Of a DNA stretch of 64,000 nucleotides, positions 1 through 64,000 are shown one piece after another. A model generated the notes under the pieces. It had not been told where the DNA came from and made no database searches. It was given only the letters and a program-made list of their open reading frames with translations. This DNA is from Chitinophagaceae bacterium (GTDB lineage: Bacteria; Bacteroidota; Bacteroidia; Chitinophagales; Chitinophagaceae), in contig JANINS010000003.1 in the NCBI GenBank assembly GCA_024508725.1, positions 1,178,001 through 1,242,000 of the forward strand. The letters are read 5' to 3'. The stretch's first letter is position 1. Each line of letters begins with the position of its first letter. The translations under genes and the position numbers were made by a program.

Positions 1-618
1 ATTTCCAAAGCTTATCGTGACAGTCGTATTAACAGAATTTATGAAGGAACGAATGAGATCAATCGTTTGCTCACTTTGGATATGACACTGAAGAGAGCCA
101 TGAAAGGCAAACTCGATTTGATGACGCCGGCAATGAATGTTCAGAAAGAACTGATGAGTATTCCTGATTTTGGAAGTGAAGATGAAGGCGTTTTTGCAAA
201 GGAATTGAAGTACATATCCAACTTTAAAAAAGCAATTCTAATGACTGCAGGTGCTGCAGTTCAAAAGCTGATGATGAAGCTGGATAAAGAGCAGGAAGTG
301 CTGATGAACATTGCTGACATGGCGATAGAAACATATCACTGCGAAAGTGCTTTGCTGCGAGTGATGAAACTGGTTGAACATACAGGTGAAGAAGCCAACA
401 GCCTTTTCATTGATATGATGCGAACTTATATCTACGATGCTGCAGACAGGATCAATAAATCAGCAAAAGATGCCTTGAACAGTTTTGCAGAAGGAGATGA
501 ACTGAGAATGATGCACATCGGCATCAAGCGTTTCACCAAAGTCGAGCCATTCAATACAAAAGAAGCAAGACGCAGAATTGCAGATAAAATGATCGCTGAG
601 AACAGGTATTGTTTCTAA
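1..618 (+). CDS. Acyl-CoA dehydrogenase, C-terminal part (5' end outside window)
   Basis: The reading frame is open from base 1, so the first 22 codons seen precede the first internal ATG and the gene starts upstream. The opening residues contain IYEGTNEINRLL, the conserved segment after the catalytic base helix of acyl-CoA dehydrogenases, which oxidise acyl-CoA to 2-enoyl-CoA with FAD. About 185 mostly helical residues follow, longer than in short-chain enzymes. This fits the roughly 600-residue Bacteroidota form with an extra C-terminal domain. Chain-length preference cannot be read from this fragment. The gene ends in a hairpin terminator shared with the convergent CPBP gene. Confidence 0.85.
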   Translation: MSKAYRDSRINRIYEGTNEINRLLTLDMTLKRAMKGKLDLMTPAMNVQKELMSIPDFGSEDEGVFAKELKYISNFKKAILMTAGAAVQKLMMKLDKEQEVLMNIADMAIETYHCESALLRVMKLVEHTGEEANSLFIDMMRTYIYDAADRINKSAKDALNSFAEGDELRMMHIGIKRFTKVEPFNTKEARRRIADKMIAENRYCF

Positions 619-636
619 CAGGTCAGATCATTAAAT

Positions 637-665
637 AAAAAGTCCAGCCGTAAGCTGGACTTTTT
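637..665. terminator. Bidirectional rho-independent terminator
   Basis: AAAAAGTCCAGC, a 5-nt loop, then GCTGGACTTTTT forms a perfect stem with a T run on both strands. It lies between the convergent acyl-CoA dehydrogenase and CPBP genes. Confidence 0.9.
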
Positions 666-667
666 AT

Positions 668-1627
668 TTATACAACTATCGAATGTTGATCTTTGAAAGG
701 ATCATCGTCGTCTGTTTCGGTATTATCGATGTAATAGGTTCCAATTTTCTTACTTTCTTTTTTATATCCTATAAACAATGCAATAATCACTGCCAGTGCA
801 GCAACACCATACCAGATCGGGAAACGCTCATCCATCACTTCTTTACTTAGTTTACCTTGTTTACTCAACACATACATCATGGTAACGGCAAACCCATTGT
901 TGAGGAAGTGAGCTAAAATAGAAAGCCAGATGCTTTTGCTGTAATAAAACATGAAACCCAGCATTATTCCCAGGAACAATCTTGATAAAAATCCATAATA
1001 AGAAAAGTGAATAGCACTGAAGATGATGCTGGTGATGATGATGCCCACCCATGCAGACCTTGTCCACTTTACCATTAATTGCTGCATCGCACCCCGGAAG
1101 ATGAGCTCTTCAAATATGGCTGGCGCCAAACCAATTACGATCAGCGAAAACAGGTATTCACCAAACGTTTTCATATTAGCGATCACCATCACCTGGTCTA
1201 CATACGCTTTCTCCATCTTCTCAAACATCGCTTTCGCTTTTGCCGAGATAGGAATATGATTGGTGAGTTCTGCCAGTGCGCCGCTCAGGTAAAATCCTGC
1301 AAAAACCATTGCTATTACCAATCCAACCTGCGATATATTGAACTTTGTTTTTAAACCCAGATGTTTCACCGGCTGTTTGTTCACGATCCTGGCAAAAACA
1401 AAAGCAGGAACAATGAACATTATCATAGAAGAAACAAGTTGTACCACTTTCACTGCATCGGCGTTAGCAGGGTTCAACATTCCTTTTTCCATATCCATTA
1501 AACTGCCGCCAACCATTGATGACCAAAGCACTATCGCCGCGGCACCTGCTAAAATAAAACCACCGATCAATAATCCAATTAGGATAAAAAACTGCGAAAA
1601 GTAGGGGATACGAGTTCCTGAATTCAT
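668..1627 (-). CDS. CPBP family intramembrane glutamic endopeptidase
   Basis: A 319-residue polytopic membrane protein. It carries the three CPBP (Rce1/CAAX-protease-like) signatures: EELIFR at residues 173-178 (EExxxR), FSAIH at 203-207 (FxxxH), and His240 in AHFLNN. The Glu and His residues form the intramembrane active site in this family. Bacterial members process or protect against peptides, or act in protein maturation; the substrate here is unknown. Hydrophobic spans lie near 12-35, 62-80, 100-117, 158-175, 190-208, 212-230 and 273-288, and the C-terminus is hydrophilic and acidic. It is a single gene convergent with the preceding one. A near-match to the -7 box (TATCTTTC on the minus strand, 1633-1640) lies directly before the ATG. 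Confidence 0.85.
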   Translation of the reverse strand: MNSGTRIPYFSQFFILIGLLIGGFILAGAAAIVLWSSMVGGSLMDMEKGMLNPANADAVKVVQLVSSMIMFIVPAFVFARIVNKQPVKHLGLKTKFNISQVGLVIAMVFAGFYLSGALAELTNHIPISAKAKAMFEKMEKAYVDQVMVIANMKTFGEYLFSLIVIGLAPAIFEELIFRGAMQQLMVKWTRSAWVGIIITSIIFSAIHFSYYGFLSRLFLGIMLGFMFYYSKSIWLSILAHFLNNGFAVTMMYVLSKQGKLSKEVMDERFPIWYGVAALAVIIALFIGYKKESKKIGTYYIDNTETDDDDPFKDQHSIVV

Positions 1628-1725
1628 AGAGTGAAAGATAAGACAGTAAATTTGCCGCGAAATACCGCATTTGTAGCCACTTCAGCGAAATAATTTATAC
1701 TGGCGGCTCGGCATACATTCATTTT

Positions 1726-2763
1726 ATGGTTAAGATCGGCAATATATCATTACCTGAGTTTCCTTTATTACTTGCTCCCATGGAGGATGTGAGTGATCCA
1801 CCTTTTCGGGCAGTTTGTAAAGACAATGGTGCCGATCTCATGTACACCGAGTTCATTTCGAGTGAAGGTTTGATCCGTGATGCGATAAAAAGTCGGCGCA
1901 AGCTCGACATATTCGAATATGAACGTCCGGTAGGCATTCAAATATTTGGTGGCGATGAAGAAGCACTGGCTTTGAGTGCCAGGATCGTTGAAACAGTAAA
2001 TCCTGATCTGCTCGATATAAATTTCGGATGTCCTGTAAAAAAAGTTGCCTGTAAAGGAGCCGGTGCAGGTGTATTGAAAGATGTGGACCTGATGGTTCGT
2101 CTAACAGATGCTGTTGTAAAAAGCACATCACTTCCTGTTACGGTAAAAACAAGATTGGGTTGGGATGAAAAAAGCCTGAACATAGAAGAAGTTGCAGAAC
2201 GTTTACAGGATGTTGGTATCAAAGCATTGGCAATTCACGGCAGAACAAGAGCACAGATGTACAAAGGTGAAGCCGATTGGACATTGATCGCCAAGGTGAA
2301 GAACAATCCTCGTATCAATATCCCGATCTTTGGTAACGGCGATATTGATTCTCCGCAAAAAGCGTTGGAATATAAAAATCGTTATGGTGTTGATGGAATT
2401 ATGATCGGTCGTGCTGCCATCGGTTATCCATGGATATTCAACGAGATAAAACATTATTTCCAAACAGGAGAATTGCTTCCTTCTCCAACCATCGAAGACA
2501 GGGTTGCTGTTTGTAAAAAACACTTACAAAAATCAGTTGAGTGGAAAGGACCGATCGTTGGCATCAATGAAATGAGAAGGCATTACGCCAATTACCTCAA
2601 AGGTTTACCTGGTATTAAAGATTATCGCAACAGGCTTGTTACTTTAAAAGAAATGGAAGAAGTAGAAGCTGTGTTGGATGAGATCTTAGTGAACTATCGT
2701 GACTTTCAGCCGGAGAGAACGCCGATACAGTTGATCAATTATCATGAGAAATGCCCGGTGTAG
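1726..2763 (+). CDS. dusB: tRNA-dihydrouridine synthase (DusB/NifR3 type)
   Basis: A 345-residue flavoenzyme that reduces uridine in the tRNA D-loop. The N-terminus has the APMEDVSD flavin-binding loop (residues 17-24). The catalytic cysteine is Cys102 in INFGCPVKKV. It is followed by KTRLGWDE, HGRTRAQMYKG and the phosphate-binding FGNGDI of the TIM barrel, then the helical C-terminal tRNA-binding domain. Length and motif order fit the bacterial DusB subfamily. The gene stands alone: divergent from the CPBP gene and convergent with the small gene after it, with a repeat-bearing 160-bp gap between. Confidence 0.9.
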   Translation: MVKIGNISLPEFPLLLAPMEDVSDPPFRAVCKDNGADLMYTEFISSEGLIRDAIKSRRKLDIFEYERPVGIQIFGGDEEALALSARIVETVNPDLLDINFGCPVKKVACKGAGAGVLKDVDLMVRLTDAVVKSTSLPVTVKTRLGWDEKSLNIEEVAERLQDVGIKALAIHGRTRAQMYKGEADWTLIAKVKNNPRINIPIFGNGDIDSPQKALEYKNRYGVDGIMIGRAAIGYPWIFNEIKHYFQTGELLPSPTIEDRVAVCKKHLQKSVEWKGPIVGINEMRRHYANYLKGLPGIKDYRNRLVTLKEMEEVEAVLDEILVNYRDFQPERTPIQLINYHEKCPV

Positions 2764-2917
2764 CTAATAGATTAAAAAGTAGGAGTTGAAGAGATTTTTT
2801 ATGTATCCATATTCCACTTATCTATTTAGCTTACGTTGCGTCGCACTCTTCAACTTTCAGATCTTTATTGAGCATTTGCCGGCACCCTTTATCTCTTTTC
2901 CTCCTTCAATCTCTTAG
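2764..2917. repeat. Long imperfect purine-rich inverted repeat at convergent gene ends
   Basis: The left arm (2764-2793, CTAATAGATTAAAAAG...GAAGAG) and right arm (2893-2917) are imperfect reverse complements; the right arm reads CTAAGAGATTGAAGGAGG on the minus strand. It sits between the convergent dusB and 2924-3277 genes and probably acts as a bidirectional terminator. A copy of the dispersed repeat (2826-2874) lies inside its loop. A separate perfect 10-bp inverted pair, AGTTGAAGAG (2784-2793) with CTCTTCAACT (2846-2855), joins the left arm to that repeat copy. Confidence 0.55.
2826..2874 (+). repeat. Dispersed intergenic repeat, copy 1 (GCG subfamily)
   Basis: Carries the core GTTGCGTCGCACTCTT and the 3' motif TTTATTGAGCA shared with the copy at 20324-20390. 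It lies between two convergent genes. Confidence 0.75.
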
Positions 2918-2923
2918 TTAAAT

Positions 2924-3277
2924 TCATTTTCCTATTCTCTCATCTCCATTTTTGATCATCTCGCAAGCCTTCTTCACCTTTTGTTCAAAATCGTCCAGGT
3001 CTTCACTGATGAAAATCCATGTATTCTCTTCACCGTCCAGGTCAAACTCCATTCTTGAACGATGTATCTCCTGTTGCAGTGCTTCGAAATATTCAGCTTT
3101 TGTTGCCACCAATACACCATTGAATTGCGGTTCAATTTCCCTGTCTCTTAGCAACATCAATATCTTCCTGCCATTCATCAATGCGTAACAACCCAACAGC
3201 TTACGGATCTTTGGACGAACAGGATACAATTCCCTCAGCACGAAATCATAAGGCACTTCGTAATTCATCGGCTTCAT
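2924..3277 (-). CDS. Uncharacterised 117-residue protein
   Basis: I do not recognise this family. The protein is soluble, with no signal peptide or membrane span. It mixes predicted beta strands (GRKILMLLRD, FNGVLVAT, NTWIFISED) with a charged C-terminal helix (LDDFEQKVKKACEMIKNG), a small alpha/beta fold. The start ATG overlaps the stop of the upstream glutathione peroxidase gene by 4 bp (3274-3277), so the two are translationally coupled and probably functionally linked. It ends next to the long inverted repeat. Confidence 0.7.
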   Translation of the reverse strand: MKPMNYEVPYDFVLRELYPVRPKIRKLLGCYALMNGRKILMLLRDREIEPQFNGVLVATKAEYFEALQQEIHRSRMEFDLDGEENTWIFISEDLDDFEQKVKKACEMIKNGDERIGK

Positions 3278-3861
3278 TTTTCTATTGCAGCGATCACTTC
3301 TTCACTCATTGGAGAAACGCCGGGATCAAAATAATTCAATAGCACACCATCTTCACTAACCAAATACTTTGAAAAATTCCACGTAGGTTCCTGGTTATTC
3401 CAGCCATTCTTTTTCTGATCACTCAGCCAGCTAAACACTTCGTTCTGGTCATCACCAATAACAGAACTCTTCTTTGCCAAAGGAAAACTTACGCCAAAGT
3501 TTAGTTTACAAAAAGCGGCGATTTCCTCATCACTGCCTTTCTCCTGTTCTTTAAAATCGTTAGCCGGAAACCCGATCACCAAAACTTTATTACCGAATTG
3601 TTCGTGCAGTTTCTGCAGATCTTCATACTGATTGGTATAACCGCAATTACTCGCTGTATTTACGAGCAAAGCTTTTTTTCCTTTGAGATCAGAGAAATGG
3701 CAGGTTTTTCCATCATTCAACGTGATGCTCAGCTCATAAAAAGAAACCGGAGGTTTTATAAGGCTTGTATTTTTCATAGAACTGATTTTATTACCGGTTA
3801 GCCGGGTAAACTTCATCCACAGTGGATAAGCCAGTTTTAATATCCTTTGCTTTATTGTCAC
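3274..3861 (-). CDS. Glutathione peroxidase family protein (thiol peroxidase), Cys form
   Basis: A 195-residue thioredoxin-fold peroxidase. Peroxidatic Cys73 lies in VNTASNCGYT, where selenocysteine stands in some homologues. Trp161-Asn162 in TWNFSKYL are the Trp and Asn of the catalytic tetrad. The segment that normally reads FPCNQF reads FPANDF here (98-103), so the usual resolving Cys is Ala and the tetrad Gln is Asp. About 28 residues precede the core domain. The GTG start at 3861 is chosen because the frame stays conserved-looking through this extension. The minus-strand -7 box lies only 6 bases upstream, so the mRNA may be nearly leaderless, or the true start may be Met16 or Met29. Likely role: reduction of H2O2 or lipid hydroperoxides; the reductant is unknown. 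Confidence 0.85.
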   Translation of the reverse strand: MTIKQRILKLAYPLWMKFTRLTGNKISSMKNTSLIKPPVSFYELSITLNDGKTCHFSDLKGKKALLVNTASNCGYTNQYEDLQKLHEQFGNKVLVIGFPANDFKEQEKGSDEEIAAFCKLNFGVSFPLAKKSSVIGDDQNEVFSWLSDQKKNGWNNQEPTWNFSKYLVSEDGVLLNYFDPGVSPMSEEVIAAIEK

Positions 3862-3866
3862 ACGTT

Positions 3867-3874
3867 CAAAGGTA
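3867..3874 (-). promoter_or_regulatory. -7 promoter box for the glutathione peroxidase gene
   Basis: TACCTTTG on the minus strand matches the Bacteroidota -7 consensus TAnnTTTG exactly, just before the GTG start. No well-spaced -33 TTTG is seen. Confidence 0.45.
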
Positions 3875-3913
3875 TTTCATTCATATTAGAAATGTTTTTG
3901 CAAGCTCAACACG

Positions 3914-3921
3914 TACCTTTG
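3914..3921 (+). promoter_or_regulatory. -7 promoter box for tatC
   Basis: TACCTTTG is an exact match to TAnnTTTG, ending 19 bases before the tatC ATG. It diverges from the identical box at 3867-3874. A TTTG lies at 3897-3900, but the 13-base spacing is short. Confidence 0.45.
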
Positions 3922-3940
3922 CTGCCCTACGGCAAAAAGC

Positions 3941-4801
3941 ATGGCAGTATCCTTCATTAAAAGGCGACAAGGTGAGAAAAGGGCAGAGATGAGTTTTGTT
4001 GATCATCTTGAAGAGCTCAGGTGGCATATCATCCGTTCGTTGATCGCTGTATTGGTGATCGCTGTTGTGATCTTTTTCAACATACAATGGGTGTTTGATA
4101 ATATCATTGCCGGTCCCATTAATCCAAATTTTGCGAGTTATAAATACCTGTGCCAGTTCAGCCATTTTTTACATATCGGTGAAACATTGTGCATGACACC
4201 GGTTCGGGTGAAGATGATCAGTAACGAATTTGGCGGACAGTTCTTCAGTAGTTTCAGTATCGCTTTTATTGGTGGATTGATTGGTGCATTTCCTTACATT
4301 TTCTGGGAGTTCTGGCGATTTGTAAGACCAGCACTTCGTCCGGGTGAATTGAAACATACCAAATTTGTGATCTTCTGGGTATCGTTTTTCTTTTTCCTTG
4401 GAGGTGCTTTTGGATATTTTATACTTGGCCCTTTCACATTTAATTTCTTAGCCAGCTTCCAGATAAGCGGATTGAACCTGGTTGATACTTTACCTACTAT
4501 TAAAGATTACATCGATAATCTTACGAATATCATTCTGGGTTGCGGAATTGCTTTCGAAATGCCGGTACTGGCTCATGTGCTTACAAGAGTGGGTATCATC
4601 ACTCCATCATTCTTAAAACGATCAAGAAAATATGCGATCGTTATAATACTGCTTGCTGCAGCCATCATTACGCCAAGTCCAGACTGGATCAGCCAGGCTA
4701 TCGTTTTCTTCCCGCTATATTCTTTGTTTGAGCTGGGTATTTTCATCTCCGGCAGAGTGTACAAAGAAGAACAGAAGAAAGAGCTGCAGGAATGGAGTTA
4801 A
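3941..4801 (+). CDS. tatC: Sec-independent (Tat) translocase subunit TatC
   Basis: A 286-residue inner-membrane protein. Residues 18-27 read SFVDHLEELR, the TatC N-terminal signature that helps bind the twin-arginine signal peptide. Six hydrophobic spans follow, with the conserved FWEFWRFVRPALRPGE loop and the FEMPVL segment in the later half. TatC recognises folded cofactor-bearing precursors and recruits TatA pores. No tatA or tatB homologue is next to it, so the partners must be encoded elsewhere. The gene ends 3 bases before the stop of the convergent DUF2490 gene with no room for a separate terminator. Confidence 0.93.
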   Translation: MAVSFIKRRQGEKRAEMSFVDHLEELRWHIIRSLIAVLVIAVVIFFNIQWVFDNIIAGPINPNFASYKYLCQFSHFLHIGETLCMTPVRVKMISNEFGGQFFSSFSIAFIGGLIGAFPYIFWEFWRFVRPALRPGELKHTKFVIFWVSFFFFLGGAFGYFILGPFTFNFLASFQISGLNLVDTLPTIKDYIDNLTNIILGCGIAFEMPVLAHVLTRVGIITPSFLKRSRKYAIVIILLAAAIITPSPDWISQAIVFFPLYSLFELGIFISGRVYKEEQKKELQEWS

Positions 4802-4804
4802 ATA

Positions 4805-5542
4805 TTATTTCTTTCTTAGATCAAGATTGTGGAAGTAAGAAATTCTCGCTGTATGCACAGATCTGTACCTATTGCCTGAAGCCAGTTGTTGAAACATATT
4901 CATATAGCCGAACTGGATATTATCGCTCTTATTAACGTTATAAGCAAAGCCTGCAAAAAAGCGATTCTGGTCAAACGTATTGTACACTACCTGTTTACCA
5001 AAATTGATGTGTACTTCGTCATTCAGGATAAAAGAAAAGCTGCCGGCATTGCCATCTTTTTTATCGAGTGGTACCTGCAGTAAAAAATTATAACGCAGCC
5101 TGTAGTTGAATGCATAGCCGGAACCAAGTGTTGAATCATTCGCATAATTGCGGCGAAATCTTTCTTCCAGTCTTATCAATTGCATTGTTCTCAACCTGCC
5201 ATACTTCGTATGCCATTGAATCTGTTGCCACGGACGATGTTCGGGCTGCGAAATTTTTCGGCTGTCGGCGGGGTAAATGTTGATGTATGCATATCCTGCT
5301 GTAAGTTTTGTGGCATCGTTCAGGTAATAGGTAATACCCGGACGAACCATGAAGATCGAAAGATCATCAAAGAAATCTTCCTTTGTTCTCAGGTGAACAT
5401 CCAGCCAGAAGCCCCAGTTTTTAGATATTCTTGTCTGATTCAGATATCCCAGCCAAACCTGCTGCTCAGGCGATACTTGTTTGGTTTGTGCATTGGCTGA
5501 TAAAACGATAAAAAAGAAAAAAAATACCAGTCCCGATCTCAT
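4805..5542 (-). CDS. DUF2490 family outer-membrane beta-barrel protein
   Basis: A 245-residue exported protein. The start at 5542 is chosen because it begins a clear signal peptide (MRSGLVFFFFFIVLSANAQ), while the longer frame adds 40 non-hydrophobic residues. The mature part has alternating aromatic strands (VWLGYLNQTRI, WGFWLDVHLRT, VRPGITYYL, LTAGYAYI) and ends in an aromatic-rich C-terminal strand, as in the DUF2490 family. Members are predicted short outer-membrane barrels of unknown function. It is monocistronic and convergent with tatC. Confidence 0.8.
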   Translation of the reverse strand: MRSGLVFFFFFIVLSANAQTKQVSPEQQVWLGYLNQTRISKNWGFWLDVHLRTKEDFFDDLSIFMVRPGITYYLNDATKLTAGYAYINIYPADSRKISQPEHRPWQQIQWHTKYGRLRTMQLIRLEERFRRNYANDSTLGSGYAFNYRLRYNFLLQVPLDKKDGNAGSFSFILNDEVHINFGKQVVYNTFDQNRFFAGFAYNVNKSDNIQFGYMNMFQQLASGNRYRSVHTARISYFHNLDLRKK

Positions 5543-5745
5543 AGCGCAAAAGTATTTGATGCGTTTTATTTGAGCGGGAGAGACACAACAATAATCATAC
5601 TTCTGACTAATAAATGTCATTCGACGACGATGGAGGGGCAGGTAACTTGCATCATAATTCAACGATTACTGTTTGCAGCTTGCCACAGAGGGATAAAGCA
5701 CCTCCTGTGTATGTTTTGCTGTAAACGAACGATAAATTCTTTGTT

Positions 5746-5907
5746 ATGACACCGCAAGTAAAAGACATTGAACAGTTAACTACTACGCAACAACTTGCTG
5801 CAGAAGCCATTAATACTACTCCTGAAAAGATCGACCTTTTTCCCAACCTCGAAGCCTGGGAGCCCAACTACGAAGAGATCTATGGTTTTTGCGAGGATAT
5901 GGATTAA
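5746..5907 (+). CDS. Small acidic protein, 53 residues
   Basis: A short frame starting ATGACACCGCAAG and ending at a TAA. The product (MTPQVKDIEQLTTTQQ..., ending EEIYGFCEDMD) is strongly acidic, has no signal peptide or membrane span, and starts with a helix-prone segment. I do not recognise it. Support is indirect: a clean frame with normal codon use in a gap between the divergent DUF2490 gene and recA. It could be a small regulator or not expressed. Confidence 0.4.
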   Translation: MTPQVKDIEQLTTTQQLAAEAINTTPEKIDLFPNLEAWEPNYEEIYGFCEDMD

Positions 5908-5995
5908 TAGACCGGATTAAAGTCCTTGATCTTCAACAATTTTCGCTGAAGCAATTCGGTATGTGAGATTGCATTCGCTGCTTATTGTACAATAT

Positions 5996-6032
5996 AGCTT
6001 TTATAAGTGTGCGATGCCAACCCGAAAGATTG
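5996..6032 (-). repeat. Possible degenerate copy of the dispersed repeat
   Basis: The minus strand reads CTTTCGGGTTGGCATCGCAC and then ACTTAT, which resembles CTTTCGTTGCGTCGCACTCTTGT with changes in the core. It lies in the 284-bp gap before recA, which otherwise holds only the promoter. Confidence 0.35.
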
Positions 6033-6165
6033 ATTCTGGAGGGTAAGCTCAACTTTATAATAGAACCGGCCGTTGCTCAAAATCTTTTCTTCCAAATACC
6101 TTAGCAAAATTATACTAAAAAAATTAGTTTAGTTCAAAATTAATTCTATCTTTATCCTCCTCAAT

Positions 6166-6173
6166 TATATTTG
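6166..6173 (+). promoter_or_regulatory. -7 promoter box for recA
   Basis: TATATTTG is an exact match to TAnnTTTG, ending 18 bases before the recA ATG at 6192. It also argues against the in-frame TTG at 6171, which lies inside the box, as a start. No SOS-box-like palindrome is evident nearby. Confidence 0.4.
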
Positions 6174-6191
6174 AAGACTAAACGAAATTTT

Positions 6192-7193
6192 ATGAGCAAC
6201 GCAGACAAACTCAAAGCACTGAAACTCACGATAGATAAGATAGATAAGGATTTTGGCAAGGGCAGCGTAATGATGATGAATGAGCGTGGTGAGCGTGAAA
6301 TGGAAGTGGTTTCGACCGGTTCTATTGGTCTTGACACTGCTTTGGGTGTTGGCGGAGTTCCTAAAGGAAGGATCGTTGAGATCTATGGTCCTGAATCTTC
6401 CGGTAAAACAACAATTGCTACGCATATTATTGCCGAAGCACAGAAAAAAGGTGGCATTTGTGCCATTATAGATGCCGAGCATGCGTTCGACAGTGCTTAT
6501 GCCCAGAAATTGGGTGTTGATGTAGATAATCTATTGATCTCTCAACCAGATTATGGTGAACAGGCTTTGGAAATCGCTGATCGTTTGATCCTTTCCGGTG
6601 CATTGGATGTGGTGGTGATCGATTCTGTTGCCGCATTGGTTCCAAAAGGAGAATTGGAAGGTGAAATGGGTGACAGCAAAATGGGCTTGCAGGCAAGATT
6701 GATGAGCCAGGCTTTGAGAAAACTTACAGCTACCATCTCTAAAACAAATACAGTCTGCATTTTCATTAACCAGCTAAGAGAGAAGATCGGTGTTATGTTC
6801 GGAAATCCTGAGACAACTACCGGTGGTAATGCTTTGAAGTTCTATTCTTCTGTTCGTCTGGATATTCGTCGTATGGCTCAGATCAAAGACGGTGATGAAG
6901 CAGTTGGTAATCGTGTGAAAGTGAAAGTGGTAAAGAATAAGGTGGCTCCTCCTTTCCGTGCTGCAGAATTCGATATCATCTTCGGAGAAGGTGTAAGCAA
7001 AGTGGGCGAGATCATCGATATGGGAGTTGAACTCGGCATCGTGAACAAGAGCGGAAGCTGGTTCAGCTATGAAACCAATAAGCTGGGACAAGGAAGAGAA
7101 GCAGTGAAAAGCTTATTGCAAGATAATCCTGAGTTAGCCAACGAGATCGAAGGAAAGATCAGGGTTAAGATCGCTGAAGCACAGGCTTCTTAA
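6192..7193 (+). CDS. recA: Recombinase RecA
   Basis: A 333-residue RecA. The Walker [10 protein letters not shown] (66-74) follows IVEIY. The Walker B region is [22 protein letters not shown], with the L1 loop [15 protein letters not shown] and the L2 segment [28 protein letters not shown]. It forms the nucleoprotein filament on single-stranded DNA for strand exchange and SOS co-protease activity. The start at 6192 gives the usual N-terminus ([25 protein letters not shown]). It is monocistronic and followed by a strong terminator. Confidence 0.97.
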
Positions 7194-7222
7194 GAATTGC
7201 AATTTGATGGGTTAGTAAATAT

Positions 7223-7252
7223 AAAAATCCCGCTTTTCCAGGCGGGATTTTC
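7223..7252 (+). terminator. Terminator of recA
   Basis: AAAAATCCCGC, an 8-nt loop, then GCGGGATTTT: a GC-rich stem with a T run between recA and the convergent phosphatase gene. Confidence 0.88.
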
Positions 7253-7285
7253 TATTAAATAGCTTCTTATGTTTCGTAAAGCAAA

Positions 7286-8080
7286 CTAATATCCTTTTAC
7301 TGCTGCTTTTAGTATTGAATCTTTTTGTGCCGGAGTAAGACCGTATTTGAATTTATACAAAGTGGTTTCCCAATCTCCATAGTTGGCATTCGGTAGAACA
7401 ATGAACTTATTACCGAATTGTGGTGCTAAACCATTCGTAGCTGCAGAGCGTTCTTCTGAAGTTTTTTTATCGAATAAAAAAGAGAAATCTGATAAGTTAT
7501 CACCAAGCAATAAAACCACTTCATGTGTTGCAGTTACCTGTTGTCTTCTTGCTTCTTTACCGGATGTTCCGGCTTTGGTTAACAGGTGTGCCTCATCTGC
7601 ATTGGGAAAGCCAAACTTTTTCAGGTTTTGCAACGTACCCGAACGTTCGTTTTGTTCCCTGTTGGTGATGTAAAATATCTCTACATTATTCGATGCGGCA
7701 TATTGTAAAAAAGCCAAAGCTCCGGGAACTGTATCTGACACTGCAAGGCCAGTAAACTCTGCCCAGGTTGCAGGTGTATAATCGCTTCCCTGCAAAGCTC
7801 GTTTTGCGGCGTAGCTGCTATTGTCTAAAACTGTTTCATCAATATCTGTAATGATGGCTTTAGGCTTTCCATTGTTCATTGTGAGCGATTGACCAAGGCG
7901 GAAATAGGCAATATTGTAAGCCTGGTAACACAATGCTTTATACTCAGCGGCACGTTGCTGGAAAACGGTGGTAAACAATTTTCCATCTACCACTACAGAA
8001 TTCTGTTGAACTCCTTGTGATTGTTTGATTGAAGAGCAGGCAGTTAGAATAATAGAAAAGATCAATACAGCTTTTTTCAT
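7286..8080 (-). CDS. Acid phosphatase lipoprotein, e(P4)/class C HAD family
   Basis: A 264-residue lipoprotein. The start at 8080 gives the signal MKKAVLIFSIILTAC with the lipidated Cys15. The HAD catalytic motif is DIDET (79-83; nucleophile Asp79, acid/base Asp81), and GDNLSDF near residue 195 supplies the metal-binding aspartates. FYITNRE is motif II. The family (HAD subfamily IIIB, as in Haemophilus e(P4)) dephosphorylates NMN or 5'-nucleotides and other phosphomonoesters at the cell surface. The gene stands alone and diverges from uvrB. Confidence 0.88.
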   Translation of the reverse strand: MKKAVLIFSIILTACSSIKQSQGVQQNSVVVDGKLFTTVFQQRAAEYKALCYQAYNIAYFRLGQSLTMNNGKPKAIITDIDETVLDNSSYAAKRALQGSDYTPATWAEFTGLAVSDTVPGALAFLQYAASNNVEIFYITNREQNERSGTLQNLKKFGFPNADEAHLLTKAGTSGKEARRQQVTATHEVVLLLGDNLSDFSFLFDKKTSEERSAATNGLAPQFGNKFIVLPNANYGDWETTLYKFKYGLTPAQKDSILKAAVKGY

Positions 8081-8160
8081 ACACACATTTTTTACGAGGT
8101 GCAAAGATAGGCGGAAGAGAAGCTGCTCAATATTCCTACAGTAAAAGTGTCACGCTGAAG

Positions 8161-8210
8161 ACGTGATAAATGCGACGCAACAAGTGTTAAATAGTACCAC
8201 TTCAGCTGAC
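8161..8210 (-). repeat. Dispersed intergenic repeat, copy 2 (GCG subfamily)
   Basis: The minus strand contains GCTGAAGTGGTACTATT followed by TTGTTGCGTCGCA. It lies between the divergent phosphatase and uvrB promoters. Confidence 0.7.
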
Positions 8211-8217
8211 TTCATAG

Positions 8218-8225
8218 TAAATTTG
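8218..8225 (+). promoter_or_regulatory. -7 promoter box for uvrB
   Basis: TAAATTTG is an exact TAnnTTTG match, ending 10 bases before the uvrB ATG and starting directly after repeat copy 2. Confidence 0.4.
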
Positions 8226-8235
8226 TTATCCTTCT

Positions 8236-10272
8236 ATGAAATTCAATTTACAATCAGAATACAAGCCATCAGGCGATCAACCGAATGCCATCAATCAATT
8301 AACTGAAGGCATTATAAATGGTGAACAGTACCAAACGTTATTGGGCGTTACCGGTTCAGGTAAAACATTTACGATGGCAAATGTGATCCAGAATGTGCAG
8401 CGACCAACATTGGTGTTAACGCATAATAAAACATTGGTGGCTCAGTTGTATGGTGAGTTCAAACAATTTTTCCCGGATAATGCTGTTGGTTATTTTGTTT
8501 CTTACTATGATTACTATCAGCCTGAAGCTTACATGCCGGTAAGCGATACATATATTGAAAAAGATCTCAGCATCAATGAAGAGTTAGATAAATTACGATT
8601 ACAGGCAACAGCTGAATTACTAAGTGGTAGAAGAGATATTATTGTTGTAGCCAGTGTGAGTTGCATTTATGGTATTGGTAATCCGACAGAGTTTGCAAAT
8701 AATGTTGTGAGACTAGAACGAGGTCAAAATGTTTCAAGGCAAGGGTTCTTACACTCATTGGTAAATGGATTGTATAATCGTTCACAGGACGAATTTAAAC
8801 GAGGAACATTCAGAGTAAAAGGAGATACGGTTGATATCAATCTTCCTTATGTAGATTATGGATATCGCATCACTTTCTTTGGTGATGAGATCGAAGAAAT
8901 AGAAACCCTTGAAACTGCAACAGGAAAACGAATTGCAAAGCTGGATACTGCTGCGATATTTCCTGCCAATTTATATGTAGCACCAAAGAACATGTTGCAG
9001 CAGATCATGCATGAGATACAGGATGAGATGATGCTGCAGGTAGAATATTTTAAATCGCAGAATAAATTCATCGAAGCTCAACGATTGAAAGAGAGAGTTG
9101 AATATGATCTTGAAATGATTCGTGAATTGGGCTTTTGTAATGGTATCGAGAACTATTCAAGATTTTTCGACAGAAGAGTTCCTGGTACACGGCCTTTCTG
9201 TTTACTTGATTATTTTCCGAAAGATTTTCTCTGCATCATTGATGAGAGCCATCAAACCATTCCACAGGTAGCAGGAATGTATGGAGGCGACAGAAGCAGG
9301 AAAATGGTATTGGTTGACTTTGGATTCCGGCTTCCATCAGCTTTAGATAACCGTCCGCTGAATTTTCATGAATTTGAAAATCTTGTTGGACAAACTGTTT
9401 TTGTTAGTGCAACACCGGGAGATTATGAATTGGAAAAATGTGAAGGTGTGGTTGTTGAACAAGTGGTAAGACCAACGGGATTGCTGGATCCGCCAATTGA
9501 TATTCGTCCTTCTGTAAACCAGATCGATGATCTGTTGGATGAGATCGATAAACGGGTTACTAAAGGTGATCGTGTTTTGGTGACAACGTTAACGAAGCGA
9601 ATGGCGGAAGAGATGGATAAATACCTGCATCGTATCAACATCAAATCAAAATACATTCACAGTGAAGTCGATACTCTTGAAAGAGTAGAGATACTCCGAC
9701 AACTTCGTTTGGGTGAGATCGATGTTTTGGTTGGTGTGAATTTATTGAGAGAAGGTTTGGACTTGCCGGAAGTTTCTTTGGTTGCTATTCTTGATGCAGA
9801 TAAAGAGGGCTTTCTTCGTAATGAAAGATCACTTACTCAAACTGCAGGTAGAGCTGCAAGAAATGCTGAGGGTTTGGTGATCTTCTATGCTGATTCGATG
9901 ACAGAGAGCATGCAGAAAACGATTGATGAAACCAATAGAAGAAGAGAAAAACAGATTGCTTATAATATTGAACATAATATTACTCCACGAACAGTGAAGA
10001 AATCTACTGAGCAGATATTTGCTCAAACTTCTGTTCTGGATATCAAAGGTTACGATCCTAAAAAGCCATATACCATCCAGGGTGACCAGGAACTTGTTTC
10101 AAGAGCTGCAGAAGAACAGGCAGATTATAAGACCATCCCACAAATGGAGAAAGCCATTGCAAGAGTGAAGAAAGAAATGGAAAAAGCAGCAAGAGATCTT
10201 GACTTTATTGAAGCTGCAAGATTGAGAGATGAAATGTTCAGGATGCAGAAGGAGTTGGAGGGAATGAAATGA
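8236..10272 (+). CDS. uvrB: Excinuclease ABC subunit UvrB
   Basis: A 678-residue nucleotide-excision-repair helicase. The Walker A is GVTGSGKT (38-45). The beta-hairpin that threads between DNA strands contains YYDYYQPEAYMP (about 92-103). DESHQTIPQ is the Walker B/motif II region, and the helicase C domain has VLVTTLTKRMAEE and LLREGLDLPEV. The C-terminal UVR helical motif (AARDLDFIEAARLRDEM), which contacts UvrC, is intact. UvrB loads on damage with UvrA and then recruits UvrC. No uvrA or uvrC is nearby. Confidence 0.97.
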   Translation: MKFNLQSEYKPSGDQPNAINQLTEGIINGEQYQTLLGVTGSGKTFTMANVIQNVQRPTLVLTHNKTLVAQLYGEFKQFFPDNAVGYFVSYYDYYQPEAYMPVSDTYIEKDLSINEELDKLRLQATAELLSGRRDIIVVASVSCIYGIGNPTEFANNVVRLERGQNVSRQGFLHSLVNGLYNRSQDEFKRGTFRVKGDTVDINLPYVDYGYRITFFGDEIEEIETLETATGKRIAKLDTAAIFPANLYVAPKNMLQQIMHEIQDEMMLQVEYFKSQNKFIEAQRLKERVEYDLEMIRELGFCNGIENYSRFFDRRVPGTRPFCLLDYFPKDFLCIIDESHQTIPQVAGMYGGDRSRKMVLVDFGFRLPSALDNRPLNFHEFENLVGQTVFVSATPGDYELEKCEGVVVEQVVRPTGLLDPPIDIRPSVNQIDDLLDEIDKRVTKGDRVLVTTLTKRMAEEMDKYLHRINIKSKYIHSEVDTLERVEILRQLRLGEIDVLVGVNLLREGLDLPEVSLVAILDADKEGFLRNERSLTQTAGRAARNAEGLVIFYADSMTESMQKTIDETNRRREKQIAYNIEHNITPRTVKKSTEQIFAQTSVLDIKGYDPKKPYTIQGDQELVSRAAEEQADYKTIPQMEKAIARVKKEMEKAARDLDFIEAARLRDEMFRMQKELEGMK

Positions 10273-10292
10273 ACGTGATGAAATAGATTTGG

Positions 10293-10346
10293 AAAGATTG
10301 GATTAGGAGAAAATCATACTCTCCTCCTAATCCACAAAATCTTTTA
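10293..10346. terminator. Bidirectional hairpin terminator between uvrB and cytochrome c gene
   Basis: GGATTAGGAG (10300-10309) pairs perfectly with CTCCTAATCC (10324-10333). Outer AAAGATT and AATCTTT extend the stem with a bulge. This is a purine-rich long inverted repeat like those at 2764-2917 and 37112-37186. Confidence 0.75.
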
Positions 10347-10350
10347 AATC

Positions 10351-11316
10351 CTAGTTCTTCAGCTTCACCAAAATTGGCCCGGGATCATTGCTCTCCGGTT
10401 TCAGCGTTTGTAAATATTTATAGATCGCTTTCAATTCAACATCACTCATTCTTTTAAAAGGACCCCACGGCATGGCACTATGCGGATTTAGTTTTCCCTG
10501 CCTGAATCTTTCAATGAATTTTTGTTCTGACCAGTCTTTGATATGTCCATCCTGCGGATCAGGTGTGATGTTGGGTGTAACAACTTCATAGTTTTTAGGA
10601 TCGATGATGCTCTCCATATGAAAACCTCCGGCATAAGCCGCACCAATGAAAGCGCCTGTTTTCAGATCTCTGTTTGTATGGCAACCCCGGCAATTAGAAA
10701 CGCTGTTAGCAAGATATTGTCCGTATTCAACTAAGGTATCAGGAGTGATGGTTTTTTGTGGAGTTCCTTCAGGACCTACAGGTTTTATAAGAAATGCATT
10801 GGCAACATATCCCAATGGATTCAATTTTCTGATCTTGATCTCATTCTTTACCGGTTTTGTTGTTCTCAGGTAAGAGATCACAGCAGTAAGATCATCATCA
10901 CTCAAATTTTGAAATGGCATGAACGGAAACAATGCTCTTCCGTCTCTTCCAACACCATAACGCAATGATCTTGCAATTTCCTGGTCAGAGAAATTTCCGA
11001 TTCCTGTTGCATCATTAGTGATGTTGGGTGCCTGGAGTGTTCCGAGTGGAAGATTAAACACTCTTCCACCGTGTAGCGACACTTCTTTACCTAAAGCAAC
11101 ATCAGCGTATAAACTTTCTGGAGCATGGCAATCGGCACAATGAGCAGAACTGGTAACGAGGTAACGTCCTCTTTCAATTACTGCGCTGTCTTTCGAAGCA
11201 TGAATGTCTGGATAAGGGGCGTCATAATTCTTATATTGAAGTGCCCATACTGTTATAACAAGGGCTACAACGAGAAATAGCAAGGACAGCCCGGTCCATT
11301 TTAAGAACTTTTTCAT
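10351..11316 (-). CDS. Membrane-anchored diheme cytochrome c
   Basis: A 321-residue protein with an N-terminal membrane anchor (about 8-26) and two cytochrome c domains. The heme-binding motifs are CADCH (60-64) and CRGCH (209-213). Candidate axial methionines lie in PFMPFQ (near 133) and HSAMPWG in the C-terminal part. The layout resembles cytochrome subunits of periplasmic dehydrogenases, but no dehydrogenase gene is adjacent, so the electron donor and acceptor are unknown. It diverges from the esterase gene, with a repeat copy in the gap. Confidence 0.85.
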   Translation of the reverse strand: MKKFLKWTGLSLLFLVVALVITVWALQYKNYDAPYPDIHASKDSAVIERGRYLVTSSAHCADCHAPESLYADVALGKEVSLHGGRVFNLPLGTLQAPNITNDATGIGNFSDQEIARSLRYGVGRDGRALFPFMPFQNLSDDDLTAVISYLRTTKPVKNEIKIRKLNPLGYVANAFLIKPVGPEGTPQKTITPDTLVEYGQYLANSVSNCRGCHTNRDLKTGAFIGAAYAGGFHMESIIDPKNYEVVTPNITPDPQDGHIKDWSEQKFIERFRQGKLNPHSAMPWGPFKRMSDVELKAIYKYLQTLKPESNDPGPILVKLKN

Positions 11317-11430
11317 GGTGTTTATTTAAGTGGTTTAAAGGATTGGGCAGCAAATCTATATATAACAACATATAACGTATTTTCATATTGTTGAACGGTT
11401 TGATATTTGGAGGAACGGCTTGTAATGTTT

Positions 11431-11482
11431 GATGAATAGTGAATAGAAAGTACAAGTGTGCGACGCAACTAAAGCTTCATTC
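11431..11482 (-). repeat. Dispersed intergenic repeat, copy 3 (intermediate form)
   Basis: The minus strand reads GTTGCGTCGCACACTTGTAC: the GCG palindrome of one subfamily, but ACACTTGTAC downstream as in the other. It lies between the divergent cytochrome and esterase genes. Confidence 0.75.
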
Positions 11483-11515
11483 ATATTCTGATGATGATAC
11501 CATAAAAAAATTAAC

Positions 11516-12247
11516 ATGCATAGACATCTTACATCATGGTTTAGTCCTGCTTTGCAAAAAGAAATGCCCATTGCAACCTATGGTCATTTTGGATTTGCTG
11601 TTTTGATGATCCCGACTGCAGCAGCAGATTATTTAGAGTATGAACGTTTTCAATTGATGGATCACCTGGCTCCTTTGATCAACAGTGGAAAGGTGAAATT
11701 GTATAGTATCGAAAGCATCAATAAAGAAAGCTGGTTGAACAATGAAATGATCCCGGAACATAAAGCGATTCGTCAAAACCAGTTCAATCAATATGTGTTT
11801 GAAGAAGTGATTCCTTATATCCGTAATACATCAAGTCCGGATACATTTATTTATACCTGCGGTGCTTCATTTGGTGCCTTGCATGCCATGAACTTATTCC
11901 TGAAACGACCAGATATCATTAACGGTGCTATCAGCATGAGCGGTGTGTATGATCTTACAGAATACACGAAAGGATTTTGGGACGAACAGGTTTATTTCAA
12001 CAGCCCGATACATTACATTCCTAATTTAACTGATCCGAATTATTTAGATAAGATCAAGTCAAGCCATCATATACATATCTACACAGGAAGCGGAGATTAT
12101 GAAGATCCCGAAGCAAACAGGAGATTTTCCCAGGTTTTATGGGATAAAGGCATCTGGCACGACCTTGATATTTGGGGTCCGGATGTAAAACATGATTGGG
12201 ATACCTGGCGAAAAATGCTGCCATATATACTGGAAACCAAGTTCTAA
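11516..12247 (+). CDS. Esterase-like alpha/beta hydrolase
   Basis: A 243-residue soluble protein. GASFGA (116-121) is the GxSxG nucleophile elbow (Ser118), followed by helix and strand as in the esterase D/EstA-like family. An acid residue is likely in TGSGDYEDPEA and the catalytic His in VKHDWDTW near the C-terminus. There is no signal peptide, so it is cytoplasmic. The substrate is unknown. The AsmA-like gene follows after 45 bases on the same strand, but nothing shows a functional link. Confidence 0.75.
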   Translation: MHRHLTSWFSPALQKEMPIATYGHFGFAVLMIPTAAADYLEYERFQLMDHLAPLINSGKVKLYSIESINKESWLNNEMIPEHKAIRQNQFNQYVFEEVIPYIRNTSSPDTFIYTCGASFGALHAMNLFLKRPDIINGAISMSGVYDLTEYTKGFWDEQVYFNSPIHYIPNLTDPNYLDKIKSSHHIHIYTGSGDYEDPEANRRFSQVLWDKGIWHDLDIWGPDVKHDWDTWRKMLPYILETKF

Positions 12248-12292
12248 ACCTGGCAGCTGCTTTTGGCTTTTGGTTTGTGTTGATAGCATACT

Positions 12293-14728
12293 ATGCTGAA
12301 AGTTCAGTCTAAACCTTTACGGATCTTTTTACGTGTAGTGCTGGGATTGATGATCCTGGTAATTCTGCTCTTTGCAGGATTGTCTATTTATATTGAATCG
12401 AACAAGGCAGCACTGTTAAACAAAGTTCGCAAAGGCATCAGCGAGAATCTTCGTGGGGATATACAATATCAAAAAGCAGATATCACTATCTGGAAAAATT
12501 TTCCATTCGTGGGTTTGCGATTATATGATGTGAGCCTGGAAGATTCAGTATACCGCATGCCGATGTTCAGGATGAAGGAAGTGCATCTGGAAGTGAGCCT
12601 GTTGCAACTGGTAAAGAAAGATACTGAGTTGCGAAATCTTCAACTATCAGATGGCGTTATTCATTTATTTACTGATACTTCCGGCTACACCAATAAATAT
12701 CTTACTGAATTACGAAAGAAAAAAGATACCACGATCAAGCGAGGCATTTTATTGAATCATGCTTCTTTAAAGAATGTTCAATTGATCCTCGAAAACCGAA
12801 AACGAAATAAACTGTTTGATTTTCTTTTTAAAAAACTTGATGCAGACATAGCATCAACAAGGGATGTTGTAAAGATCGAACTGGATAATGATGCATTCAT
12901 CAACAGCATGGCATTTTCTCTTGAGAAAGGAAGCTATTTAAAAAGCCAACCTATCAGGATGAATATTGATCTTATGTATGATAAAACTGCAGCCACACTT
13001 TCTTTTGATGAGGAAACTTTTGAACTGAATGATCATGACTACCTGATGAAAGGAAAGTTCATGTTGAGAGGTGACGGTTATTTTGATCTTGATATAAAAA
13101 CAAAAGATGCTCCCTTTCAAAAATTGCAATCTGTTTTCTCAAATAATATTGGTTCCAAGCTTCGTAAATTCAATATTGAAAAACCGATTGATGTACAGGC
13201 TCACCTGAATGGTCCTTTGGGATATAAAACCGTTCCTAAAGTATATGCCAGCTGGACAGTAAAGAATAATACACTTACAACAGATGTCGCTCAGTTCAGT
13301 AATTGCAGTTTCACCGGGAGTTTTTCAAATGAAAAAGTAAAGGGTGCTGGATTCAGTGATCAAAACTCAGCGGTAGTATTGCAAAGTTTTTCCGGTAACT
13401 GGGATGGCATTGCATTAAACGGAAAGAACATAAGTGTAACAAACCTTATCGATCCTTATATCAATTTTTCATTGAGCTCTGCGACAAGCCTGCAAACACT
13501 TGATAAAAAGATCGGACTTGAAACCATTGACCTGCTTTCAGGTTCTGCAGCATTGAATTTATCATACGCTGGTCCGTTGATCACTGATATTTCCATCCTC
13601 GACAGGTTGAATGGAAAACTTCAATTCAATAATGCACAAATAAGGTATGTGCCTCGAGGTTTTACTTTCACCAACTGCAGTGGTAATGTTCTTTTCTCTG
13701 ATAATAGTGTTGATATAAAGGATCTACGATGTGAGCTGGGTAAAACACAATTCATTGTGAATGTTGAAGGCAATAATCTCAGTGGGCTCTCAGCAAAAGA
13801 CGCAAGTAAAGCTTCCATAACAGCCAACCTCTATGTTCCATTTTTAGATGTGAGCCAGCTTGCTGGGCTATTCAAAACAAAAAGATCTGTTGCTGTTGCA
13901 AAAGCAAGATCAAGACAGCTTATTAAAACAGCTTCAGGCATCGATAATATGATGGATCATGGAGCGTTAGCAGTAAACATCAAAGCAGCAAAAGTTCAAT
14001 ACAAAAAATTCATTGGAGAAAATCTCAACGGCAATATCGTTTTTGCAAATGAGAACATGTACTTAAATAATGTTTCAATCGCTCATGCAAACGGAAAGCT
14101 GGATATAACCGGAAACATTTTGCAAACACCATCTTCTAATCTTGCAACAACAAAAGTTTCGATGCAGAATGTAGATGTAAAAAAATTATTTGCTGCCTTT
14201 GATAATTTCGGGCAGGATGGTATTCAGTCCGACAATTTACAAGGCACACTCAACGCTTTTACAAATGTTTCTCTTTTGTTTGATGCTGCAGGTAAAATGC
14301 TTCCCGGAACTTTAAAAGGTACCGTAGATTTTTCATTGAAGAATGGCGCATTGAATAACTATGAGCCCATCATGGATATACGTAAATCCATTTTCAAAAA
14401 TGCCAACATGAGTCATGTAACATTTGCAGAACTCAAGAATCGATTGGAAGTAGATGGTTATAAGATCAAGATCAATCGAATGGAAATTCAATCCTCAGCG
14501 ATTGGAATGTTTGTAGATGGTTTGTACGACATCAAAAAAGAAGAGACAAAGATCAATATCCAGGTTCCGCTTAAAGGATTGAAACGAGACAGCACTTACA
14601 TTCCTCAAAACATTGGCCTCGATAAAAAAGCAGGAACCAGCGTTTATCTCGAAGGAAAAGTAGATAAGAAAACAGGTAAAGTAAAATTCGGATTGAACAC
14701 AACAAGAACGTTACGCAAACTCATTTAA
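12293..14728 (+). CDS. AsmA-like (DUF748/AsmA superfamily) envelope protein
   Basis: An 811-residue protein with one N-terminal transmembrane helix (about 11-31) and a long periplasmic part built of repeated beta-strand segments, as in AsmA/TamB-type proteins. The opening KAALLNKVRKGISENLRGDIQYQ is typical of the family, and the end (GLNTTRTLRKLI) is basic. Such proteins are thought to bridge the periplasm and help move phospholipids toward, or maintain, the outer membrane; the specific role here is inferred. Its last 4 bases overlap the stop of the convergent zinc-finger gene. Confidence 0.78.
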   Translation: MLKVQSKPLRIFLRVVLGLMILVILLFAGLSIYIESNKAALLNKVRKGISENLRGDIQYQKADITIWKNFPFVGLRLYDVSLEDSVYRMPMFRMKEVHLEVSLLQLVKKDTELRNLQLSDGVIHLFTDTSGYTNKYLTELRKKKDTTIKRGILLNHASLKNVQLILENRKRNKLFDFLFKKLDADIASTRDVVKIELDNDAFINSMAFSLEKGSYLKSQPIRMNIDLMYDKTAATLSFDEETFELNDHDYLMKGKFMLRGDGYFDLDIKTKDAPFQKLQSVFSNNIGSKLRKFNIEKPIDVQAHLNGPLGYKTVPKVYASWTVKNNTLTTDVAQFSNCSFTGSFSNEKVKGAGFSDQNSAVVLQSFSGNWDGIALNGKNISVTNLIDPYINFSLSSATSLQTLDKKIGLETIDLLSGSAALNLSYAGPLITDISILDRLNGKLQFNNAQIRYVPRGFTFTNCSGNVLFSDNSVDIKDLRCELGKTQFIVNVEGNNLSGLSAKDASKASITANLYVPFLDVSQLAGLFKTKRSVAVAKARSRQLIKTASGIDNMMDHGALAVNIKAAKVQYKKFIGENLNGNIVFANENMYLNNVSIAHANGKLDITGNILQTPSSNLATTKVSMQNVDVKKLFAAFDNFGQDGIQSDNLQGTLNAFTNVSLLFDAAGKMLPGTLKGTVDFSLKNGALNNYEPIMDIRKSIFKNANMSHVTFAELKNRLEVDGYKIKINRMEIQSSAIGMFVDGLYDIKKEETKINIQVPLKGLKRDSTYIPQNIGLDKKAGTSVYLEGKVDKKTGKVKFGLNTTRTLRKLI

Positions 14729-14964
14729 CGAAGCTTTTCTAAAATTGCTTTTTTGTCTTCTTCACTTAAACAGCCTTTGCAATGTTCATCAACTTTGCAA
14801 ATATTATCTTTTAACCATTGATCCTGTTGCTTAAATATTCTGCACAATCCGCAAACCAGAAGATGATATGATAACTGGAAGTTTTGCCAAAAGCCCAGCG
14901 AGCCTTCCTCTTTTTTGCACATATATTCTGCTGCCTTTTTACAGCTGATATTCAACGCTTTCAT
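14725..14964 (-). CDS. Small Cys-rich zinc-finger protein, probable anti-sigma factor
   Basis: A 79-residue protein starting inside the end of the sigma-factor gene (4-bp overlap at 14961-14964). It contains ISCKKAAEYMCKKEEG and HLLVCGLC, which together fit the HxxxCxxC zinc-binding arrangement of ZAS-type anti-sigma domains, plus a second Cys pair (CKVDEHCKGC). It has no convincing membrane span, so it would be a cytoplasmic, redox- or metal-responsive anti-sigma factor. The role is inferred from position and motif. Its stop overlaps the convergent AsmA gene. Confidence 0.65.
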   Translation of the reverse strand: MKALNISCKKAAEYMCKKEEGSLGFWQNFQLSYHLLVCGLCRIFKQQDQWLKDNICKVDEHCKGCLSEEDKKAILEKLR

Positions 14965-15518
14965 TTGACGAACCAGTTTTTTTCAAGGCAGGCACGAAGC
15001 TGAACCTTTGCTCTATGTAATAATACCCAGTAGTTGGACGGTGTTATGTTTAGCTCCTTACATATCTCTTCACTTTCCATTCCTTCCATATACTTCATAG
15101 TGAAGACCGCATTTTGCATTTCCTTGAGTTTGCTTTTGCATTTCTCCAACACTTCATAAAACTCTTTTGCTTCAATGGGATTGTTGTAATCAACGCCCCA
15201 TTCTTTTGGCTGTGTTTCTTTCGCCCAATGTCCACCTTCTTCAAAATAAGGATCGTCATCAGCCATACCTGGAAAACTATCTGTAAGCCTGTTCACTGCT
15301 TTACGATAATGGTCAATGATCTTGTTCTTTAAGATTGTGAACAACCAGTTCTTCTCAGATATTTCGCCTTTGAAAGTTTTTATATTTCGCCATGCAGCAA
15401 GGAAAGTTTCCTGCACAAGATCTTTCGCCACATCGCTGTCACTCACACGGGGAAGTGCATACCTGTACAGCATATCACTATAACTATTTACCCATTCAGT
15501 TGCTTTCTGCTCAAACAT
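14961..15518 (-). CDS. ECF RNA polymerase sigma factor
   Basis: A 185-residue sigma-70 family protein. Region 2 reads SDMLYRYALPRVSDSDVAKDLVQETFLAAWRNI (positions about 14-46). Region 4 has the helix-turn-helix EEICKELNITPSNYWVLLHRA near the C-terminus. Between them lies a linker of about 60 residues that includes DPYFEEGGHW and KEWGVDYNNP, as in the ECF group common in Bacteroidota that is paired with a small zinc-finger protein. It is coupled to that downstream gene by a 4-bp overlap. Confidence 0.9.
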   Translation of the reverse strand: MFEQKATEWVNSYSDMLYRYALPRVSDSDVAKDLVQETFLAAWRNIKTFKGEISEKNWLFTILKNKIIDHYRKAVNRLTDSFPGMADDDPYFEEGGHWAKETQPKEWGVDYNNPIEAKEFYEVLEKCKSKLKEMQNAVFTMKYMEGMESEEICKELNITPSNYWVLLHRAKVQLRACLEKNWFVK

Positions 15519-15540
15519 TATTATTATACCAGCTTTAGAT

Positions 15541-15608
15541 CGTTGTGCATCGTCTGTTGCGTCGCAATCCTTTCATCGTTCGGAGCATTATGCAACAGTT
15601 GAGCATTT
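15541..15608 (+). repeat. Dispersed intergenic repeat, copy 4 (GCG subfamily)
   Basis: Core TGTTGCGTCGCAA, with TTGAGCATTTC at the 3' end matching copy 1. It lies upstream of the ECF sigma gene, in inverted orientation to it. Confidence 0.6.
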
Positions 15609-15700
15609 CAAAAATAAGTAAACTCAATCCAATAAAAGAATGTAGGTCATGTGGCTAAGCATAACATATTTCTATGCTGATAGGGATAAGGAAGTTTCAA

Positions 15701-16816
15701 CTATGAATTTGCCACCGGCGGAACTTTCTTCCGCCGTTTCGGAATTTTCAGATAACTTTTATTGGGTTCATCATCTGTTCCAAATAATCTTCCCCAAGGC
15801 TTAAGATCATCTACACGATCAAATATTACTTTACAAATGGCCAATGCAGGAATGCTTAGGAACATTCCACCAATACCACACAATGCACCACCAATTAAAA
15901 CTCCGATGATCGATATCAGTGAGTTGAGCTGAACTTTAGTTCCAATGATCCATGGAACAAGAATGTTGTTATCAATAAACTGAACTACAAGTAATATTAC
16001 ACTCGACCATATCAATAATGGAAGCGAAGTAGTATTAGAATAAATAACGAGTGCAGAAAATATGAGCTGTACAATTCCTCCAATGTATGGTATCATGTTC
16101 AGCAAAGCACCAAGAATTCCCAGCATTGCTGCATAAGGAGCTCCAAGTAATAATAATCCAACGCTATTCATCAAGGCAACGATGCCCGTTTCGATCATCA
16201 ACCCAACAACAAAATGCTGAATAACGTTTTTTATCTCACGGATCACCTCTCTTACTCTTTCAGTATGTTCTTCTCTGAAAAGTTCCACCAGGAATTGCAA
16301 TAACATCGGACGGTAATACATTAACAAGAAAACATAGATCGGTATCAATGTCATTGTTAGCACCGATGCTGTGATCAGGTTCACCGTTCCTGCTGTTCCA
16401 AGATTGTTGATCGTTTCTGTTTTAGCACTTTCCAGCATTTTGTCCTGCTGTTTGTATGCAATACCAAATGTTTGATATGTCCATTGTTTGATCTCACGCC
16501 AAAGGGTGTTCAGGTTTCTTTCAATCGCAGGAATATCGCTCATAAAAGAAGCCACCTGTCTCGAAACAAAGTCAACAATTCCATAAACGAATAACACTGC
16601 AAAGAAAATTGCCAGTAAAATGGCGACAGCTTTCGGTACACGACATCGTACAAGGAATATTTCCAGTGGTCTTAATAGAATGGAAAACAAAAAGGAAAAT
16701 CCTAAGGGAACTAAAATGCTTTGTCCATAGAAGATTCCATAGAACAAAAGAAACAAGGCCAAAAGTATAAATGCGATCTTGGCGTAATAAGGAATAGTAA
16801 ATGTTTGTTGGGTCAT
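15701..16816 (-). CDS. AI-2E family transporter (PerM-like)
   Basis: A 371-residue polytopic membrane protein. The layout is that of the AI-2E/PerM exporter family: two or three N-terminal spans, a long amphipathic central region (about 85-145), then a cluster of five spans with LNMIPYIGGIV and the PxxxG-type loops (IGGALCGIGGMFLSIPALAI). The C-terminal tail is basic. Members have been tied to autoinducer-2, indole or ion export, and the substrate cannot be told from sequence. It lies 46 bases downstream of the FabH-like gene and may be co-transcribed with it. Confidence 0.88.
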   Translation of the reverse strand: MTQQTFTIPYYAKIAFILLALFLLFYGIFYGQSILVPLGFSFLFSILLRPLEIFLVRCRVPKAVAILLAIFFAVLFVYGIVDFVSRQVASFMSDIPAIERNLNTLWREIKQWTYQTFGIAYKQQDKMLESAKTETINNLGTAGTVNLITASVLTMTLIPIYVFLLMYYRPMLLQFLVELFREEHTERVREVIREIKNVIQHFVVGLMIETGIVALMNSVGLLLLGAPYAAMLGILGALLNMIPYIGGIVQLIFSALVIYSNTTSLPLLIWSSVILLVVQFIDNNILVPWIIGTKVQLNSLISIIGVLIGGALCGIGGMFLSIPALAICKVIFDRVDDLKPWGRLFGTDDEPNKSYLKIPKRRKKVPPVANS

Positions 16817-16862
16817 TGCCGGTTCTTACACCAGCATAAGCAATAAATTATGTGCCAGAGCT

Positions 16863-17945
16863 TTAGATACGATAACTAAAGGCATTGATATTCATTCCTG
16901 CCCCAACTGAGGCAAATAATACCACATCTCCTTTCTCAAGTTTGTGATTGTCCATTTTTCCTCGTTGTACAAGATCATACAATGTTGGAACAGTGGCTAC
17001 TGAGCTGTTACCAAACTTATGAATGTTCATCGGCATGATGTGCTGAGGTGCTTCTTTCATACCATAGAGCTTGTACATTGCTTTGATGATGCCTTCATCC
17101 ATCTTTTCATTTGCCTGGTGAAGGAAAACTTTCTTTAGATCTTTTATATCAACTCCACTTTTGTCCAGGCATTCTTTCATTGCCAAAGGCACATGTTTCA
17201 TTGCATACTCATACACTTTTCGGCCTTTCATTTTTATATACCTGACCCTTGGATCTGAACCGGGGAAATAAGATTTACCCATATAGATATAATCAACCTC
17301 GTCAGTGCAGTGAGATTGTGCTGCAGTTCCTAAAATACCACTTCCGTTTTCATCTACTTCTTTTGCTTCTACTACAACTGCACCGGCACCATCAGAAAAG
17401 ATCATGCTGTCCCTGTCGTACACATCGATCACACGGCTCAGGGTTTCTGTTCCAACAACCAAACATTTTTTTGCAACACCTGCTTTGAAGAATGCATCAG
17501 CATTGATCATTCCCTGCACCCAACCTGGGCAACCAAATAATACATCGTAAGCAATGCAGGAGGGATTTTTTATTCCAAGCGAATGTTTGATGCGGGAAGC
17601 AATAGCGGGAACATTATCTGTTTGAATCGTATGCTTGATCACATTACCAAAATTCTGTGCTACGATTATCTGGTCTATGGTTTCAGGATCAACTCCACTA
17701 TTTTCAACCGCTTCTTTTGCTGCCCAATAACCTATTGCTGCAGAATCAAGATCACAGGATGCGTAGAGTCTTTCTTCAATGCCTGTTATCTGCCTGAATT
17801 TTTCTACTACTTCTGTAGGCGGAGTTTCAATTCGCTTATGATCTTCTGCGTAAAAATCATGCACCGTGAAATCTCTGTTGGTCTTCACCTCGGTAGGAAC
17901 ATAACAACCAGAACCTGTAATTACACTTCTAATGGGCATCGGCAT
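16863..17945 (-). CDS. 3-oxoacyl-ACP synthase III family protein (FabH-like)
   Basis: A 360-residue thiolase-fold condensing enzyme. The Cys-His-Asn triad is visible: Cys139 in LFGCPGW, His276 in FLHQANEKM and Asn313 in FGNSSVATVP. Compared with housekeeping FabH (about 320 residues) it is longer, with an insert near 25-50 (FYAEDHKRIETPP) and CPGW instead of ACSG. This points to a specialised KAS III paralogue, as in beta-ketoacyl synthase steps of special lipids or the starter step of aryl polyenes. No acyl carrier protein or other lipid-biosynthesis genes are adjacent. It is followed by the AI-2E permease gene. Confidence 0.85.
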   Translation of the reverse strand: MPMPIRSVITGSGCYVPTEVKTNRDFTVHDFYAEDHKRIETPPTEVVEKFRQITGIEERLYASCDLDSAAIGYWAAKEAVENSGVDPETIDQIIVAQNFGNVIKHTIQTDNVPAIASRIKHSLGIKNPSCIAYDVLFGCPGWVQGMINADAFFKAGVAKKCLVVGTETLSRVIDVYDRDSMIFSDGAGAVVVEAKEVDENGSGILGTAAQSHCTDEVDYIYMGKSYFPGSDPRVRYIKMKGRKVYEYAMKHVPLAMKECLDKSGVDIKDLKKVFLHQANEKMDEGIIKAMYKLYGMKEAPQHIMPMNIHKFGNSSVATVPTLYDLVQRGKMDNHKLEKGDVVLFASVGAGMNINAFSYRI

Positions 17946-18017
17946 TCATTTAACGGCAAAGTAAAAACTAAGAGCGGCGAAGCTATGATACAAAAAGACT
18001 AACATTTATAAGTTAGA

Positions 18018-19022
18018 TCATTTTTTCTTTGAAAGTAACGACAGGTCACTTTCTTCTTTCACAATGGTGTTGCTCAATCTTCCTAAACCTGTGATCTCCA
18101 TCTCTACCACATCACCTTCCTGCAGCCATTGTTCCTGGTAATTCGGATCATTCAATTTTCCTGTTCCGTTCAGTTCAAGAAAACAACCTGTTCCAACCGT
18201 TCCGCTTCCGATCACATCACCAGCTTGCAAATTCGTACCATAAGCAGCTCGTTCAATGATCTCGGCAAATGTCCAATCCATATCTCCCAAATTTCCCTGG
18301 CTCACTTGTACACCATTCACCCAGCATTTCATATCAAGATTCCAGCTTTTGCCGGTGTGTCCTTCTTTACACGGAATTTCATATTGCTCCAGCTCGTCAA
18401 TAGTCACCAGCCACGGACCAATAACTGTAGCGAAATCTTTTCCCTTGGCTGGTCCAAGATTCAGCAGCATTTCTTCCATCTGTAAACGTCTTGCACTCAT
18501 ATCGTTCATGATCATCAGGCCACCAATGTAGTCATCTGCTTCTTCGGCAGTGATATTTCTGGCTGACCTGCAGATCACCACTGCTGCCTCTAATTCAAAA
18601 TCGAGTTTCTCAAAATGATCCGGCATACAATAAACATCTCCCGGACCTTGTATGCTATGATGATTGGTAAAATAGAATATTGGATACTGATCAAACTCTG
18701 CTATCATATCTACTTTCCGGTTTCTTCTGGCTGCTGCAACATGTTGACGAAAAGCATACCCGTCTCTGCAACTTGTTGGGAAAGGAATAGGAGCCAGTAA
18801 CTGTGTTCCTTCAACCACGGTTCCTTTTTCACGTGCAATGCCACCGGTTTTAATTGCCTGGTCTCCACGATAAGCAATATCAAAGAAATCATCCCAATAA
18901 TTCAGGAACATTGTCATTGTGTTCGGCAAATCCGGGTGAATAATGTCCATACTGTAGACTCTGTCATCAACCAAAATCCCCAATTGCTCATGATCATTAT
19001 GCAGGTACGAAACAAGTTTCAT
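18018..19022 (-). CDS. Fumarylacetoacetate hydrolase family protein
   Basis: A 334-residue FAH-fold enzyme. The start at 19022 (MKLVSYLHNDHEQLGILVDD) matches the family N-terminus better than the upstream in-frame codon. Metal-binding acidic residues are seen in DFELEAAVVI, and the catalytic core continues through GGLMIMNDMSAR and GSGTVGTGCFLELNG. This longer form is typical of the Bacteroidota enzymes annotated in tyrosine/homogentisate breakdown (fumarylacetoacetate to fumarate plus acetoacetate). No hmgA or hppD is adjacent, so another 2-keto acid substrate is possible. Confidence 0.85.
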   Translation of the reverse strand: MKLVSYLHNDHEQLGILVDDRVYSMDIIHPDLPNTMTMFLNYWDDFFDIAYRGDQAIKTGGIAREKGTVVEGTQLLAPIPFPTSCRDGYAFRQHVAAARRNRKVDMIAEFDQYPIFYFTNHHSIQGPGDVYCMPDHFEKLDFELEAAVVICRSARNITAEEADDYIGGLMIMNDMSARRLQMEEMLLNLGPAKGKDFATVIGPWLVTIDELEQYEIPCKEGHTGKSWNLDMKCWVNGVQVSQGNLGDMDWTFAEIIERAAYGTNLQAGDVIGSGTVGTGCFLELNGTGKLNDPNYQEQWLQEGDVVEMEITGLGRLSNTIVKEESDLSLLSKKK

Positions 19023-19221
19023 CGATAGATTTTTAAGTGCCCGAAAATAGAGCAAAAACTGCCACTGCAAGGCTATTGTTGTATGTTGATGAATGCAAAA
19101 ACGTGTAAATCAGCATTTTCCAGATGTCATTTTTTCATTATTGCCGCTTTTTGGTTTCATTTTTGTTTAAGCATTTTATACCCCTCATATTGACTGTTTT
19201 CCAATGGATTAAGACATACTT

Positions 19222-20322
19222 ATGAAGGAGCTGACTGTAAAACCGGCATTTGCAAAAACCAGGGAAGAATCACTCTTTACCGAGCTGAAGAGAGAAGTGC
19301 ATGAAACTGTGAGAAGCCTTGCTCCTCATCGTCAGTTGCAGATCACATTAAAAGCGATATTATTTCCATTATTGTACCTGGCTACTTTCATTACGGCAAT
19401 GGAGTACGGAGTAAACCTCACCATTTTATATAGTTGCTATTTTGCTTTAGGCTTATTACTCGTGCTGAACTTCCTTAACCTGATCCACGAAGCGGTACAT
19501 GGAACACTTTTCCGCAATAAAAGATTGAACAACTGGTATGTACATTTTTTCGATCTGATGGGAGCTAACAGTTATATTTGGAAGATCCGTCATACCCGTT
19601 TTCATCACAATTATCCAAACGTGATGGGTTGGGATACAGATTTTGAACAAAGCCCTATCGCCAGAGTTTTTCCTCATGGTCCGTTTTCGAAAATGCACAA
19701 ATACCAACACATTTATTTGCCATTGATCTATCCCTTATACCTGCTGAATTGGTTGTTGGTAAGAGACTTCAAAGATTTTTTCAAGAAAGACCAGATCGTT
19801 AGAAAAGCGGTAAAAATTCCAACGATTGAATTTATCAAGCTCTTCGTGTTCAAAGGATTTTTTCTTTTTTATACTATCGTTTTACCAAAGCTGATGCTCA
19901 ACATCAGTTGGGGACAAGCTATAAGTGCATTTCTTATAATGGTGTTTACAGCCAGTATCATTTCTTTGCTGGTATTGCTTTCGCCACATGCAAGTACAGA
20001 AAGCGAGTTTCCAATGCCAGACGAGAACGGTAAAATGCCAACTCCATGGTTCGTTCACCAGCTAACGTGTACCAACGATGTTTCTGAAGATAACTGGTTC
20101 ATTCGATTTTTCATGGGCTGTTTCAATTACCATATTGCTCATCACCTGTTCCCTTCGGTGAATCATGTGTATTATCCAGAGATCACACAGATCATCCAAA
20201 GATTTGCCGAGAACAATAACCTTCCGTACAGGCAATTTCCTTTGGCAACATCACTTAAAAATCATTACCTGTTGCTAAAGAACAATGCATTTCACGAAAA
20301 CATTTTTGAAGAGACGATGTAG
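19222..20322 (+). CDS. Membrane fatty acid desaturase
   Basis: A 366-residue membrane di-iron enzyme. The three histidine boxes are HEAVH (89-93), HTRFHH (124-129) and HIAHH in NYHIAHHLFPSVNHVYY near residue 315. Four hydrophobic spans surround them. It introduces a double bond into fatty-acyl chains, probably of membrane lipids; the third box with the VNHVYYPEI tail resembles the front-end/omega desaturase group. Regiospecificity cannot be read from the sequence. It diverges from the FAH gene. Confidence 0.88.
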   Translation: MKELTVKPAFAKTREESLFTELKREVHETVRSLAPHRQLQITLKAILFPLLYLATFITAMEYGVNLTILYSCYFALGLLLVLNFLNLIHEAVHGTLFRNKRLNNWYVHFFDLMGANSYIWKIRHTRFHHNYPNVMGWDTDFEQSPIARVFPHGPFSKMHKYQHIYLPLIYPLYLLNWLLVRDFKDFFKKDQIVRKAVKIPTIEFIKLFVFKGFFLFYTIVLPKLMLNISWGQAISAFLIMVFTASIISLLVLLSPHASTESEFPMPDENGKMPTPWFVHQLTCTNDVSEDNWFIRFFMGCFNYHIAHHLFPSVNHVYYPEITQIIQRFAENNNLPYRQFPLATSLKNHYLLLKNNAFHENIFEETM

Positions 20323-20323
20323 C

Positions 20324-20390
20324 AGAAGCCAGTGCTGCTATTGAGCTTTCGTTGTGTCACTCACTTCTACGTCCAGTTCTTTATTGAGCA
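20324..20390 (+). repeat. Dispersed intergenic repeat, copy 5 (GTG subfamily)
   Basis: CAGTGCTGCTATTGAGCTTT is followed by CGTTGTGTCACTCACTTCTA and TTTATTGAGCA. It begins directly after the desaturase stop codon. Confidence 0.8.
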
Positions 20391-20400
20391 AGCGAAGTTA

Positions 20401-20460
20401 GAGTGGTTCACTCTTTAAGAATGAGCCACTCTGCCTGCACATTTGGAATTTGCACATTTG
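20401..20460 (+). other. Hairpin plus short tandem repeat in the asnB leader
   Basis: GAGTGGTTCA (20401-20410) pairs with TGAGCCACTC (20422-20431) with one G-T wobble, but no T run follows. GCACATTTG then occurs twice, 15 bp apart (20437-20445 and 20452-20460). Together with repeat copy 5 these fill the gap between the desaturase and asnB. Function unknown; part of it may serve as the asnB promoter or leader. Confidence 0.5.
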
Positions 20461-20478
20461 AATTTGATATTTACACTC

Positions 20479-22299
20479 ATGTGTGGTATTGCCGGAATTG
20501 TATCTCCCAGGCCTGATAAAATGCAGGATGTTCAGCAAATGATATCCTGTTTATCACATCGTGGCCCTGATGGTGAAGCTACCTGGCAGAACGATGCACA
20601 AACAATTGCCTTGGGGCATCGACGATTATCGATCATTGATCTTTCTGATGCCGGTAACCAGCCGATGCATTATATGGATCGTTACACCATTGTACACAAT
20701 GGTGAGATCTACAATTATAAAGAGCTTCGCCAGGAATTATCAGCGAAAGGTTACAACTTCCATTCACATTCAGATACGGAAGTAATTCTTGCAGCTTACG
20801 ACTGTTGGAAAGCAGATTGTCTGCAGCACTTCGATGGTATGTTTGCATTTGCCATTTGGGACCAAAAGGAACATAAACTTTTCGCAGCCAGGGATCGTTT
20901 TGGCGAAAAACCATTTTACTATTGTTATAGTGACGACGGTTTTTTCTTTGTATCAGAGATAAAAGCTTTCTGGAAGATCGGTGTAGAAAAAAATTACAAT
21001 AGCAATTTACTGTTACAATATATCGCTACCGGTTTTGCCCAGGATGCAATGGATACAGGAGCAACCTATTGGCAACAAGTAAAAAAGCTTCCTGCGAGGC
21101 ATTATCTTGAATTCATTCCTTCAACAGATCAGCTGCAGATCATTCCTTATTTTGATATTGATAAAAGTGACGGCAACATCTCATCAGAAAAAGCAATAGA
21201 AAAATTCAGAAACCTGTTCTTCAATTCAGTTGATAAACGTTTAAGAAGCGATGTAGAGATCGGCACCAGCTTAAGTGGTGGTTTGGATAGTTCTTCTGTT
21301 GTTGCTGCAATACATCAACTAAAACAAACTGGTTTAGTACAAAAAGCATTTACTGCATCGTTTCCTGGTTTTGAGAAAGATGAGACACAACTTGCCTCTA
21401 ACGTTGCTGTTAAATTTGGCTTGTCACATTTTTTCACATCACCCAATGAAGAAGACATTGCCTTTGATCTTGAAAAGTTCTTATCACAACATGATGAGCC
21501 AGTAAGTTCATTCAGTGTGTATGCTCAGTACAAAGTGTATCAGTTAGCAAAACAACATGGTGTAAAAGTTATACTAGACGGACAAGGTGCTGATGAAATT
21601 CTTGCAGGTTACTCAAAATACACCCATTGGTTTTTACAGGAATTGTATGCTTCAGGTTCGTCACAATTCGAAAAAGAAAAAGCAGCATTCAACTCAACAA
21701 TGTTTAACTTAAAGAATAAATTGGCAAGTAAGTTTCCAGGATGGACCGCCATTCAACTGGAAAAGAAATCAATCAAAAAACAAAGAGCATCGATCTTCAA
21801 TAAAGATTTTGTGCAAGAATATCTTAACCGATCATCTGTATATAAACCTGTTGTAAAAACATTGAATGATATTCTCTATTTCGATGTTTTTGGAGGTGGT
21901 CTCGAAGAACTGCTTCGCAATGCCGACAGAAATGCAATGGCTCATGGTATTGAAGTTCGCCTGCCATTTTTGAATCATGAGCTTGTTCAGTTTGTTTTCT
22001 CTTTACCTTCTGTTTTGAAAATCCATAATGGTTATTCAAAATATATCCTGCGACAATCAATGGCCGATATGCTTCCTGCTGAGATCGCATGGCGCAAAGA
22101 CAAGATCGGGTTTGAACCACCACAACATCAATGGATGCAGCATAGCCAGTTACAGGATAAAATTCATGAAGCAAAAAAGAAGCTTGTTCAGGATAATATC
22201 TTAGCTCCGTCAGTTTTGAAGAATCCAATTCAGCCTAAAGCTGCTTATGAATCGAATAATTACGATTGGCGATTTTTGAGTGCTGCTCACTTGCTCTAA
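20479..22299 (+). CDS. asnB: Asparagine synthase (glutamine-hydrolysing)
   Basis: A 606-residue enzyme that makes asparagine from aspartate, glutamine and ATP. The start at 20479 is fixed by MCGIAG: Cys2 becomes the N-terminal nucleophile of the class II glutaminase after Met removal. RLSIID and NGEIYNYKELR follow in the glutaminase domain. The synthase domain has the PP-loop SLSGGLDSSSV and LDGQGADEILAGY. It ends GFEPPQHQWMQ near the C-terminus. This form is often found in Bacteroidota surface-polysaccharide clusters too, but no such cluster is seen here. Confidence 0.92.
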   Translation: MCGIAGIVSPRPDKMQDVQQMISCLSHRGPDGEATWQNDAQTIALGHRRLSIIDLSDAGNQPMHYMDRYTIVHNGEIYNYKELRQELSAKGYNFHSHSDTEVILAAYDCWKADCLQHFDGMFAFAIWDQKEHKLFAARDRFGEKPFYYCYSDDGFFFVSEIKAFWKIGVEKNYNSNLLLQYIATGFAQDAMDTGATYWQQVKKLPARHYLEFIPSTDQLQIIPYFDIDKSDGNISSEKAIEKFRNLFFNSVDKRLRSDVEIGTSLSGGLDSSSVVAAIHQLKQTGLVQKAFTASFPGFEKDETQLASNVAVKFGLSHFFTSPNEEDIAFDLEKFLSQHDEPVSSFSVYAQYKVYQLAKQHGVKVILDGQGADEILAGYSKYTHWFLQELYASGSSQFEKEKAAFNSTMFNLKNKLASKFPGWTAIQLEKKSIKKQRASIFNKDFVQEYLNRSSVYKPVVKTLNDILYFDVFGGGLEELLRNADRNAMAHGIEVRLPFLNHELVQFVFSLPSVLKIHNGYSKYILRQSMADMLPAEIAWRKDKIGFEPPQHQWMQHSQLQDKIHEAKKKLVQDNILAPSVLKNPIQPKAAYESNNYDWRFLSAAHLL

Positions 22300-22340
22300 T
22301 AATTGCATCTTTGCAAATCGATTGCTAAAAACAAATTATA

Positions 22341-23480
22341 ATGAAAATCGGAACAAAATTCATTCATGCAGGTGTAGAGCCAGATCCTTCTACCGGTGCT
22401 ATCATGACACCTATCTATCAAACTTCAACGTATGTTCAGGAAGCTCCGGCTCAACATAAAGGTTATGAATATGCCAGGAGTCAAAATCCAACCCGTACGG
22501 CTTTAGAAAAAGCGTATGCTGAAATTGAGAATGGAAAATTTGGTCTGGCTTTCAGCTCTGGCGTTGCGGCAACAGATACCGTGATGAAACTTCTGCAACC
22601 AGGAGATGAAGTGATCGCTGCTAACGATATGTATGGTGGAACCTATCGCCAGTTCAGTAAGATATGGGAGAAATTTGGAATTAAATTTCATTATGTGAAC
22701 ATGGGTGATGCAAACAACATCAGCCAGTATGTGAACAGCAATACAAAACTCATCTGGACAGAAACACCAACGAACCCTCTGATGAATATCGTTGACATTG
22801 CTGCTGTTGCTGCTATCGCAAAAAAACACAACATCATTCTTTGTGTTGACAATACATTCGCTACTCCTTACCTGCAAAATCCGCTTGATCTGGGTGCTGA
22901 CATAGTGATGCACTCTGCAACGAAATACCTTGGTGGTCATAGCGATGTTATACAAGGTGCTTTGATGATGAATGATGTCGATCTCAGAGAAAAACTTTAT
23001 TTCATACAGAAAAGTTGTGGTGCTGTTCCCGGTCCGATGGATTGCTTCTTAGTACTAAGAGGTATTAAAACACTTCATATCAGGATGCAGAGACATAGTG
23101 AAAATGGAGAGAAGATCGCTAATCATCTACGTAAGCATCCCAAAGTGGGCAAAGTTTATTGGTGTGGATTCGAAGATCATCCAAACTATGATATCGCTAA
23201 GAAGCAAATGAGAGGTTTTGGCGGCATGATGAGTTTCACTTTAAAAGATGATTCTGTTGACGAAGCGAAACGTGTACTCTCTTCTACCAAATTATTTGCC
23301 CTGGCAGAAAGTTTAGGTGGTGTTGAGTCGCTGATCAATCATCCTGCTTCTATGACTCATGCTTCCATTCCAAGAGAAGAAAGAATTAAAAATGGATTGA
23401 CTGATTCTTTGATTCGTTTAAGTGTTGGTATCGAAGATGCAGACGACCTCATCGAAGATTTGAACCAGGCTATTGGATAA
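22341..23480 (+). CDS. Cystathionine gamma-synthase-type PLP enzyme
   Basis: A 379-residue Cys/Met-metabolism PLP enzyme. The cofactor lysine lies in HSATKYLGGHSDV. Other family residues are SSGVAATDTVM (phosphate cup), DNTFATPYLQNPL, and SLGGVESLINHPASMTHASIP near the end. It either makes cystathionine from an activated homoserine and cysteine or cleaves cystathionine; sequence alone does not separate gamma-synthase (MetB) from gamma-lyase. It starts 41 bases after asnB. CATCTTTG at 22306-22313 is one base off the -7 box, so it may have its own promoter. Confidence 0.88.
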   Translation: MKIGTKFIHAGVEPDPSTGAIMTPIYQTSTYVQEAPAQHKGYEYARSQNPTRTALEKAYAEIENGKFGLAFSSGVAATDTVMKLLQPGDEVIAANDMYGGTYRQFSKIWEKFGIKFHYVNMGDANNISQYVNSNTKLIWTETPTNPLMNIVDIAAVAAIAKKHNIILCVDNTFATPYLQNPLDLGADIVMHSATKYLGGHSDVIQGALMMNDVDLREKLYFIQKSCGAVPGPMDCFLVLRGIKTLHIRMQRHSENGEKIANHLRKHPKVGKVYWCGFEDHPNYDIAKKQMRGFGGMMSFTLKDDSVDEAKRVLSSTKLFALAESLGGVESLINHPASMTHASIPREERIKNGLTDSLIRLSVGIEDADDLIEDLNQAIG

Positions 23481-23490
23481 ATAAATTATG

Positions 23491-23563
23491 GCACAAGCTG
23501 TAGTGCTGCTATTAGGCTTTCGTTGTGTCACTCACTTGTACGTTCTTATCGCTATTCAGCATG
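23491..23563 (+). repeat. Dispersed intergenic repeat, copy 6 (GTG subfamily), running into a start codon
   Basis: TAGTGCTGCTATTAGGCTTT is followed by CGTTGTGTCACTCACTTGTA and CTATTCAGCATG. The 3' end, which aligns with TTATTGAGCA of other copies, overlaps the ATG of the TIGR02757 gene at 23561. Confidence 0.8.
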
Positions 23564-24322
23564 ACGAAGAACAAACTCAAAGAATTTTTCGATAAGAAGG
23601 TTGACCAATACGATCAACCTTCTTTTATTAACGATGATCCTGTATGCATTCCGCATATGTTCAGGAAAAAGCAGGACATTGAGATAGCAGGATTCTTTGC
23701 AGCCATTTTTGCCTGGGGAAACAGAACGATCATCATCAATAAATCTAAAGAGTTGATGAAGCTGATGGATAATGCTCCTTACCAGTTCGTCAAAAACCAT
23801 GATTCAAATGATCTGAAGAGATTATTAGGATTTAAGCATCGAACATTTAACGATACAGATCTACTCTATTTTATCGAGTTTTTTAAACATCATTACTCAA
23901 CATACAATTCTCTAGAAGATGCATTTACCATGCATGGAGATACAGTCGAAGAGATGCTCACAGGATTTCATCATTATTTTTTCTCGCTGGAAGATCATCC
24001 CATCAGAACAAAAAAGCATATCGCATCACCGGAAAAGAATTCAACTTGCAAACGCCTGAACATGTTTTTGCGTTGGATGGTTCGTCAAAACAGCAAAGTA
24101 GATTTTGGTATCTGGAAAAATATTCAACCTTCACAGTTGATCTGTCCTATCGATCTTCACGTGGCACGAGTTGCAAAAAGATTTAATCTGTTGCACCGCA
24201 AACAAATTGATTGGAATGCCGCTTTGGAATTAACCGAATACTTACGAAATTTAAATCCGGATGACCCGGTGAAGTATGATTTTGCTTTGTTCGGATTAGG
24301 AGTAGTTGAGAAGTATATATAG
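23561..24322 (+). CDS. TIGR02757 (DUF2400) family protein
   Basis: A 253-residue soluble protein. It begins MTKNKLKEFFDKKVDQYDQ and contains DPVCIPHMF, EIAGFFAAIFAWGNR, CKRLNMFLRWMVR and CPIDLHVARVAKRF, which are conserved landmarks of the TIGR02757 family. This helical protein shares features with HhH-type DNA glycosylases but has no proven function. The start at 23561 is chosen over a longer frame because the upstream 36 bases belong to repeat copy 6. Two further genes follow closely on the same strand. Confidence 0.82.
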   Translation: MTKNKLKEFFDKKVDQYDQPSFINDDPVCIPHMFRKKQDIEIAGFFAAIFAWGNRTIIINKSKELMKLMDNAPYQFVKNHDSNDLKRLLGFKHRTFNDTDLLYFIEFFKHHYSTYNSLEDAFTMHGDTVEEMLTGFHHYFFSLEDHPIRTKKHIASPEKNSTCKRLNMFLRWMVRQNSKVDFGIWKNIQPSQLICPIDLHVARVAKRFNLLHRKQIDWNAALELTEYLRNLNPDDPVKYDFALFGLGVVEKYI

Positions 24323-24323
24323 T

Positions 24324-24569
24324 ATGAAAAAGTATATTAAATGGTATTATAATCAGAGAGCCATCGTTCGGTTCTTCATTTCATTTTTGTCTGGTTTACT
24401 TTTTCTTATACTATTCTTTTTGATCGTAAATGCGATAACAGGAGATAAATGGAATGAAGGAATCTCAATAGGAATGATTGTTTGGCTTTTGCTTACTTCT
24501 TATTGGTCATTGAGTGATAAAAAATTTTATGACGGAAACCAAAAAACTAAAGAGCGTGAAAATAATTGA
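24324..24569 (+). CDS. Small membrane protein, 81 residues
   Basis: Starts 1 base after the TIGR02757 stop. It has two hydrophobic spans (about 17-40 and 49-66) with a basic N-terminus (MKKYIKWYYNQR) and a hydrophilic tail (DKKFYDGNQKTKERENN). No family is recognised. Its last 41 bases overlap the DinB-like gene in another frame, so the three genes look like one transcript with coupled translation. Confidence 0.6.
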   Translation: MKKYIKWYYNQRAIVRFFISFLSGLLFLILFFLIVNAITGDKWNEGISIGMIVWLLLTSYWSLSDKKFYDGNQKTKERENN

Positions 24570-25011
24570 CACCATCGCCCAGCATTTTTACGAGGTGAAT
24601 TATGGCGATAACTGGACAGATGCTTCAGTAAAAGATATTCTGCACGGAATAACCTATGAACAGGCAATAAAGAAAACAGGAAGTGCAAATACGATCGCTT
24701 TACTATTGTTTCATATGGACTTTTACAACATGGTTGTGTATAACAGGATCGTGGGAACAACGAAACATTTTGAACATGAAGAGAGTCTAAAAGAACCAAA
24801 CATCAGCAGCGAAGCAGATTGGCAGCAGTTACAACAGCAATACTTTAACAATGTAAATAAGATACATAAAGCGATTCTCGAATTCGATGAGTCTCGTTTG
24901 TTTGAACAAACAACAAAGAACACGCCTTATAAAAATTTACATGGATTAGTAGAACACATACATTATCACCTGGGACAGATTTCTTTATTAAAGAAACTAA
25001 CAACTGAATAA
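24529..25011 (+). CDS. DinB-like four-helix protein
   Basis: A 160-residue protein with the helix-bundle pattern of the DinB/YfiT superfamily. Candidate metal ligands are His in ALLLFHMDF (helix 2) and HIHYHLGQI (helix 4). The latter is the usual HxxxH-type pair that binds metal in this superfamily. Related proteins include thiol S-transferases, but the function here is unknown. The ATG at 24529 is preferred to the GTG 15 bases earlier. It overlaps the preceding membrane-protein gene by 41 bp. Confidence 0.68.
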   Translation: MTETKKLKSVKIIDTIAQHFYEVNYGDNWTDASVKDILHGITYEQAIKKTGSANTIALLLFHMDFYNMVVYNRIVGTTKHFEHEESLKEPNISSEADWQQLQQQYFNNVNKIHKAILEFDESRLFEQTTKNTPYKNLHGLVEHIHYHLGQISLLKKLTTE

Positions 25012-25035
25012 GAATTATGCATGCTTAGGTGCAAT

Positions 25036-25064
25036 AAAAAAGCCCACATACTATGGGCTTTTTT
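25036..25064 (+). terminator. Terminator of the asnB-to-DinB gene run
   Basis: AAAAAAGCCCA, loop, TGGGCTTTTTT: a strong stem with T runs on both strands. It also serves the convergent DUF2911 gene. Confidence 0.88.
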
Positions 25065-25078
25065 ATTGAATTTTTTTC

Positions 25079-25639
25079 TTATTGTGTGATTGGTACACTT
25101 GCCTTTACATTATCCCACTGTATTATAAGATTGGCACCTTTAGCTGTGTCTTCAAAATAGATAGTTAATGCTTCTGCAACATCATCAGTATTTGTTACAG
25201 GAACATCTACTCTTAACAGATCCTTCTTTGAGTTATATGTAAAACTTCCCCAGGAAAAAGTGTCTTTATTAACAATGATCGTCCATTTTGTTTCGTAAGG
25301 AATGCAATACAAAGTATAACGTCCTTTTGCTACAACCTTGCCGCTGATCTTGATATTTTTGAAAACTTCAAGCTCAGTTGATTCATTTGCACCAAGTCTC
25401 CAAAGTTCTCCATACTTTACGATCCCACCGAAAATAGGACGGTTGTTCTTCAAGGGACGACTGTAGATCACTCTTGCAAATGGTTCTGATTTTGCTTTTC
25501 CATTCATTTTAAGAATAGGATAATTAGCAGGAAAGTATGTCATATCCATTGGCGACTTATCTAACTCTGTAGCTTTTTGCTGAGCTGTTGCAATGAAGCT
25601 GCAGATCATCAATCCTAATATTGCAAGAGTTTGTTTCAT
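25079..25639 (-). CDS. DUF2911 family exported protein
   Basis: A 186-residue protein with a signal peptide (MKQTLAILGLMICSFIATAQ). The mature part contains SRPLKNNRPIFGG, YGELWRLGANESTELE and KGRYTLYCIP, the landmark segments of the DUF2911 family. This is a beta-rich periplasmic protein of unknown function, common in Bacteroidota. It has its own promoter and a strong terminator, so it is probably monocistronic. Confidence 0.85.
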   Translation of the reverse strand: MKQTLAILGLMICSFIATAQQKATELDKSPMDMTYFPANYPILKMNGKAKSEPFARVIYSRPLKNNRPIFGGIVKYGELWRLGANESTELEVFKNIKISGKVVAKGRYTLYCIPYETKWTIIVNKDTFSWGSFTYNSKKDLLRVDVPVTNTDDVAEALTIYFEDTAKGANLIIQWDNVKASVPITQ

Positions 25640-25655
25640 TGAATCATAATTTTTG

Positions 25656-25663
25656 CAAATATA
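25656..25663 (-). promoter_or_regulatory. -7 promoter box for the DUF2911 gene
   Basis: TATATTTG on the minus strand is an exact TAnnTTTG match, 16 bases before the ATG at 25639. It lies just past the stop of the neighbouring ACP phosphodiesterase gene. Confidence 0.45.
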
Positions 25664-25668
25664 ACCGC

Positions 25669-26262
25669 CTAATCTTTTAGAATTTGGTGGAACTGATCTG
25701 CTGCAAATTTTTTAACATCGATGATAAATGAGTCAGCAATAGGCTTAAGCTGGTCATAATTTTTTTTGAAACTTTCAAATGCTCCGGCAGCATTATTCAG
25801 ATACACAGCTCTTCTTGCAACACCTTCGAAACTTCGTTCGATGCTGGCATTAAATTGATAATTGTATAACCAATCATATGTTTTCATATAAGGAAACATG
25901 AGTTGGAATTTTTCCGGAAGTAGCTCATGGTGCGTTTCGAGTATATGATATATAGTTTGGGCAAAATCTTTAAGCGATGTTTCCTGCCATGTTTCCTGGC
26001 TGATGGCAAGAAAATGATCGTACACCACATCAACAAAAGCCCCGCTATACGCTCCTACAGCTGGTTTAAAAAATGCTTTTGCTTCTTTGGTTGCTTCATG
26101 TGCATCGGTGAATGTGTCGATAGCCCGGTGAAGTGTAATGCCTTTTTGAATATTTATTGGATAATCAAATTTTTTCTTCCCCTTTATAAAGTCGCTGATC
26201 ATGTTGCCTACCAGCACTTCTTCATGCATGAAAGACAAATAAGCATGAGCCAGGTAGTTCAT
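25669..26262 (-). CDS. Acyl carrier protein phosphodiesterase (AcpH-like)
   Basis: A 197-residue soluble protein starting MNYLAHAYLSFMHEEVLVGNMISDFIKG, the typical N-terminus of the AcpH family, which removes the 4'-phosphopantetheine arm from ACP. The conserved His6 and Asp24 lie in this segment, and HRAIDTFTDAH and DVVYDHFLA add the other expected metal-site residues (HD-like). The ATG shares one base with the stop of the upstream hydrolase gene (TAATG), so translation is coupled. No acpP is nearby. Confidence 0.82.
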   Translation of the reverse strand: MNYLAHAYLSFMHEEVLVGNMISDFIKGKKKFDYPINIQKGITLHRAIDTFTDAHEATKEAKAFFKPAVGAYSGAFVDVVYDHFLAISQETWQETSLKDFAQTIYHILETHHELLPEKFQLMFPYMKTYDWLYNYQFNASIERSFEGVARRAVYLNNAAGAFESFKKNYDQLKPIADSFIIDVKKFAADQFHQILKD

Positions 26263-27677
26263 TATTGCAGCACATTTTTTTGAAGCCATTGAGCCATTTC
26301 TGCCAAAGCATCTTCAGAGAATGTTTCTTCGAGTGTGGCATATTCATTTACTGAACATTGCTTGCACTTTTGAAACAAATGATTGAGTCCCGGCAAGATT
26401 TTTACTTCGTACGATGGTGACTTGCTTTTTTGCAAAGCCTTCCTAATTCCATCGGTATTGGAATGGGCAATTACCTGTATGTCTTTTTCACCATTCAACG
26501 CAAGCACTTTGGCAGATACCTGCTCGATAAAGATGGAAGGTTCACTTTTTAAAAAATATTTCATCCATGGAGCACTGAATCCTGAAACAAGATTCTTCAT
26601 GATCGCATCTGAACCTTCTTTGCTGTCCAAACCAATTTCTTTCTGATATGCAAGCGGTGTGTTTTTCTTCCAGTCTGCCATTGCTTTGTAGGCTTTCATT
26701 GCAATGCTAAGACTGTCTGTTTCCTGCACAGATATCTGTATCATTTTTTTATAAAGCGGTGTATAAGCTGCCACTGCATCTTTTGACACACCGTTCTTTA
26801 GTAATATTTGCTCAGCCTGTTCAGCTAATAACTCAGCTCCATTAATTCCTGGTCCGGCCAGCAAAATCATAAAGTTGATGTCTTTTCTTTCGGCTGCTGC
26901 AATAGAAGCGATCAATCCACCTTCACTATGACCGATCAATCCAATTTTATTATTGTCTATCTCTTGCCTGCTCTTAAGATATTCCAGACTCGTGATCACA
27001 TCTTTTACAAAATCGGCGGAAGTGGCTTTTTCAACTTCGCCGGTACTTTTTCCTACACCTCTGTCATCTACTCTCAATACCGCAAAACCCAGCTTTGTTA
27101 ACTTGTCGGCAATTACTGCAAAAGGCTTGTGCCCGAAAAGATTTTCATCACGATCTTGCTGACCACTACCTGTAATAAGAATAGCTGCGGGAAAATTTGA
27201 ACCGGATGAAGGATAAGTTAGTGTTCCTGCAAGATGAACTGTTTTTTCAGTGTTATCATATTCTACATCTTCTGATCTGTAACTAAAGGGTGGAATTGGT
27301 GTTTGTGGTTTCTCTTTAGGTGCTGCTAACTCTCCTTTTCCAACTACAAGATCAAATGAGCCACCACCCTGGTTGAATTTTCCTTCTATTGTTTTTTTAT
27401 CGGCTGAAAGATTGCCATTGAAATTGGCACCGATAACGGAAACGCTGATCGATATACTATTTCCATTTACAACTACCTGGTCACAGGGAATATTCTTTGC
27501 ATTTTGATCGGGGCTATCCATGCTGGCAGAGAGTTTTCCATCCTTTTCACTTATATTAATAACGATCGTGAGGTTAAAGGCAGCAATCTTTCCCTTCCAG
27601 CTACCAATAAAATCAGACTGAGCTTTAGTAGCAGAAATTATGCACAATAAGCCAATACAAAAAAGCAAAGACCTCAT
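26262..27677 (-). CDS. Exported alpha/beta hydrolase with N-terminal beta domain
   Basis: A 471-residue protein. The start at 27677 gives the signal peptide MRSLLFCIGLLCIISATKAQ; the longer frame adds 40 residues with no such feature. Residues about 20-125 form a lipocalin-like beta domain (FIGSWKGKI, LTIVINISEKDGKL), a pairing known in Bacteroidota exported hydrolases. The hydrolase domain has GSGQQDRDEN (oxyanion region), DDRGVGKSTG, the nucleophile elbow GHSEGG, and GLNHLFQ with the catalytic His. It probably acts on esters or peptides in the periplasm. It is translationally coupled to the ACP phosphodiesterase gene. Confidence 0.82.
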   Translation of the reverse strand: MRSLLFCIGLLCIISATKAQSDFIGSWKGKIAAFNLTIVINISEKDGKLSASMDSPDQNAKNIPCDQVVVNGNSISISVSVIGANFNGNLSADKKTIEGKFNQGGGSFDLVVGKGELAAPKEKPQTPIPPFSYRSEDVEYDNTEKTVHLAGTLTYPSSGSNFPAAILITGSGQQDRDENLFGHKPFAVIADKLTKLGFAVLRVDDRGVGKSTGEVEKATSADFVKDVITSLEYLKSRQEIDNNKIGLIGHSEGGLIASIAAAERKDINFMILLAGPGINGAELLAEQAEQILLKNGVSKDAVAAYTPLYKKMIQISVQETDSLSIAMKAYKAMADWKKNTPLAYQKEIGLDSKEGSDAIMKNLVSGFSAPWMKYFLKSEPSIFIEQVSAKVLALNGEKDIQVIAHSNTDGIRKALQKSKSPSYEVKILPGLNHLFQKCKQCSVNEYATLEETFSEDALAEMAQWLQKNVLQ

Positions 27678-27989
27678 ATACTTGTAATTAATAAAGTAAA
27701 GATAGTTCTGCTGTCTTGTAATAAGACGTTCGCCACCACTCTTAAAGCTTAACCCAAACTTTACGTGTATTAGTATTTTATTAAGACTTTCCCGCAAACG
27801 CAGTGTGGGCTTGCATTTTCAGGATGATTTAAGCCTCACTAACTGTTTGATACTTACCACTCATCACTAACACCTGCATCAAAGATGTCTTTCGTCATAT
27901 TTCGTCCGGCAGGGCTGATGGTAACTTTACTTTTGACTTGTTGAAATAAAAACAATCAACCTCAACAATCACCTTTTAAAACTACAAAA
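27678..27989. other. Divergent intergenic region, 312 bp
   Basis: No gene is seen. On the minus strand TATCTTTA (27697-27704) is one base off the -7 box for the hydrolase gene. On the plus strand TACTTTTG (27928-27935) is an exact match for the PepSY-like gene. I see no repeat, hairpin or RNA gene in the rest. Confidence 0.5.
27928..27935 (+). promoter_or_regulatory. -7 promoter box for the PepSY-like gene
   Basis: TACTTTTG matches TAnnTTTG exactly. TTCG at 27901-27904, 23 bases upstream, is a plausible weak -33 element. It leaves a leader of about 50 bases before the ATG at 27990. Confidence 0.45.
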
Positions 27990-28436
27990 ATGAAAAAATT
28001 AATCATCGCAGCCATCGCTATCGTAGCGTTTACTACAACATCTTTTGCCGGAGACGGAAGTAAAAAAGCAAGCTACTGGGTACTCAATCAGTTTAACCAT
28101 ACTTATGCTGATGCAACAAATGTTACCTGGCAGGTTACTGACCAGTTTGCAAAAGCAACTTTCCTGTTAGATGATATCAGGGTAGAAGCTTACTATAATC
28201 AATTCGATGGAACTTTCATTGGTCAAAGCAAAGCAGTTACAACACAGGACCTTCCAAGAAATGTAACAAAAGAACTAAGCAAAAAATACAGCGGATACGC
28301 AATTAAAGAAGTGATCGAATTTTCAAATGCAACAGACGTAGATTTTTATGTTTCATTAGAAAACACTACTTCGAAGATGGTATTAAAGATCTCCAGATCC
28401 GGTGATATCAGCATTTTCAAGTCTGTTCAGAAATAA
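27990..28436 (+). CDS. Exported PepSY-like (DUF2874-type) protein
   Basis: A 148-residue protein with a signal peptide (MKKLIIAAIAIVAFTTTSFA). The mature part reads NQFNHTYADATNVTWQV, FAKATFLLDD, RVEAYYNQFDGTFIGQSK and LPRNVTKELSKKYSGYAIKEVIEF. This is the beta-strand/helix pattern of the PepSY-like periplasmic family common in Bacteroidota. The function of these proteins is not established. It is monocistronic, with its own promoter and a clear terminator. Confidence 0.78.
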   Translation: MKKLIIAAIAIVAFTTTSFAGDGSKKASYWVLNQFNHTYADATNVTWQVTDQFAKATFLLDDIRVEAYYNQFDGTFIGQSKAVTTQDLPRNVTKELSKKYSGYAIKEVIEFSNATDVDFYVSLENTTSKMVLKISRSGDISIFKSVQK

Positions 28437-28466
28437 GTATTTAAGTTTCAATGTAGCAGTTGGTCG

Positions 28467-28492
28467 AAAGGAGCTTTTAAAGCTCCTTTTTT
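28467..28492 (+). terminator. Terminator of the PepSY-like gene
   Basis: AAAGGAGCTTTTAAAGCTCC followed by a T run: a short strong hairpin 30 bases after the stop. Confidence 0.87.
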
Positions 28493-28508
28493 GTTGCCCA
28501 ATGGTTGC

Positions 28509-28556
28509 TGATGAAGTGCTTGCGACGCAACGAAGCTGCTATGAAAAACTGAAGTT
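28509..28556 (-). repeat. Dispersed intergenic repeat, copy 7 (GCG subfamily)
   Basis: The minus strand reads CATAGCAGCTTCGTTGCGTC and then GCAAGCACTTCATC. It lies between the terminator of the PepSY-like gene and the promoter of the next gene. Confidence 0.7.
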
Positions 28557-28581
28557 GGTAGTTAATTCTGATTCTTACACC

Positions 28582-28589
28582 TACTTTTG
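28582..28589 (+). promoter_or_regulatory. -7 promoter box that decides the start of the next gene
   Basis: TACTTTTG is an exact TAnnTTTG match. The in-frame GTG at 28589 overlaps the last base of this box, so the ATG at 28610, about 20 bases downstream, is the better start. Confidence 0.45.
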
Positions 28590-28609
28590 TGCCTCAAAAT
28601 TTCAGAGGA

Positions 28610-29587
28610 ATGAATAATAAAGGACCAATCTCCAATTTTATACAGCATCACTACCGCCACTTTAATGCTGCGGCTTTGGTTGATGCAGCCAAAGGATACG
28701 AAACTCACCTGCTCGAAGGTGGTAAAATGATGATTACCCTTGCCGGTGCTATGAGTACGGCAGAATTGGGTGTTTCTCTTGCTGAAATGATACGCCAGGA
28801 TAAAGTTCATATCATCAGCTGCACAGGAGCCAATCTTGAAGAAGATGTAATGAATCTGGTAGCACACAGCCATTACAAAAGGGTGCCTAACTACAGAGAT
28901 CTTACGCCACAGGACGAATGGGATCTTTTAGAAAATCATTACAACAGGGTTACGGATACATGCATACCTGAAGAAGAAGCTTTCAGACGTTTGCAAAAGC
29001 ATTTGCTGAAACAATGGAATGATGCTGAAGCGAAAGGTGAAAGATATTTTCCGCATGAGTTCTTATACAAAACCATTTTAAGTGGCGACTTAAAGCAGTA
29101 TTACGAGATCGATCCTAAAGACAGCTGGGTTGTTGCTGCAGCAGAAAAAAATATTCCTATCGTTGTTCCGGGCTGGGAAGACAGCACAACCGGAAATATT
29201 TTTGCCAGCTATGTTGTAAAGAATGAACTGAAAGCTTCTACTGTAAAAAGTGGTATCGAATACATGGTTTGGTTAACTGAATGGTATCGCAATAACAGCA
29301 GCGGAAAAGGTGTTGGCTTTTTCCAGATTGGTGGTGGTATTGCAGGTGATTTTCCAATTTGTGTTGTGCCGATGATGTACCAGGATCTTGAGTGGCATGA
29401 TGTTCCTTTCTGGAGTTATTTCTGCCAGATCAGCGATAGCACTACATCATTCGGTTCGTATTCAGGAGCTGTGCCGAATGAAAAAATTACCTGGGGCAAG
29501 TTAGACATTCACACACCAAAATATATTATTGAAAGTGATGCAACCATCGTTGCTCCATTAGTGTTTGCTTATATTTTAGGTTGGTAA
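28610..29587 (+). CDS. Deoxyhypusine synthase family protein lacking the catalytic lysine
   Basis: A 325-residue homologue of deoxyhypusine synthase (DHS), the NAD-dependent enzyme that moves the aminobutyl group of spermidine. Recognisable blocks are GGKMMITLAGAMSTAELG, SCTGANLEEDV, VPGWEDSTTGNIFA (DHS: ALTDGSLGD) and ITWGKLDIHT with SDATIVAPLVFA near the end. The active-site block, GGGVVKHH in human DHS, reads GGGIAGDF here, so the imine-forming lysine position is Gly. Bacteria lack eIF5A, so the substrate must differ; transfer between polyamines is one idea, unproven. Monocistronic. Confidence 0.85.
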   Translation: MNNKGPISNFIQHHYRHFNAAALVDAAKGYETHLLEGGKMMITLAGAMSTAELGVSLAEMIRQDKVHIISCTGANLEEDVMNLVAHSHYKRVPNYRDLTPQDEWDLLENHYNRVTDTCIPEEEAFRRLQKHLLKQWNDAEAKGERYFPHEFLYKTILSGDLKQYYEIDPKDSWVVAAAEKNIPIVVPGWEDSTTGNIFASYVVKNELKASTVKSGIEYMVWLTEWYRNNSSGKGVGFFQIGGGIAGDFPICVVPMMYQDLEWHDVPFWSYFCQISDSTTSFGSYSGAVPNEKITWGKLDIHTPKYIIESDATIVAPLVFAYILGW

Positions 29588-29599
29588 TTTTTATTAAGT

Positions 29600-29655
29600 C
29601 GGCTACAGTGCTGCTATATAACTTTCGTTGCGTCGCACTCTTGTGGCTGAGGTAA
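29600..29655 (+). repeat. Dispersed intergenic repeat, copy 8 (GCG subfamily)
   Basis: ACAGTGCTGCTATATAACTT is followed by TCGTTGCGTCGCACTCTTGT. It begins about 12 bases after the stop of the DHS-like gene and precedes the TonB receptor gene. Confidence 0.8.
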
Positions 29656-29746
29656 CAATATTCACAAAGAGCTTTCCACTGATGGAGAGCTCTTTTGTTA
29701 CATGGCTTTTGAACTTTTGTTTTAGTTTTTTGTTTAATCAATACGT

Positions 29747-32194
29747 ATGAAAAGGCTATTTGTTTTTACACTGGTAATGACGCTGTTTAGTTTTACTGTT
29801 AGTGCTCAAAATACAGGATCGCTTACAGGTACTGTTCGTGATGTGCAGAATGGCAGTCCCATAGTTGCAGCTACGGTTAACGTTTTGCCTGCAAAAAGAT
29901 CAGCAATAACAGATTCGCTGGGTAAATTCAGTTTCGTAGATCTTCCTACAGGTATTTATACAGTTACTGTTACATCAATGGGATTTGAAACAACCACTCA
30001 ATACAATATTCCCATCACTTCAGGTAATATCTATGAACTTTCTTTCGAATTGAACAGGGATCTAAAAATTACCGAAGGTGTTACAGTAACCTCATCCAGG
30101 AAATCTGCAAGAGCAACTTCTTTAGAAACTCCGTTGAGTGTACAGAGATTAACAACAGAAGAGATCAAAAGTAATCCCGGCGGCAACTTCGATATCAGTC
30201 GAGTAGTACAAAGTTTACCGGGAATAAGCGGTTCTGATGCATTGGGAAATGGATATCGGAATGATATCATTATTCGTGGTGGTGCTCCTTACGAGAATGT
30301 ATATTACCTCGATGGAATTGAAACACCGGTGATCAATCACTTCTCTACTCAGGGCAGTGCCGGTGGGCCATTGGGAATTTTAAATGTGAGCTTTATTGAA
30401 GATGTAAAACTGAGTACCAGTTCTTTCGATGCCCGTTACGATAATGCATTGAGTGGTGTATTGGATTTTAAACAAAAGAATGGCAATACACAGAAAGTGC
30501 AGGGCAATGTAAGGCTAAGTGCATCTGAACTTGCAGCCACTTTTGATGGTCCGCTCAACAAAAAACGAGATCTTACTTTCCTTGCTTCTGCAAGAAGAAG
30601 TTACCTGCAACTACTTTTCAAGGCAATTGATCTTCCGTTACGGCCAGACTATTACGATTTTCAGTATAAAGTAGCTTACAACCCAGATGCGAAAAACAGT
30701 TTTTCAGTGATAGGTGTAGGTGCAATAGACCAGTTCAAGTTTGGAGAGATCAGAAAACCAAGCCTTGATAAATTTATTGTACTGGATAATGTTCCGAAGA
30801 ATGATCAATGGAATTATACGGTTGGCGGTACCTGGAAACGAAGTATGACAAATGGTTTTTTTACTGTTGCATTAAGCAGGAATAAATTCAACATCGAATT
30901 GAAAAAGTTTGATGATAATGATGAGTCTGTTATTTCCAAACGCAGACTTGATACCAAATCCCAGGAAACGGAAAATAAGTTGAGAATTGATGTGTCGCAA
31001 AACTTCTCTGGTTTAAAGATCACTTACGGAGTTTCCGGTCAATACGTTTCTTATTACAACAATAGTTTCATCAGACGTAGGGCTGAGATCAGGGACAACA
31101 GTGGAAACGTGGTTCAGCCTGCAGATATTTTCCAGTACAATACTAATATCGATTTTGCCAGGTATGGACTTTATATCCAGGCCGGAAAAAGATTCTTCAA
31201 CAATCAACTAAATATAAGTGCAGGATTAAGAACCGATGGAAACAGTTTTACTGAACATGGAAATGAACTGGCCTCAAATATCTCACCCAGGATAGCATTG
31301 AGTTATTCTCTTACAAAAGAACTGAATATTAATGCCAGTGCAGGTAGCTATACCAGGCTTCCTCCTTATACCATCTTAGGGTTTCAGCAGAATAATATTT
31401 TTCTCAATAAAAATGCTGAATACATACGAACCAATCATTATGTAGCAGGGCTGGAATATTTACCAAAGCCAACACTACGCTTTACCGTTGAAGGTTTTTA
31501 CAAGAGATATACTGATGTTCCGGTGTCTTTAAGAAATGGTATCAGTCTTAATAACCTCGGTACCGAATATTCGGCTTTCGGTAATGAACCAATTGTTTCA
31601 TCGGGTAAGGGAGAAGCTTACGGCATAGAATTTTTCGCTCAGCAAAAACTAACCAAACGGTTATTTGGCTTCGGTAGTTATACTTATGTAGTCTCAAAGT
31701 TCAGTGGCCTGGATGGAAAGCTCATTGAAAGTGCATGGGATAACAGGCATCTCCTCAGTTTTACACTGGGATATAAGTTGAATCGTAACTGGGAGATCGG
31801 TTTAAAATATCGTTTCCAGGGAGGATTGCCTTATACGCCATTTGATGAAGCTGCCAGCAGGATCAACTACTCTACCCAGGGTGTTGGTATTTTAGATTAT
31901 GCAAGATTTAACCAGTTAAGGCTCGGTAATTTTCAACAGAGTGATCTGCGTATCGATAAAAAATGGAATCTTAAAAAAGTTACGATCGATGTGTTTATCG
32001 ATATTCAAAACTGGACAGCTTTTAAATCACCTGTTTTACCGCAATATACTTTTGATAGAGACTTGAATACAAAAGCATTTTTCACAACCGATAATCACCC
32101 CCTGGCTGCTGATGGGTCCAATGCAATTCCTAAGATTATATTGGAAAGTGATTCTGCACCATTGCCGACTATTGGATTTATCATCGAGTTCTGA
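29747..32194 (+). CDS. TonB-dependent outer-membrane receptor
   Basis: An 815-residue receptor. Signal peptide MKRLFVFTLVMTLFSFTVSAQ; a carboxypeptidase-like regulatory domain (GSLTGTVRDVQNGSPIVAAT..., about 24-105) as in SusC-like proteins; a plug domain with VVQSLPGISG and IIIRGGAPYENVYYLDGIE; and a C-terminal barrel ending in the aromatic strand PTIGFIIEF. It imports a ligand across the outer membrane using TonB energy. No SusD partner or inner-membrane permease is adjacent, so the ligand is unknown. It stands alone with its own terminator. Confidence 0.9.
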   Translation: MKRLFVFTLVMTLFSFTVSAQNTGSLTGTVRDVQNGSPIVAATVNVLPAKRSAITDSLGKFSFVDLPTGIYTVTVTSMGFETTTQYNIPITSGNIYELSFELNRDLKITEGVTVTSSRKSARATSLETPLSVQRLTTEEIKSNPGGNFDISRVVQSLPGISGSDALGNGYRNDIIIRGGAPYENVYYLDGIETPVINHFSTQGSAGGPLGILNVSFIEDVKLSTSSFDARYDNALSGVLDFKQKNGNTQKVQGNVRLSASELAATFDGPLNKKRDLTFLASARRSYLQLLFKAIDLPLRPDYYDFQYKVAYNPDAKNSFSVIGVGAIDQFKFGEIRKPSLDKFIVLDNVPKNDQWNYTVGGTWKRSMTNGFFTVALSRNKFNIELKKFDDNDESVISKRRLDTKSQETENKLRIDVSQNFSGLKITYGVSGQYVSYYNNSFIRRRAEIRDNSGNVVQPADIFQYNTNIDFARYGLYIQAGKRFFNNQLNISAGLRTDGNSFTEHGNELASNISPRIALSYSLTKELNINASAGSYTRLPPYTILGFQQNNIFLNKNAEYIRTNHYVAGLEYLPKPTLRFTVEGFYKRYTDVPVSLRNGISLNNLGTEYSAFGNEPIVSSGKGEAYGIEFFAQQKLTKRLFGFGSYTYVVSKFSGLDGKLIESAWDNRHLLSFTLGYKLNRNWEIGLKYRFQGGLPYTPFDEAASRINYSTQGVGILDYARFNQLRLGNFQQSDLRIDKKWNLKKVTIDVFIDIQNWTAFKSPVLPQYTFDRDLNTKAFFTTDNHPLAADGSNAIPKIILESDSAPLPTIGFIIEF

Positions 32195-32224
32195 TTAAGC
32201 AACTTAGCATCAACTTCTGTTTAT

Positions 32225-32256
32225 AAAAAAGCTCTTCAGATTATGAAGAGCTTTTT
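32225..32256. terminator. Bidirectional terminator
   Basis: AAAAAAGCTCTTCA, 5-nt loop, TGAAGAGCTTTTT: a perfect stem with T runs on both strands, between the convergent TonB receptor and M28 peptidase genes. Confidence 0.9.
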
Positions 32257-32260
32257 GTTT

Positions 32261-33721
32261 TTATCTCGCAGGAACATTGAGTGGAATATCTCTTTTCAAC
32301 ATTCCATCCCGGTTGGCAATTTCCCAGGCAGTATAGAATACCAGCTTTGCTCTCTTTTCCATCAGTTTAAAGTTGATCTTTTCAATTGTGTCGGTAGGCC
32401 TGTGATAATCGGCATGTGTACCATTGAAATAGAAGATGATCGGTACACCTTTTTTTGCGAAGTTGTAATGATCCGAACGATAATAAAATCGATTAGGATC
32501 ATTAACGTCGTTGTATCTTCTATCCAGTTCCATGCTCATGTATGTTTTGTTGATGGAGTCTGTGATCGGTTTCAGATCACTGCTCAGCTTATCATCGCCA
32601 ATCACAAAAACATAGTTCAAAGAATCACCTTTATATTTTGGATCGATCCTTCCCACCATGTCAATGTTCAGGTCAACAGATGTTTTATCCAAAGGAAATA
32701 ACGGATGCTCAGAATAATATTCAGAACCCAGTAATCCTTTCTCTTCACCCGAAACAGTCATAAACACCATTGTTCTTCTTGGTCCATGACCTTTCTTCTT
32801 TGCTTTTGCAAATGCCTCAGCGATCTGTAGAACAGATGTAGTACCTGATCCATCATCATCTGCACCATAATTGATCACACCATCTGCAGTTTTACCAATG
32901 TGGTCGTAGTGAGCAGTAACAAAAACATATTCGTCTGTCTTATCAGTTCCTGGTAATACACCAACAACATTTGTACTTTCCAGCTTAAGCGTTGTTTTTA
33001 CTACGTTGAAAGCTGCATCAACACTGTAATCTTTTTTTATTAGTTGAGAAAGTGCAGCAGAATCGATTTGTGTATTAAGCAATTTAGAAGCCGCCGAAAA
33101 AGAAACCGTCAAATAAGGAAAACCATTGTTCGAAGCAGGCTGTAAACTCATTCTACCTTTTGGATTGAACCTTTCTTTTGCAGGTAATCCTTTGCTTACA
33201 ACGATCACACCTTTTGCCTTGTTCCTTCTCAGCCATCCGATCTTGCTCCGCAAAACTGCAAACCTTCCTTCATCGGTTAATACCCATTTATCTTTTACAT
33301 CAATGGTAGTGTCGATCATGCCTGTTCCGGTGAAATAGATATTGTTGATCGTCCAGTTGCCGGTAGCAGAAGATGCATCGAGATAATAATCTTTCATTAC
33401 ATCTAAAACAGCACCGTTGATCATTAACGATTGAGATGTGATACTGTCCTGGTATAAAGGGTATACCTGTTGATAGCTGTTGCCATTGCCGGGCTGCAAT
33501 CCAAATTCCTTGAATTTGTTCTCTATATATGCTGCCGCTTTTCGCTGACCTTCTGTTGCTGTTTCTCTTCCTTCCATTTCGGCACTGGCAATGATGGAAA
33601 GTTTCTTATTCAATTCTTTTGCTTTGATCGTCTCAGCATATTTACGGATCTTTTTTTCCTTTACCTGTGCTTCAGCTGTAAAAGCCAATAACAATACGAG
33701 TGGTAGTAGTAGTCTCTTCAT
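32261..33721 (-). CDS. Exported M28 family zinc peptidase
   Basis: A 486-residue exported protein (signal MKRLLLPLVLLLAFTAEAQ). The peptidase core has the M28 co-catalytic zinc ligands: His in TAHYDHIG, Asp in GADDDGSG, the Glu-Glu pair in VSGEEKGLLGSEYY, Asp in LNIDMVGR, and His in GTHADYHRPTDT near the C-terminus. A PA-like insert probably occupies about 140-245. It is an aminopeptidase-type enzyme acting on peptides in the periplasm or at the surface. It starts 4 bases after the rpiB stop on the same strand, so the pair is probably co-transcribed. Confidence 0.88.
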   Translation of the reverse strand: MKRLLLPLVLLLAFTAEAQVKEKKIRKYAETIKAKELNKKLSIIASAEMEGRETATEGQRKAAAYIENKFKEFGLQPGNGNSYQQVYPLYQDSITSQSLMINGAVLDVMKDYYLDASSATGNWTINNIYFTGTGMIDTTIDVKDKWVLTDEGRFAVLRSKIGWLRRNKAKGVIVVSKGLPAKERFNPKGRMSLQPASNNGFPYLTVSFSAASKLLNTQIDSAALSQLIKKDYSVDAAFNVVKTTLKLESTNVVGVLPGTDKTDEYVFVTAHYDHIGKTADGVINYGADDDGSGTTSVLQIAEAFAKAKKKGHGPRRTMVFMTVSGEEKGLLGSEYYSEHPLFPLDKTSVDLNIDMVGRIDPKYKGDSLNYVFVIGDDKLSSDLKPITDSINKTYMSMELDRRYNDVNDPNRFYYRSDHYNFAKKGVPIIFYFNGTHADYHRPTDTIEKINFKLMEKRAKLVFYTAWEIANRDGMLKRDIPLNVPAR

Positions 33722-33725
33722 TTCT

Positions 33726-34178
33726 TTAGCAGGATATTTTGTTTACTCTGTTTTCATGTCTGCCACCTTCGAACGAGGTGTTCATAAAATTCTCGATCAT
33801 TTCAATTGCATAATGCAAAGCCACGAATCTTGCCGGTAGCGAAATAATGTTCGCATTGTTGTGTTGTCTTGCCAATCTTGCTACATCATTGTTCCAGCAT
33901 AAAGCAGCCCGAATGCCCTGGTGCTTATTGGCTGTGATGTTTACACCATTGGCACTGCCGCAGATCAAAATACCAAAAGCCGTTTCACCATTCTCAACAC
34001 TCGATGCTGTGGGGTGAGCAAAATCGGGATAGTCTACAGACTCTAAAGAATGCGTTCCGAAATCTTTTACTTCGTAGCCTTTATCCTGCAACCATTTTAT
34101 TACCGATTGCTTGTATTCGAAACCGGCATGGTCACAACCAATTGCGATCGGTTTGGAGAGATCAAAAGTATTTGCCAT
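33726..34178 (-). CDS. rpiB: Ribose 5-phosphate isomerase B
   Basis: A 150-residue RpiB/LacAB-type isomerase that interconverts ribose 5-phosphate and ribulose 5-phosphate. The N-terminal IGCDHAGFEYK has the substrate-binding Asp and His, and the catalytic Cys lies in ILICGSANGVNITANK. The usual stretch is CGTGIG; here it reads CGSANG, seen in part of the Bacteroidota family. RAALCWNNDVARLARQHNNANIISLPAR is the other conserved block. The frame ends with NKISC. It is the first gene of a pair with the M28 peptidase. Confidence 0.9.
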   Translation of the reverse strand: MANTFDLSKPIAIGCDHAGFEYKQSVIKWLQDKGYEVKDFGTHSLESVDYPDFAHPTASSVENGETAFGILICGSANGVNITANKHQGIRAALCWNNDVARLARQHNNANIISLPARFVALHYAIEMIENFMNTSFEGGRHENRVNKISC

Positions 34179-34198
34179 GGATATTTAATTGAAGATGG

Positions 34199-34206
34199 CA
34201 AAGCTA
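34199..34206 (-). promoter_or_regulatory. -7 promoter box for rpiB and the M28 gene
   Basis: TAGCTTTG on the minus strand is an exact TAnnTTTG match, 20 bases before the rpiB ATG. Confidence 0.45.
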
Positions 34207-34312
34207 AAGGCTTCGATCACTCATCATCGCTAAATCCTTAAGAATTTGTTAAACGGTTGAACACAACCCAACGGTTTGAGGCAGTACAGGGGTATTATTA
34301 TAAAGCAAACAC

Positions 34313-35077
34313 ATGAAACAGGTTTTAATATACATACTCCCGATCTTGTTTTCCGCTTCTGTAGAAGCACAGGTGCAAAAGGCTGTACACCTTTCGCCGC
34401 AAAAAATTGGTGGAGGAAGTTTATTTAAAAAGAATATTTCTTTCGCTGATTTTCAAACAAAGAAATTGAGAAGAAGCATTGGTTCTTTCTTTTCTAAAAG
34501 AGCCATTATTCCTGCCAACCTGTTAAAGATCGAAGGCGTGCCTTTGTATCATAAAGAGAAAAGAACATCGAAAGATTACTTCCATTTTGATCTGGAGCAG
34601 GATGGAGACTTTGCCGCTTATGTAGAAGTACAGGCGATCATGCTGCAAAATGAAACCTTCCGCTTGTTCAGCAAGAAGGATTCCAGTTTCTTTGGGAAAG
34701 CAAATACAGACCTGCTTTTGGGTTCGATTCAGCCTTCTGCAGATACTACCACCTGGTGGGAAATTGCAGCCTGGAACCTGAATGCCACAAAGCAGGAAGC
34801 ACAACAAGGCATCATCAAACAAAGTGATAAAGAGATCACGTTTGAAAAGAATACCTTGTTGTTGAGAGAAAATGGAGATCAAAACAGCATCGATACTTTA
34901 TTCTCAACGTTGTATATGGCTTACCAGTTCAGGTACAAAGGTGAAACGATCGCTGCGGTAGCATATAAAGAGAACGACAGGTTATGCTGGATAAAGAAAG
35001 GGCTTGATCAATCCGTTCAAACTGCTGTGGCTGCAACAATATCGATACTCAGGCTAAGAAGAAACATTTATAAATAA
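34313..35077 (+). CDS. Uncharacterised exported protein, paralogue of the next gene
   Basis: A 254-residue protein with a signal peptide (MKQVLIYILPILFSASVEAQ). No known domain is recognised. It shares a sparse but ordered set of segments with the following lipoprotein: ISFADFQTKKLRR against LTFGTYKTSKVKRGW, WWEIAAWNLNATKQEA against PWQLVVYNNYDKKKDTA, and a C-terminal CWIKKGLDQSVQTAVAATIS against LWIYKELDEPTKLIVASICS, both ending in a basic segment. The two look like old duplicates. It is the first gene of a tight four-gene unit ending in a sigma factor and a membrane protein. Confidence 0.68.
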   Translation: MKQVLIYILPILFSASVEAQVQKAVHLSPQKIGGGSLFKKNISFADFQTKKLRRSIGSFFSKRAIIPANLLKIEGVPLYHKEKRTSKDYFHFDLEQDGDFAAYVEVQAIMLQNETFRLFSKKDSSFFGKANTDLLLGSIQPSADTTTWWEIAAWNLNATKQEAQQGIIKQSDKEITFEKNTLLLRENGDQNSIDTLFSTLYMAYQFRYKGETIAAVAYKENDRLCWIKKGLDQSVQTAVAATISILRLRRNIYK

Positions 35078-35092
35078 TATACAACCCTACTT

Positions 35093-35926
35093 ATGAAAAG
35101 AGCATTTTACTTTTTACTTACAGCACTGGTAATATTAACCAGTTGCAGTACGCCAAAACTGGCAATACCGGAACAGTTCAGTTCAGTTTCTGAAAGAATG
35201 CATATCAAAGGACTGAATGGCTGGATGATCAACCAGAAGCTCACATTCGGTACATACAAAACATCGAAGGTGAAACGAGGCTGGAATACAAAAACAACAA
35301 GACAGGATAAAAATTCAGACATAACTAGTGAAGAACGCATCATGAAGTTGTTCAATGTTACCAATACAAATACAACATCGAATCAGAAACAGAAATACCA
35401 GTATTCGATAGAAGATGGAAAGCAGGTAGCAGAAGTATTTTGTTCTGAAAGAATGACTTCCGAAGAATTACAGGTGTTCACCAATAACAGGTGGCTGGGT
35501 GATTTTTCTCAAACCAAAAATTACCAATATTCTTTTACTGCAGCGATATTACCGATGAGTGTAAAGGAAGAGCCATGGCAATTAGTAGTATATAATAATT
35601 ACGACAAGAAAAAAGATACTGCAAGAAAATGGTTCGACCTTCCTTATGTAGAAGAAGAAGGGATGGCTACAAACGGAAAAGACACGATACAGATCAAACC
35701 TTTGCGTGTAAAGAACATTACTTCAAAAGATGGAAAGGAAAGACAATTTCCGGTTAAAATATTAGGTGGCTACGAGTTGAGATTGGATGATGGTGTGATC
35801 GGTGTGATCGATTCAATGGGACATGCCCTATGGATTTATAAAGAATTAGATGAACCAACTAAATTAATTGTGGCTTCTATTTGCTCTGCTTTAATGCTGA
35901 GAAAGATCCAGGATGTTAATGGATAA
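35093..35926 (+). CDS. Uncharacterised lipoprotein, paralogue of the previous gene
   Basis: A 277-residue lipoprotein: MKRAFYFLLTALVILTSC with lipobox LTSC and lipidated Cys18. The body alternates short beta strands and polar loops, and includes KYQYSIEDGKQVAEVF and YELRLDDGVIGVIDSMGHALW. The C-terminal segment ALWIYKELDEPTKLIVASIC resembles the end of the preceding protein. No known family is recognised. It starts 15 bases after that gene and ends 6 bases before the sigma-factor gene. A role as envelope sensor or client of the sigma system is an inference from position only. Confidence 0.68.
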   Translation: MKRAFYFLLTALVILTSCSTPKLAIPEQFSSVSERMHIKGLNGWMINQKLTFGTYKTSKVKRGWNTKTTRQDKNSDITSEERIMKLFNVTNTNTTSNQKQKYQYSIEDGKQVAEVFCSERMTSEELQVFTNNRWLGDFSQTKNYQYSFTAAILPMSVKEEPWQLVVYNNYDKKKDTARKWFDLPYVEEEGMATNGKDTIQIKPLRVKNITSKDGKERQFPVKILGGYELRLDDGVIGVIDSMGHALWIYKELDEPTKLIVASICSALMLRKIQDVNG

Positions 35927-35932
35927 ATGTAA

Positions 35933-36472
35933 GTGATAGCTGTTGCCAACGATATCGACCTGTTGCAGGGCTGCATAGCCAATGATCGCAAAGTACAGAA
36001 GCTGTTGTACGAACAGTTCTATGAGTTTGCTATGACCGTTGCCATGCGTTATTCCCGTGATGAGATGGATGCTGCCGATATCATGAGCCATGCTTTCGTA
36101 AAAGTTTTTAAGAGTATTAAATCGTACGACAGTACAAAAGGTTCACTCCATGCCTGGATCAAAAGAATTGTAGTGAACGAAGGATTGGATCACATCAAAT
36201 CCCGTGAACGTTTTAGTGAGAATGTAGAGTTGGAAACAGTTGATGAACCACCGATCAATAATAGTGTATTGGAAGAGATGGGAGCAGAAGAGATCATGGA
36301 GCTGATCGCTAAGCTTCCACCGGCAACACATGCTGTGTTTGTACTGTATGCTGTGGAAGGCTACAACCACAGAGAGATAGCAGAGAAACTGGGCATCAGT
36401 GAAGGAACATCCAAATGGCATCTCAGCGAAGCCCGCAAAACATTACAAAAGCAATTAGCGCACCTCAGGTAA
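35933..36472 (+). CDS. ECF RNA polymerase sigma factor
   Basis: A 179-residue sigma-70 family protein. Region 2 is YEQFYEFAMTVAMRYSRD...AADIMSHAFVKVFKSI, and KGSLHAWIKRIVVNEGLD follows. Region 4 is AVEGYNHREIAEKLGISEGTSKWHLSEARKTL. A GTG at 35933 is taken as the start, because the ATG at 35927 is followed directly by a stop and the frame upstream is closed. It lies 6 bases after the lipoprotein gene and 7 bases before a membrane protein that is probably its anti-sigma factor. Confidence 0.88.
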   Translation: MIAVANDIDLLQGCIANDRKVQKLLYEQFYEFAMTVAMRYSRDEMDAADIMSHAFVKVFKSIKSYDSTKGSLHAWIKRIVVNEGLDHIKSRERFSENVELETVDEPPINNSVLEEMGAEEIMELIAKLPPATHAVFVLYAVEGYNHREIAEKLGISEGTSKWHLSEARKTLQKQLAHLR

Positions 36473-36479
36473 AATATTA

Positions 36480-37094
36480 ATGAACCAGAAAGCAACATAC
36501 GAGATCACGATCACCGACAAACTCAGGCAGCTGCAGGTGCCTGACATGCGTGATGCTATCTGGAACAGGATAGAGCAGCAGCTTGATCTTGATATGCCTG
36601 AAGATTATAATCCTGATGATACACCTGATTCACCAAAAAATGGTGGCTGGAGAAAAACAGGATGGAAAGTTGGTCCGTTTGCTGTTATCGTAGCGATCGT
36701 AACAATATTCTTCATTAATAAAAACAACAACACTAAACCAAACAATACTGATCAAAGCCAACCCGTAAACACACAAACAGTAACACCGCAAATCAATGAT
36801 CCAACCTCACCACCTGCTACCAGGATCAATCCCAAGACCGGGAAGATTGAATCAGTCACCGACGGAAACACTCCTGCAACAGCGAGTGATTCTGTATTTG
36901 ATCAACAGCCCCTCATCAACATTCCTATCATTGATACGAGCACCCATGCTCCTGTGATCAAACAACCGGTCGTACAACAATCAACACAGCCACCACCCAG
37001 ACAGGATTCTGTTCCACCTAAAAAATCAAGAGGTGTGAAAGGCATCAGCGATAAAGATTATCATATTACTTTAAAGAAAGACAGTGTACCATAA
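36480..37094 (+). CDS. Single-span membrane protein, probable anti-sigma factor
   Basis: A 204-residue protein with an acidic cytoplasmic N-terminus (about 1-60, including QVPDMRDAIWNRIEQQL, a helix of the type that follows ECF sigma factors in Bacteroidota), one membrane span at 64-80, and a Pro/Thr/Gln-rich periplasmic tail of about 120 residues. The start lies 7 bases after the sigma-factor stop. No classical anti-sigma domain is recognised, so the role rests on position and topology. A long purine-rich inverted repeat follows the gene. Confidence 0.65.
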   Translation: MNQKATYEITITDKLRQLQVPDMRDAIWNRIEQQLDLDMPEDYNPDDTPDSPKNGGWRKTGWKVGPFAVIVAIVTIFFINKNNNTKPNNTDQSQPVNTQTVTPQINDPTSPPATRINPKTGKIESVTDGNTPATASDSVFDQQPLINIPIIDTSTHAPVIKQPVVQQSTQPPPRQDSVPPKKSRGVKGISDKDYHITLKKDSVP

Positions 37095-37111
37095 CGGTGC
37101 ACTTTTTTTTG

Positions 37112-37186
37112 CTAAGAGGTCTAAGGAGTGAAGGAGAAAACAATACTCAAACTTCTCTTTCTCTCCTTTACTCTTTTATCTCTTAG
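37112..37186. repeat. Long purine-rich inverted repeat, probable terminator
   Basis: The left arm (37112-37139, CTAAGAGGTCTAAGGAGTGA...) and right arm (37158-37186, whose reverse complement starts CTAAGAGATAAAAGAGTAAA) pair over about 28 bases with a few mismatches. The same CTAAGAGAT...GGAG theme occurs at 2893-2917. It lies between the anti-sigma-like gene and the barrel gene. Confidence 0.6.
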
Positions 37187-37341
37187 CGCCACTGCCATTT
37201 TCTTCCTCTGTTACAGTTTTGTTAAACGGAAAATGCTACCCAACCCTTTTCTCATCACAAAGGGTATTACTATTAAACAGGCAAACACATCAAACCCTGT
37301 CAATCAAAAAACCATTTTAAAACACTTAAACCAAAATGATC

Positions 37342-37884
37342 ATGAAAAAGTATCTTACCCTCACCCTCGTTTTAGTAGCAGCAACATTCGCAAGCAAAGC
37401 ACAGTACACACCAAAGAATGCAATTAAGATCAACCCTGCATCGGTTTTATTGAGCACAGGAAATGTATCTTATGAAAGAGCGATCGCAAGCAACCAATCA
37501 GTTCAACTTGGCGTATTTTATTCTGGCTTAGGATTAGGCGATTTCAAGTATGAAGGCTTCGGTCTTACACCTGAATACCGTTTCTATTTCGGTGGAAACA
37601 AAGAAGCACTGAACGGAGGTTATGTTGCACCATTTGCACGTTATCAGCAATTCTCTATTTCTGAAAAAGATACCAACTCAAAAGGAAAATTTCAAACGAT
37701 CGGTGGTGGTGTTGTATTAGGTTGGGAGAAAAGTTATAAGAGTGGTTTTGTACTCGATCTTTTCGCAGGACCATCTTTCAACAACATCAAATTCAAAAGC
37801 GGAAACGAGAATGATTTTGATATCAAAGGTGGCATCAAAGGTTTTGGATTAAGAGCCGGTGTTAGCCTTGGTTTCAACTTCTGA
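37342..37884 (+). CDS. Outer-membrane beta-barrel protein, DUF3575-like
   Basis: A 180-residue exported protein (MKKYLTLTLVLVAATFASKAQ; an ATG two codons earlier is also possible). The mature part is a run of amphipathic strands: INPASVLLSTGNVSYERAI, SVQLGVFYSGLG, GFGLTPEYRFYFGG, YVAPFARYQQF and GFVLDLFAGPSFN, ending GLRAGVSLGFNF. The last residue is the aromatic Phe typical of outer-membrane barrels. It matches the DUF3575 pattern. The ligand or role is unknown. Confidence 0.75.
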   Translation: MKKYLTLTLVLVAATFASKAQYTPKNAIKINPASVLLSTGNVSYERAIASNQSVQLGVFYSGLGLGDFKYEGFGLTPEYRFYFGGNKEALNGGYVAPFARYQQFSISEKDTNSKGKFQTIGGGVVLGWEKSYKSGFVLDLFAGPSFNNIKFKSGNENDFDIKGGIKGFGLRAGVSLGFNF

Positions 37885-37927
37885 TAAATTTACTCAACCT
37901 AAACCTATCAACTCAAACCCAACAGGA

Positions 37928-37951
37928 GAGCCACTACACGTGGCTCTTTTT
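37928..37951 (+). terminator. Terminator of the barrel gene
   Basis: GAGCCAC, 5-nt loop, GTGGCTC, then TTTTT: a clear rho-independent terminator 44 bases after the stop. Confidence 0.85.
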
Positions 37952-37956
37952 GCTTA

Positions 37957-37964
37957 TAACTTTG
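37957..37964 (+). promoter_or_regulatory. -7 promoter box for the acyltransferase gene
   Basis: TAACTTTG is an exact TAnnTTTG match, 16 bases before the ATG and directly after the preceding terminator. Confidence 0.45.
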
Positions 37965-37980
37965 TAGCAACACCCCTACA

Positions 37981-39105
37981 ATGAATTACCAACTTACTGC
38001 TTTCGACAGCCAGAAGTTTCGTTTCTGGTCTTTTGTTTCGATGGTATTACTTGTGTTTGTTCACGGCTATAATCTTAATGAAAGATACCTGCAACCCTGG
38101 AGCATTGTGAATGAACCGATGGCTTTCACTACTTATTTCGAGTTCTTAACTGCTAATGCATTATTTCGTTTCAGGATTCCAATGTTGTTCATCATCTCCG
38201 GCTATTTGTATGCATTGCATGATCATAAACCTTATGGACAAAGAGCAAAGAAGCGTTTCAGAACATTGTTTGTTCCTTATCTGTTATGGAGTGCCATCGG
38301 GTTATTGTTCACCTACTGGTTAGAAACTTTTCAATATGGAAGAAATGCAGTAGGCGCTACTCATATGCTGCAGATCGATGAGCACAGAATGTTTCTGCAT
38401 GATTATACATGGTGGGAAGTATTGGTCAGATGGATATTGGCTCCTGTTCCATTCCAGCTTTGGTTTATACGTGTACTATTTATATACAATCTTGCATATC
38501 CTGCTATTCGCTGGCTGGTAACTACAAAAGCAAGATTTTATTTTTTCCCGATAGTGATTATTCTGTGGTTGCTCACTTTTGGTATCGGTATTATTGAAGG
38601 TGAAGGATTGTTATTTTTCTCGTTAGGAATTTGGATGCAGAAATATGGATTTGATATCAACACTCCCAAAAGTTGGTGGAAACCTTTGCCGTGGCTGATG
38701 ATCTTCTTAATTACATCGTTCGTTAAAACAACAATGGCGTTTTACATGAACGTGCAATCATTTACTGATGCAATTCCTTTCATCATCCTGCATAAACTCA
38801 TCGTTTTCTCGGGATTGATCGCAGCATGGTTTGGACTGAATGATGTAGTTAAATGGTTTATGCTGCAACGATGGTTTGTGAAGCTTAGTGCATTTTCTTT
38901 CATGATCTATGCACTGCATGTGCCATTGATCACCTATGCCATTGACCCGGTATTTGCTTTAACGGATCAATGGCAACTGTATAGGTTGATAACATATATA
39001 GGTCTTTCACTTGTCGTGATATTATTCTGTATCGTTTCGGGTTGGCTGCTAAGAACAATCCTTCCAAAAGTATACAGTGTGTTAACCGGAGAACGTGGAT
39101 TGTAG
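37981..39105 (+). CDS. Acyltransferase 3 family membrane protein
   Basis: A 374-residue protein with about ten hydrophobic spans. The N-terminal part has KFRFWSFVSMVLLVFVHGYN with the conserved membrane His, and the RIPMLFIISGYLYAL and RTLFVPYLLWSAIG segments characteristic of the OafA/YrhL-type acyltransferases. These transfer acetyl or other acyl groups to cell-surface glycans or lipids. No glycosyltransferase or polysaccharide genes are adjacent, so the acceptor is unknown. It has its own promoter. Confidence 0.85.
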   Translation: MNYQLTAFDSQKFRFWSFVSMVLLVFVHGYNLNERYLQPWSIVNEPMAFTTYFEFLTANALFRFRIPMLFIISGYLYALHDHKPYGQRAKKRFRTLFVPYLLWSAIGLLFTYWLETFQYGRNAVGATHMLQIDEHRMFLHDYTWWEVLVRWILAPVPFQLWFIRVLFIYNLAYPAIRWLVTTKARFYFFPIVIILWLLTFGIGIIEGEGLLFFSLGIWMQKYGFDINTPKSWWKPLPWLMIFLITSFVKTTMAFYMNVQSFTDAIPFIILHKLIVFSGLIAAWFGLNDVVKWFMLQRWFVKLSAFSFMIYALHVPLITYAIDPVFALTDQWQLYRLITYIGLSLVVILFCIVSGWLLRTILPKVYSVLTGERGL

Positions 39106-39145
39106 ATTCCGGAGAGTTGGACAACTTCCCGGATGATTGTTGTAA

Positions 39146-39541
39146 TTATTGTTTGGTTACAGCAAAATCATACACCTGTGAGATCTTGCTGTTGATCTTG
39201 TACAATTGCTTTTCAATTCCTCTTTTATCCGTTAAAGAGATGATGATATCAGCGTTTTCCAGTTCAGGAATATCTAAAAGGAATTTTTTTGAATAGCTGT
39301 TTTTAATCACTTCTTCGTAGAAGATGTATCCTTTACTGTCTTTGATGGTGAGGGTGAATGCTTCATTGGTAGTCTTGTTATAAGCCACTTCAAATACCGG
39401 CTGGTTATTTAGTTTGCCTGCATATTGAACATTCAGATCAGCACTTGCTTCAATTTTTTGCGCAGATGCAGACATTGTAAGAACTGCAGCTAAAACTAAA
39501 CTTGCTACTACTTTACTTGCTTTTGTGAATTGCCTTTTCAT
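39146..39541 (-). CDS. Small exported protein, function unknown
   Basis: A 131-residue protein with a signal peptide (MKRQFTKASKVVASLVLAAVLTMSASAQ). The mature part is about 100 residues of alternating strands: DLNVQYAGKLNNQPVFEVAYN, FTLTIKDSKGYIFYEEVI, KFLLDIPELENADIIISL. This resembles the small beta-sandwich exported proteins common in Chitinophagaceae. No family is named with confidence. The ATG at 39541 is preferred to a TTG 9 bases upstream. It is convergent with the acyltransferase gene. Confidence 0.68.
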   Translation of the reverse strand: MKRQFTKASKVVASLVLAAVLTMSASAQKIEASADLNVQYAGKLNNQPVFEVAYNKTTNEAFTLTIKDSKGYIFYEEVIKNSYSKKFLLDIPELENADIIISLTDKRGIEKQLYKINSKISQVYDFAVTKQ

Positions 39542-39859
39542 AATCTTCAATTTTTAATGTTACTGATTGTTGTTAACTCACATGTTGGCAATCGTGATCA
39601 AAGGCAGCGCAATACTTAGAGAGCAATCGTAGATAAGATGTGGTGTTTTTCGTATGACAAGTCAAAAGTATTCAGCAAAATGAAATAATGAAGATCAACT
39701 TTATACTGTTTCTGTGATGTCCAAGCAACAATGAGTGTAGTGCAACTGTTTGTTATTGAGTCACTTTGTAAATGATTCACTGATGTGCTCAACTGTAAAC
39801 AATAGAAATAAAAAAACCGGAATCGATTCCGGTTTTTAGTAAGTATATGAAAGCACACT
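39542..39859. other. Intergenic region, 318 bp
   Basis: It holds the upstream region of the small exported protein and the terminator at 39811-39837 of the metal-receptor gene. I see no other gene, repeat copy or RNA element in it. Confidence 0.5.
39811..39837 (-). terminator. Terminator of the heavy-metal-domain TonB receptor gene
   Basis: AAAAACCGGAATCGATTCCG followed by GTTTTT is a near-perfect palindrome with a T run, 23 bases past the receptor stop. Confidence 0.87.
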
Positions 39860-42394
39860 TTATTTGATCTTAAATCTGAAACCGGTATAGATCAATCTTC
39901 CACCTACCGGTCCCCAGATCAATGAAGCATCAAACTGATTACTGAAGGGCTGGTCAACAGAAAGTATGGCCATATCCTGCATAAAATTGGTGAGGTTTTC
40001 CCCTCCCAGGTAAACTTCAAAAGCCTTGCTCTTTCCGAATGACTTACTCACCTGTGCATTCATGGTTACATACGTTGGTGAACTCAATGGTAACTGGTGG
40101 GCAACATCATGATGTCCTGCTGTTGAAGGAATTCGCTTGCTTCCTGTAAAGTTGAAAGTATAATCAAACTTCCAGTCTTTTAATTCATAAGCCAGGTTAG
40201 CAAACGCTCTGTGTTGAGCTGTCAAAGGTTTCTGCATTAACTGTCCGCTGTAAGTTGACTTAACATCAAACCAACGGTAAGCCAGACGAACATCAAATTT
40301 ATTAGCAGGCGATGCCGATATCTCAGCCTGGAAACTATTAGAGTAAGATTTACCATCAAGGTCATAGAACTTTAAAAACTTAGGATCTTCCATATCAACG
40401 ATCACTTGTTGGTTGAAATCATTCCTGAAGAAATCAACACTAAGCATTGCATCTCTGCCAAACAGTTTTAATTCCTGGTCTATCGTAATGCCTTTATTCC
40501 ATGCAACTTCAGGATTTAAACCATAAGCCTTTCCTTGTGATGTGCTAAGCACCTGTATCGTTCTTGCACTGATCAATGCACCCATATTCTCAGCAAAAAT
40601 GTTCGCAGTTCTTTGTCCACGACCGGCACTCACCCTGATCGTTGTACCATGAACAGGTGAATATCTTAAGTTTAATCTTGGAGTGGCGAACCAGCCGAAC
40701 AAACTATTGTGATCTGCTCTTAATCCTGCTACTACATTAAAGTGTTCATTCAAAGTATATGTGTATTCAAAAAATGCTCCCGGTACGATCTCTTTTCTTG
40801 CAAACGGTAAACCTTTGATCACTTCATTATAATCATCTGCCGAGAAACTCAAACCTGCCCTGTATTTATGATCAGTTGTTCCAATAATGTTTTGAAAAAT
40901 GAGGTTTGAGTAGAAGTTTTTTTGTCTTGCATCGTAAGTACTCAAACCAAAATAACTTTTCTGTTCATGATCGAATGCAGAAAGCTGTAAGCCTACGCTT
41001 TTGAATCTTTTGCCGGGAAATACATAACCAATCTTTGCAAAACCCTCGAAGCGATTTGTATTAATGCCCAATCCATAAGCCTGGTTGGTGCCCTTCATAG
41101 ATTCTCTATAGTTATTTGCTCCGCCAACTTTCTTGTCGATCATTGCCTTTGCACCGAATTGCATCATCAAACCTTTGCCGTTGTCAAACTTCCAGCGGTT
41201 AATTGCAGCGAATTGATTTCCGGTGGGCTGATCTCTGAACCCATCGTTGTTCTGATCGATGATGTTGTACAAAAAATTATCATGAAGCAGCAAAGCAGTT
41301 GACCATTTTTCTCCAAGTTTTTGCGACAGGTTTAAATTCAGATCTGTTTTTGCCATGTTGTTGATATATCCGTTGGCATACAATCTTTCCATATTCTCAG
41401 GCTTCTTCAACTCAACATTGATCTGGCCGGCAATACTTTCAAATCCATTAACAACTGACCCTGTTCCTTTGCTGAGTTGAATACTCTCAACCCATGGCCC
41501 GGCAATGCTATTCAGTCCTAATGGAGTTGCCAATCCTCTCGGGCCAGGTAAATTCTCAACGGTTAACTGGGAATAAACTCCTGAAAGACCGAGTAACTGA
41601 ATTTGCTTGGAGCCTGTTACAGCATCATTGTAAGAAACATCCACCGATGGATTTGTTTCAAAGCTTTCGCTCAGGTTGCAGCACGCTGCTTTTGCCAGTT
41701 CTCTTGTTGTAATGGTAGAAACCCGGATAGGACTACTTATGTTCACGACAGTACTTTTTTGCCTGCGTGTAACAGTAACTTCTTTTAAGCTGTTAGATGG
41801 TGCCATTACAATTTGCAGATCACTGTTGTCTGCAACAGAAAGTGTATCTGTACGAAAGCCGGTATAGCTCACTATTAATTTACCTGAAGTATTCAGGGGA
41901 ATAGAGAAAATTCCATGTTCATTTGTGGTAACACCTTTAGCGGTGCCGAGCCAGTAAATACTGGCTCCGGCTAAAGGTGAAAAATTTCCTTTTTTATCTT
42001 CACTCACCACCATTCCGTTCACATTGTGATCAGAGAAAGCTGCGTCATCATCGGAATGAGCTCCATCACGATAGTGGCAACATTCAGGTAACGCTTTATA
42101 AACGTCGTCTTTTGCTTTTTTCAATTCTGTATCGTGGCCTATCTCCGCCATTTTAGCGTGTATGGCATCCAGCTTTATTGCTGAAGGATTATAAGTAACA
42201 GTGAGCATATGAGTACCCACATCCCATTTTGCTTTGCTGATGCCTTTTATTTTGAGGGCTTTTTCAATTCTCATCTTACACATGCCACAGGCACCTTCCA
42301 CTTTTAATGTGGCAGTAGTATCATTCTGGGCAAAACTGTTCAGCATTGCTATGGTAGCAAACACTAACAGAAACGCATATTTCTTCCATTTCAT
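39860..42394 (-). CDS. TonB-dependent receptor with N-terminal heavy-metal-associated domain
   Basis: An 844-residue exported protein (signal about 1-22). Residues about 27-95 are an HMA ferredoxin-like domain with the CxxC metal site Cys36-Cys39 in GACGMCKMRIEKAL. A short Cys/His-rich linker follows (CCHYRDGAHSDDD, 105-117). Then come a carboxypeptidase-like domain (GASIYWLGTAKGVTTNEHG), a plug (NPSVDVSYNDAVTGSKQIQL...GLSGVYSQLTVENLPGPRG) and a barrel ending TGFRFKIK. It probably handles copper or a related soft metal at the outer membrane. A Cys-rich exported protein is encoded just upstream on the same strand (52-base gap), so they may be co-transcribed. Confidence 0.88.
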   Translation of the reverse strand: MKWKKYAFLLVFATIAMLNSFAQNDTTATLKVEGACGMCKMRIEKALKIKGISKAKWDVGTHMLTVTYNPSAIKLDAIHAKMAEIGHDTELKKAKDDVYKALPECCHYRDGAHSDDDAAFSDHNVNGMVVSEDKKGNFSPLAGASIYWLGTAKGVTTNEHGIFSIPLNTSGKLIVSYTGFRTDTLSVADNSDLQIVMAPSNSLKEVTVTRRQKSTVVNISSPIRVSTITTRELAKAACCNLSESFETNPSVDVSYNDAVTGSKQIQLLGLSGVYSQLTVENLPGPRGLATPLGLNSIAGPWVESIQLSKGTGSVVNGFESIAGQINVELKKPENMERLYANGYINNMAKTDLNLNLSQKLGEKWSTALLLHDNFLYNIIDQNNDGFRDQPTGNQFAAINRWKFDNGKGLMMQFGAKAMIDKKVGGANNYRESMKGTNQAYGLGINTNRFEGFAKIGYVFPGKRFKSVGLQLSAFDHEQKSYFGLSTYDARQKNFYSNLIFQNIIGTTDHKYRAGLSFSADDYNEVIKGLPFARKEIVPGAFFEYTYTLNEHFNVVAGLRADHNSLFGWFATPRLNLRYSPVHGTTIRVSAGRGQRTANIFAENMGALISARTIQVLSTSQGKAYGLNPEVAWNKGITIDQELKLFGRDAMLSVDFFRNDFNQQVIVDMEDPKFLKFYDLDGKSYSNSFQAEISASPANKFDVRLAYRWFDVKSTYSGQLMQKPLTAQHRAFANLAYELKDWKFDYTFNFTGSKRIPSTAGHHDVAHQLPLSSPTYVTMNAQVSKSFGKSKAFEVYLGGENLTNFMQDMAILSVDQPFSNQFDASLIWGPVGGRLIYTGFRFKIK

Positions 42395-42446
42395 AAAATC
42401 GTATTTAGGTTGATAAAAGGTTACGGGTTTGCTTCCTGCAACTTTA

Positions 42447-42830
42447 TCAGATCCTGAATACGCAGTTAAGAATGCAAAGTGATTGAACTAAAGGAGGAGA
42501 ATTGTAATCTGCCCTTTGATGAACATCGGGTGTAGATGTTATGGCAGCAACAGTGTTAGTGAAGAATGTTTGTGCTTCAACAGGTGCTTTTGAGCTGATG
42601 CTTATTGTAATAACATCCTGTTGCTCCTGAGATTTAGAAGATACTTCCTTGGTTTCGCAGCAGGGTTTAGAACCCATCATGAAACGCTTACCACAATCTT
42701 TAACGTGTGAAGAACCCAGCTTAATGCTTTTGAGCTTGCCGCAGCAATAATGCAGTTGAACGGTAGCTCCGGTACTCGAAACGCCGTACAGCATGATCAG
42801 CAATATCGCAAAAAGCTTTTTCACCTGCAC
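42447..42830 (-). CDS. Small Cys-rich exported protein, probable metal binder
   Basis: A 127-residue protein. The signal segment is KKLFAILLIMLYGVSSTGA. The mature part starts VQLHYCCGKLKSIKL and contains CGKR and SKPCCETKE, so six Cys and one His cluster in about 45 residues. Bacteroidota proteins with an HYCxG opening and paired Cys often sit next to copper-linked TonB receptors, as here. No ATG is available before the signal; GTG at 42830 or 42824 is the likely start. The C-terminal half is polar and unrecognised. Metal binding is inferred. Confidence 0.65.
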   Translation of the reverse strand: MQVKKLFAILLIMLYGVSSTGATVQLHYCCGKLKSIKLGSSHVKDCGKRFMMGSKPCCETKEVSSKSQEQQDVITISISSKAPVEAQTFFTNTVAAITSTPDVHQRADYNSPPLVQSLCILNCVFRI

Positions 42831-42900
42831 GAAATTAGTAATTGCTGCTCAACTTCCAAACGAGCAATGACATACGGCTGTTAAGGTTTTCTAAAGGTGT

Positions 42901-42970
42901 TGGCCGGCTGAAGTGCTATTGGTATCAACTGTTGCGTCGCACTCTTGTACTTTCAAAGCGTTACTGATCA
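42901..42970 (+). repeat. Dispersed intergenic repeat, copy 9 (GCG subfamily)
   Basis: GGCTGAAGTGCTATTGGTAT is followed by CTGTTGCGTCGCACTCTTGT and ACTTTC. It lies in the 276-bp divergent gap between the Cys-rich protein gene and mrdA. Confidence 0.8.
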
Positions 42971-43106
42971 GCTTACCTCTTACTGCTTACCTCCGACTTC
43001 CTATCAATTCACATCGTTTAATAAATTTTTATTCCACTCTTGATGCAAGCGATACTTTCAAGCATCAATTTTGTATGCACATCGTACTTTACAGCGACAA
43101 CTATAT

Positions 43107-45167
43107 ATGCGGGTCTACAACCAAAGCAGGAGCAGAGTTATACAGTTGATTTTTATTGCAGTTTTTATTTTGATTATTGGGCAGCTGGTGAATCTCCAGT
43201 TGTTTAATGATAAGTACACAGAGCTGGCAATGAACAATGCAGTGTATAAGAAGATCGTTTATCCCAGCCGTGGCATCATCTTCGACAGGAACGGAAAAGC
43301 CATCCTTGACAATGTTGCTATGTTCGATCTTACGGTAACTCCCTTCCAGGTAAAAAATCTTGATACATCAACACTGTGTAACATTCTAAGGATTGATACT
43401 GCAGAGTTTCATAAAAGAATGATCACCGCATTGATCAAAAATGGTAAGTACAGGCCATCGGTTTTCGAAGGTTTAGTAAGTCCGCAGGTCCAGGCTCAGC
43501 TTGAAGAAAATATGTATCGCTTTCCCGGGTTCGATCTTTCAGAACGTCCTATCCGATCCTATCCTTTTAAAGCAGCCGCTCATATTTTAGGTTATGTGGG
43601 TGAAGTTGATTCAGCCATCATCAAACAATCGAATTATTTCTACCAGATGGGCGATTATGCAGGTCGGGCAGGGTTGGAAAAAACCTATGAACCTGTACTC
43701 ATGGGTCAACGTGGTATTAAATACCTGATCAAAGACAATAAGAACAGGATCCAGGGATCTTACGAGAGTGGCATGTTTGATACTTCTGCTATCGCCGGAA
43801 GGAATTTGTACACCAGCATCGATGTAAAAGTGCAGCAGCTTGCAGAGAAATTATTGAGTAATAAGATCGGAAGTGCTGTCGCTATCAACCCAAAAACAGG
43901 AGGCATTATTGCAATGGCCTCAGCTCCGGGTTATGATCCAAACCTCTTAACAGGTGCAGAGCGAAGAAGGAATTTTAGCAGGATGTTTCTTGATACTGCC
44001 AAGCCAATGTATAACAGGGCTATCAAAGGACAATATCCTCCTGGTTCAACATACAAACCTTTGGGTGGATTGATCGCTTTGGATGAAGGCCTTATCACAC
44101 CAAGCTTTGGCTATCCTTGTGGTGGTGCTTACTTTGGTTGTTCAAGACCGGTTCGTTGTACACACTCCGGCGGTGGACATGCCAGAGATCTTAGAGTTGC
44201 ACTGGCAAATTCATGTAACTCTTATTTCACGCATATTTTCAGAATGGCTTTGGATAACAAGGCATTCCCTAATCCTCAAGCCGGATATATCAAATGGAAA
44301 GAATACAATAATGCATTCGGGTTAGGTGTAAGAGTTGGAGTTGATTTACCAAGTGAGGATAAAGGAAACATTCCTGATACATCTAAATACAACCGTGATT
44401 TTGGTGGTTTTGCAAGATGGAATAGCTGTGGTTTACAAACCTTGGGCATTGGCCAGGATAGAATGACAGCTACTCCGTTGCAAATGGCTAATGCTATGTG
44501 CATCATTGCCAATAAAGGAAAATATTACCTGCCGCATTTTGTAGACAGTATCCAGAACGAAACAGATGCTGACACGGTATTTATGGCTAAATATCGGAAG
44601 TTGCATACGCCACTTCATATTCCTGATACATCTTTCAAGGAAGTGATCGATGGAATGCATGATGTAACAGTGTATGGTACGGCTCACTTCTTAAAAGTTC
44701 CGGGTTGGGAATATTGCGCCAAAACCGGTACAGCACAAAATCCACATGGAGAGAACCACTCTTGGTTCGTTGCTTTTGCACCGAAAGATGATCCAAAGAT
44801 CGCCGTTGCAGTTGTGGTAGAAAATGCCGGTTATGGATCTACATGGGGTGGCCCGATCGCTGCATTTATGATGGAACAATACCTGAATGACAGCATTACT
44901 ACCGAAAGAATGAAAGATGTAGAACGCATCTCAAAAGCAGACCTGATACCGAGAGCCATTAAACATTGGTATTACGTAAAAGATTCTCTGAAACAGGCGA
45001 AACAACGAGAAATCGACGAAAACACACCAGAGATCACCACCAAAACAGAAACTAAAGTAACTTTTGATCCTGAAGCTGAGCCAAACAAAAAACAGGATAG
45101 CGATACGGCAAGAAATATTCAACAACCCATGCTAAAACCAGACGATATCCGGCTGAAGAAAGACTAA
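43107..45167 (+). CDS. mrdA: Penicillin-binding protein 2
   Basis: A 686-residue class B PBP, the transpeptidase of cell elongation. The start at 43107 (MRVYNQSRSRVIQ) precedes the single N-terminal membrane anchor (about 11-31); a TTG 36 bases upstream is less likely. The dimerisation part has YPSRGIIFDRNGK and RSYPFKAAAHILGYVG. The penicillin-binding motifs are SxxK in PPGSTYKPLGG (Ser near 314), SxN in NSCNSYF, and KTGTAQNPHGENHSW. The C-terminal tail is charged (about 60 residues, Lys/Glu/Thr-rich). rodA starts 1 base after the stop, so the two are coupled. mreBCD genes are not adjacent. Confidence 0.93.
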   Translation: MRVYNQSRSRVIQLIFIAVFILIIGQLVNLQLFNDKYTELAMNNAVYKKIVYPSRGIIFDRNGKAILDNVAMFDLTVTPFQVKNLDTSTLCNILRIDTAEFHKRMITALIKNGKYRPSVFEGLVSPQVQAQLEENMYRFPGFDLSERPIRSYPFKAAAHILGYVGEVDSAIIKQSNYFYQMGDYAGRAGLEKTYEPVLMGQRGIKYLIKDNKNRIQGSYESGMFDTSAIAGRNLYTSIDVKVQQLAEKLLSNKIGSAVAINPKTGGIIAMASAPGYDPNLLTGAERRRNFSRMFLDTAKPMYNRAIKGQYPPGSTYKPLGGLIALDEGLITPSFGYPCGGAYFGCSRPVRCTHSGGGHARDLRVALANSCNSYFTHIFRMALDNKAFPNPQAGYIKWKEYNNAFGLGVRVGVDLPSEDKGNIPDTSKYNRDFGGFARWNSCGLQTLGIGQDRMTATPLQMANAMCIIANKGKYYLPHFVDSIQNETDADTVFMAKYRKLHTPLHIPDTSFKEVIDGMHDVTVYGTAHFLKVPGWEYCAKTGTAQNPHGENHSWFVAFAPKDDPKIAVAVVVENAGYGSTWGGPIAAFMMEQYLNDSITTERMKDVERISKADLIPRAIKHWYYVKDSLKQAKQREIDENTPEITTKTETKVTFDPEAEPNKKQDSDTARNIQQPMLKPDDIRLKKD

Positions 45168-45168
45168 C

Positions 45169-46515
45169 ATGAGCAGAAATCAAAACACAATATCGAAGGG
45201 AATTGACTGGAGTCTTGTTTGGTGTTATATAGCACTGGTAACGATCGGTATCTTCATGATCTTCGCTAATGAATATAGAGAAGGACAGAATTGGTTTGAA
45301 CCTATCCTCTCGCAAAAAACAGATTATGCCAAGCAAATACTTTGGGCTGGCATCTGTGCGGTATTGGCCACATTTATTTTATTAACCGATAGTAAGTTTT
45401 TTACTGCTACGGCCAACTTATTATATGCTTTTGGTTTATTGCTTTGTGTTGCTGCGATTGTTATCGGATCTGAAGTAAAAGGTTCTAAATCCTGGCTGGT
45501 ATTGGGTGGATTTCGCTTACAGCCATCAGAGTTAACCAAAGTGTTTACTGCTCTTGCCCTGGCGAAATTCATCAGCAGGCAGGAAACAGATTTCAGCCGA
45601 ACCAAATCGCAGATCATTGCTGCAGCAATTGCTATTTCACCAGCTATCATCACCATCCTGCAAAATGAAACAGGTCTTGCTTTGGTATACTTCAGTTTTT
45701 TCCTGGTGATGTACAGAGAAGGGTTACCGCCTTTTGTACTGATCGTGGGAGCTTCGTTAGGGGTGTTACTTATTTTATCGCTTTTATATCCTCCAAAAAC
45801 TTTGTTTATTGTTTTTACCATATTGGCTGTGGTAGTTTTATTCCTGCTACGCAGATTTTATCGCCGTAAAAGGATCATTTTACCATTGATCATTGCCTGC
45901 TGGGGATTTGCCATTGGTGTTTCGGTTTTTGCTGTTCCATATGTTATGGATAACGTGATGAAATCTTACCAGGTAGATCGGATATACAGCATGGTGGGAA
46001 GACAGTATTCACCAAAAGATCCTGTTAAAAGAGCCGAGATAGAAAAGAAACGTGCAGAGAACAAAGGGCAGAATGTAAGTGAGTATAATGTAATTCAATC
46101 AAAGATCGCTATTGGCTCTGGTGGATTGGTTGGAAAAGGATATTTAAAAGGTACACAAACACGATACGACTTTGTGCCTGAACAACGAACCGACTTTATC
46201 TTTTGCACCATTGGGGAAGGGTTTGGTTTTGTGGGATCCATTATCTTTTTAGGATTATACGCTTTCCTGCTTTTCAGGATCATATTCGTTGCAGAAAGAC
46301 AAAGAAGTACTTTTAGCCGTGTGTATGCTTATGGTGTAGCCAGTATCATTTTCATTCATATACTTATCAATATCTGTATGACCATTGGATTGGCTCCCGT
46401 GATCGGAATTCCTTTGCCATTGATCAGTTATGGAGGATCATCGCTACTCACCTTCACCATGCTCATCTTTATCCTTATAAGATTAGATGCCGACAGGCAG
46501 ATGGTTTTAAGATAG
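45169..46515 (+). CDS. rodA: Rod shape-determining protein RodA (SEDS glycosyltransferase)
   Basis: A 448-residue SEDS-family membrane protein. It polymerises lipid II in the elongation complex with PBP2, encoded just upstream. Landmarks are KGSKSWLVLGGFRLQPSELTK (SEDS signature), QNETGLALVYFSFFLVMYREG, the periplasmic loop with the conserved DFVPEQRTDFIF, and GIPLPLISYGGSSLL near the end. About ten spans are seen. The central loop (about 265-310) is longer and more charged than in the E. coli protein, as usual in Bacteroidota. A hairpin follows the gene. Confidence 0.93.
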   Translation: MSRNQNTISKGIDWSLVWCYIALVTIGIFMIFANEYREGQNWFEPILSQKTDYAKQILWAGICAVLATFILLTDSKFFTATANLLYAFGLLLCVAAIVIGSEVKGSKSWLVLGGFRLQPSELTKVFTALALAKFISRQETDFSRTKSQIIAAAIAISPAIITILQNETGLALVYFSFFLVMYREGLPPFVLIVGASLGVLLILSLLYPPKTLFIVFTILAVVVLFLLRRFYRRKRIILPLIIACWGFAIGVSVFAVPYVMDNVMKSYQVDRIYSMVGRQYSPKDPVKRAEIEKKRAENKGQNVSEYNVIQSKIAIGSGGLVGKGYLKGTQTRYDFVPEQRTDFIFCTIGEGFGFVGSIIFLGLYAFLLFRIIFVAERQRSTFSRVYAYGVASIIFIHILINICMTIGLAPVIGIPLPLISYGGSSLLTFTMLIFILIRLDADRQMVLR

Positions 46516-46543
46516 CCCTCCTAAATCCTCCCAATAGGGAGGA
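46516..46543 (+). other. Hairpin after rodA
   Basis: TCCTCCC, AATA, GGGAGGA is a perfect 7-bp stem at 46526-46543, preceded by CCCTCCTAAA. No T run follows, so it is not a classical terminator. Similar CTCCTAAATCCTCCC elements are common in Bacteroidota intergenic DNA (from memory). Confidence 0.6.
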
Positions 46544-46604
46544 CTATGAAGCGTTACATTTGCTGTGTTATTTACTAAATCAATTCTTTTTTAAGGGTTA
46601 GAAC

Positions 46605-47342
46605 ATGAAGATCATCCCACTATCGGAAGGCACTTTCACAATAGACAAGACAAAAGTTTTTGTTCCATTTGACACTGCTTCAGACGACCTGCAACAACGT
46701 CCTACGGGAAGTTTGTTGGTAGAAGTACAACCATTTGTAGTGATAACTTCTAAAGATGTATTATTGATAGATGCCGGGTTAGGATTTAGTACTAACGGAG
46801 AATTACAGATCCATCAGAATTTAAAAGTAAACAGCATTCAGCCTGAACAGATCACTAAAGTTTTGATGAGCCATTTGCATAAGGACCATGCCGGTGGCGT
46901 GAGTAAGAAAGATCGCTTGGGAAATTTTAGTCTTGCTTTTCCAAATGCCACTTATTATGTGCAGAAAAAAGAGATGGCTTTTGCAATGGATACAGGTTTT
47001 CCATCCTTTATGACAGAAGAGATCAGTGTGCTGCAAGGCTCTTCGAATGTAGTGTGGCTGGATGGTGATGGAGCAATAGACGGATATATCAAATATTGGC
47101 TTTCGTCAGGACATAGCCCATTTCACCAGGTGTTTTTGATTGAGGAAAATGGCGAGAAAGTTTTCTTTGGTGGAGATGAAGCGCCGCAACTCGGACAAAT
47201 GAAACGAAAGTTTGTTGCCAAATATGATTACGATGGTAAAAAAGCACAGGGACTAAGAGAAAAGTGGTGGGAAGAAGGAAGAAAAGAAGGTTGGAATTTT
47301 CTTTTTTATCATGACATTAAAACGCCAATGTTCGCTAATTAG
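46605..47342 (+). CDS. MBL-fold metal-dependent hydrolase
   Basis: A 245-residue soluble protein with the metallo-beta-lactamase fold. The metal site is HLHKDH (90-95, HxHxDH), with Asp56 in LLIDAGLG before it, His in SSGHSPFHQVFL and Asp in VFFGGDEAPQ. The layout resembles lactonase/AHL-lactonase-like and other small MBL hydrolases. The substrate is unknown. There is no signal peptide, so it is cytoplasmic. It is monocistronic, convergent with the GxxExxY gene. Confidence 0.85.
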   Translation: MKIIPLSEGTFTIDKTKVFVPFDTASDDLQQRPTGSLLVEVQPFVVITSKDVLLIDAGLGFSTNGELQIHQNLKVNSIQPEQITKVLMSHLHKDHAGGVSKKDRLGNFSLAFPNATYYVQKKEMAFAMDTGFPSFMTEEISVLQGSSNVVWLDGDGAIDGYIKYWLSSGHSPFHQVFLIEENGEKVFFGGDEAPQLGQMKRKFVAKYDYDGKKAQGLREKWWEEGRKEGWNFLFYHDIKTPMFAN

Positions 47343-47354
47343 AGCTAATGATCG

Positions 47355-47696
47355 CTAATAGGTACAAACAACTCTTTTGAAATCTAGTCGTTCTGATCCA
47401 AAGTTCAATATTATACCAAGCTGTATCTGTGATGCTTTCAAATAGTTGAGTGTTTGCCGGAAAGCTTCTGCATGAATGAAGGAAGTAGATTTAACTTCAA
47501 GTATAATAGCATTAAAAACAAAGTAGTCTGCTATAAAGGAATGAGGGAGGATTACATCTTCATACCTGATGTTAAATGAATGTTCTCTTGTATAAGGAAT
47601 ATTGCTTTTCTGAAGTTCTAGTTCAAGAGCATCTTTATATACAATCTCTTTAAAGCCCCTGCCAAGCTTATTGTGAATCTTCATTGCCAGACCCAC
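47355..47696 (-). CDS. GxxExxY protein (start uncertain)
   Basis: A 113-residue protein of the GxxExxY family: GRGFKEIVYKDALELEL holds the motif, with REHSFNIRYEDVILPHSFIADYFV and IILEVKSTSFI following, a compact restriction-endonuclease-like fold. Its function is not known. The only start codon in frame at the right place is the GTG at 47696. The frame stays open upstream with family-like residues (LILKDECFIIVGLAMKIH) but no ATG; possible starts there are ATT codons. The gene may use a rare start or may have lost its original one. Confidence 0.68.
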   Translation of the reverse strand: MGLAMKIHNKLGRGFKEIVYKDALELELQKSNIPYTREHSFNIRYEDVILPHSFIADYFVFNAIILEVKSTSFIHAEAFRQTLNYLKASQIQLGIILNFGSERLDFKRVVCTY

Positions 47697-47847
47697 AATA
47701 ATAAAACACTCATCTTTTAAAATGAGATCCCGGGAATTAAGAACATTAGCGCTGATTAGTTCAAATTAGCAAGAATTAGTGATATTAAAAAGCCAACCCT
47801 GTAAAGAGTCGGCCGTTGCTAACCTATGAAAAACACCTAGGTAATTT

Positions 47848-48249
47848 TTAATCTTGCGGCTGCTCATTTCTTGCAGCTTTGGGCCTGTTCTTAGCACGTT
47901 TCTGGATCTCTTTTCGCAACATCTCTTTAAAGTTCTTCTCCAGCACATATACTTTGTTCACCCTTGCATCATCATTCAATACCTTTTTAAACTCGGGCTT
48001 GTATTTTTTCCGGATGTTCAACGCCTTTTCTTCAAACACTAATTCATCTGATTTATTTTCCTGGCGTACTTTCTTCAGCTCCTCGAAATACTGGTTGTAA
48101 ACAGGCCAGAATTTTTCTGCTTCTTCTGATGTAAGGTTCAGTTCTTTTGTTGCATAAGCCACGAATATCGCCTGCACTTTGGGAGGTTGGGCGTTAGCGA
48201 AATAACTTAGTCCCACAATAAATGACAGGAGAAGTATAATTTTTTTCAT
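47848..48249 (-). CDS. Exported Spy-like helical protein
   Basis: A 133-residue exported protein (MKKIILLLSFIVGLSYFANAQ). The mature part is helical and charged, with LNLTSEEAEKFWPVYNQYFEELKK and KYKPEFKKVLNDDARVNKVYVLEKNFKEML. This is the pattern of Spy/CpxP-like periplasmic proteins that follow ECF sigma operons in Bacteroidota. It may chaperone or sense envelope damage; this is an inference. It is the last gene of a three-gene run with the sigma factor (49042) and the membrane protein (48260), 10 bases downstream of the latter. Confidence 0.72.
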   Translation of the reverse strand: MKKIILLLSFIVGLSYFANAQPPKVQAIFVAYATKELNLTSEEAEKFWPVYNQYFEELKKVRQENKSDELVFEEKALNIRKKYKPEFKKVLNDDARVNKVYVLEKNFKEMLRKEIQKRAKNRPKAARNEQPQD

Positions 48250-48259
48250 GATGATCAAT

Positions 48260-49006
48260 TTAGCTGCCACTGTTTTTGTTAGCAGGTTCGGCAGTTTCCT
48301 GTAAATATTCGTTGATGTCTTCTTCGGTAGTTGTGTTAATGAGTTGCTGTGGATCTACTTCTTCAGGCGCAACCGTATTAATAATGTAACCGGTGATCGG
48401 TGTTTCAGCCAGGTACTGATCGATCATCTGATCGTCTATCTTAGCCAGTTCCTGGTTCACGTCCATGTTAATAGCCGAATCGTAGGGAATGGTAGCAATC
48501 GCATCATCCGTTTTAGCCTGAGTTCTGCCGGTGTACAGGTAAGCTCCAACCATTAGGATGCCTGCCGTACAGGCTGCGATAGCATATTGCAGAACTCTTT
48601 TCGGCTTGCCAAGATTGAACACCTTTGCAGGTGGATTGGCAACTTTCAACGGAATAGTAACTTCAAGACTTTCGAAATATCCATCAGGTACCGAGTAAAC
48701 CGGCTTTTTACTGATGGTATTTAAAATGGGCGCCAGTTCATTCAATTCTTCTTCAACAGTTTGTTGCTGGTGTTTGATCTTGTTCAGAATACTATCAGCC
48801 AAACCATTGAAATATCCATCAGGAACAGTAAAAGGATTATTGGCAGTACCAAGATTAATATTCTCGATATTAATGCGATCCATAACCAATGTAGAAAATC
48901 CTTCAAAATAAGAGGCAGACACGGTAAAAGGATTTCCTTTCGGAAGGTTAGCAACGACCTCGCTGATCTCTCTGAGTTCCTGTAATATGGTTTCTTTATT
49001 TTCCAT
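48260..49006 (-). CDS. Single-span membrane protein with PFxVPDGYF repeats, probable anti-sigma partner
   Basis: A 248-residue protein. The cytoplasmic N-terminal part carries three copies of one short motif: NPFTVSASYFE (25-35), NPFTVPDGYFN (57-67) and KPVYSVPDGYFE (101-112). A membrane span lies at about 138-158 and an acidic periplasmic tail of about 90 residues follows. It lies 35 bases after the sigma-factor gene and before the Spy-like gene, the normal position for an anti-sigma factor. The function of the repeated motif is unknown. No classical zinc-finger anti-sigma domain is visible. Confidence 0.7.
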   Translation of the reverse strand: MENKETILQELREISEVVANLPKGNPFTVSASYFEGFSTLVMDRINIENINLGTANNPFTVPDGYFNGLADSILNKIKHQQQTVEEELNELAPILNTISKKPVYSVPDGYFESLEVTIPLKVANPPAKVFNLGKPKRVLQYAIAACTAGILMVGAYLYTGRTQAKTDDAIATIPYDSAINMDVNQELAKIDDQMIDQYLAETPITGYIINTVAPEEVDPQQLINTTTEEDINEYLQETAEPANKNSGS

Positions 49007-49041
49007 TAGCCGGATGTAAGACGTTTTTTGAGGCTCATCGT

Positions 49042-49587
49042 TTAATGGTTCCTGATAAACTCCTCTATTTTTTTAACTGCATGATGATAACTTGCCTTTA
49101 ACGCTCCTTCACTTGTTTCCAATACCCTGCTCATCTCTTCGTACGGCATCTCGTCATAATACCGAAGCGTAAATACAGCTCTTTGTTTTTCAGGCAATTG
49201 CTGGATGGCCAATTGCAACTTCCATTCAAGCTTCTGGGTATCAAACCCTTCATCGGCTTTGATTTTATTACTAAGACCCGCTTCTACTTCATCCATGCTT
49301 GCAGCCGATCTACGTTTCTGCTGGTCTAAAAAAGTAAGGCTTTCATTCGTAGCTATCCGATATAACCAGGTGTACAACTGGCTGTCTTCCCTGAAGTTTT
49401 CCAGTCCTTTCCAAACTTTTATAAAAACGTTTTGTAACACATCGTTTGCGTCATCATGGTCCACCACCATACGACGAACATGCCAGTACAGCTTTTCCTG
49501 GTACTTTTTAATGATAGCGGTAAAAGCTTTCTCCTTCGTCTCGGGCTGTTTAAATTGATGAAGCAGTTCCTTATCGTCTAAATGCAT
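49042..49587 (-). CDS. ECF RNA polymerase sigma factor
   Basis: A 181-residue sigma-70 family protein. Region 2 reads YQEKLYWHVRRMVVDHDDANDVLQNVFIKVWKGL; the -10-recognition part continues DSQLYTWLYRIATNESL. Region 4 is RYYDEMPYEEMSRVLETSEGALKASYHHAVKKI, a good helix-turn-helix. It is first in a run with the repeat-motif membrane protein and the Spy-like protein. This looks like an envelope-stress unit, inferred from the Spy-like gene. The upstream gap contains repeat copy 10. Confidence 0.9.
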   Translation of the reverse strand: MHLDDKELLHQFKQPETKEKAFTAIIKKYQEKLYWHVRRMVVDHDDANDVLQNVFIKVWKGLENFREDSQLYTWLYRIATNESLTFLDQQKRRSAASMDEVEAGLSNKIKADEGFDTQKLEWKLQLAIQQLPEKQRAVFTLRYYDEMPYEEMSRVLETSEGALKASYHHAVKKIEEFIRNH

Positions 49588-49680
49588 GCAAAGCTGTTAT
49601 GCGGTAAAAATAGGTATTAACTGCTACTACATAAGCAATTATACCGCCAGTTTGGGTTAAGAAGGAATTTGTGTTGACCG

Positions 49681-49745
49681 GCTTTTGTAGGCATGGCATC
49701 TTCGTTGTGTCACTCACTTCTACGTTCGAAACATTGATGAGCAAT
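49681..49745 (+). repeat. Dispersed intergenic repeat, copy 10 (GTG subfamily)
   Basis: Contains CTTCGTTGTGTCACTCACTT, then CTACGTTC and ATTGATGAGCA. It lies in the 207-bp gap upstream of the third sigma-factor gene, in inverted orientation to it. Confidence 0.75.
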
Positions 49746-49794
49746 AGTTTATTTTGAGTTGCACGAATGATCATCAGCGTTCATTCACGATTCA

Positions 49795-50352
49795 TCAGAT
49801 CATTTTTAGTTGCTTTTCACTTGAGCTTATCAGTTTTTCCAACCGGCTTGATCTTGTTTCTTCTTTCTTAGCACTCATGATCCAATGGATCATTGTACGT
49901 TGATACGATGCAGATTGAGCAGCAAAGAATTTCCATGCAGGCTTGTTAGCTTTAAATTGTTTTTGCAGTGGCATTGATAAAGTATCTGGCTCTTTCTCAT
50001 AACTGTATACTTCACTTTTCGCCTCTTTTCTCTGTTCGTATGCAGCCAAACCTGCGGCTTCCATCAAACCCTGTTTTTTTAATGTTTCTACTTTGGCAAT
50101 ATTGATGGCACTCCAGTTACTGCCAGTTCTTCTTGGTGTAAACCGGTTGGTATAACTATCTGCATCAACACTTTTACGAATGCCGTCTATCCATCCAAAG
50201 CACAGCGCAACATCAACAGCTTCACTCCAGGTCATAGAGGGCTTGCCGGTATGCACTTTCCAGAATCCCACCCAAAGCTCTTGTTGCTTCGCATGATTTT
50301 TCTTCAGCCATTTCCTAAATTCTGATGTGTTCTTAAAAAAGACAGGCGTCAT
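49795..50352 (-). CDS. YdeI/OmpD-associated family protein
   Basis: A 185-residue soluble protein. WLKKNHAKQQELWVGFWKVHTGKPSMTWSEAVDVALCFGWIDGIRK in the first 60 residues is the family's hallmark, with FTPRRTGSNWSAINIAKVETL next. The C-terminal half is a helical YdeI-type domain (ANKPAWKFFAAQSASYQRTMIHWIMSAKKEETRSSRLEKL). Family members are called bacteriocin-protection or OmpD-associated, but the mechanism is unclear. It lies 20 bases after the VOC protein gene on the same strand. Confidence 0.85.
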   Translation of the reverse strand: MTPVFFKNTSEFRKWLKKNHAKQQELWVGFWKVHTGKPSMTWSEAVDVALCFGWIDGIRKSVDADSYTNRFTPRRTGSNWSAINIAKVETLKKQGLMEAAGLAAYEQRKEAKSEVYSYEKEPDTLSMPLQKQFKANKPAWKFFAAQSASYQRTMIHWIMSAKKEETRSSRLEKLISSSEKQLKMI

Positions 50353-50372
50353 AATAATGAGTTGAAGTAATC

Positions 50373-50786
50373 TTAACTAATCAATCCTTTATTATTAGAA
50401 TTGGGTTGAACAAGATCCCAAAGATTTCCATAAATATCCTGGAAAACGGCTACGGCACCATAATCAAATTGCTGTGGTGGTCTTACAAAATTGATGTTAC
50501 GGCTTTTTAATTTCTCGTAATCCCTATTGAGATCATCCGTAAAAAGAAATAAGAAAACTCTTCCGCCTGATTGATTACCTATTGCTCCGGATTGTTGATC
50601 ATTTGATGCTTTTGCTAATAGCAAAGAACACTCTTTAGCACCTTTAGGAGCAACGAGAACCCAACGTTTTTCTTCACTGAGTTGTGTGTCTTCCAACAAA
50701 TCAAAATCAAGTTGCGTGGTGTAGAAGTCGATAGCTTTATCGTAATCATCTACCACTAATGCAATATGTGCAATGCGTTGGTACAT
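50373..50786 (-). CDS. VOC family (glyoxalase/bleomycin-resistance-like) protein
   Basis: A 137-residue protein with two beta-alpha-beta-beta-beta modules. MYQRIAHIALVVDDYDKAIDFYTTQLDFDLL is the first, with metal-ligand candidate His7; GGRVFLFLFTDDLNRDYEKLKSRNINFVRPPQQFDYGAVAVFQDIYGNLWDLVQ is the second, with Glu or Asp candidates in FQDIYGNLWDL. The reaction is unknown; many such proteins bind or modify small toxic metabolites. It is upstream of the YdeI-like gene and probably co-transcribed. Confidence 0.85.
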   Translation of the reverse strand: MYQRIAHIALVVDDYDKAIDFYTTQLDFDLLEDTQLSEEKRWVLVAPKGAKECSLLLAKASNDQQSGAIGNQSGGRVFLFLFTDDLNRDYEKLKSRNINFVRPPQQFDYGAVAVFQDIYGNLWDLVQPNSNNKGLIS

Positions 50787-50839
50787 ACAATTAAGTTAGT
50801 CATTATCTTTTTCAAATCACGAGACAAACCTCGTGTAAC

Positions 50840-50863
50840 AAAAAACGGCTCATAGAGCCGTTT
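50840..50863 (-). terminator. Terminator of the transketolase gene
   Basis: AAACGGCTCATAGAGCCGTTT: a stem of about 8 bp between the VOC gene and the stop of the transketolase gene. On the minus strand the hairpin is followed by TTTTTGTTA. Confidence 0.8.
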
Positions 50864-50887
50864 GTATTTTATAATGATCAGATCTCA

Positions 50888-51850
50888 TCAACCTTTCCTG
50901 CCGATCACCTTCTTCGCAGCTTCAACAATGTAATGAGTGTCTAAGCCATATTTCTTCAACAGTTCGATGGGTTTTCCGCTTTCGCCGAAAGTATCTTTAG
51001 TGCCGATGTATTCTATTGGTATCGGGAAATTTTTTGCAGCAACCTGTGCAATGCTATCACCCAATCCACCGATGATGTTGTGCTCTTCAACAGTAACGGC
51101 ACATTTGGTTTTACGAATAGAATTGATCACCGCTTCTTCATCAAGCGGTTTGATGGTGTGTATATTGATCACTTCTACACTCAATCCCTGCTCTTCAATT
51201 ATTCTGCCTGCTTCAATAGCTTTCCAAACCATGTGGCCGGTAGCAAAGATCGAAACATCTGTTCCATCGCTGAACTTTTGTGCTTTGCCAATGATGAAAT
51301 CACTTCCATCTGCAGCAGTAAAGTTGGGCCATTTAGGACGACCAAAACGTAGGTAAACAGGACCTTCATAATCAGCAATGGCCATCGTTGCAGCCTTGGT
51401 TTGATTATAATCACATGGAACGATCACCGTCATTCCGGGAAGCATTTTCATCAACCCGATATCTTCTAATATCTGGTGTGTTGCACCATCTTCTCCCAAT
51501 GTTAGACCGGCATGCGAAGCACAGATCTTTACATTCTTACCTGCATAAGCAACTGACTGACGTATCTGGTCGTACACTCTCCCTGTAGAAAAATTCGCAA
51601 ATGTGGTGGTATAAGGAATCTTTCCACCAATGGTCATGCCTGCAGCAATACCGATCATGTTGGCTTCTGCAATACCACATTGAACAAATCTTTCCGGGAA
51701 ATCTTTGACGAACTTGTTCAGCTTCATCGATCCAAGCAGATCGGCTGTAAGTGCTATTACGTTAGGGTTTTGTTTTGCTACTTCGTAAATACCATCACCA
51801 AAACCACCCCTGGTTTCCTGTTCGTTCTGAATTTGAATGTCTTTAAGCAT
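50888..51850 (-). CDS. Transketolase, C-terminal subunit (split form)
   Basis: A 320-residue protein matching the pyrimidine-binding and C-terminal domains of transketolase: ETRGGFGDGIYEVAKQNPNVIALTADLLGS, RFVQCGIAEANMIGIAAGM (the Glu that activates thiamine diphosphate), HAGLTLGEDGATHQ and VTVEEHNIIGGLG. In split transketolases the N-terminal subunit supplies the diphosphate-binding domain. That half is not next to this gene, which is followed upstream by galE. The start at 51850 is preferred to a longer frame. The two chains together move two-carbon units in the pentose phosphate pathway. Confidence 0.88.
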   Translation of the reverse strand: MLKDIQIQNEQETRGGFGDGIYEVAKQNPNVIALTADLLGSMKLNKFVKDFPERFVQCGIAEANMIGIAAGMTIGGKIPYTTTFANFSTGRVYDQIRQSVAYAGKNVKICASHAGLTLGEDGATHQILEDIGLMKMLPGMTVIVPCDYNQTKAATMAIADYEGPVYLRFGRPKWPNFTAADGSDFIIGKAQKFSDGTDVSIFATGHMVWKAIEAGRIIEEQGLSVEVINIHTIKPLDEEAVINSIRKTKCAVTVEEHNIIGGLGDSIAQVAAKNFPIPIEYIGTKDTFGESGKPIELLKKYGLDTHYIVEAAKKVIGRKG

Positions 51851-51868
51851 GCCTGTTAGAATTGGCTG

Positions 51869-51900
51869 CAAAGTAACGGAAGGGAATTGTTTCACGCAAA
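51869..51900 (-). promoter_or_regulatory. Promoter of the transketolase gene, -33 and -7 elements
   Basis: On the minus strand TTTG (51897-51900) and TTACTTTG (51869-51876, one base off TAnnTTTG) are separated by 20 bases, the spacing expected for the Bacteroidota housekeeping sigma factor. This is the only place in the window where I see both elements well spaced. Confidence 0.5.
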
Positions 51901-51989
51901 GGAATTGTTGGGACTGAGCTTCGAAGTGGTTAACCTAAGAAATAAGCAGGTTGATAAAAAATGAACTTACAACGCAAAGAACGCAAAGG

Positions 51990-52011
51990 TTTCTTCACTA
52001 AAGTGAAGAAA
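51990..52011 (-). terminator. Hairpin after galE
   Basis: TTTCTTCACT and AGTGAAGAAA form a perfect 10-bp stem with a 2-nt loop, just past the galE stop. The T run is weak. Next to it ACGCAAAGA occurs twice in tandem. Confidence 0.55.
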
Positions 52012-52016
52012 GGGTA

Positions 52017-53072
52017 TCAGTTCAAAGAAGGCTTCTGCCTGTTCAATATCTCTTCATCGGCTTTCACCTTCTGTTCCCATTTCCAGGCAGTATCCATCAT
52101 CTCTTTTAAGTTGTACTTTATCTTCCAGCCTAGAGTTTTCACCGCAAGATCATTGTTAGCGTAAACAGCAATAACATCTCCCGGTCTTCTCGGCCCTACG
52201 GTATAATTTAGGTTAATGCCACTTACTTCTTCAAAGGCTTTGATGGCTTCAAAAACAGTTACACCATTACCGGTTCCAAGATTAAAGGTTTCGCAATTGT
52301 GTTTGTTCTTTTTATCGATCAGATATTGAACCGACAAAGTGTGTGCATTGGCTATATCCGATACATGAATATAGTCTCTTAAGCAACTTCCATCTCTTGT
52401 AGGATAGTCACTGCCAAAAACCTTCATCTGTGGCAACTTGCCAATCGCTGTTTGGGTGATGGCAGGTACAAGGTTCGCAGGTTTACCTAAAGGCAATTCC
52501 CCTAAAAGAATAGAAGGATGTGCACCAACCGGATTGAAATATCTTAAAAGAATGCAGGCAGTTTTGTTTTGTGCAGCGAAATCCCGGATGATCCTTTCTC
52601 CCATTTGTTTTGTTGCCCCATAAGGAGATTCGGCAGGTTTTTCAGGAGTTTGTTCTGTTACCGGAATTTCATCTGGATTACCATAAACAGTACATGAAGA
52701 AGAGAAAACGAAATAAGGCACATTAAACTCTTTTACGCACTTTAGCAGGTTGATGAGTGAGAACATATTATTCTCATAATACATCAGTGGCTCTGCTACT
52801 GATTCTCCTACTGCTTTATACGCAGCAAAATGAATGACGCCTTCTATGTCATCATTCTCCTGGAAAATGGCTAAGGTATCGTCGAAGTTTTTAAGATCAA
52901 CATGATAGTTCTTTACCTTTTTACCCGAGATCTTTTGAATACCATCAAGCAGGTAGGTAGAAGACCTGCTGTTATTGTCAACAGAGATCACATCGAAACC
53001 ATTTTCGAGCAGATCTACAATCGTGTGAGAACCAATATAACCACAACCTCCGGTAACCAGGATCTTTGCCAT
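52017..53072 (-). CDS. galE: UDP-glucose 4-epimerase
   Basis: A 351-residue short-chain dehydrogenase-type epimerase (UDP-glucose to UDP-galactose, NAD bound). The nucleotide-binding motif is TGGCGYIGSH (residues 7-16). DVISVDNNSRSS binds the adenosine ribose. The catalytic Tyr-Lys pair is in SPYGATKQMGER, with FSSSCTVYG holding the catalytic Ser/Thr. Substrate-binding YFNPVGAHPS and RDGSCLRDYIHVSDIANAH are intact. It supplies UDP-galactose for surface glycans or the Leloir pathway. No other gal gene is adjacent. The Pit gene lies 37 bases upstream on the same strand. Confidence 0.95.
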   Translation of the reverse strand: MAKILVTGGCGYIGSHTIVDLLENGFDVISVDNNSRSSTYLLDGIQKISGKKVKNYHVDLKNFDDTLAIFQENDDIEGVIHFAAYKAVGESVAEPLMYYENNMFSLINLLKCVKEFNVPYFVFSSSCTVYGNPDEIPVTEQTPEKPAESPYGATKQMGERIIRDFAAQNKTACILLRYFNPVGAHPSILLGELPLGKPANLVPAITQTAIGKLPQMKVFGSDYPTRDGSCLRDYIHVSDIANAHTLSVQYLIDKKNKHNCETFNLGTGNGVTVFEAIKAFEEVSGINLNYTVGPRRPGDVIAVYANNDLAVKTLGWKIKYNLKEMMDTAWKWEQKVKADEEILNRQKPSLN

Positions 53073-53109
53073 AGAAAAATTAAAGCGGCAAATTACCTAA
53101 AAAGAATTG

Positions 53110-54174
53110 TTAGCTGAACATCTTTACGATGTAGTAAATAATGGCAGCCATTATTGCAGAGATAGGAATGGTTAATACCCAGGCCCATAAAAGATTTACG
53201 GTAACTCCCCAACGTACAGCTGATAAACGTTTGGTAGCTCCTACACCAATGATAGAACCTGATATAGTATGTGTAGTACTCACCGGAATTCCTAAATGTT
53301 CTGTAAGATAAAGAGTGATAGCACCTGCAGTTTCTGCACTTACACCTTCGAGTGGTGTTACTTTAGTGATACGTGTACCCATCGTTTTAACGATCTTCCA
53401 TCCACCACTCAATGTTCCGATGCCTATACATAAAAAGCTGGTGAAAGGCACCCACCAATAATCTTCTACGAAATGACCGAAACGGGCTTTTGATTCGAGT
53501 GTTGTGTATGCCGGGTTTCCTGTTTGCATTTCATAATAGATCACTGCAGCACCAATGATACCCATTACTTTTTGGGCATCGTTACCACCATGGCCAAGAC
53601 TGAAAGCAGCAGAAGATGCCAGCTGCATTTTTTTAAACCAACTGTCTGCTTTGTACGGGTTCGATCGTTTAAAAAGATGTATGATGAGTATTGTAATGAA
53701 AAAAGCGATGAACATTCCTAGTAATGGTGCAAGAAAGATGAACAGGAATGTTGGGATCACTTTTGCATAATTGATCACATCGATGCCATTTTCTGATAAA
53801 CCTCCGGCGTGTGCCAAAGCTGCACCCATAAAACCACCAAGCAATGTGTGGGATGAACTTGAAGGAATACCAAACCACCATGTAAGAAGATTCCAGATAA
53901 TCGCTGCGATCAGTCCCGCAAGAATCACTTCTAAAGTGATATAGTTCTCATGAACTGATTTTGCGATAGTGTTACCGATCTTGAATTCTCCGATCCAGTA
54001 TTTTGAAATGAAATAAGCGGCGAAATTGAATACTGCAGCCCAGAGTACTGCCTGGAAAGGTGTAAGTACTTTGGTAGAAACGATTGTTGCTATTGAGTTT
54101 GCTGCATCGTGAAAGCCGTTGATATAATCGAAGATCAATGCAAGTACGATGATTACGATAAGCAGTGTGAACAT
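53110..54174 (-). CDS. Inorganic phosphate transporter, Pit family
   Basis: A 354-residue membrane protein. The two inverted PD001131-type signatures are present: DYINGFHDAANSIATIVSTKVL (about 16-37) and SLGHGGNDAQKVMGIIGAA (about 192-210), followed by TTHTISGSIIGVGATKRLSAVRWG near the C-terminus. About ten membrane spans are seen. It takes up phosphate with a metal cation, driven by the proton gradient. The DUF47 gene lies 52 bases upstream on the same strand, the usual partner pair. Confidence 0.92.
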   Translation of the reverse strand: MFTLLIVIIVLALIFDYINGFHDAANSIATIVSTKVLTPFQAVLWAAVFNFAAYFISKYWIGEFKIGNTIAKSVHENYITLEVILAGLIAAIIWNLLTWWFGIPSSSSHTLLGGFMGAALAHAGGLSENGIDVINYAKVIPTFLFIFLAPLLGMFIAFFITILIIHLFKRSNPYKADSWFKKMQLASSAAFSLGHGGNDAQKVMGIIGAAVIYYEMQTGNPAYTTLESKARFGHFVEDYWWVPFTSFLCIGIGTLSGGWKIVKTMGTRITKVTPLEGVSAETAGAITLYLTEHLGIPVSTTHTISGSIIGVGATKRLSAVRWGVTVNLLWAWVLTIPISAIMAAIIYYIVKMFS

Positions 54175-54226
54175 GTTATAATATGCTGATTTGCGAATGT
54201 GCTATTTCCAAAAGCACTTATGTTCT

Positions 54227-54874
54227 TTAAGAGTATTTGATGATGATTGATTCGATCACATTAGCTGCGTCTTCACATTTATCAGTGGCGATCTCCATCA
54301 CCTGGTAGATCTCTCTTTTTTTGATCACCTCTTTGGCGTCGTTCTCTTGTTGAAACAACATGTCGATGCTCATATCAAATACATCATCTGCCTGGTTTTC
54401 GATACTGTTTACTTTTACCAGGGCTTCGGTCATCTGGCGGAGATTCTTCATGTCTCTCAAGCCATGAACAGCGATCCTGATCTCGCTTGAACCGTAAGAA
54501 ATAAGATCTGCCAGTTTTTTGATCCCTGTATCATTAGGATTTACCTTGTAAAAGTTGATCTTCTTAGAGCAGGCGAAAATATAATCTGCAATATCGTCTA
54601 ATGCCGATGCCAGGTAGTGAATGTCTTCCCTGTCGAAAGGTGTGATAAAATTTCTGCCAAGCTCTGTAAATATCTGGTGTGTACTGTCGTCGTTCTTATG
54701 CTCCAGATCTTCTATCTGTGCGATGTAAGCAGAACGTTTGTCGTAGTCAGGTTCGTTTACCATTGCCACTAAGATCTTACCCATCTGCTCTACCCTGTCG
54801 GCAACATCTTCAAACAAGCCGTAAAAGATCTTATTCTTTGGCATGAACAGCTTGCCGATGGAATTGATACCCAT
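54227..54874 (-). CDS. DUF47 family (PhoU-like) protein, Pit accessory
   Basis: A 215-residue helical protein, TIGR00153/DUF47. DRVEQMGKILVAM..., DLEHKNDDSTHQIFTELGRNFITPFDREDIHYLASALDDIADYIF and FDMSIDMLFQQENDAKEVIKKREIYQVMEIATDKCEDAANVIESI match the PhoU-like metal-binding helical bundles. The acidic motif near DREDIHYLASALDDI is typical. DUF47 proteins are thought to regulate the neighbouring Pit transporter. It is the first gene of the Pit operon and diverges from a TonB receptor gene with an operator-like repeat array between them. Confidence 0.9.
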   Translation of the reverse strand: MGINSIGKLFMPKNKIFYGLFEDVADRVEQMGKILVAMVNEPDYDKRSAYIAQIEDLEHKNDDSTHQIFTELGRNFITPFDREDIHYLASALDDIADYIFACSKKINFYKVNPNDTGIKKLADLISYGSSEIRIAVHGLRDMKNLRQMTEALVKVNSIENQADDVFDMSIDMLFQQENDAKEVIKKREIYQVMEIATDKCEDAANVIESIIIKYS

Positions 54875-54895
54875 ATAATGCTATTTATTTGGTGG

Positions 54896-54903
54896 CAAAT
54901 GTA
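54896..54903 (-). promoter_or_regulatory. -7 promoter box for the DUF47-Pit operon
   Basis: TACATTTG on the minus strand is an exact TAnnTTTG match, 21 bases before the DUF47 ATG at 54874. Confidence 0.45.
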
Positions 54904-54939
54904 AATATATGACGACTAAAGCCTGAACGTACTCTATAA

Positions 54940-54956
54940 TTAATAATAAGATAACA
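54940..54956. promoter_or_regulatory. Two further 11-bp-phased TAAYA units
   Basis: TTAATA (54940-54945) and ATAACA (54951-54956) start 11 bp apart. They are nearer the DUF47 start and are not in phase with the main array. Confidence 0.35.
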
Positions 54957-54990
54957 TTGGCTCAAAAAGTACACCGAAAGCTTGTAAGAG

Positions 54991-55029
54991 TTAACACCGA
55001 GGTAATACTGCCATAACAATTCCGTAATA
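54991..55029 (+). promoter_or_regulatory. Operator-like array: four TAAYA motifs at exact 11-bp spacing
   Basis: TTAACA (54991), GTAATA (55002), ATAACA (55013) and GTAATA (55024) start exactly 11 bp apart. CTGATA at 55035 is a weaker fifth unit. An 11-bp period of TTAACA-like units is the form of PhoP/PhoB boxes in Bacillus and cyanobacteria (known), and fits OmpR/PhoB-type regulators bound on one face of the helix. It lies just upstream of a near-match -7 box (TAGTTTCG, 55039-55046) for the TonB receptor gene, where a class II activator would bind. Pho control is inferred from the adjacent phosphate genes. Confidence 0.55.
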
Positions 55030-55063
55030 TGAGCCTGATAGTTTCGCCGCTAAATAACAGGCT

Positions 55064-57856
55064 GTGAAACTGATCACTTATTTACTTCTGCTGCTCTCAT
55101 TTACATCTGATTCTGTTTTTGCGCAAACACAAGGAAAAATATCCGGTAAGATCATCAACGAAAAGAATGAACCGGTTTCGGGAGCTGCCATAAGCATAAA
55201 AGCTGGTACCAAAGGGTCGACATCTGGTGTTGATGGCAGTTTTATCCTGTCTTTACCAGCAGGCAAGTACGAGATCACTATTAAGGCATTGGGATATGCT
55301 ACAAAAGTGATCGGAGATGTGGAAGTAACAGTGAACAGTGTAACAGATCTGAATATTGTACTGCAATCGAGCAGTAAAGATCTTGACAATGTAACCGTTG
55401 AAAGCAGATCGTCAGGCAGAAGGGAAACTGTGAATACTGCTATTGCTTACCAGCGCAATACCAATACTGTTGCTTCGGTGGTTTCAGCAGAAGCCATTCG
55501 CCGTTCACCAGACAGGAATACCAGTGAAGTTTTAAAACGTACTCCGGGTGCCAGTGTACAGGAAGGAAGATTCCTGATCATTCGTGGATTGGCCGATCGT
55601 TATAACCAGGCAATGCTGAATGGTATTATGCTTACCAGCACTGAAGCAGACCGTAAAACATTCTCTTTCGATCTTATTCCTGCACCAATGATCGATAATA
55701 TCGTGATCAACAAAGCCTTTGTTCCTGAATATCCCGGGGAATGGGCTGGAGGTCTTGTACAGGTGAATACAAAAGATATTCCTGCCAAAGCATTTTTAAA
55801 TATCCAGATCGGTACCGGCTTCAACACACAAACCACCGGCAGAAACTTCCTGAAAGAACAGCAAGCCGGTAAATGGGATTGGCTGGGAATTGATGATGGA
55901 ACACGAGCACTACCTACTGCTTACACAACTAAAAGTGGTTTCGATACATTGAATAGTGTTTTAAAAACTGCAATTGGTAAACAACTCCGCAATTCATGGT
56001 CTGCTAAAAACAGTACTGCTGCACCCAATATTTCTTTCCAGGCAAATGGAGGTTTCAATACAAAGTTCTTTGGTAAAACACTGGGCGGAACGTTTGGATT
56101 GATCTACAACAGGAACAACCGTTACATCAAACAAGGCAATATCTCTAACTCGCTTTCAGGAACAACTTTCAGCCAGAATTATAACCTGGAAGATGACAGA
56201 TATGTGCAAGACATTAATTGGGGTGCCTTAGGTAGCTTATCGTACCAGATCGATCAGCGAAATAAAGTTTCTGTAAAGACTTTGATGAATGTGAGTGCTC
56301 CCAACTCAGTAGTAGCACGTGAGGGTGTTGATTATAATCGTGATGAACTGGTAAAAGGGAATGAATTTGCATTCAAACAAACCATCTTCAACAGCACGCA
56401 GATCGCAGGAGATCACAAGCTGGATAACAATCTTTCTTTTAAATGGTACGGATCATTCAACATACTTGATGTATATGTGCCTGATCAGCGAAGAATACTT
56501 TATTCCACTCAAAGAAACACCAGCAATCCATATCTGTTGCTGATATCAAATACACTTTCTCAACAAAGCGGAAGCAGGATATTCCAGGATTTGAGTGATT
56601 ATATCTATACAGCAGGTGGTGATCTTACTTACAACTTCAACATGTTTAAATTAAAACAATCAGTGAAAGCTGGTTACATGTTACAGGTGAAAGACAGGTT
56701 GTACGATGCAAAGCTTTTCGCTAATTACCTGCCATCAGATAATGCAACGTTAAGACAGTTATCGCCTGATGTAATATTCGATCCATCCAACTTTGGTAAT
56801 GGAGAACATAACAGTAATTTATTTGCTTTCGATGCCATCAAGGGTACCAACTTCAGGTATATGGCCAATACGATCCTTAATGCAGGATTTCTTCAACTCG
56901 ATAATCAGTTCACAAGGAACCTGAGAGTTGTTTGGGGATTACGGGTAGAAGATTATGATCAGTTGGTAGGAAGCGTAAAGACCTGGGATCCTCGTCATAC
57001 ACACATTATCGTAAGAGATTACCTGCCTGGATTGAATGCAACGTATAAGCTGAATAAGACAACCAACATCAGGCTCTCAGGTTCACAAACAGTGATCCGT
57101 CCTGAGTTAAGAGAATTATCATACCTAAACCTTTATGATTTTGAATTGAATGCTTCTGTACAGGGCAAGCCAACACTCGAGCGAACGAAAGTTACCAACC
57201 TTGATCTGCGTTATGAGTTGTATCCACAGGCAGGTGAGATGTTGACTGTTGGTATTTTTTATAAGTACTTCAATAAACCGATCGAACAGATCTTTAATGA
57301 AGGCAGTGGTGGAGCAAGTACATTCAGCTTCCAGAATCCTGAGAAAGCAACTGCTTACGGCGCAGAGATCGAGTTTAGGAAAAAGCTTGATTTCATCCAC
57401 CTGAAGCACTTCACTTTACAAGCGAATGGTTCTTATATGAAGAGCCGCATCACCGATAAAGGATTGAAGGTTGACAGGCCATTGCAAGGTCAATCACCTT
57501 ACCTGCTGAATATTGGTTTGATGTACGACTTACCTAAACATGGTTTTACTGCAACTGTACTCTTTAACCAGGCCGGCGAAAGGATCTACCTCGTAGGAGA
57601 TATCACAGCAGGTGCAGGGTCACCGGATATTTACGAAGCACCAAGACCTGTACTGGATCTTCAGCTAAGCAAGAAAGTGATTAAAGATCGTGGTGAGTTC
57701 AGGCTCAATGTTTCAGACATACTTAACCAGACGCAGTATTTCTACCAGAATGCAGATGATAAAACAGCTTTCCAGAAATCATCTGACGCATATCGGTTCA
57801 CTCGCAAGTTCGGAACAACAGTCAGCCTCACATTCAACTATGCTTTCATAAAATAA
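55064..57856 (+). CDS. TonB-dependent outer-membrane receptor next to Pit-DUF47
   Basis: A 930-residue receptor starting at a GTG (MKLITYLLLLLSFTSDSVFAQ is the signal). A carboxypeptidase-like domain follows (GKISGKIINEKNEPVSGAAISI, about 24-105). The plug region has VVSAEAIRRSPDRNTSEVLKRTPGASVQ and FLIIRGLADRYNQAMLNG. The barrel is long and ends in SLTFNYAFIK. It stands first in a pair with a beta-helix lipoprotein, 34 bases apart. The substrate is unknown; divergence from phosphate-transport genes and the 11-bp array suggest a phosphate or phospho-compound ligand (inferred). The GTG is the only start near the signal peptide. Confidence 0.88.
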   Translation: MKLITYLLLLLSFTSDSVFAQTQGKISGKIINEKNEPVSGAAISIKAGTKGSTSGVDGSFILSLPAGKYEITIKALGYATKVIGDVEVTVNSVTDLNIVLQSSSKDLDNVTVESRSSGRRETVNTAIAYQRNTNTVASVVSAEAIRRSPDRNTSEVLKRTPGASVQEGRFLIIRGLADRYNQAMLNGIMLTSTEADRKTFSFDLIPAPMIDNIVINKAFVPEYPGEWAGGLVQVNTKDIPAKAFLNIQIGTGFNTQTTGRNFLKEQQAGKWDWLGIDDGTRALPTAYTTKSGFDTLNSVLKTAIGKQLRNSWSAKNSTAAPNISFQANGGFNTKFFGKTLGGTFGLIYNRNNRYIKQGNISNSLSGTTFSQNYNLEDDRYVQDINWGALGSLSYQIDQRNKVSVKTLMNVSAPNSVVAREGVDYNRDELVKGNEFAFKQTIFNSTQIAGDHKLDNNLSFKWYGSFNILDVYVPDQRRILYSTQRNTSNPYLLLISNTLSQQSGSRIFQDLSDYIYTAGGDLTYNFNMFKLKQSVKAGYMLQVKDRLYDAKLFANYLPSDNATLRQLSPDVIFDPSNFGNGEHNSNLFAFDAIKGTNFRYMANTILNAGFLQLDNQFTRNLRVVWGLRVEDYDQLVGSVKTWDPRHTHIIVRDYLPGLNATYKLNKTTNIRLSGSQTVIRPELRELSYLNLYDFELNASVQGKPTLERTKVTNLDLRYELYPQAGEMLTVGIFYKYFNKPIEQIFNEGSGGASTFSFQNPEKATAYGAEIEFRKKLDFIHLKHFTLQANGSYMKSRITDKGLKVDRPLQGQSPYLLNIGLMYDLPKHGFTATVLFNQAGERIYLVGDITAGAGSPDIYEAPRPVLDLQLSKKVIKDRGEFRLNVSDILNQTQYFYQNADDKTAFQKSSDAYRFTRKFGTTVSLTFNYAFIK

Positions 57857-57890
57857 TTACATACTAAAACGATTTAAATAGCAATTACAA

Positions 57891-59345
57891 ATGAAAAAGC
57901 TCCTCTTCTTACTTACCTCAGTTGCAGCGTTGGCAAGTGTAAGCTGTAGAAAGATCGAATCAGATGGCCAGGTAGTGATCGTTAACACCGGTGGCGGTTC
58001 ATCTAACTCAGGACAAACCATTACATTGAGTGGACGTATCAATGCAGACACTACATTAAAGAAAGGAAACACTTATATCTTAAAGGGCCTGGTATATATT
58101 GTAGGAAATCATACCATCACGATCGAGCCTGGTGTTACGGTAAAAGGTTCTTTCAGTGGATCTGATGTTGCTGCACTCATCATTACACGTGGTTCTAAGA
58201 TCATGGCGCAAGGCAGTCCTGCTGAGCCAATTGTATTTACTTCTGCTGCACCTAATCCGCAATCGGGTGATTGGGGTGGTATCGTAATATGTGGTAAAGC
58301 ACCGATCAATACATCTGTAAATGGAACAGCAGGTTTGTTCCAGGTAGAAGGTGGAATTGATAATGCAAACGGAGATGGTTTGGCCGGAAGCGGTGATGCT
58401 GTTGCTCCAACACCTGTTCCCAACGATAATTCAGGAGTGTTGAGTTATGTAAGAATTGAGTATGCTGGTTATGCATTTCAGCCCGACAAAGAGATCAACA
58501 GCTTAACGCTGGCTGCTGTTGGTAGCGGAACAACCATCGACCATATACAGGTGATCTATGCAAAAGACGATGCGTATGAGTGGTTTGGCGGAACAGTGAA
58601 TTGTAAATACCTCATCGCTTATAAAACACAGGATGATGATTTCGATACGGATAATGGTTACAGTGGTAAAGTACAGTTTGGTATCATCATTCGTGATTCG
58701 CTGATCGCTGATATCTCTAACTCGGAAGCTTTTGAAAGCGATAACAACGCTTCAGGTACAGCAGTAACGCCTAAGACTTCTGCGATCTTCAGTAATATTA
58801 CTGCGATTGGTCCAAGAGCCACATTAAACAATGCTGGTAATACTTTATTCAGAGGTGCTACGCACATCCGGAGAAATACAGCGATCTCTATCTTCAATTC
58901 GATAATTATGGGTTGGCCAAGAGGTATCGAGATCGATGCAACTACAGGAACTTCTACTGCATTGAATATTGAAGACAGTTCACTGCGTCTCAGGAATATC
59001 ACATTAGCAGGAAACACTGTTAATACAAGATTTTCAGGTACAGCAGGAGCAACGATCAGCAGTGACGCCACCTTCAGTACGTGGTTTACGAATAGTTTTT
59101 ATAACAACGATATTCTTACCAATGCTTCTGATGCAAAACTGATCCAGCCATTCAACTATATAGCTCCGGACCCTACACCTTTTGCAGGAAGCAATGGTAA
59201 CCAGAAGATATTAAGCGGTGGAAGCTTTACCGATGCAAAATTCAATGGCGATACGTTCTTCGATAAAACAGTAACATTCCGTGGCGGAGTAGCACCTGCA
59301 GGTGACCTGGCAAGCTGGTGGAAAGGTTGGACTGCTTGGAAATAA
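57891..59345 (+). CDS. Beta-helix lipoprotein paired with the TonB receptor
   Basis: A 484-residue exported protein. The N-terminus MKKLLFLLTSVAALASVSC ends in a Cys at 19, a relaxed Bacteroidota lipobox (SVSC). After a Gly/Ser-rich linker (NTGGGSSNSG) the sequence is a run of short strands and turns such as ILKGLVYIVGNHTITIEPGVTVKG and NTAISIFNSIIMGWPRGIEID, typical of a right-handed parallel beta-helix. No T9SS C-terminal signal is seen; it ends ASWWKGWTAWK. It is probably a surface-exposed partner of the receptor, like SusD in position but not in fold. Confidence 0.72.
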   Translation: MKKLLFLLTSVAALASVSCRKIESDGQVVIVNTGGGSSNSGQTITLSGRINADTTLKKGNTYILKGLVYIVGNHTITIEPGVTVKGSFSGSDVAALIITRGSKIMAQGSPAEPIVFTSAAPNPQSGDWGGIVICGKAPINTSVNGTAGLFQVEGGIDNANGDGLAGSGDAVAPTPVPNDNSGVLSYVRIEYAGYAFQPDKEINSLTLAAVGSGTTIDHIQVIYAKDDAYEWFGGTVNCKYLIAYKTQDDDFDTDNGYSGKVQFGIIIRDSLIADISNSEAFESDNNASGTAVTPKTSAIFSNITAIGPRATLNNAGNTLFRGATHIRRNTAISIFNSIIMGWPRGIEIDATTGTSTALNIEDSSLRLRNITLAGNTVNTRFSGTAGATISSDATFSTWFTNSFYNNDILTNASDAKLIQPFNYIAPDPTPFAGSNGNQKILSGGSFTDAKFNGDTFFDKTVTFRGGVAPAGDLASWWKGWTAWK

Positions 59346-59376
59346 TGCTGCAATTATTGGAGGTATATAAAAAATC

Positions 59377-59401
59377 AAAGCCGGATTCTTCCGGCTTTTT
59401 A
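59377..59401 (+). terminator. Terminator of the receptor/lipoprotein operon
   Basis: AAAGCCGGA, TTCT, TCCGGCTTTTT: a strong hairpin with a T run, 32 bases after the stop. Confidence 0.88.
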
Positions 59402-59451
59402 AGCCTCTTCATCACCCATAAAAATTTTATTTCTTATGTGCATTTAGATAT

Positions 59452-59471
59452 CGCCCCGATTCTTCGGGGCG
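59452..59471 (-). terminator. Hairpin near the end of the AraC-type regulator gene
   Basis: CGCCCCGATTCTTCGGGGCG is a strong stem 18 bases past the stop of the minus-strand regulator gene. On the minus strand the run after it (ATATCTAAATG) is not T-rich, so it is a weak terminator candidate. Confidence 0.45.
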
Positions 59472-59488
59472 TGTTTGTTAGATCCTTT

Positions 59489-60481
59489 TCAAAATCTTAT
59501 TCGAAATGCTTCCTTGTTGTATTTATTCCGGTAATCCAGTGGCGATAAGCCGGTAATTCTTCTGAACACTTCACGAAATGCTTTGGCATCAGAATATCCT
59601 ACTTCGTACATCACTTCGCTTATGTTTTTACGGGTTGTTTCAAATGCTTTCTTCGCAGCTTCCACTTTTACACGTTGTGCATATTCAACCGGAGTATTTC
59701 CTGTTGCTTTAATAAACCGCCTGTCGAAATTTCTTCTGCCTACTGCAAACTTTGCAGAAAGATGCTCAACCGAGATCTTTTCATCGAGGTTTTTCTCAAT
59801 ATATACCTGGGCTTTTTTGATCACTTCATCGCTATGCGACTTCTGCCCTTTGAAAATGGTGAATGTACTCTGGCTTTGCCTGTCAATATCGATCTGGAAA
59901 ACCTTTGCACAATAAATAGCAGTTGTACGATCGTAGTATTTCTCTACGAGATAAATGATGAGGTTCAGGAACGAATAAGCACCACCACTTGTATAAATGC
60001 CGTCCTCATCGGTGATGATCTTATCTACCTGTAACTGCACATCAGGAAATCTTTCAGCGAACTTATCGGCTACCGCCCAGTTGGTAGAACAGTTAGTGCC
60101 ATCGAGCAAACCTGCTTCTGCCAATAAAAAAACACCGGTACAGATACCTGCTACTTCAGAACCAAGTGTGTATTGATCTTCTATCCAACTGATCATTTTT
60201 TTATTTGCATTGATTGCTTTATCGTACTGGTGATTTAAGGAAGGAATAATGATAAGGTCTGTTTTACGAATGGTGCTGATGTCTGTATGGGGCTTCACTT
60301 CGAACAAGCCATCATAATATGTCGCTTTTTTAGCAACTCCTGCCAGTTCTATCCTGAATATTTCCTTTTTGCCGCATTCTTTATAGTACTGATTGGCTCT
60401 TGTAAAAATCTTATAAGTTCCTACAATGCTGCTGAGATTGTTACCCTCACCTGCCGGTACTAAAATGGTAAGATGTTTCAT
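59489..60481 (-). CDS. GlxA-type transcriptional regulator (GATase1-like domain plus AraC HTH)
   Basis: A 330-residue regulator. Residues about 3-190 are a DJ-1/PfpI-type domain with the nucleophile-elbow segment EVAGICTGVFLLAEAGLL; the Cys may or may not be functional. Residues about 225-325 are an AraC/XylS DNA-binding domain: LDEKISVEHLSAKFAVGRRNFDRRFIKATG and ISEVMYEVGYSDAKAFREVFRRITGLSPLDYRNKY. The effector is unknown. It diverges from two SRPBCC genes, which are the obvious candidate targets. Confidence 0.9.
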   Translation of the reverse strand: MKHLTILVPAGEGNNLSSIVGTYKIFTRANQYYKECGKKEIFRIELAGVAKKATYYDGLFEVKPHTDISTIRKTDLIIIPSLNHQYDKAINANKKMISWIEDQYTLGSEVAGICTGVFLLAEAGLLDGTNCSTNWAVADKFAERFPDVQLQVDKIITDEDGIYTSGGAYSFLNLIIYLVEKYYDRTTAIYCAKVFQIDIDRQSQSTFTIFKGQKSHSDEVIKKAQVYIEKNLDEKISVEHLSAKFAVGRRNFDRRFIKATGNTPVEYAQRVKVEAAKKAFETTRKNISEVMYEVGYSDAKAFREVFRRITGLSPLDYRNKYNKEAFRIRF

Positions 60482-60494
60482 AGAACAATTTATA

Positions 60495-60502
60495 CAAAGA
60501 TA
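60495..60502 (-). promoter_or_regulatory. -7 promoter box for the GlxA-type regulator
   Basis: TATCTTTG on the minus strand is an exact TAnnTTTG match, 13 bases before the regulator ATG. Confidence 0.45.
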
Positions 60503-60573
60503 GAATGCAGGAATGTCCAGATCAGCCCCTCATAAAGTCTATTTGTCACCAGAACTCGTAGAACAATGAATGA

Positions 60574-60581
60574 TAATTTTG
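60574..60581 (+). promoter_or_regulatory. -7 promoter box for the SRPBCC genes
   Basis: TAATTTTG is an exact TAnnTTTG match, 37 bases before the first SRPBCC ATG. Confidence 0.35.
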
Positions 60582-60618
60582 CTACATCAGACTATTACAT
60601 CATATAAAATAAAACTGA

Positions 60619-61077
60619 ATGACAGATATTATACATCGCATCGGTATCAGATCAACCACAGACACAGTATACCAGGCTTTATCAACGATAAAAGGTCTTG
60701 CCAACTGGTGGACCAATGAAGTAAAAGGTGAAGAACACGTTGGTGGAAAGATCACCTTCACTTTCAGAACTACTACCGGAGATATCAAAGGAGAGATGGT
60801 AATGGAAGTACAGCAACTGCAGCCTGGAAAGCATGTAAGCTGGCAATGCATAGAAGGTCCGGATGAATGGATTGGGACAATTATTTCTTTTGATATGGAA
60901 CAGCAAGACGATCAGGTTATCATCATCTTTGGTCATCGCAATTGGAAAGAAGCTGTTGATTTCACCGCTCACTGTAGTATGAAGTGGGCTGTGTTTTTAT
61001 TAAGTCTTCGGGAATATATTGAAACAGGAACAGGCAAACCTTCACCCTACGATATTAAGATCGATAACTGGAATTAA
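60619..61077 (+). CDS. SRPBCC (AHSA1-like) protein 1
   Basis: A 152-residue START-like protein: MTDIIHRIGIRSTTDTVYQALSTIKGLANWWTNEVKGE opens the fold, TGDIKGEMVMEVQQLQPGKHVSWQC is the strand meander, and the C-terminal helix is AHCSMKWAVFLLSLREYIETGTGKP. These proteins bind a hydrophobic ligand or act as Hsp90-activator-like domains, with no fixed function. The second SRPBCC gene starts 11 bases later, so they are probably co-transcribed. It diverges from the GlxA-type regulator. Confidence 0.82.
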   Translation: MTDIIHRIGIRSTTDTVYQALSTIKGLANWWTNEVKGEEHVGGKITFTFRTTTGDIKGEMVMEVQQLQPGKHVSWQCIEGPDEWIGTIISFDMEQQDDQVIIIFGHRNWKEAVDFTAHCSMKWAVFLLSLREYIETGTGKPSPYDIKIDNWN

Positions 61078-61088
61078 AACTTCTTAGT

Positions 61089-61520
61089 ATGAGCATTCAG
61101 CATTTCTCGATTTCTTTCGTTGTAGATCGGTCTACGGATGAAGTATTCAATATCATTAAAGAGGTACGTAATTGGTGGGCTGGATTATATAATGAACAGT
61201 TTGAAGGAAAAAGCGATAAAAAAGATGATGAGTTTAGTTTTCGTGCAGGTAATGGAGCTCACTATTCACGGCAGCGGCTAACAGAAATCATCCCTGGCAA
61301 AAGACTTGTTTGGCTTGTAACAGAGAGTGAATTGAATTTTTTGAAGAACAGATCTGAATGGACAGGTACTAAGATCATCTTCGATATTGCTAAAAACGAA
61401 TCACAAACTGTGATCACCTTTACTCATGAAGGGCTAAATCCGGAAAAAGAATGTTTCAATAGTTGTGCTCCGGCATGGAAACAATATCTGACAGGTCAGT
61501 TGCTTTCATCATTGCAATAG
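61089..61520 (+). CDS. SRPBCC (AHSA1-like) protein 2
   Basis: A 143-residue paralogue of the preceding protein. MSIQHFSISFVVDRSTDEVFNIIKEVRNWWAGLYNEQFEG opens the fold; WTGTKIIFDIAKNESQTVITFTHEGL is the middle, and NSCAPAWKQYLTGQLLSSLQ the last helix. Its ligand cavity residues differ from those of the first protein, so the two may bind different ligands or work as a pair. It lies directly downstream in the same probable operon. Confidence 0.8.
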   Translation: MSIQHFSISFVVDRSTDEVFNIIKEVRNWWAGLYNEQFEGKSDKKDDEFSFRAGNGAHYSRQRLTEIIPGKRLVWLVTESELNFLKNRSEWTGTKIIFDIAKNESQTVITFTHEGLNPEKECFNSCAPAWKQYLTGQLLSSLQ

Positions 61521-61634
61521 CAGACCTTTCCTCTCAACATGGTAATTACTTAACGTTCTTATACGTATAGCAGTTTAAGCTTTATCAGCTTTTGAATGAT
61601 TCGTGTTTGTTATGTTTGCTTAAACCAAGCTCTT

Positions 61635-62189
61635 ATGCCTAAGCTTTACATGATACTCCTCGGTTGCAAACCGCCAGGCAGGCATATCGAACAACACGAC
61701 ATCTTCTTTGGTATCGCTGATACTTTGAGTGAGCTAGTACCACAACTATTGCAATATTGGCCGGAAACAAATGGTAAGATGCATATTGATGGTTGGCGTG
61801 AGATCAATTCTGTCGCCAACTATAAAATATCGGTAGTGCCAAAACAAGAGCATGCGAAAGGAGCAAAACTATTCTTTATCAATCTTGGCGGATACAAACA
61901 AGGTGAGTTCGATGAATTTCATTATAAGATGATCATCGCTGCCAACGATAAAGCCGAAGCCATCAGGCAGGCAAAAGCTTCTGCTTTCTATAAACATACA
62001 GGCTTCCCGGGAGCCACATCACATATCGATGATAAATATGGTGTTGATGTAGACGACTTCTACGATATTGAAGATATTCTTCCCAAATCGCAGAAAGATC
62101 AGTATTCCATTATGGTAAGGCCATCAGACGAATCTTTAGAAGAAGATGTACTGCACCTTGGCTTTTTCAAGCTTAGTAATTTGCCTTAG
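61635..62189 (+). CDS. DUF1543 family protein
   Basis: A 184-residue soluble protein starting MPKLYMILLGCKPPGRHIEQHDIFFGIADTL, the characteristic DUF1543 opening (GCKPPGRHIEQHD). A second similar domain unit (FHYKMIIAANDKAEAIRQAKASAFY) follows, then SHIDDKYGVDVDDFYDIEDILP. No function is known for the family. The ATG at 61635 is chosen over an in-frame ATG 39 bases upstream because it starts the conserved segment. It lies 114 bases after the SRPBCC genes and is probably independent. Confidence 0.82.
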   Translation: MPKLYMILLGCKPPGRHIEQHDIFFGIADTLSELVPQLLQYWPETNGKMHIDGWREINSVANYKISVVPKQEHAKGAKLFFINLGGYKQGEFDEFHYKMIIAANDKAEAIRQAKASAFYKHTGFPGATSHIDDKYGVDVDDFYDIEDILPKSQKDQYSIMVRPSDESLEEDVLHLGFFKLSNLP

Positions 62190-62332
62190 TTGTTTATAAC
62201 TAAGCAATTATTCTCATTGCCAACGAACTCCGTTTCAATTACATAAAAGTATTCGTAAAAAAATATTTAAAATAATTTATGCAATTACGATGCTGCCTCC
62301 ATCATAGTTGGTAATATATAAAACCTAACGCT

Positions 62333-64000
62333 ATGAGGTGCCTCTTATTTGTGCCCGTAATACTTTCCTTGTGCTGTAACATGGCAAAGGGTCAGCAAAA
62401 TCCAACACTTCCTACACTGTTTGTGGAGACAGACTCAATCAAAACCAGCCTTCACATTGCCAAACTAAAGATTGATATCAGCGTAACAGGGAATATTGCC
62501 AGTACGGTGTATGATATTACCTTCTACAATCCCTTCGATCGTGTACTGGAAGGCTCCTTCGAATTTCCTTTGGCAGAAGAACAGAATGTATATCGTTATG
62601 GCTTAGACATCAATGGAAATATGCGTGAAGGTGTAGTGGTAGAGAAACAACTGGCCAGAGTAGCGTATGAGAATACGGTTAGAAGAAACATCGATCCGGG
62701 ATTGATCGAAAAAACCAAAGGCAATAGCTATCGTACAAGGATCTATCCCATCCCGGCCAAGGGATATAAAAGAGTGCTGGTGGGTATTGAACAACACCTG
62801 CATTACCATGATAAGGAACTGATATACCAGCTTCCTGTAAATTCAGCTACGGCTATAGAATCTTTGAATATTACGGCTAAAGTGTTCAATAGTTTTGAAC
62901 CCGCTATTAAAGGAAATACGCCATCAGGATTTCAGTTCACGAACCAATCCAACGATTGGACTGCAGTTTACGGGAACAAGAATATTATACCTGATACTGA
63001 AATAAAATTTTCCATCCCATTCGGATCAGAAACAGGAATACTCAGCTTTACCGGTGAACACAAAGGCAGCACCTATTTCTATCTCACCCTGCCCATGCAA
63101 CAGGAATACATCGAAAAGCGATTACCATCTACCATCACTTTGCTTTGGGATGTTTCAGGTAGTGCAAGCAAAAGGAAAATTGATAAAGAGATCAGCTTGT
63201 TGAAAGACTATTTTTCTAAGTTCAATAACGTAACCATCAACCTTATACCCTTCAGAAATAAATTACAATCGGCAGAAAATTTCATTATCACCAATGGTAA
63301 TTGCGAAGCACTGATAAAACGATTGCAGAAACTTGATTATGACGGAGGAACCCAACTTGGTAGTATCGATCTTACCAATAATAAAAGCGATCAGGTATTG
63401 CTTTTCACAGATGGCGTTTCCACTTTCGGAAAAAAAGAGATCATTACCGGTTCGTCACCTGTTGCTATCATCAACTCATCATCCACTGCAGAACACAAAT
63501 ACCTGAAGTTTGTGGCACAACAAACGAACGGCATTTACCTAAACCTCGAAAGCATTAATACTGAAGAGGCTGTAAGAAGTTTATTGTTTACCCCACTTCA
63601 ATTTATTGGAGCTAAGTATAATAACAATGAAATAACATCGGTTCAACACAGCAATAGTAATAACAGGAACGGCTTTTCCATAGCCGGCATATTGAAAACG
63701 AATATTGCTGATATCGTTTTGAACTTTGGTTACGGCAATACGGTGATCAGTAGTATCAAATATACCATCTCGAAAGATGAAGAATCCATTAACAGCATTC
63801 CCAGGAGTTGGGCAGCATTAAGAATTGATATGCTGGAACAGCAACCTAAAAAGAATAAACAGGCAATAACTGAAACAGGAAAAGAATTTTCTATCGTAAC
63901 ATCCAATACTTCTTTATTGGTACTTGATAGGGTAGAAGATTATGTGCAATACGATATTGAACCACCACAAGAACTAAAAGCAGCATACGATTCACTAATC
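62333..64000 (+). CDS. Exported VIT/VWA domain protein (3' end outside window)
   Basis: The frame is open from the ATG at 62333 to the window edge (556 codons, no stop). The N-terminus MRCLLFVPVILSLCCNMAKGQ is a signal peptide. Residues about 30-165 are a vault/inter-alpha-trypsin (VIT) domain, with VTGNIASTVYDITFYNPFDRVLEGSFEFPLAEEQNVYRYGL and GNSYRTRIYPIPAKGYKRVLVGIEQ. Residues about 270-430 are a von Willebrand A domain with the metal site DVSGS in LLWDVSGSASKRK and LLFTDGVSTFG. Such proteins are envelope-anchored and their partners are not known. The gap before it (62190-62332) is AT-rich with no other feature. Confidence 0.85.
   Translation, partial: MRCLLFVPVILSLCCNMAKGQQNPTLPTLFVETDSIKTSLHIAKLKIDISVTGNIASTVYDITFYNPFDRVLEGSFEFPLAEEQNVYRYGLDINGNMREGVVVEKQLARVAYENTVRRNIDPGLIEKTKGNSYRTRIYPIPAKGYKRVLVGIEQHLHYHDKELIYQLPVNSATAIESLNITAKVFNSFEPAIKGNTPSGFQFTNQSNDWTAVYGNKNIIPDTEIKFSIPFGSETGILSFTGEHKGSTYFYLTLPMQQEYIEKRLPSTITLLWDVSGSASKRKIDKEISLLKDYFSKFNNVTINLIPFRNKLQSAENFIITNGNCEALIKRLQKLDYDGGTQLGSIDLTNNKSDQVLLFTDGVSTFGKKEIITGSSPVAIINSSSTAEHKYLKFVAQQTNGIYLNLESINTEEAVRSLLFTPLQFIGAKYNNNEITSVQHSNSNNRNGFSIAGILKTNIADIVLNFGYGNTVISSIKYTISKDEESINSIPRSWAALRIDMLEQQPKKNKQAITETGKEFSIVTSNTSLLVLDRVEDYVQYDIEPPQELKAAYDSLI

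Follow-up and report, generated by a model that had tools for sequence, protein, structure and literature searches.

The intergenic region separating a DUF47-Pit gene pair from the gene of a TonB-dependent receptor in the window, i.e. the whole stretch of 64,000 nucleotides of a Chitinophagaceae genome analysed here, carries an array of four direct units that very probably acts as a PhoB-type Pho box, activating the receptor gene and the beta-helix lipoprotein gene behind it under phosphate starvation. TAAYA words start at 54992, 55003, 55014 and 55025 (TAACA, TAATA, TAACA and TAATA) in exact 11-bp steps, and the hexamers TTAACA, GTAATA, ATAACA and GTAATA of the original prediction were found again at 54991, 55002, 55013 and 55024. 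The complete units, all on the plus strand, are GTTAACACCGA (unit 1, 54990 to 55000), GGTAATACTGC (unit 2, 55001 to 55011), CATAACAATTC (unit 3, 55012 to 55022) and CGTAATATGAG (unit 4, 55023 to 55033), with unit scores of 5.5, 11.3, 9.1 and 8.5 bits, respectively. As had been predicted, the array lies directly upstream of a -7-like promoter box, TAGTTTCG (55039 to 55046, plus strand; compare TAnnTTTG), whose register relative to the last unit matches that of the orthologues. The weak fifth unit that had been placed at 55035 is actually this promoter, TAGTTTCG standing where relatives have TACTTTTG or CCTTTG. A further pair of units proposed at 54940 and 54951 (ATTAATAATAA and GATAACATTGG, 11 bp apart, 54939 to 54960, plus strand) is weak by itself (E 2.8), but since an 11-bp pair of the same kind is found upstream of the main array in four relatives (L031, L032, L038 and L040), it is probably a genuine auxiliary site.

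The receptor gene (55064 to 57856, plus strand) has a GTG start, encodes 930 amino acids with CarbopepD_reg_2, Plug and OMP_b-brl_3 domains and is the first gene of a predicted operon. The second gene (57891 to 59345, plus strand) encodes a lipoprotein of 484 amino acids, whose lipobox Cys19 is invariant in 14 relatives and which is predicted to adopt a right-handed beta-helix fold (pLDDT 79), its best matches being beta-helix proteins (pectate lyase, tailspikes), all distant. Divergently, on the minus strand, lie the genes of the DUF47 (PhoU_div) protein (54227 to 54874) and of the Pit (PHO4) phosphate transporter (53110 to 54174). In F. johnsoniae, a TonB receptor and an IPR011050 lipoprotein adjoin phoBR and are strongly induced by phosphate depletion (PMC8115612), and the receptor of the window has the same Pfam domains as those listed for that receptor. 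The Fjoh_0545/0546 pair is also made up in this way, a pectin-lyase-like lipoprotein coming after a receptor that has Plug, CarbopepD_reg_2 and OMP_b-brl_3 domains, and the pair of the window appears akin to it by matching domains rather than by alignment. The predicted beta-helix would likewise fit the FI/FII lipoproteins of F. johnsoniae. The earlier proposal of a phosphate-linked outer-membrane uptake pair is thus supported by the phosphate-depletion induction of a receptor with the same domains and its lipoprotein (PMC8115612).

Other targets of the array were searched with R1, a sequence model that was built from nine orthologous promoters, with the window held out, and that includes the -7 box. 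Its top match in the window's own genome is the window array (E 0.001). Another match, at C4:139914 (E 0.0065), precedes an operon encoding PusC, PusD and a MetallophosN/C phosphoesterase, and a third, at C4:146391 (E 0.025), precedes a small membrane-protein ORF adjoining the PusCD operon. At L058:18391-18439, an array is followed by a -7-like CTTATTTGC and then by a small predicted membrane protein ORF (starting with MKFIFLFRNNLVWW) beside the PusCD operon. In F. johnsoniae, PusCD and phosphoesterases together are the phosphate-induced set (PMC8115612). The match at C4:134378, weak alone (E 3.3), lies before genes for a PlcP-like phosphoesterase, a glycosyltransferase, a GH1 enzyme and the polyphosphate kinase Ppk; PlcP and a glycosyltransferase form a known phosphate-sparing pair for lipid remodelling (PMC4796936). 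The exact three-unit pattern gives four matches at three places of the 3.88-Mb genome, and its reversed control gives none; one array lies before a calcineurin-like phosphoesterase gene (L002/L006), and the third place (L001), within an AraC-like gene, was taken as chance. No clear phosphate gene was found at the R1 matches C1:11170, C2:96193, C4:242374 and C4:488494. The window's genome has no match for pstC, and its only PF12849 (PstS-like) protein (L045:1402-2319), encoded within a TonB-type gene cluster that lacks an array nearby, was rejected as evidence of a pst operon; Pit may therefore be the main phosphate importer.

Among 60 Chitinophagaceae genomes, R1 found matches in 59, with 62 matches at E <= 1e-4, compared with weak matches in 20 of the 60 genomes and a single match at E <= 1e-4 for the reversed control, R2. 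The genes behind these arrays encode receptors, beta-helix lipoproteins, PlcP (in about 8 genomes), PusC-like proteins, PhoX, Porin_O_P and an enzyme of the phosphodiesterase/sulfatase fold; some arrays precede genes without an obvious phosphate role. It should be noted that R1 was trained on receptor orthologues, so that receptor targets are expected among the top family matches and only the other gene classes are independent. Across the class, pst-bearing genomes gave 15 R1 matches, 5 of them no more than 5 kb from pstC, whereas 0.04 would be expected, and outside the family the motif occurs upstream of pstSCAB operons on the sense strand only. In 20 pst loci picked independently of the motif and scanned at periods 8 to 14, three-unit sites reaching the threshold of 17 bits at period 11 were found in 8 loci, all on the sense strand. 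The sites of these loci number nine at period 11, all sense, and two at period 12, with none at any other period from 8 to 14. The original prediction had set beforehand that a lack of enrichment near phosphate genes would refute it; with models that did not include the window in training, this enrichment was found, for PusC/PusD-phosphoesterase, PlcP, PhoX, Porin_O_P, phosphodiesterase and pst genes. The phosphate-gene targets in the window's own genome, in relatives and in other families of the class argue for a phosphate-starvation operator, as first suggested.

The core of the E. coli PhoB box is TGTCA, compared with TAACA in the arrays described here. The PhoP box of Bacillus subtilis, TTAACA-like and with an 11-bp period, is found at Gram-positive sigma-A promoters and is broadly similar to the present arrays in its TT(A/T)ACA-like core and in its period. 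Direct repeats of 11 nt are the defining feature of a Pho box (PMC4415409). They are found here, as is a location before known phosphate-starvation genes; the arrays also keep a fixed distance to the core promoter, a finding partly biased by R1. Like the arrays, the E. coli PhoB box is built of direct 11-bp units in head-to-tail order a short way upstream of the core promoter, but it usually has two units where the arrays have four to six (PMC4415409). The unit found here most resembles the Pho box of cyanobacterial SphR, in which CTTAACCT occurs at least three times with linkers of 3 bp (PMC1906773). Both share the 11-bp period, at least three tandem units, a location upstream of phosphate genes and a nearly identical core, (C/G)TTAA(C/T)(A/C)T. 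Unlike the SphR box, the arrays belong to a different phylum, have up to six units and a fixed distance to the Bacteroidota -7 box, and include TonB receptors with beta-helix lipoproteins and PusCD among their targets.

In the phylum itself, the Pho regulons of F. johnsoniae and B. fragilis comprise the same gene classes as those found here (PMC8115612, PMC3547664). PhoB of B. fragilis has been found to bind the promoter of pstC, with no site named in the accessible text (PMC3547664), and no description of a binding sequence was found in the accessible text of either paper. Putative Pho boxes have been reported at plcP clusters of marine isolates including Flavobacteria, the accessible text giving no consensus (PMC4796936). 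More generally, no described Pho-box sequence for Bacteroidota was found in the literature searched, which did not extend to subscription papers, so that this absence is no proof. Binding by PhoB, like an extensive phosphate regulon, was already known in Bacteroidota; what the arrays add is a concrete consensus together with the promoter layout. This makes the Pho regulon predictable from sequence across the Chitinophagaceae and, less strongly, across the class, and connects TonB receptors, beta-helix lipoproteins and PusCD systems with phosphorus.

Among the proteins of the genome, L103:5438-6115 matches PhoB best; its DNA-binding domain matches E. coli PhoB structures, and a PhoR-like kinase follows it. 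Both proteins score below curated cut-offs (for the PhoB candidate, 226 bits against an NCBIfam cut-off of 296, and 215 against 270), so that its identity as PhoB, like its binding and activation at the array and the substrate of the receptor, is what we infer. No array was seen at the candidate phoB's own promoter. The operator would consist of consecutive direct half-sites of 11 bp, with the consensus (G/C)(G/T)TAA(C/T)ATTNC, and in head-to-tail order each would bind one DNA-binding domain of a PhoB-type response regulator. Under phosphate shortage, the sensor kinase would phosphorylate PhoB, which would then fill the array along one helix face; as the last unit stands some 9 bp ahead of the -7 box typical of Bacteroidota (TAnnTTTG), RNA polymerase would be recruited to a promoter that has no obvious -33 element. 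The receptor and the beta-helix lipoprotein would thereby be switched on, probably for a phosphorus-containing nutrient, beside Pit-DUF47.

The array could also be bound by another regulator of the OmpR/PhoB family, or by a paralogue sharing the site, that responds to a different envelope or nutrient signal. OmpR-family regulators generally bind tandem repeats of about 10-11 bp, the genome encodes at least seven full-length regulators of the OmpR/PhoB type, and even the best of them falls below the PhoB cut-offs. Against this, the targets found across many genera (pstSCAB, PhoX, PlcP, PusCD, Porin_O_P and Ppk) are those of the phosphate response (PMC8115612), which makes such a regulator improbable and favours PhoB.

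A Pho-type site might instead act mainly on the divergent DUF47-Pit operon, since the array lies in the intergenic region shared by both operons and two orthologous loci (L028 and L030) have opposite-strand sites upstream of DUF47. Orthologous loci were fetched with the receptor protein as query, and nine of them included the upstream region. In these nine loci of other Chitinophagaceae (receptor protein identity 61-67%), the array is found at the same position: between four and six NNTAAYATTNN units follow one another in strict 11-bp steps, and a -7 box of the form TTTGC comes after them. Of 54 held-out units, 52, 47 and 53 have the core letters T, A and A, respectively. Whole arrays were used for the alignment; MAFFT shifted overlapping four-unit windows. 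The gene order Pit-DUF47, receptor and beta-helix lipoprotein is unchanged, apart from an added porin-like gene in between in L028, L030, L033 and L036; that of L028 matches Porin_O_P and those of the other three have upstream sites of their own. In these 4 of 9 orthologues, the array stays with the receptor. Moreover, the distance from the last unit to TTTG is exactly 9 bp in 63 of 93 arrays, a count partly biased by the inclusion of the -7 box in R1. This spacing puts the array where a -33 element would be, similar to E. coli, in which the Pho box is found 10 bp ahead of the -10 box (PMC1906773). By its orientation and its fixed spacing, the array points at the receptor promoter rather than at Pit-DUF47, and a main action on the latter is very unlikely.

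The significance of the array was assessed against shuffled sequences and other periods. The four-unit pattern has a single exact match in the window and, with up to three mismatches, a mean of 0.21 matches per shuffle in 100 dinucleotide shuffles. Scored with a unit matrix trained on units of other species only, the window array reaches 34.4 bits, compared with 15.1 for the best of 60 shuffled windows, and the same scan found no four-unit site of at least 18 bits at periods 8-10 or 12-15. TAAYA patterns with three mismatches were dropped as too loose (20 matches in the genome versus 13 for the reversed pattern). Position, shuffles and off-period controls thus confirm the four TAAYA units at exact 11-bp spacing. 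TAAYA words might line up by chance in A+T-rich DNA between genes, the core word being short and common, but this is extremely improbable given a score out of reach of shuffles, the conservation of the array at the orthologous position in nine loci, nearly empty off-period controls and a reversed model that finds little.

Arrays were also found upstream of dnaB, which encodes the replicative helicase (L031:14203-14246; L124:2215-2258; L224-L247). In 30 Chitinophagaceae dnaB loci, chosen blind to the motif and one per genus, 12 have an array, always on the sense strand and only at period 11, compared with a mean of 0.01 loci in shuffles; the window genome's own dnaB has none. R3, a model built only from dnaB arrays, gives a single match in the window's genome, the window array (E 7e-5), which independently confirms both arrays as one kind of operator, and a search of 40 genomes turned up the complete layout at dnaB alone. 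In the 14 known cases, the array starts about 13-18 bp downstream of a conserved TATATTCG-like -7 box, a repressor-like layout opposite to that of the receptor. Since bound PhoB would block transcription from this position, phosphate starvation would lower DnaB, and we give even chances to the idea that the Pho-box array at dnaB also brakes DNA replication in many Chitinophagaceae. The dnaB arrays suggest a link between phosphate starvation and replication; if true, one regulator would lower DnaB while activating scavenging genes.

Between the array and the start codon of the receptor gene, an AGCCTG...CAGGCT inverted repeat and a GTTTC...GAAAC repeat (55035-55070) might form a leader structure. 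Finally, a protein of about 390-440 amino acids with an LWGYxFGDYxxKxHSDS-like motif is encoded directly behind strong arrays (L092:193-1518, L095:298-1479, L109, L115 and L127). It has no Pfam match in the two cases tested (L092 and L095), and the gene of a similar protein (L182) precedes that of PstS.
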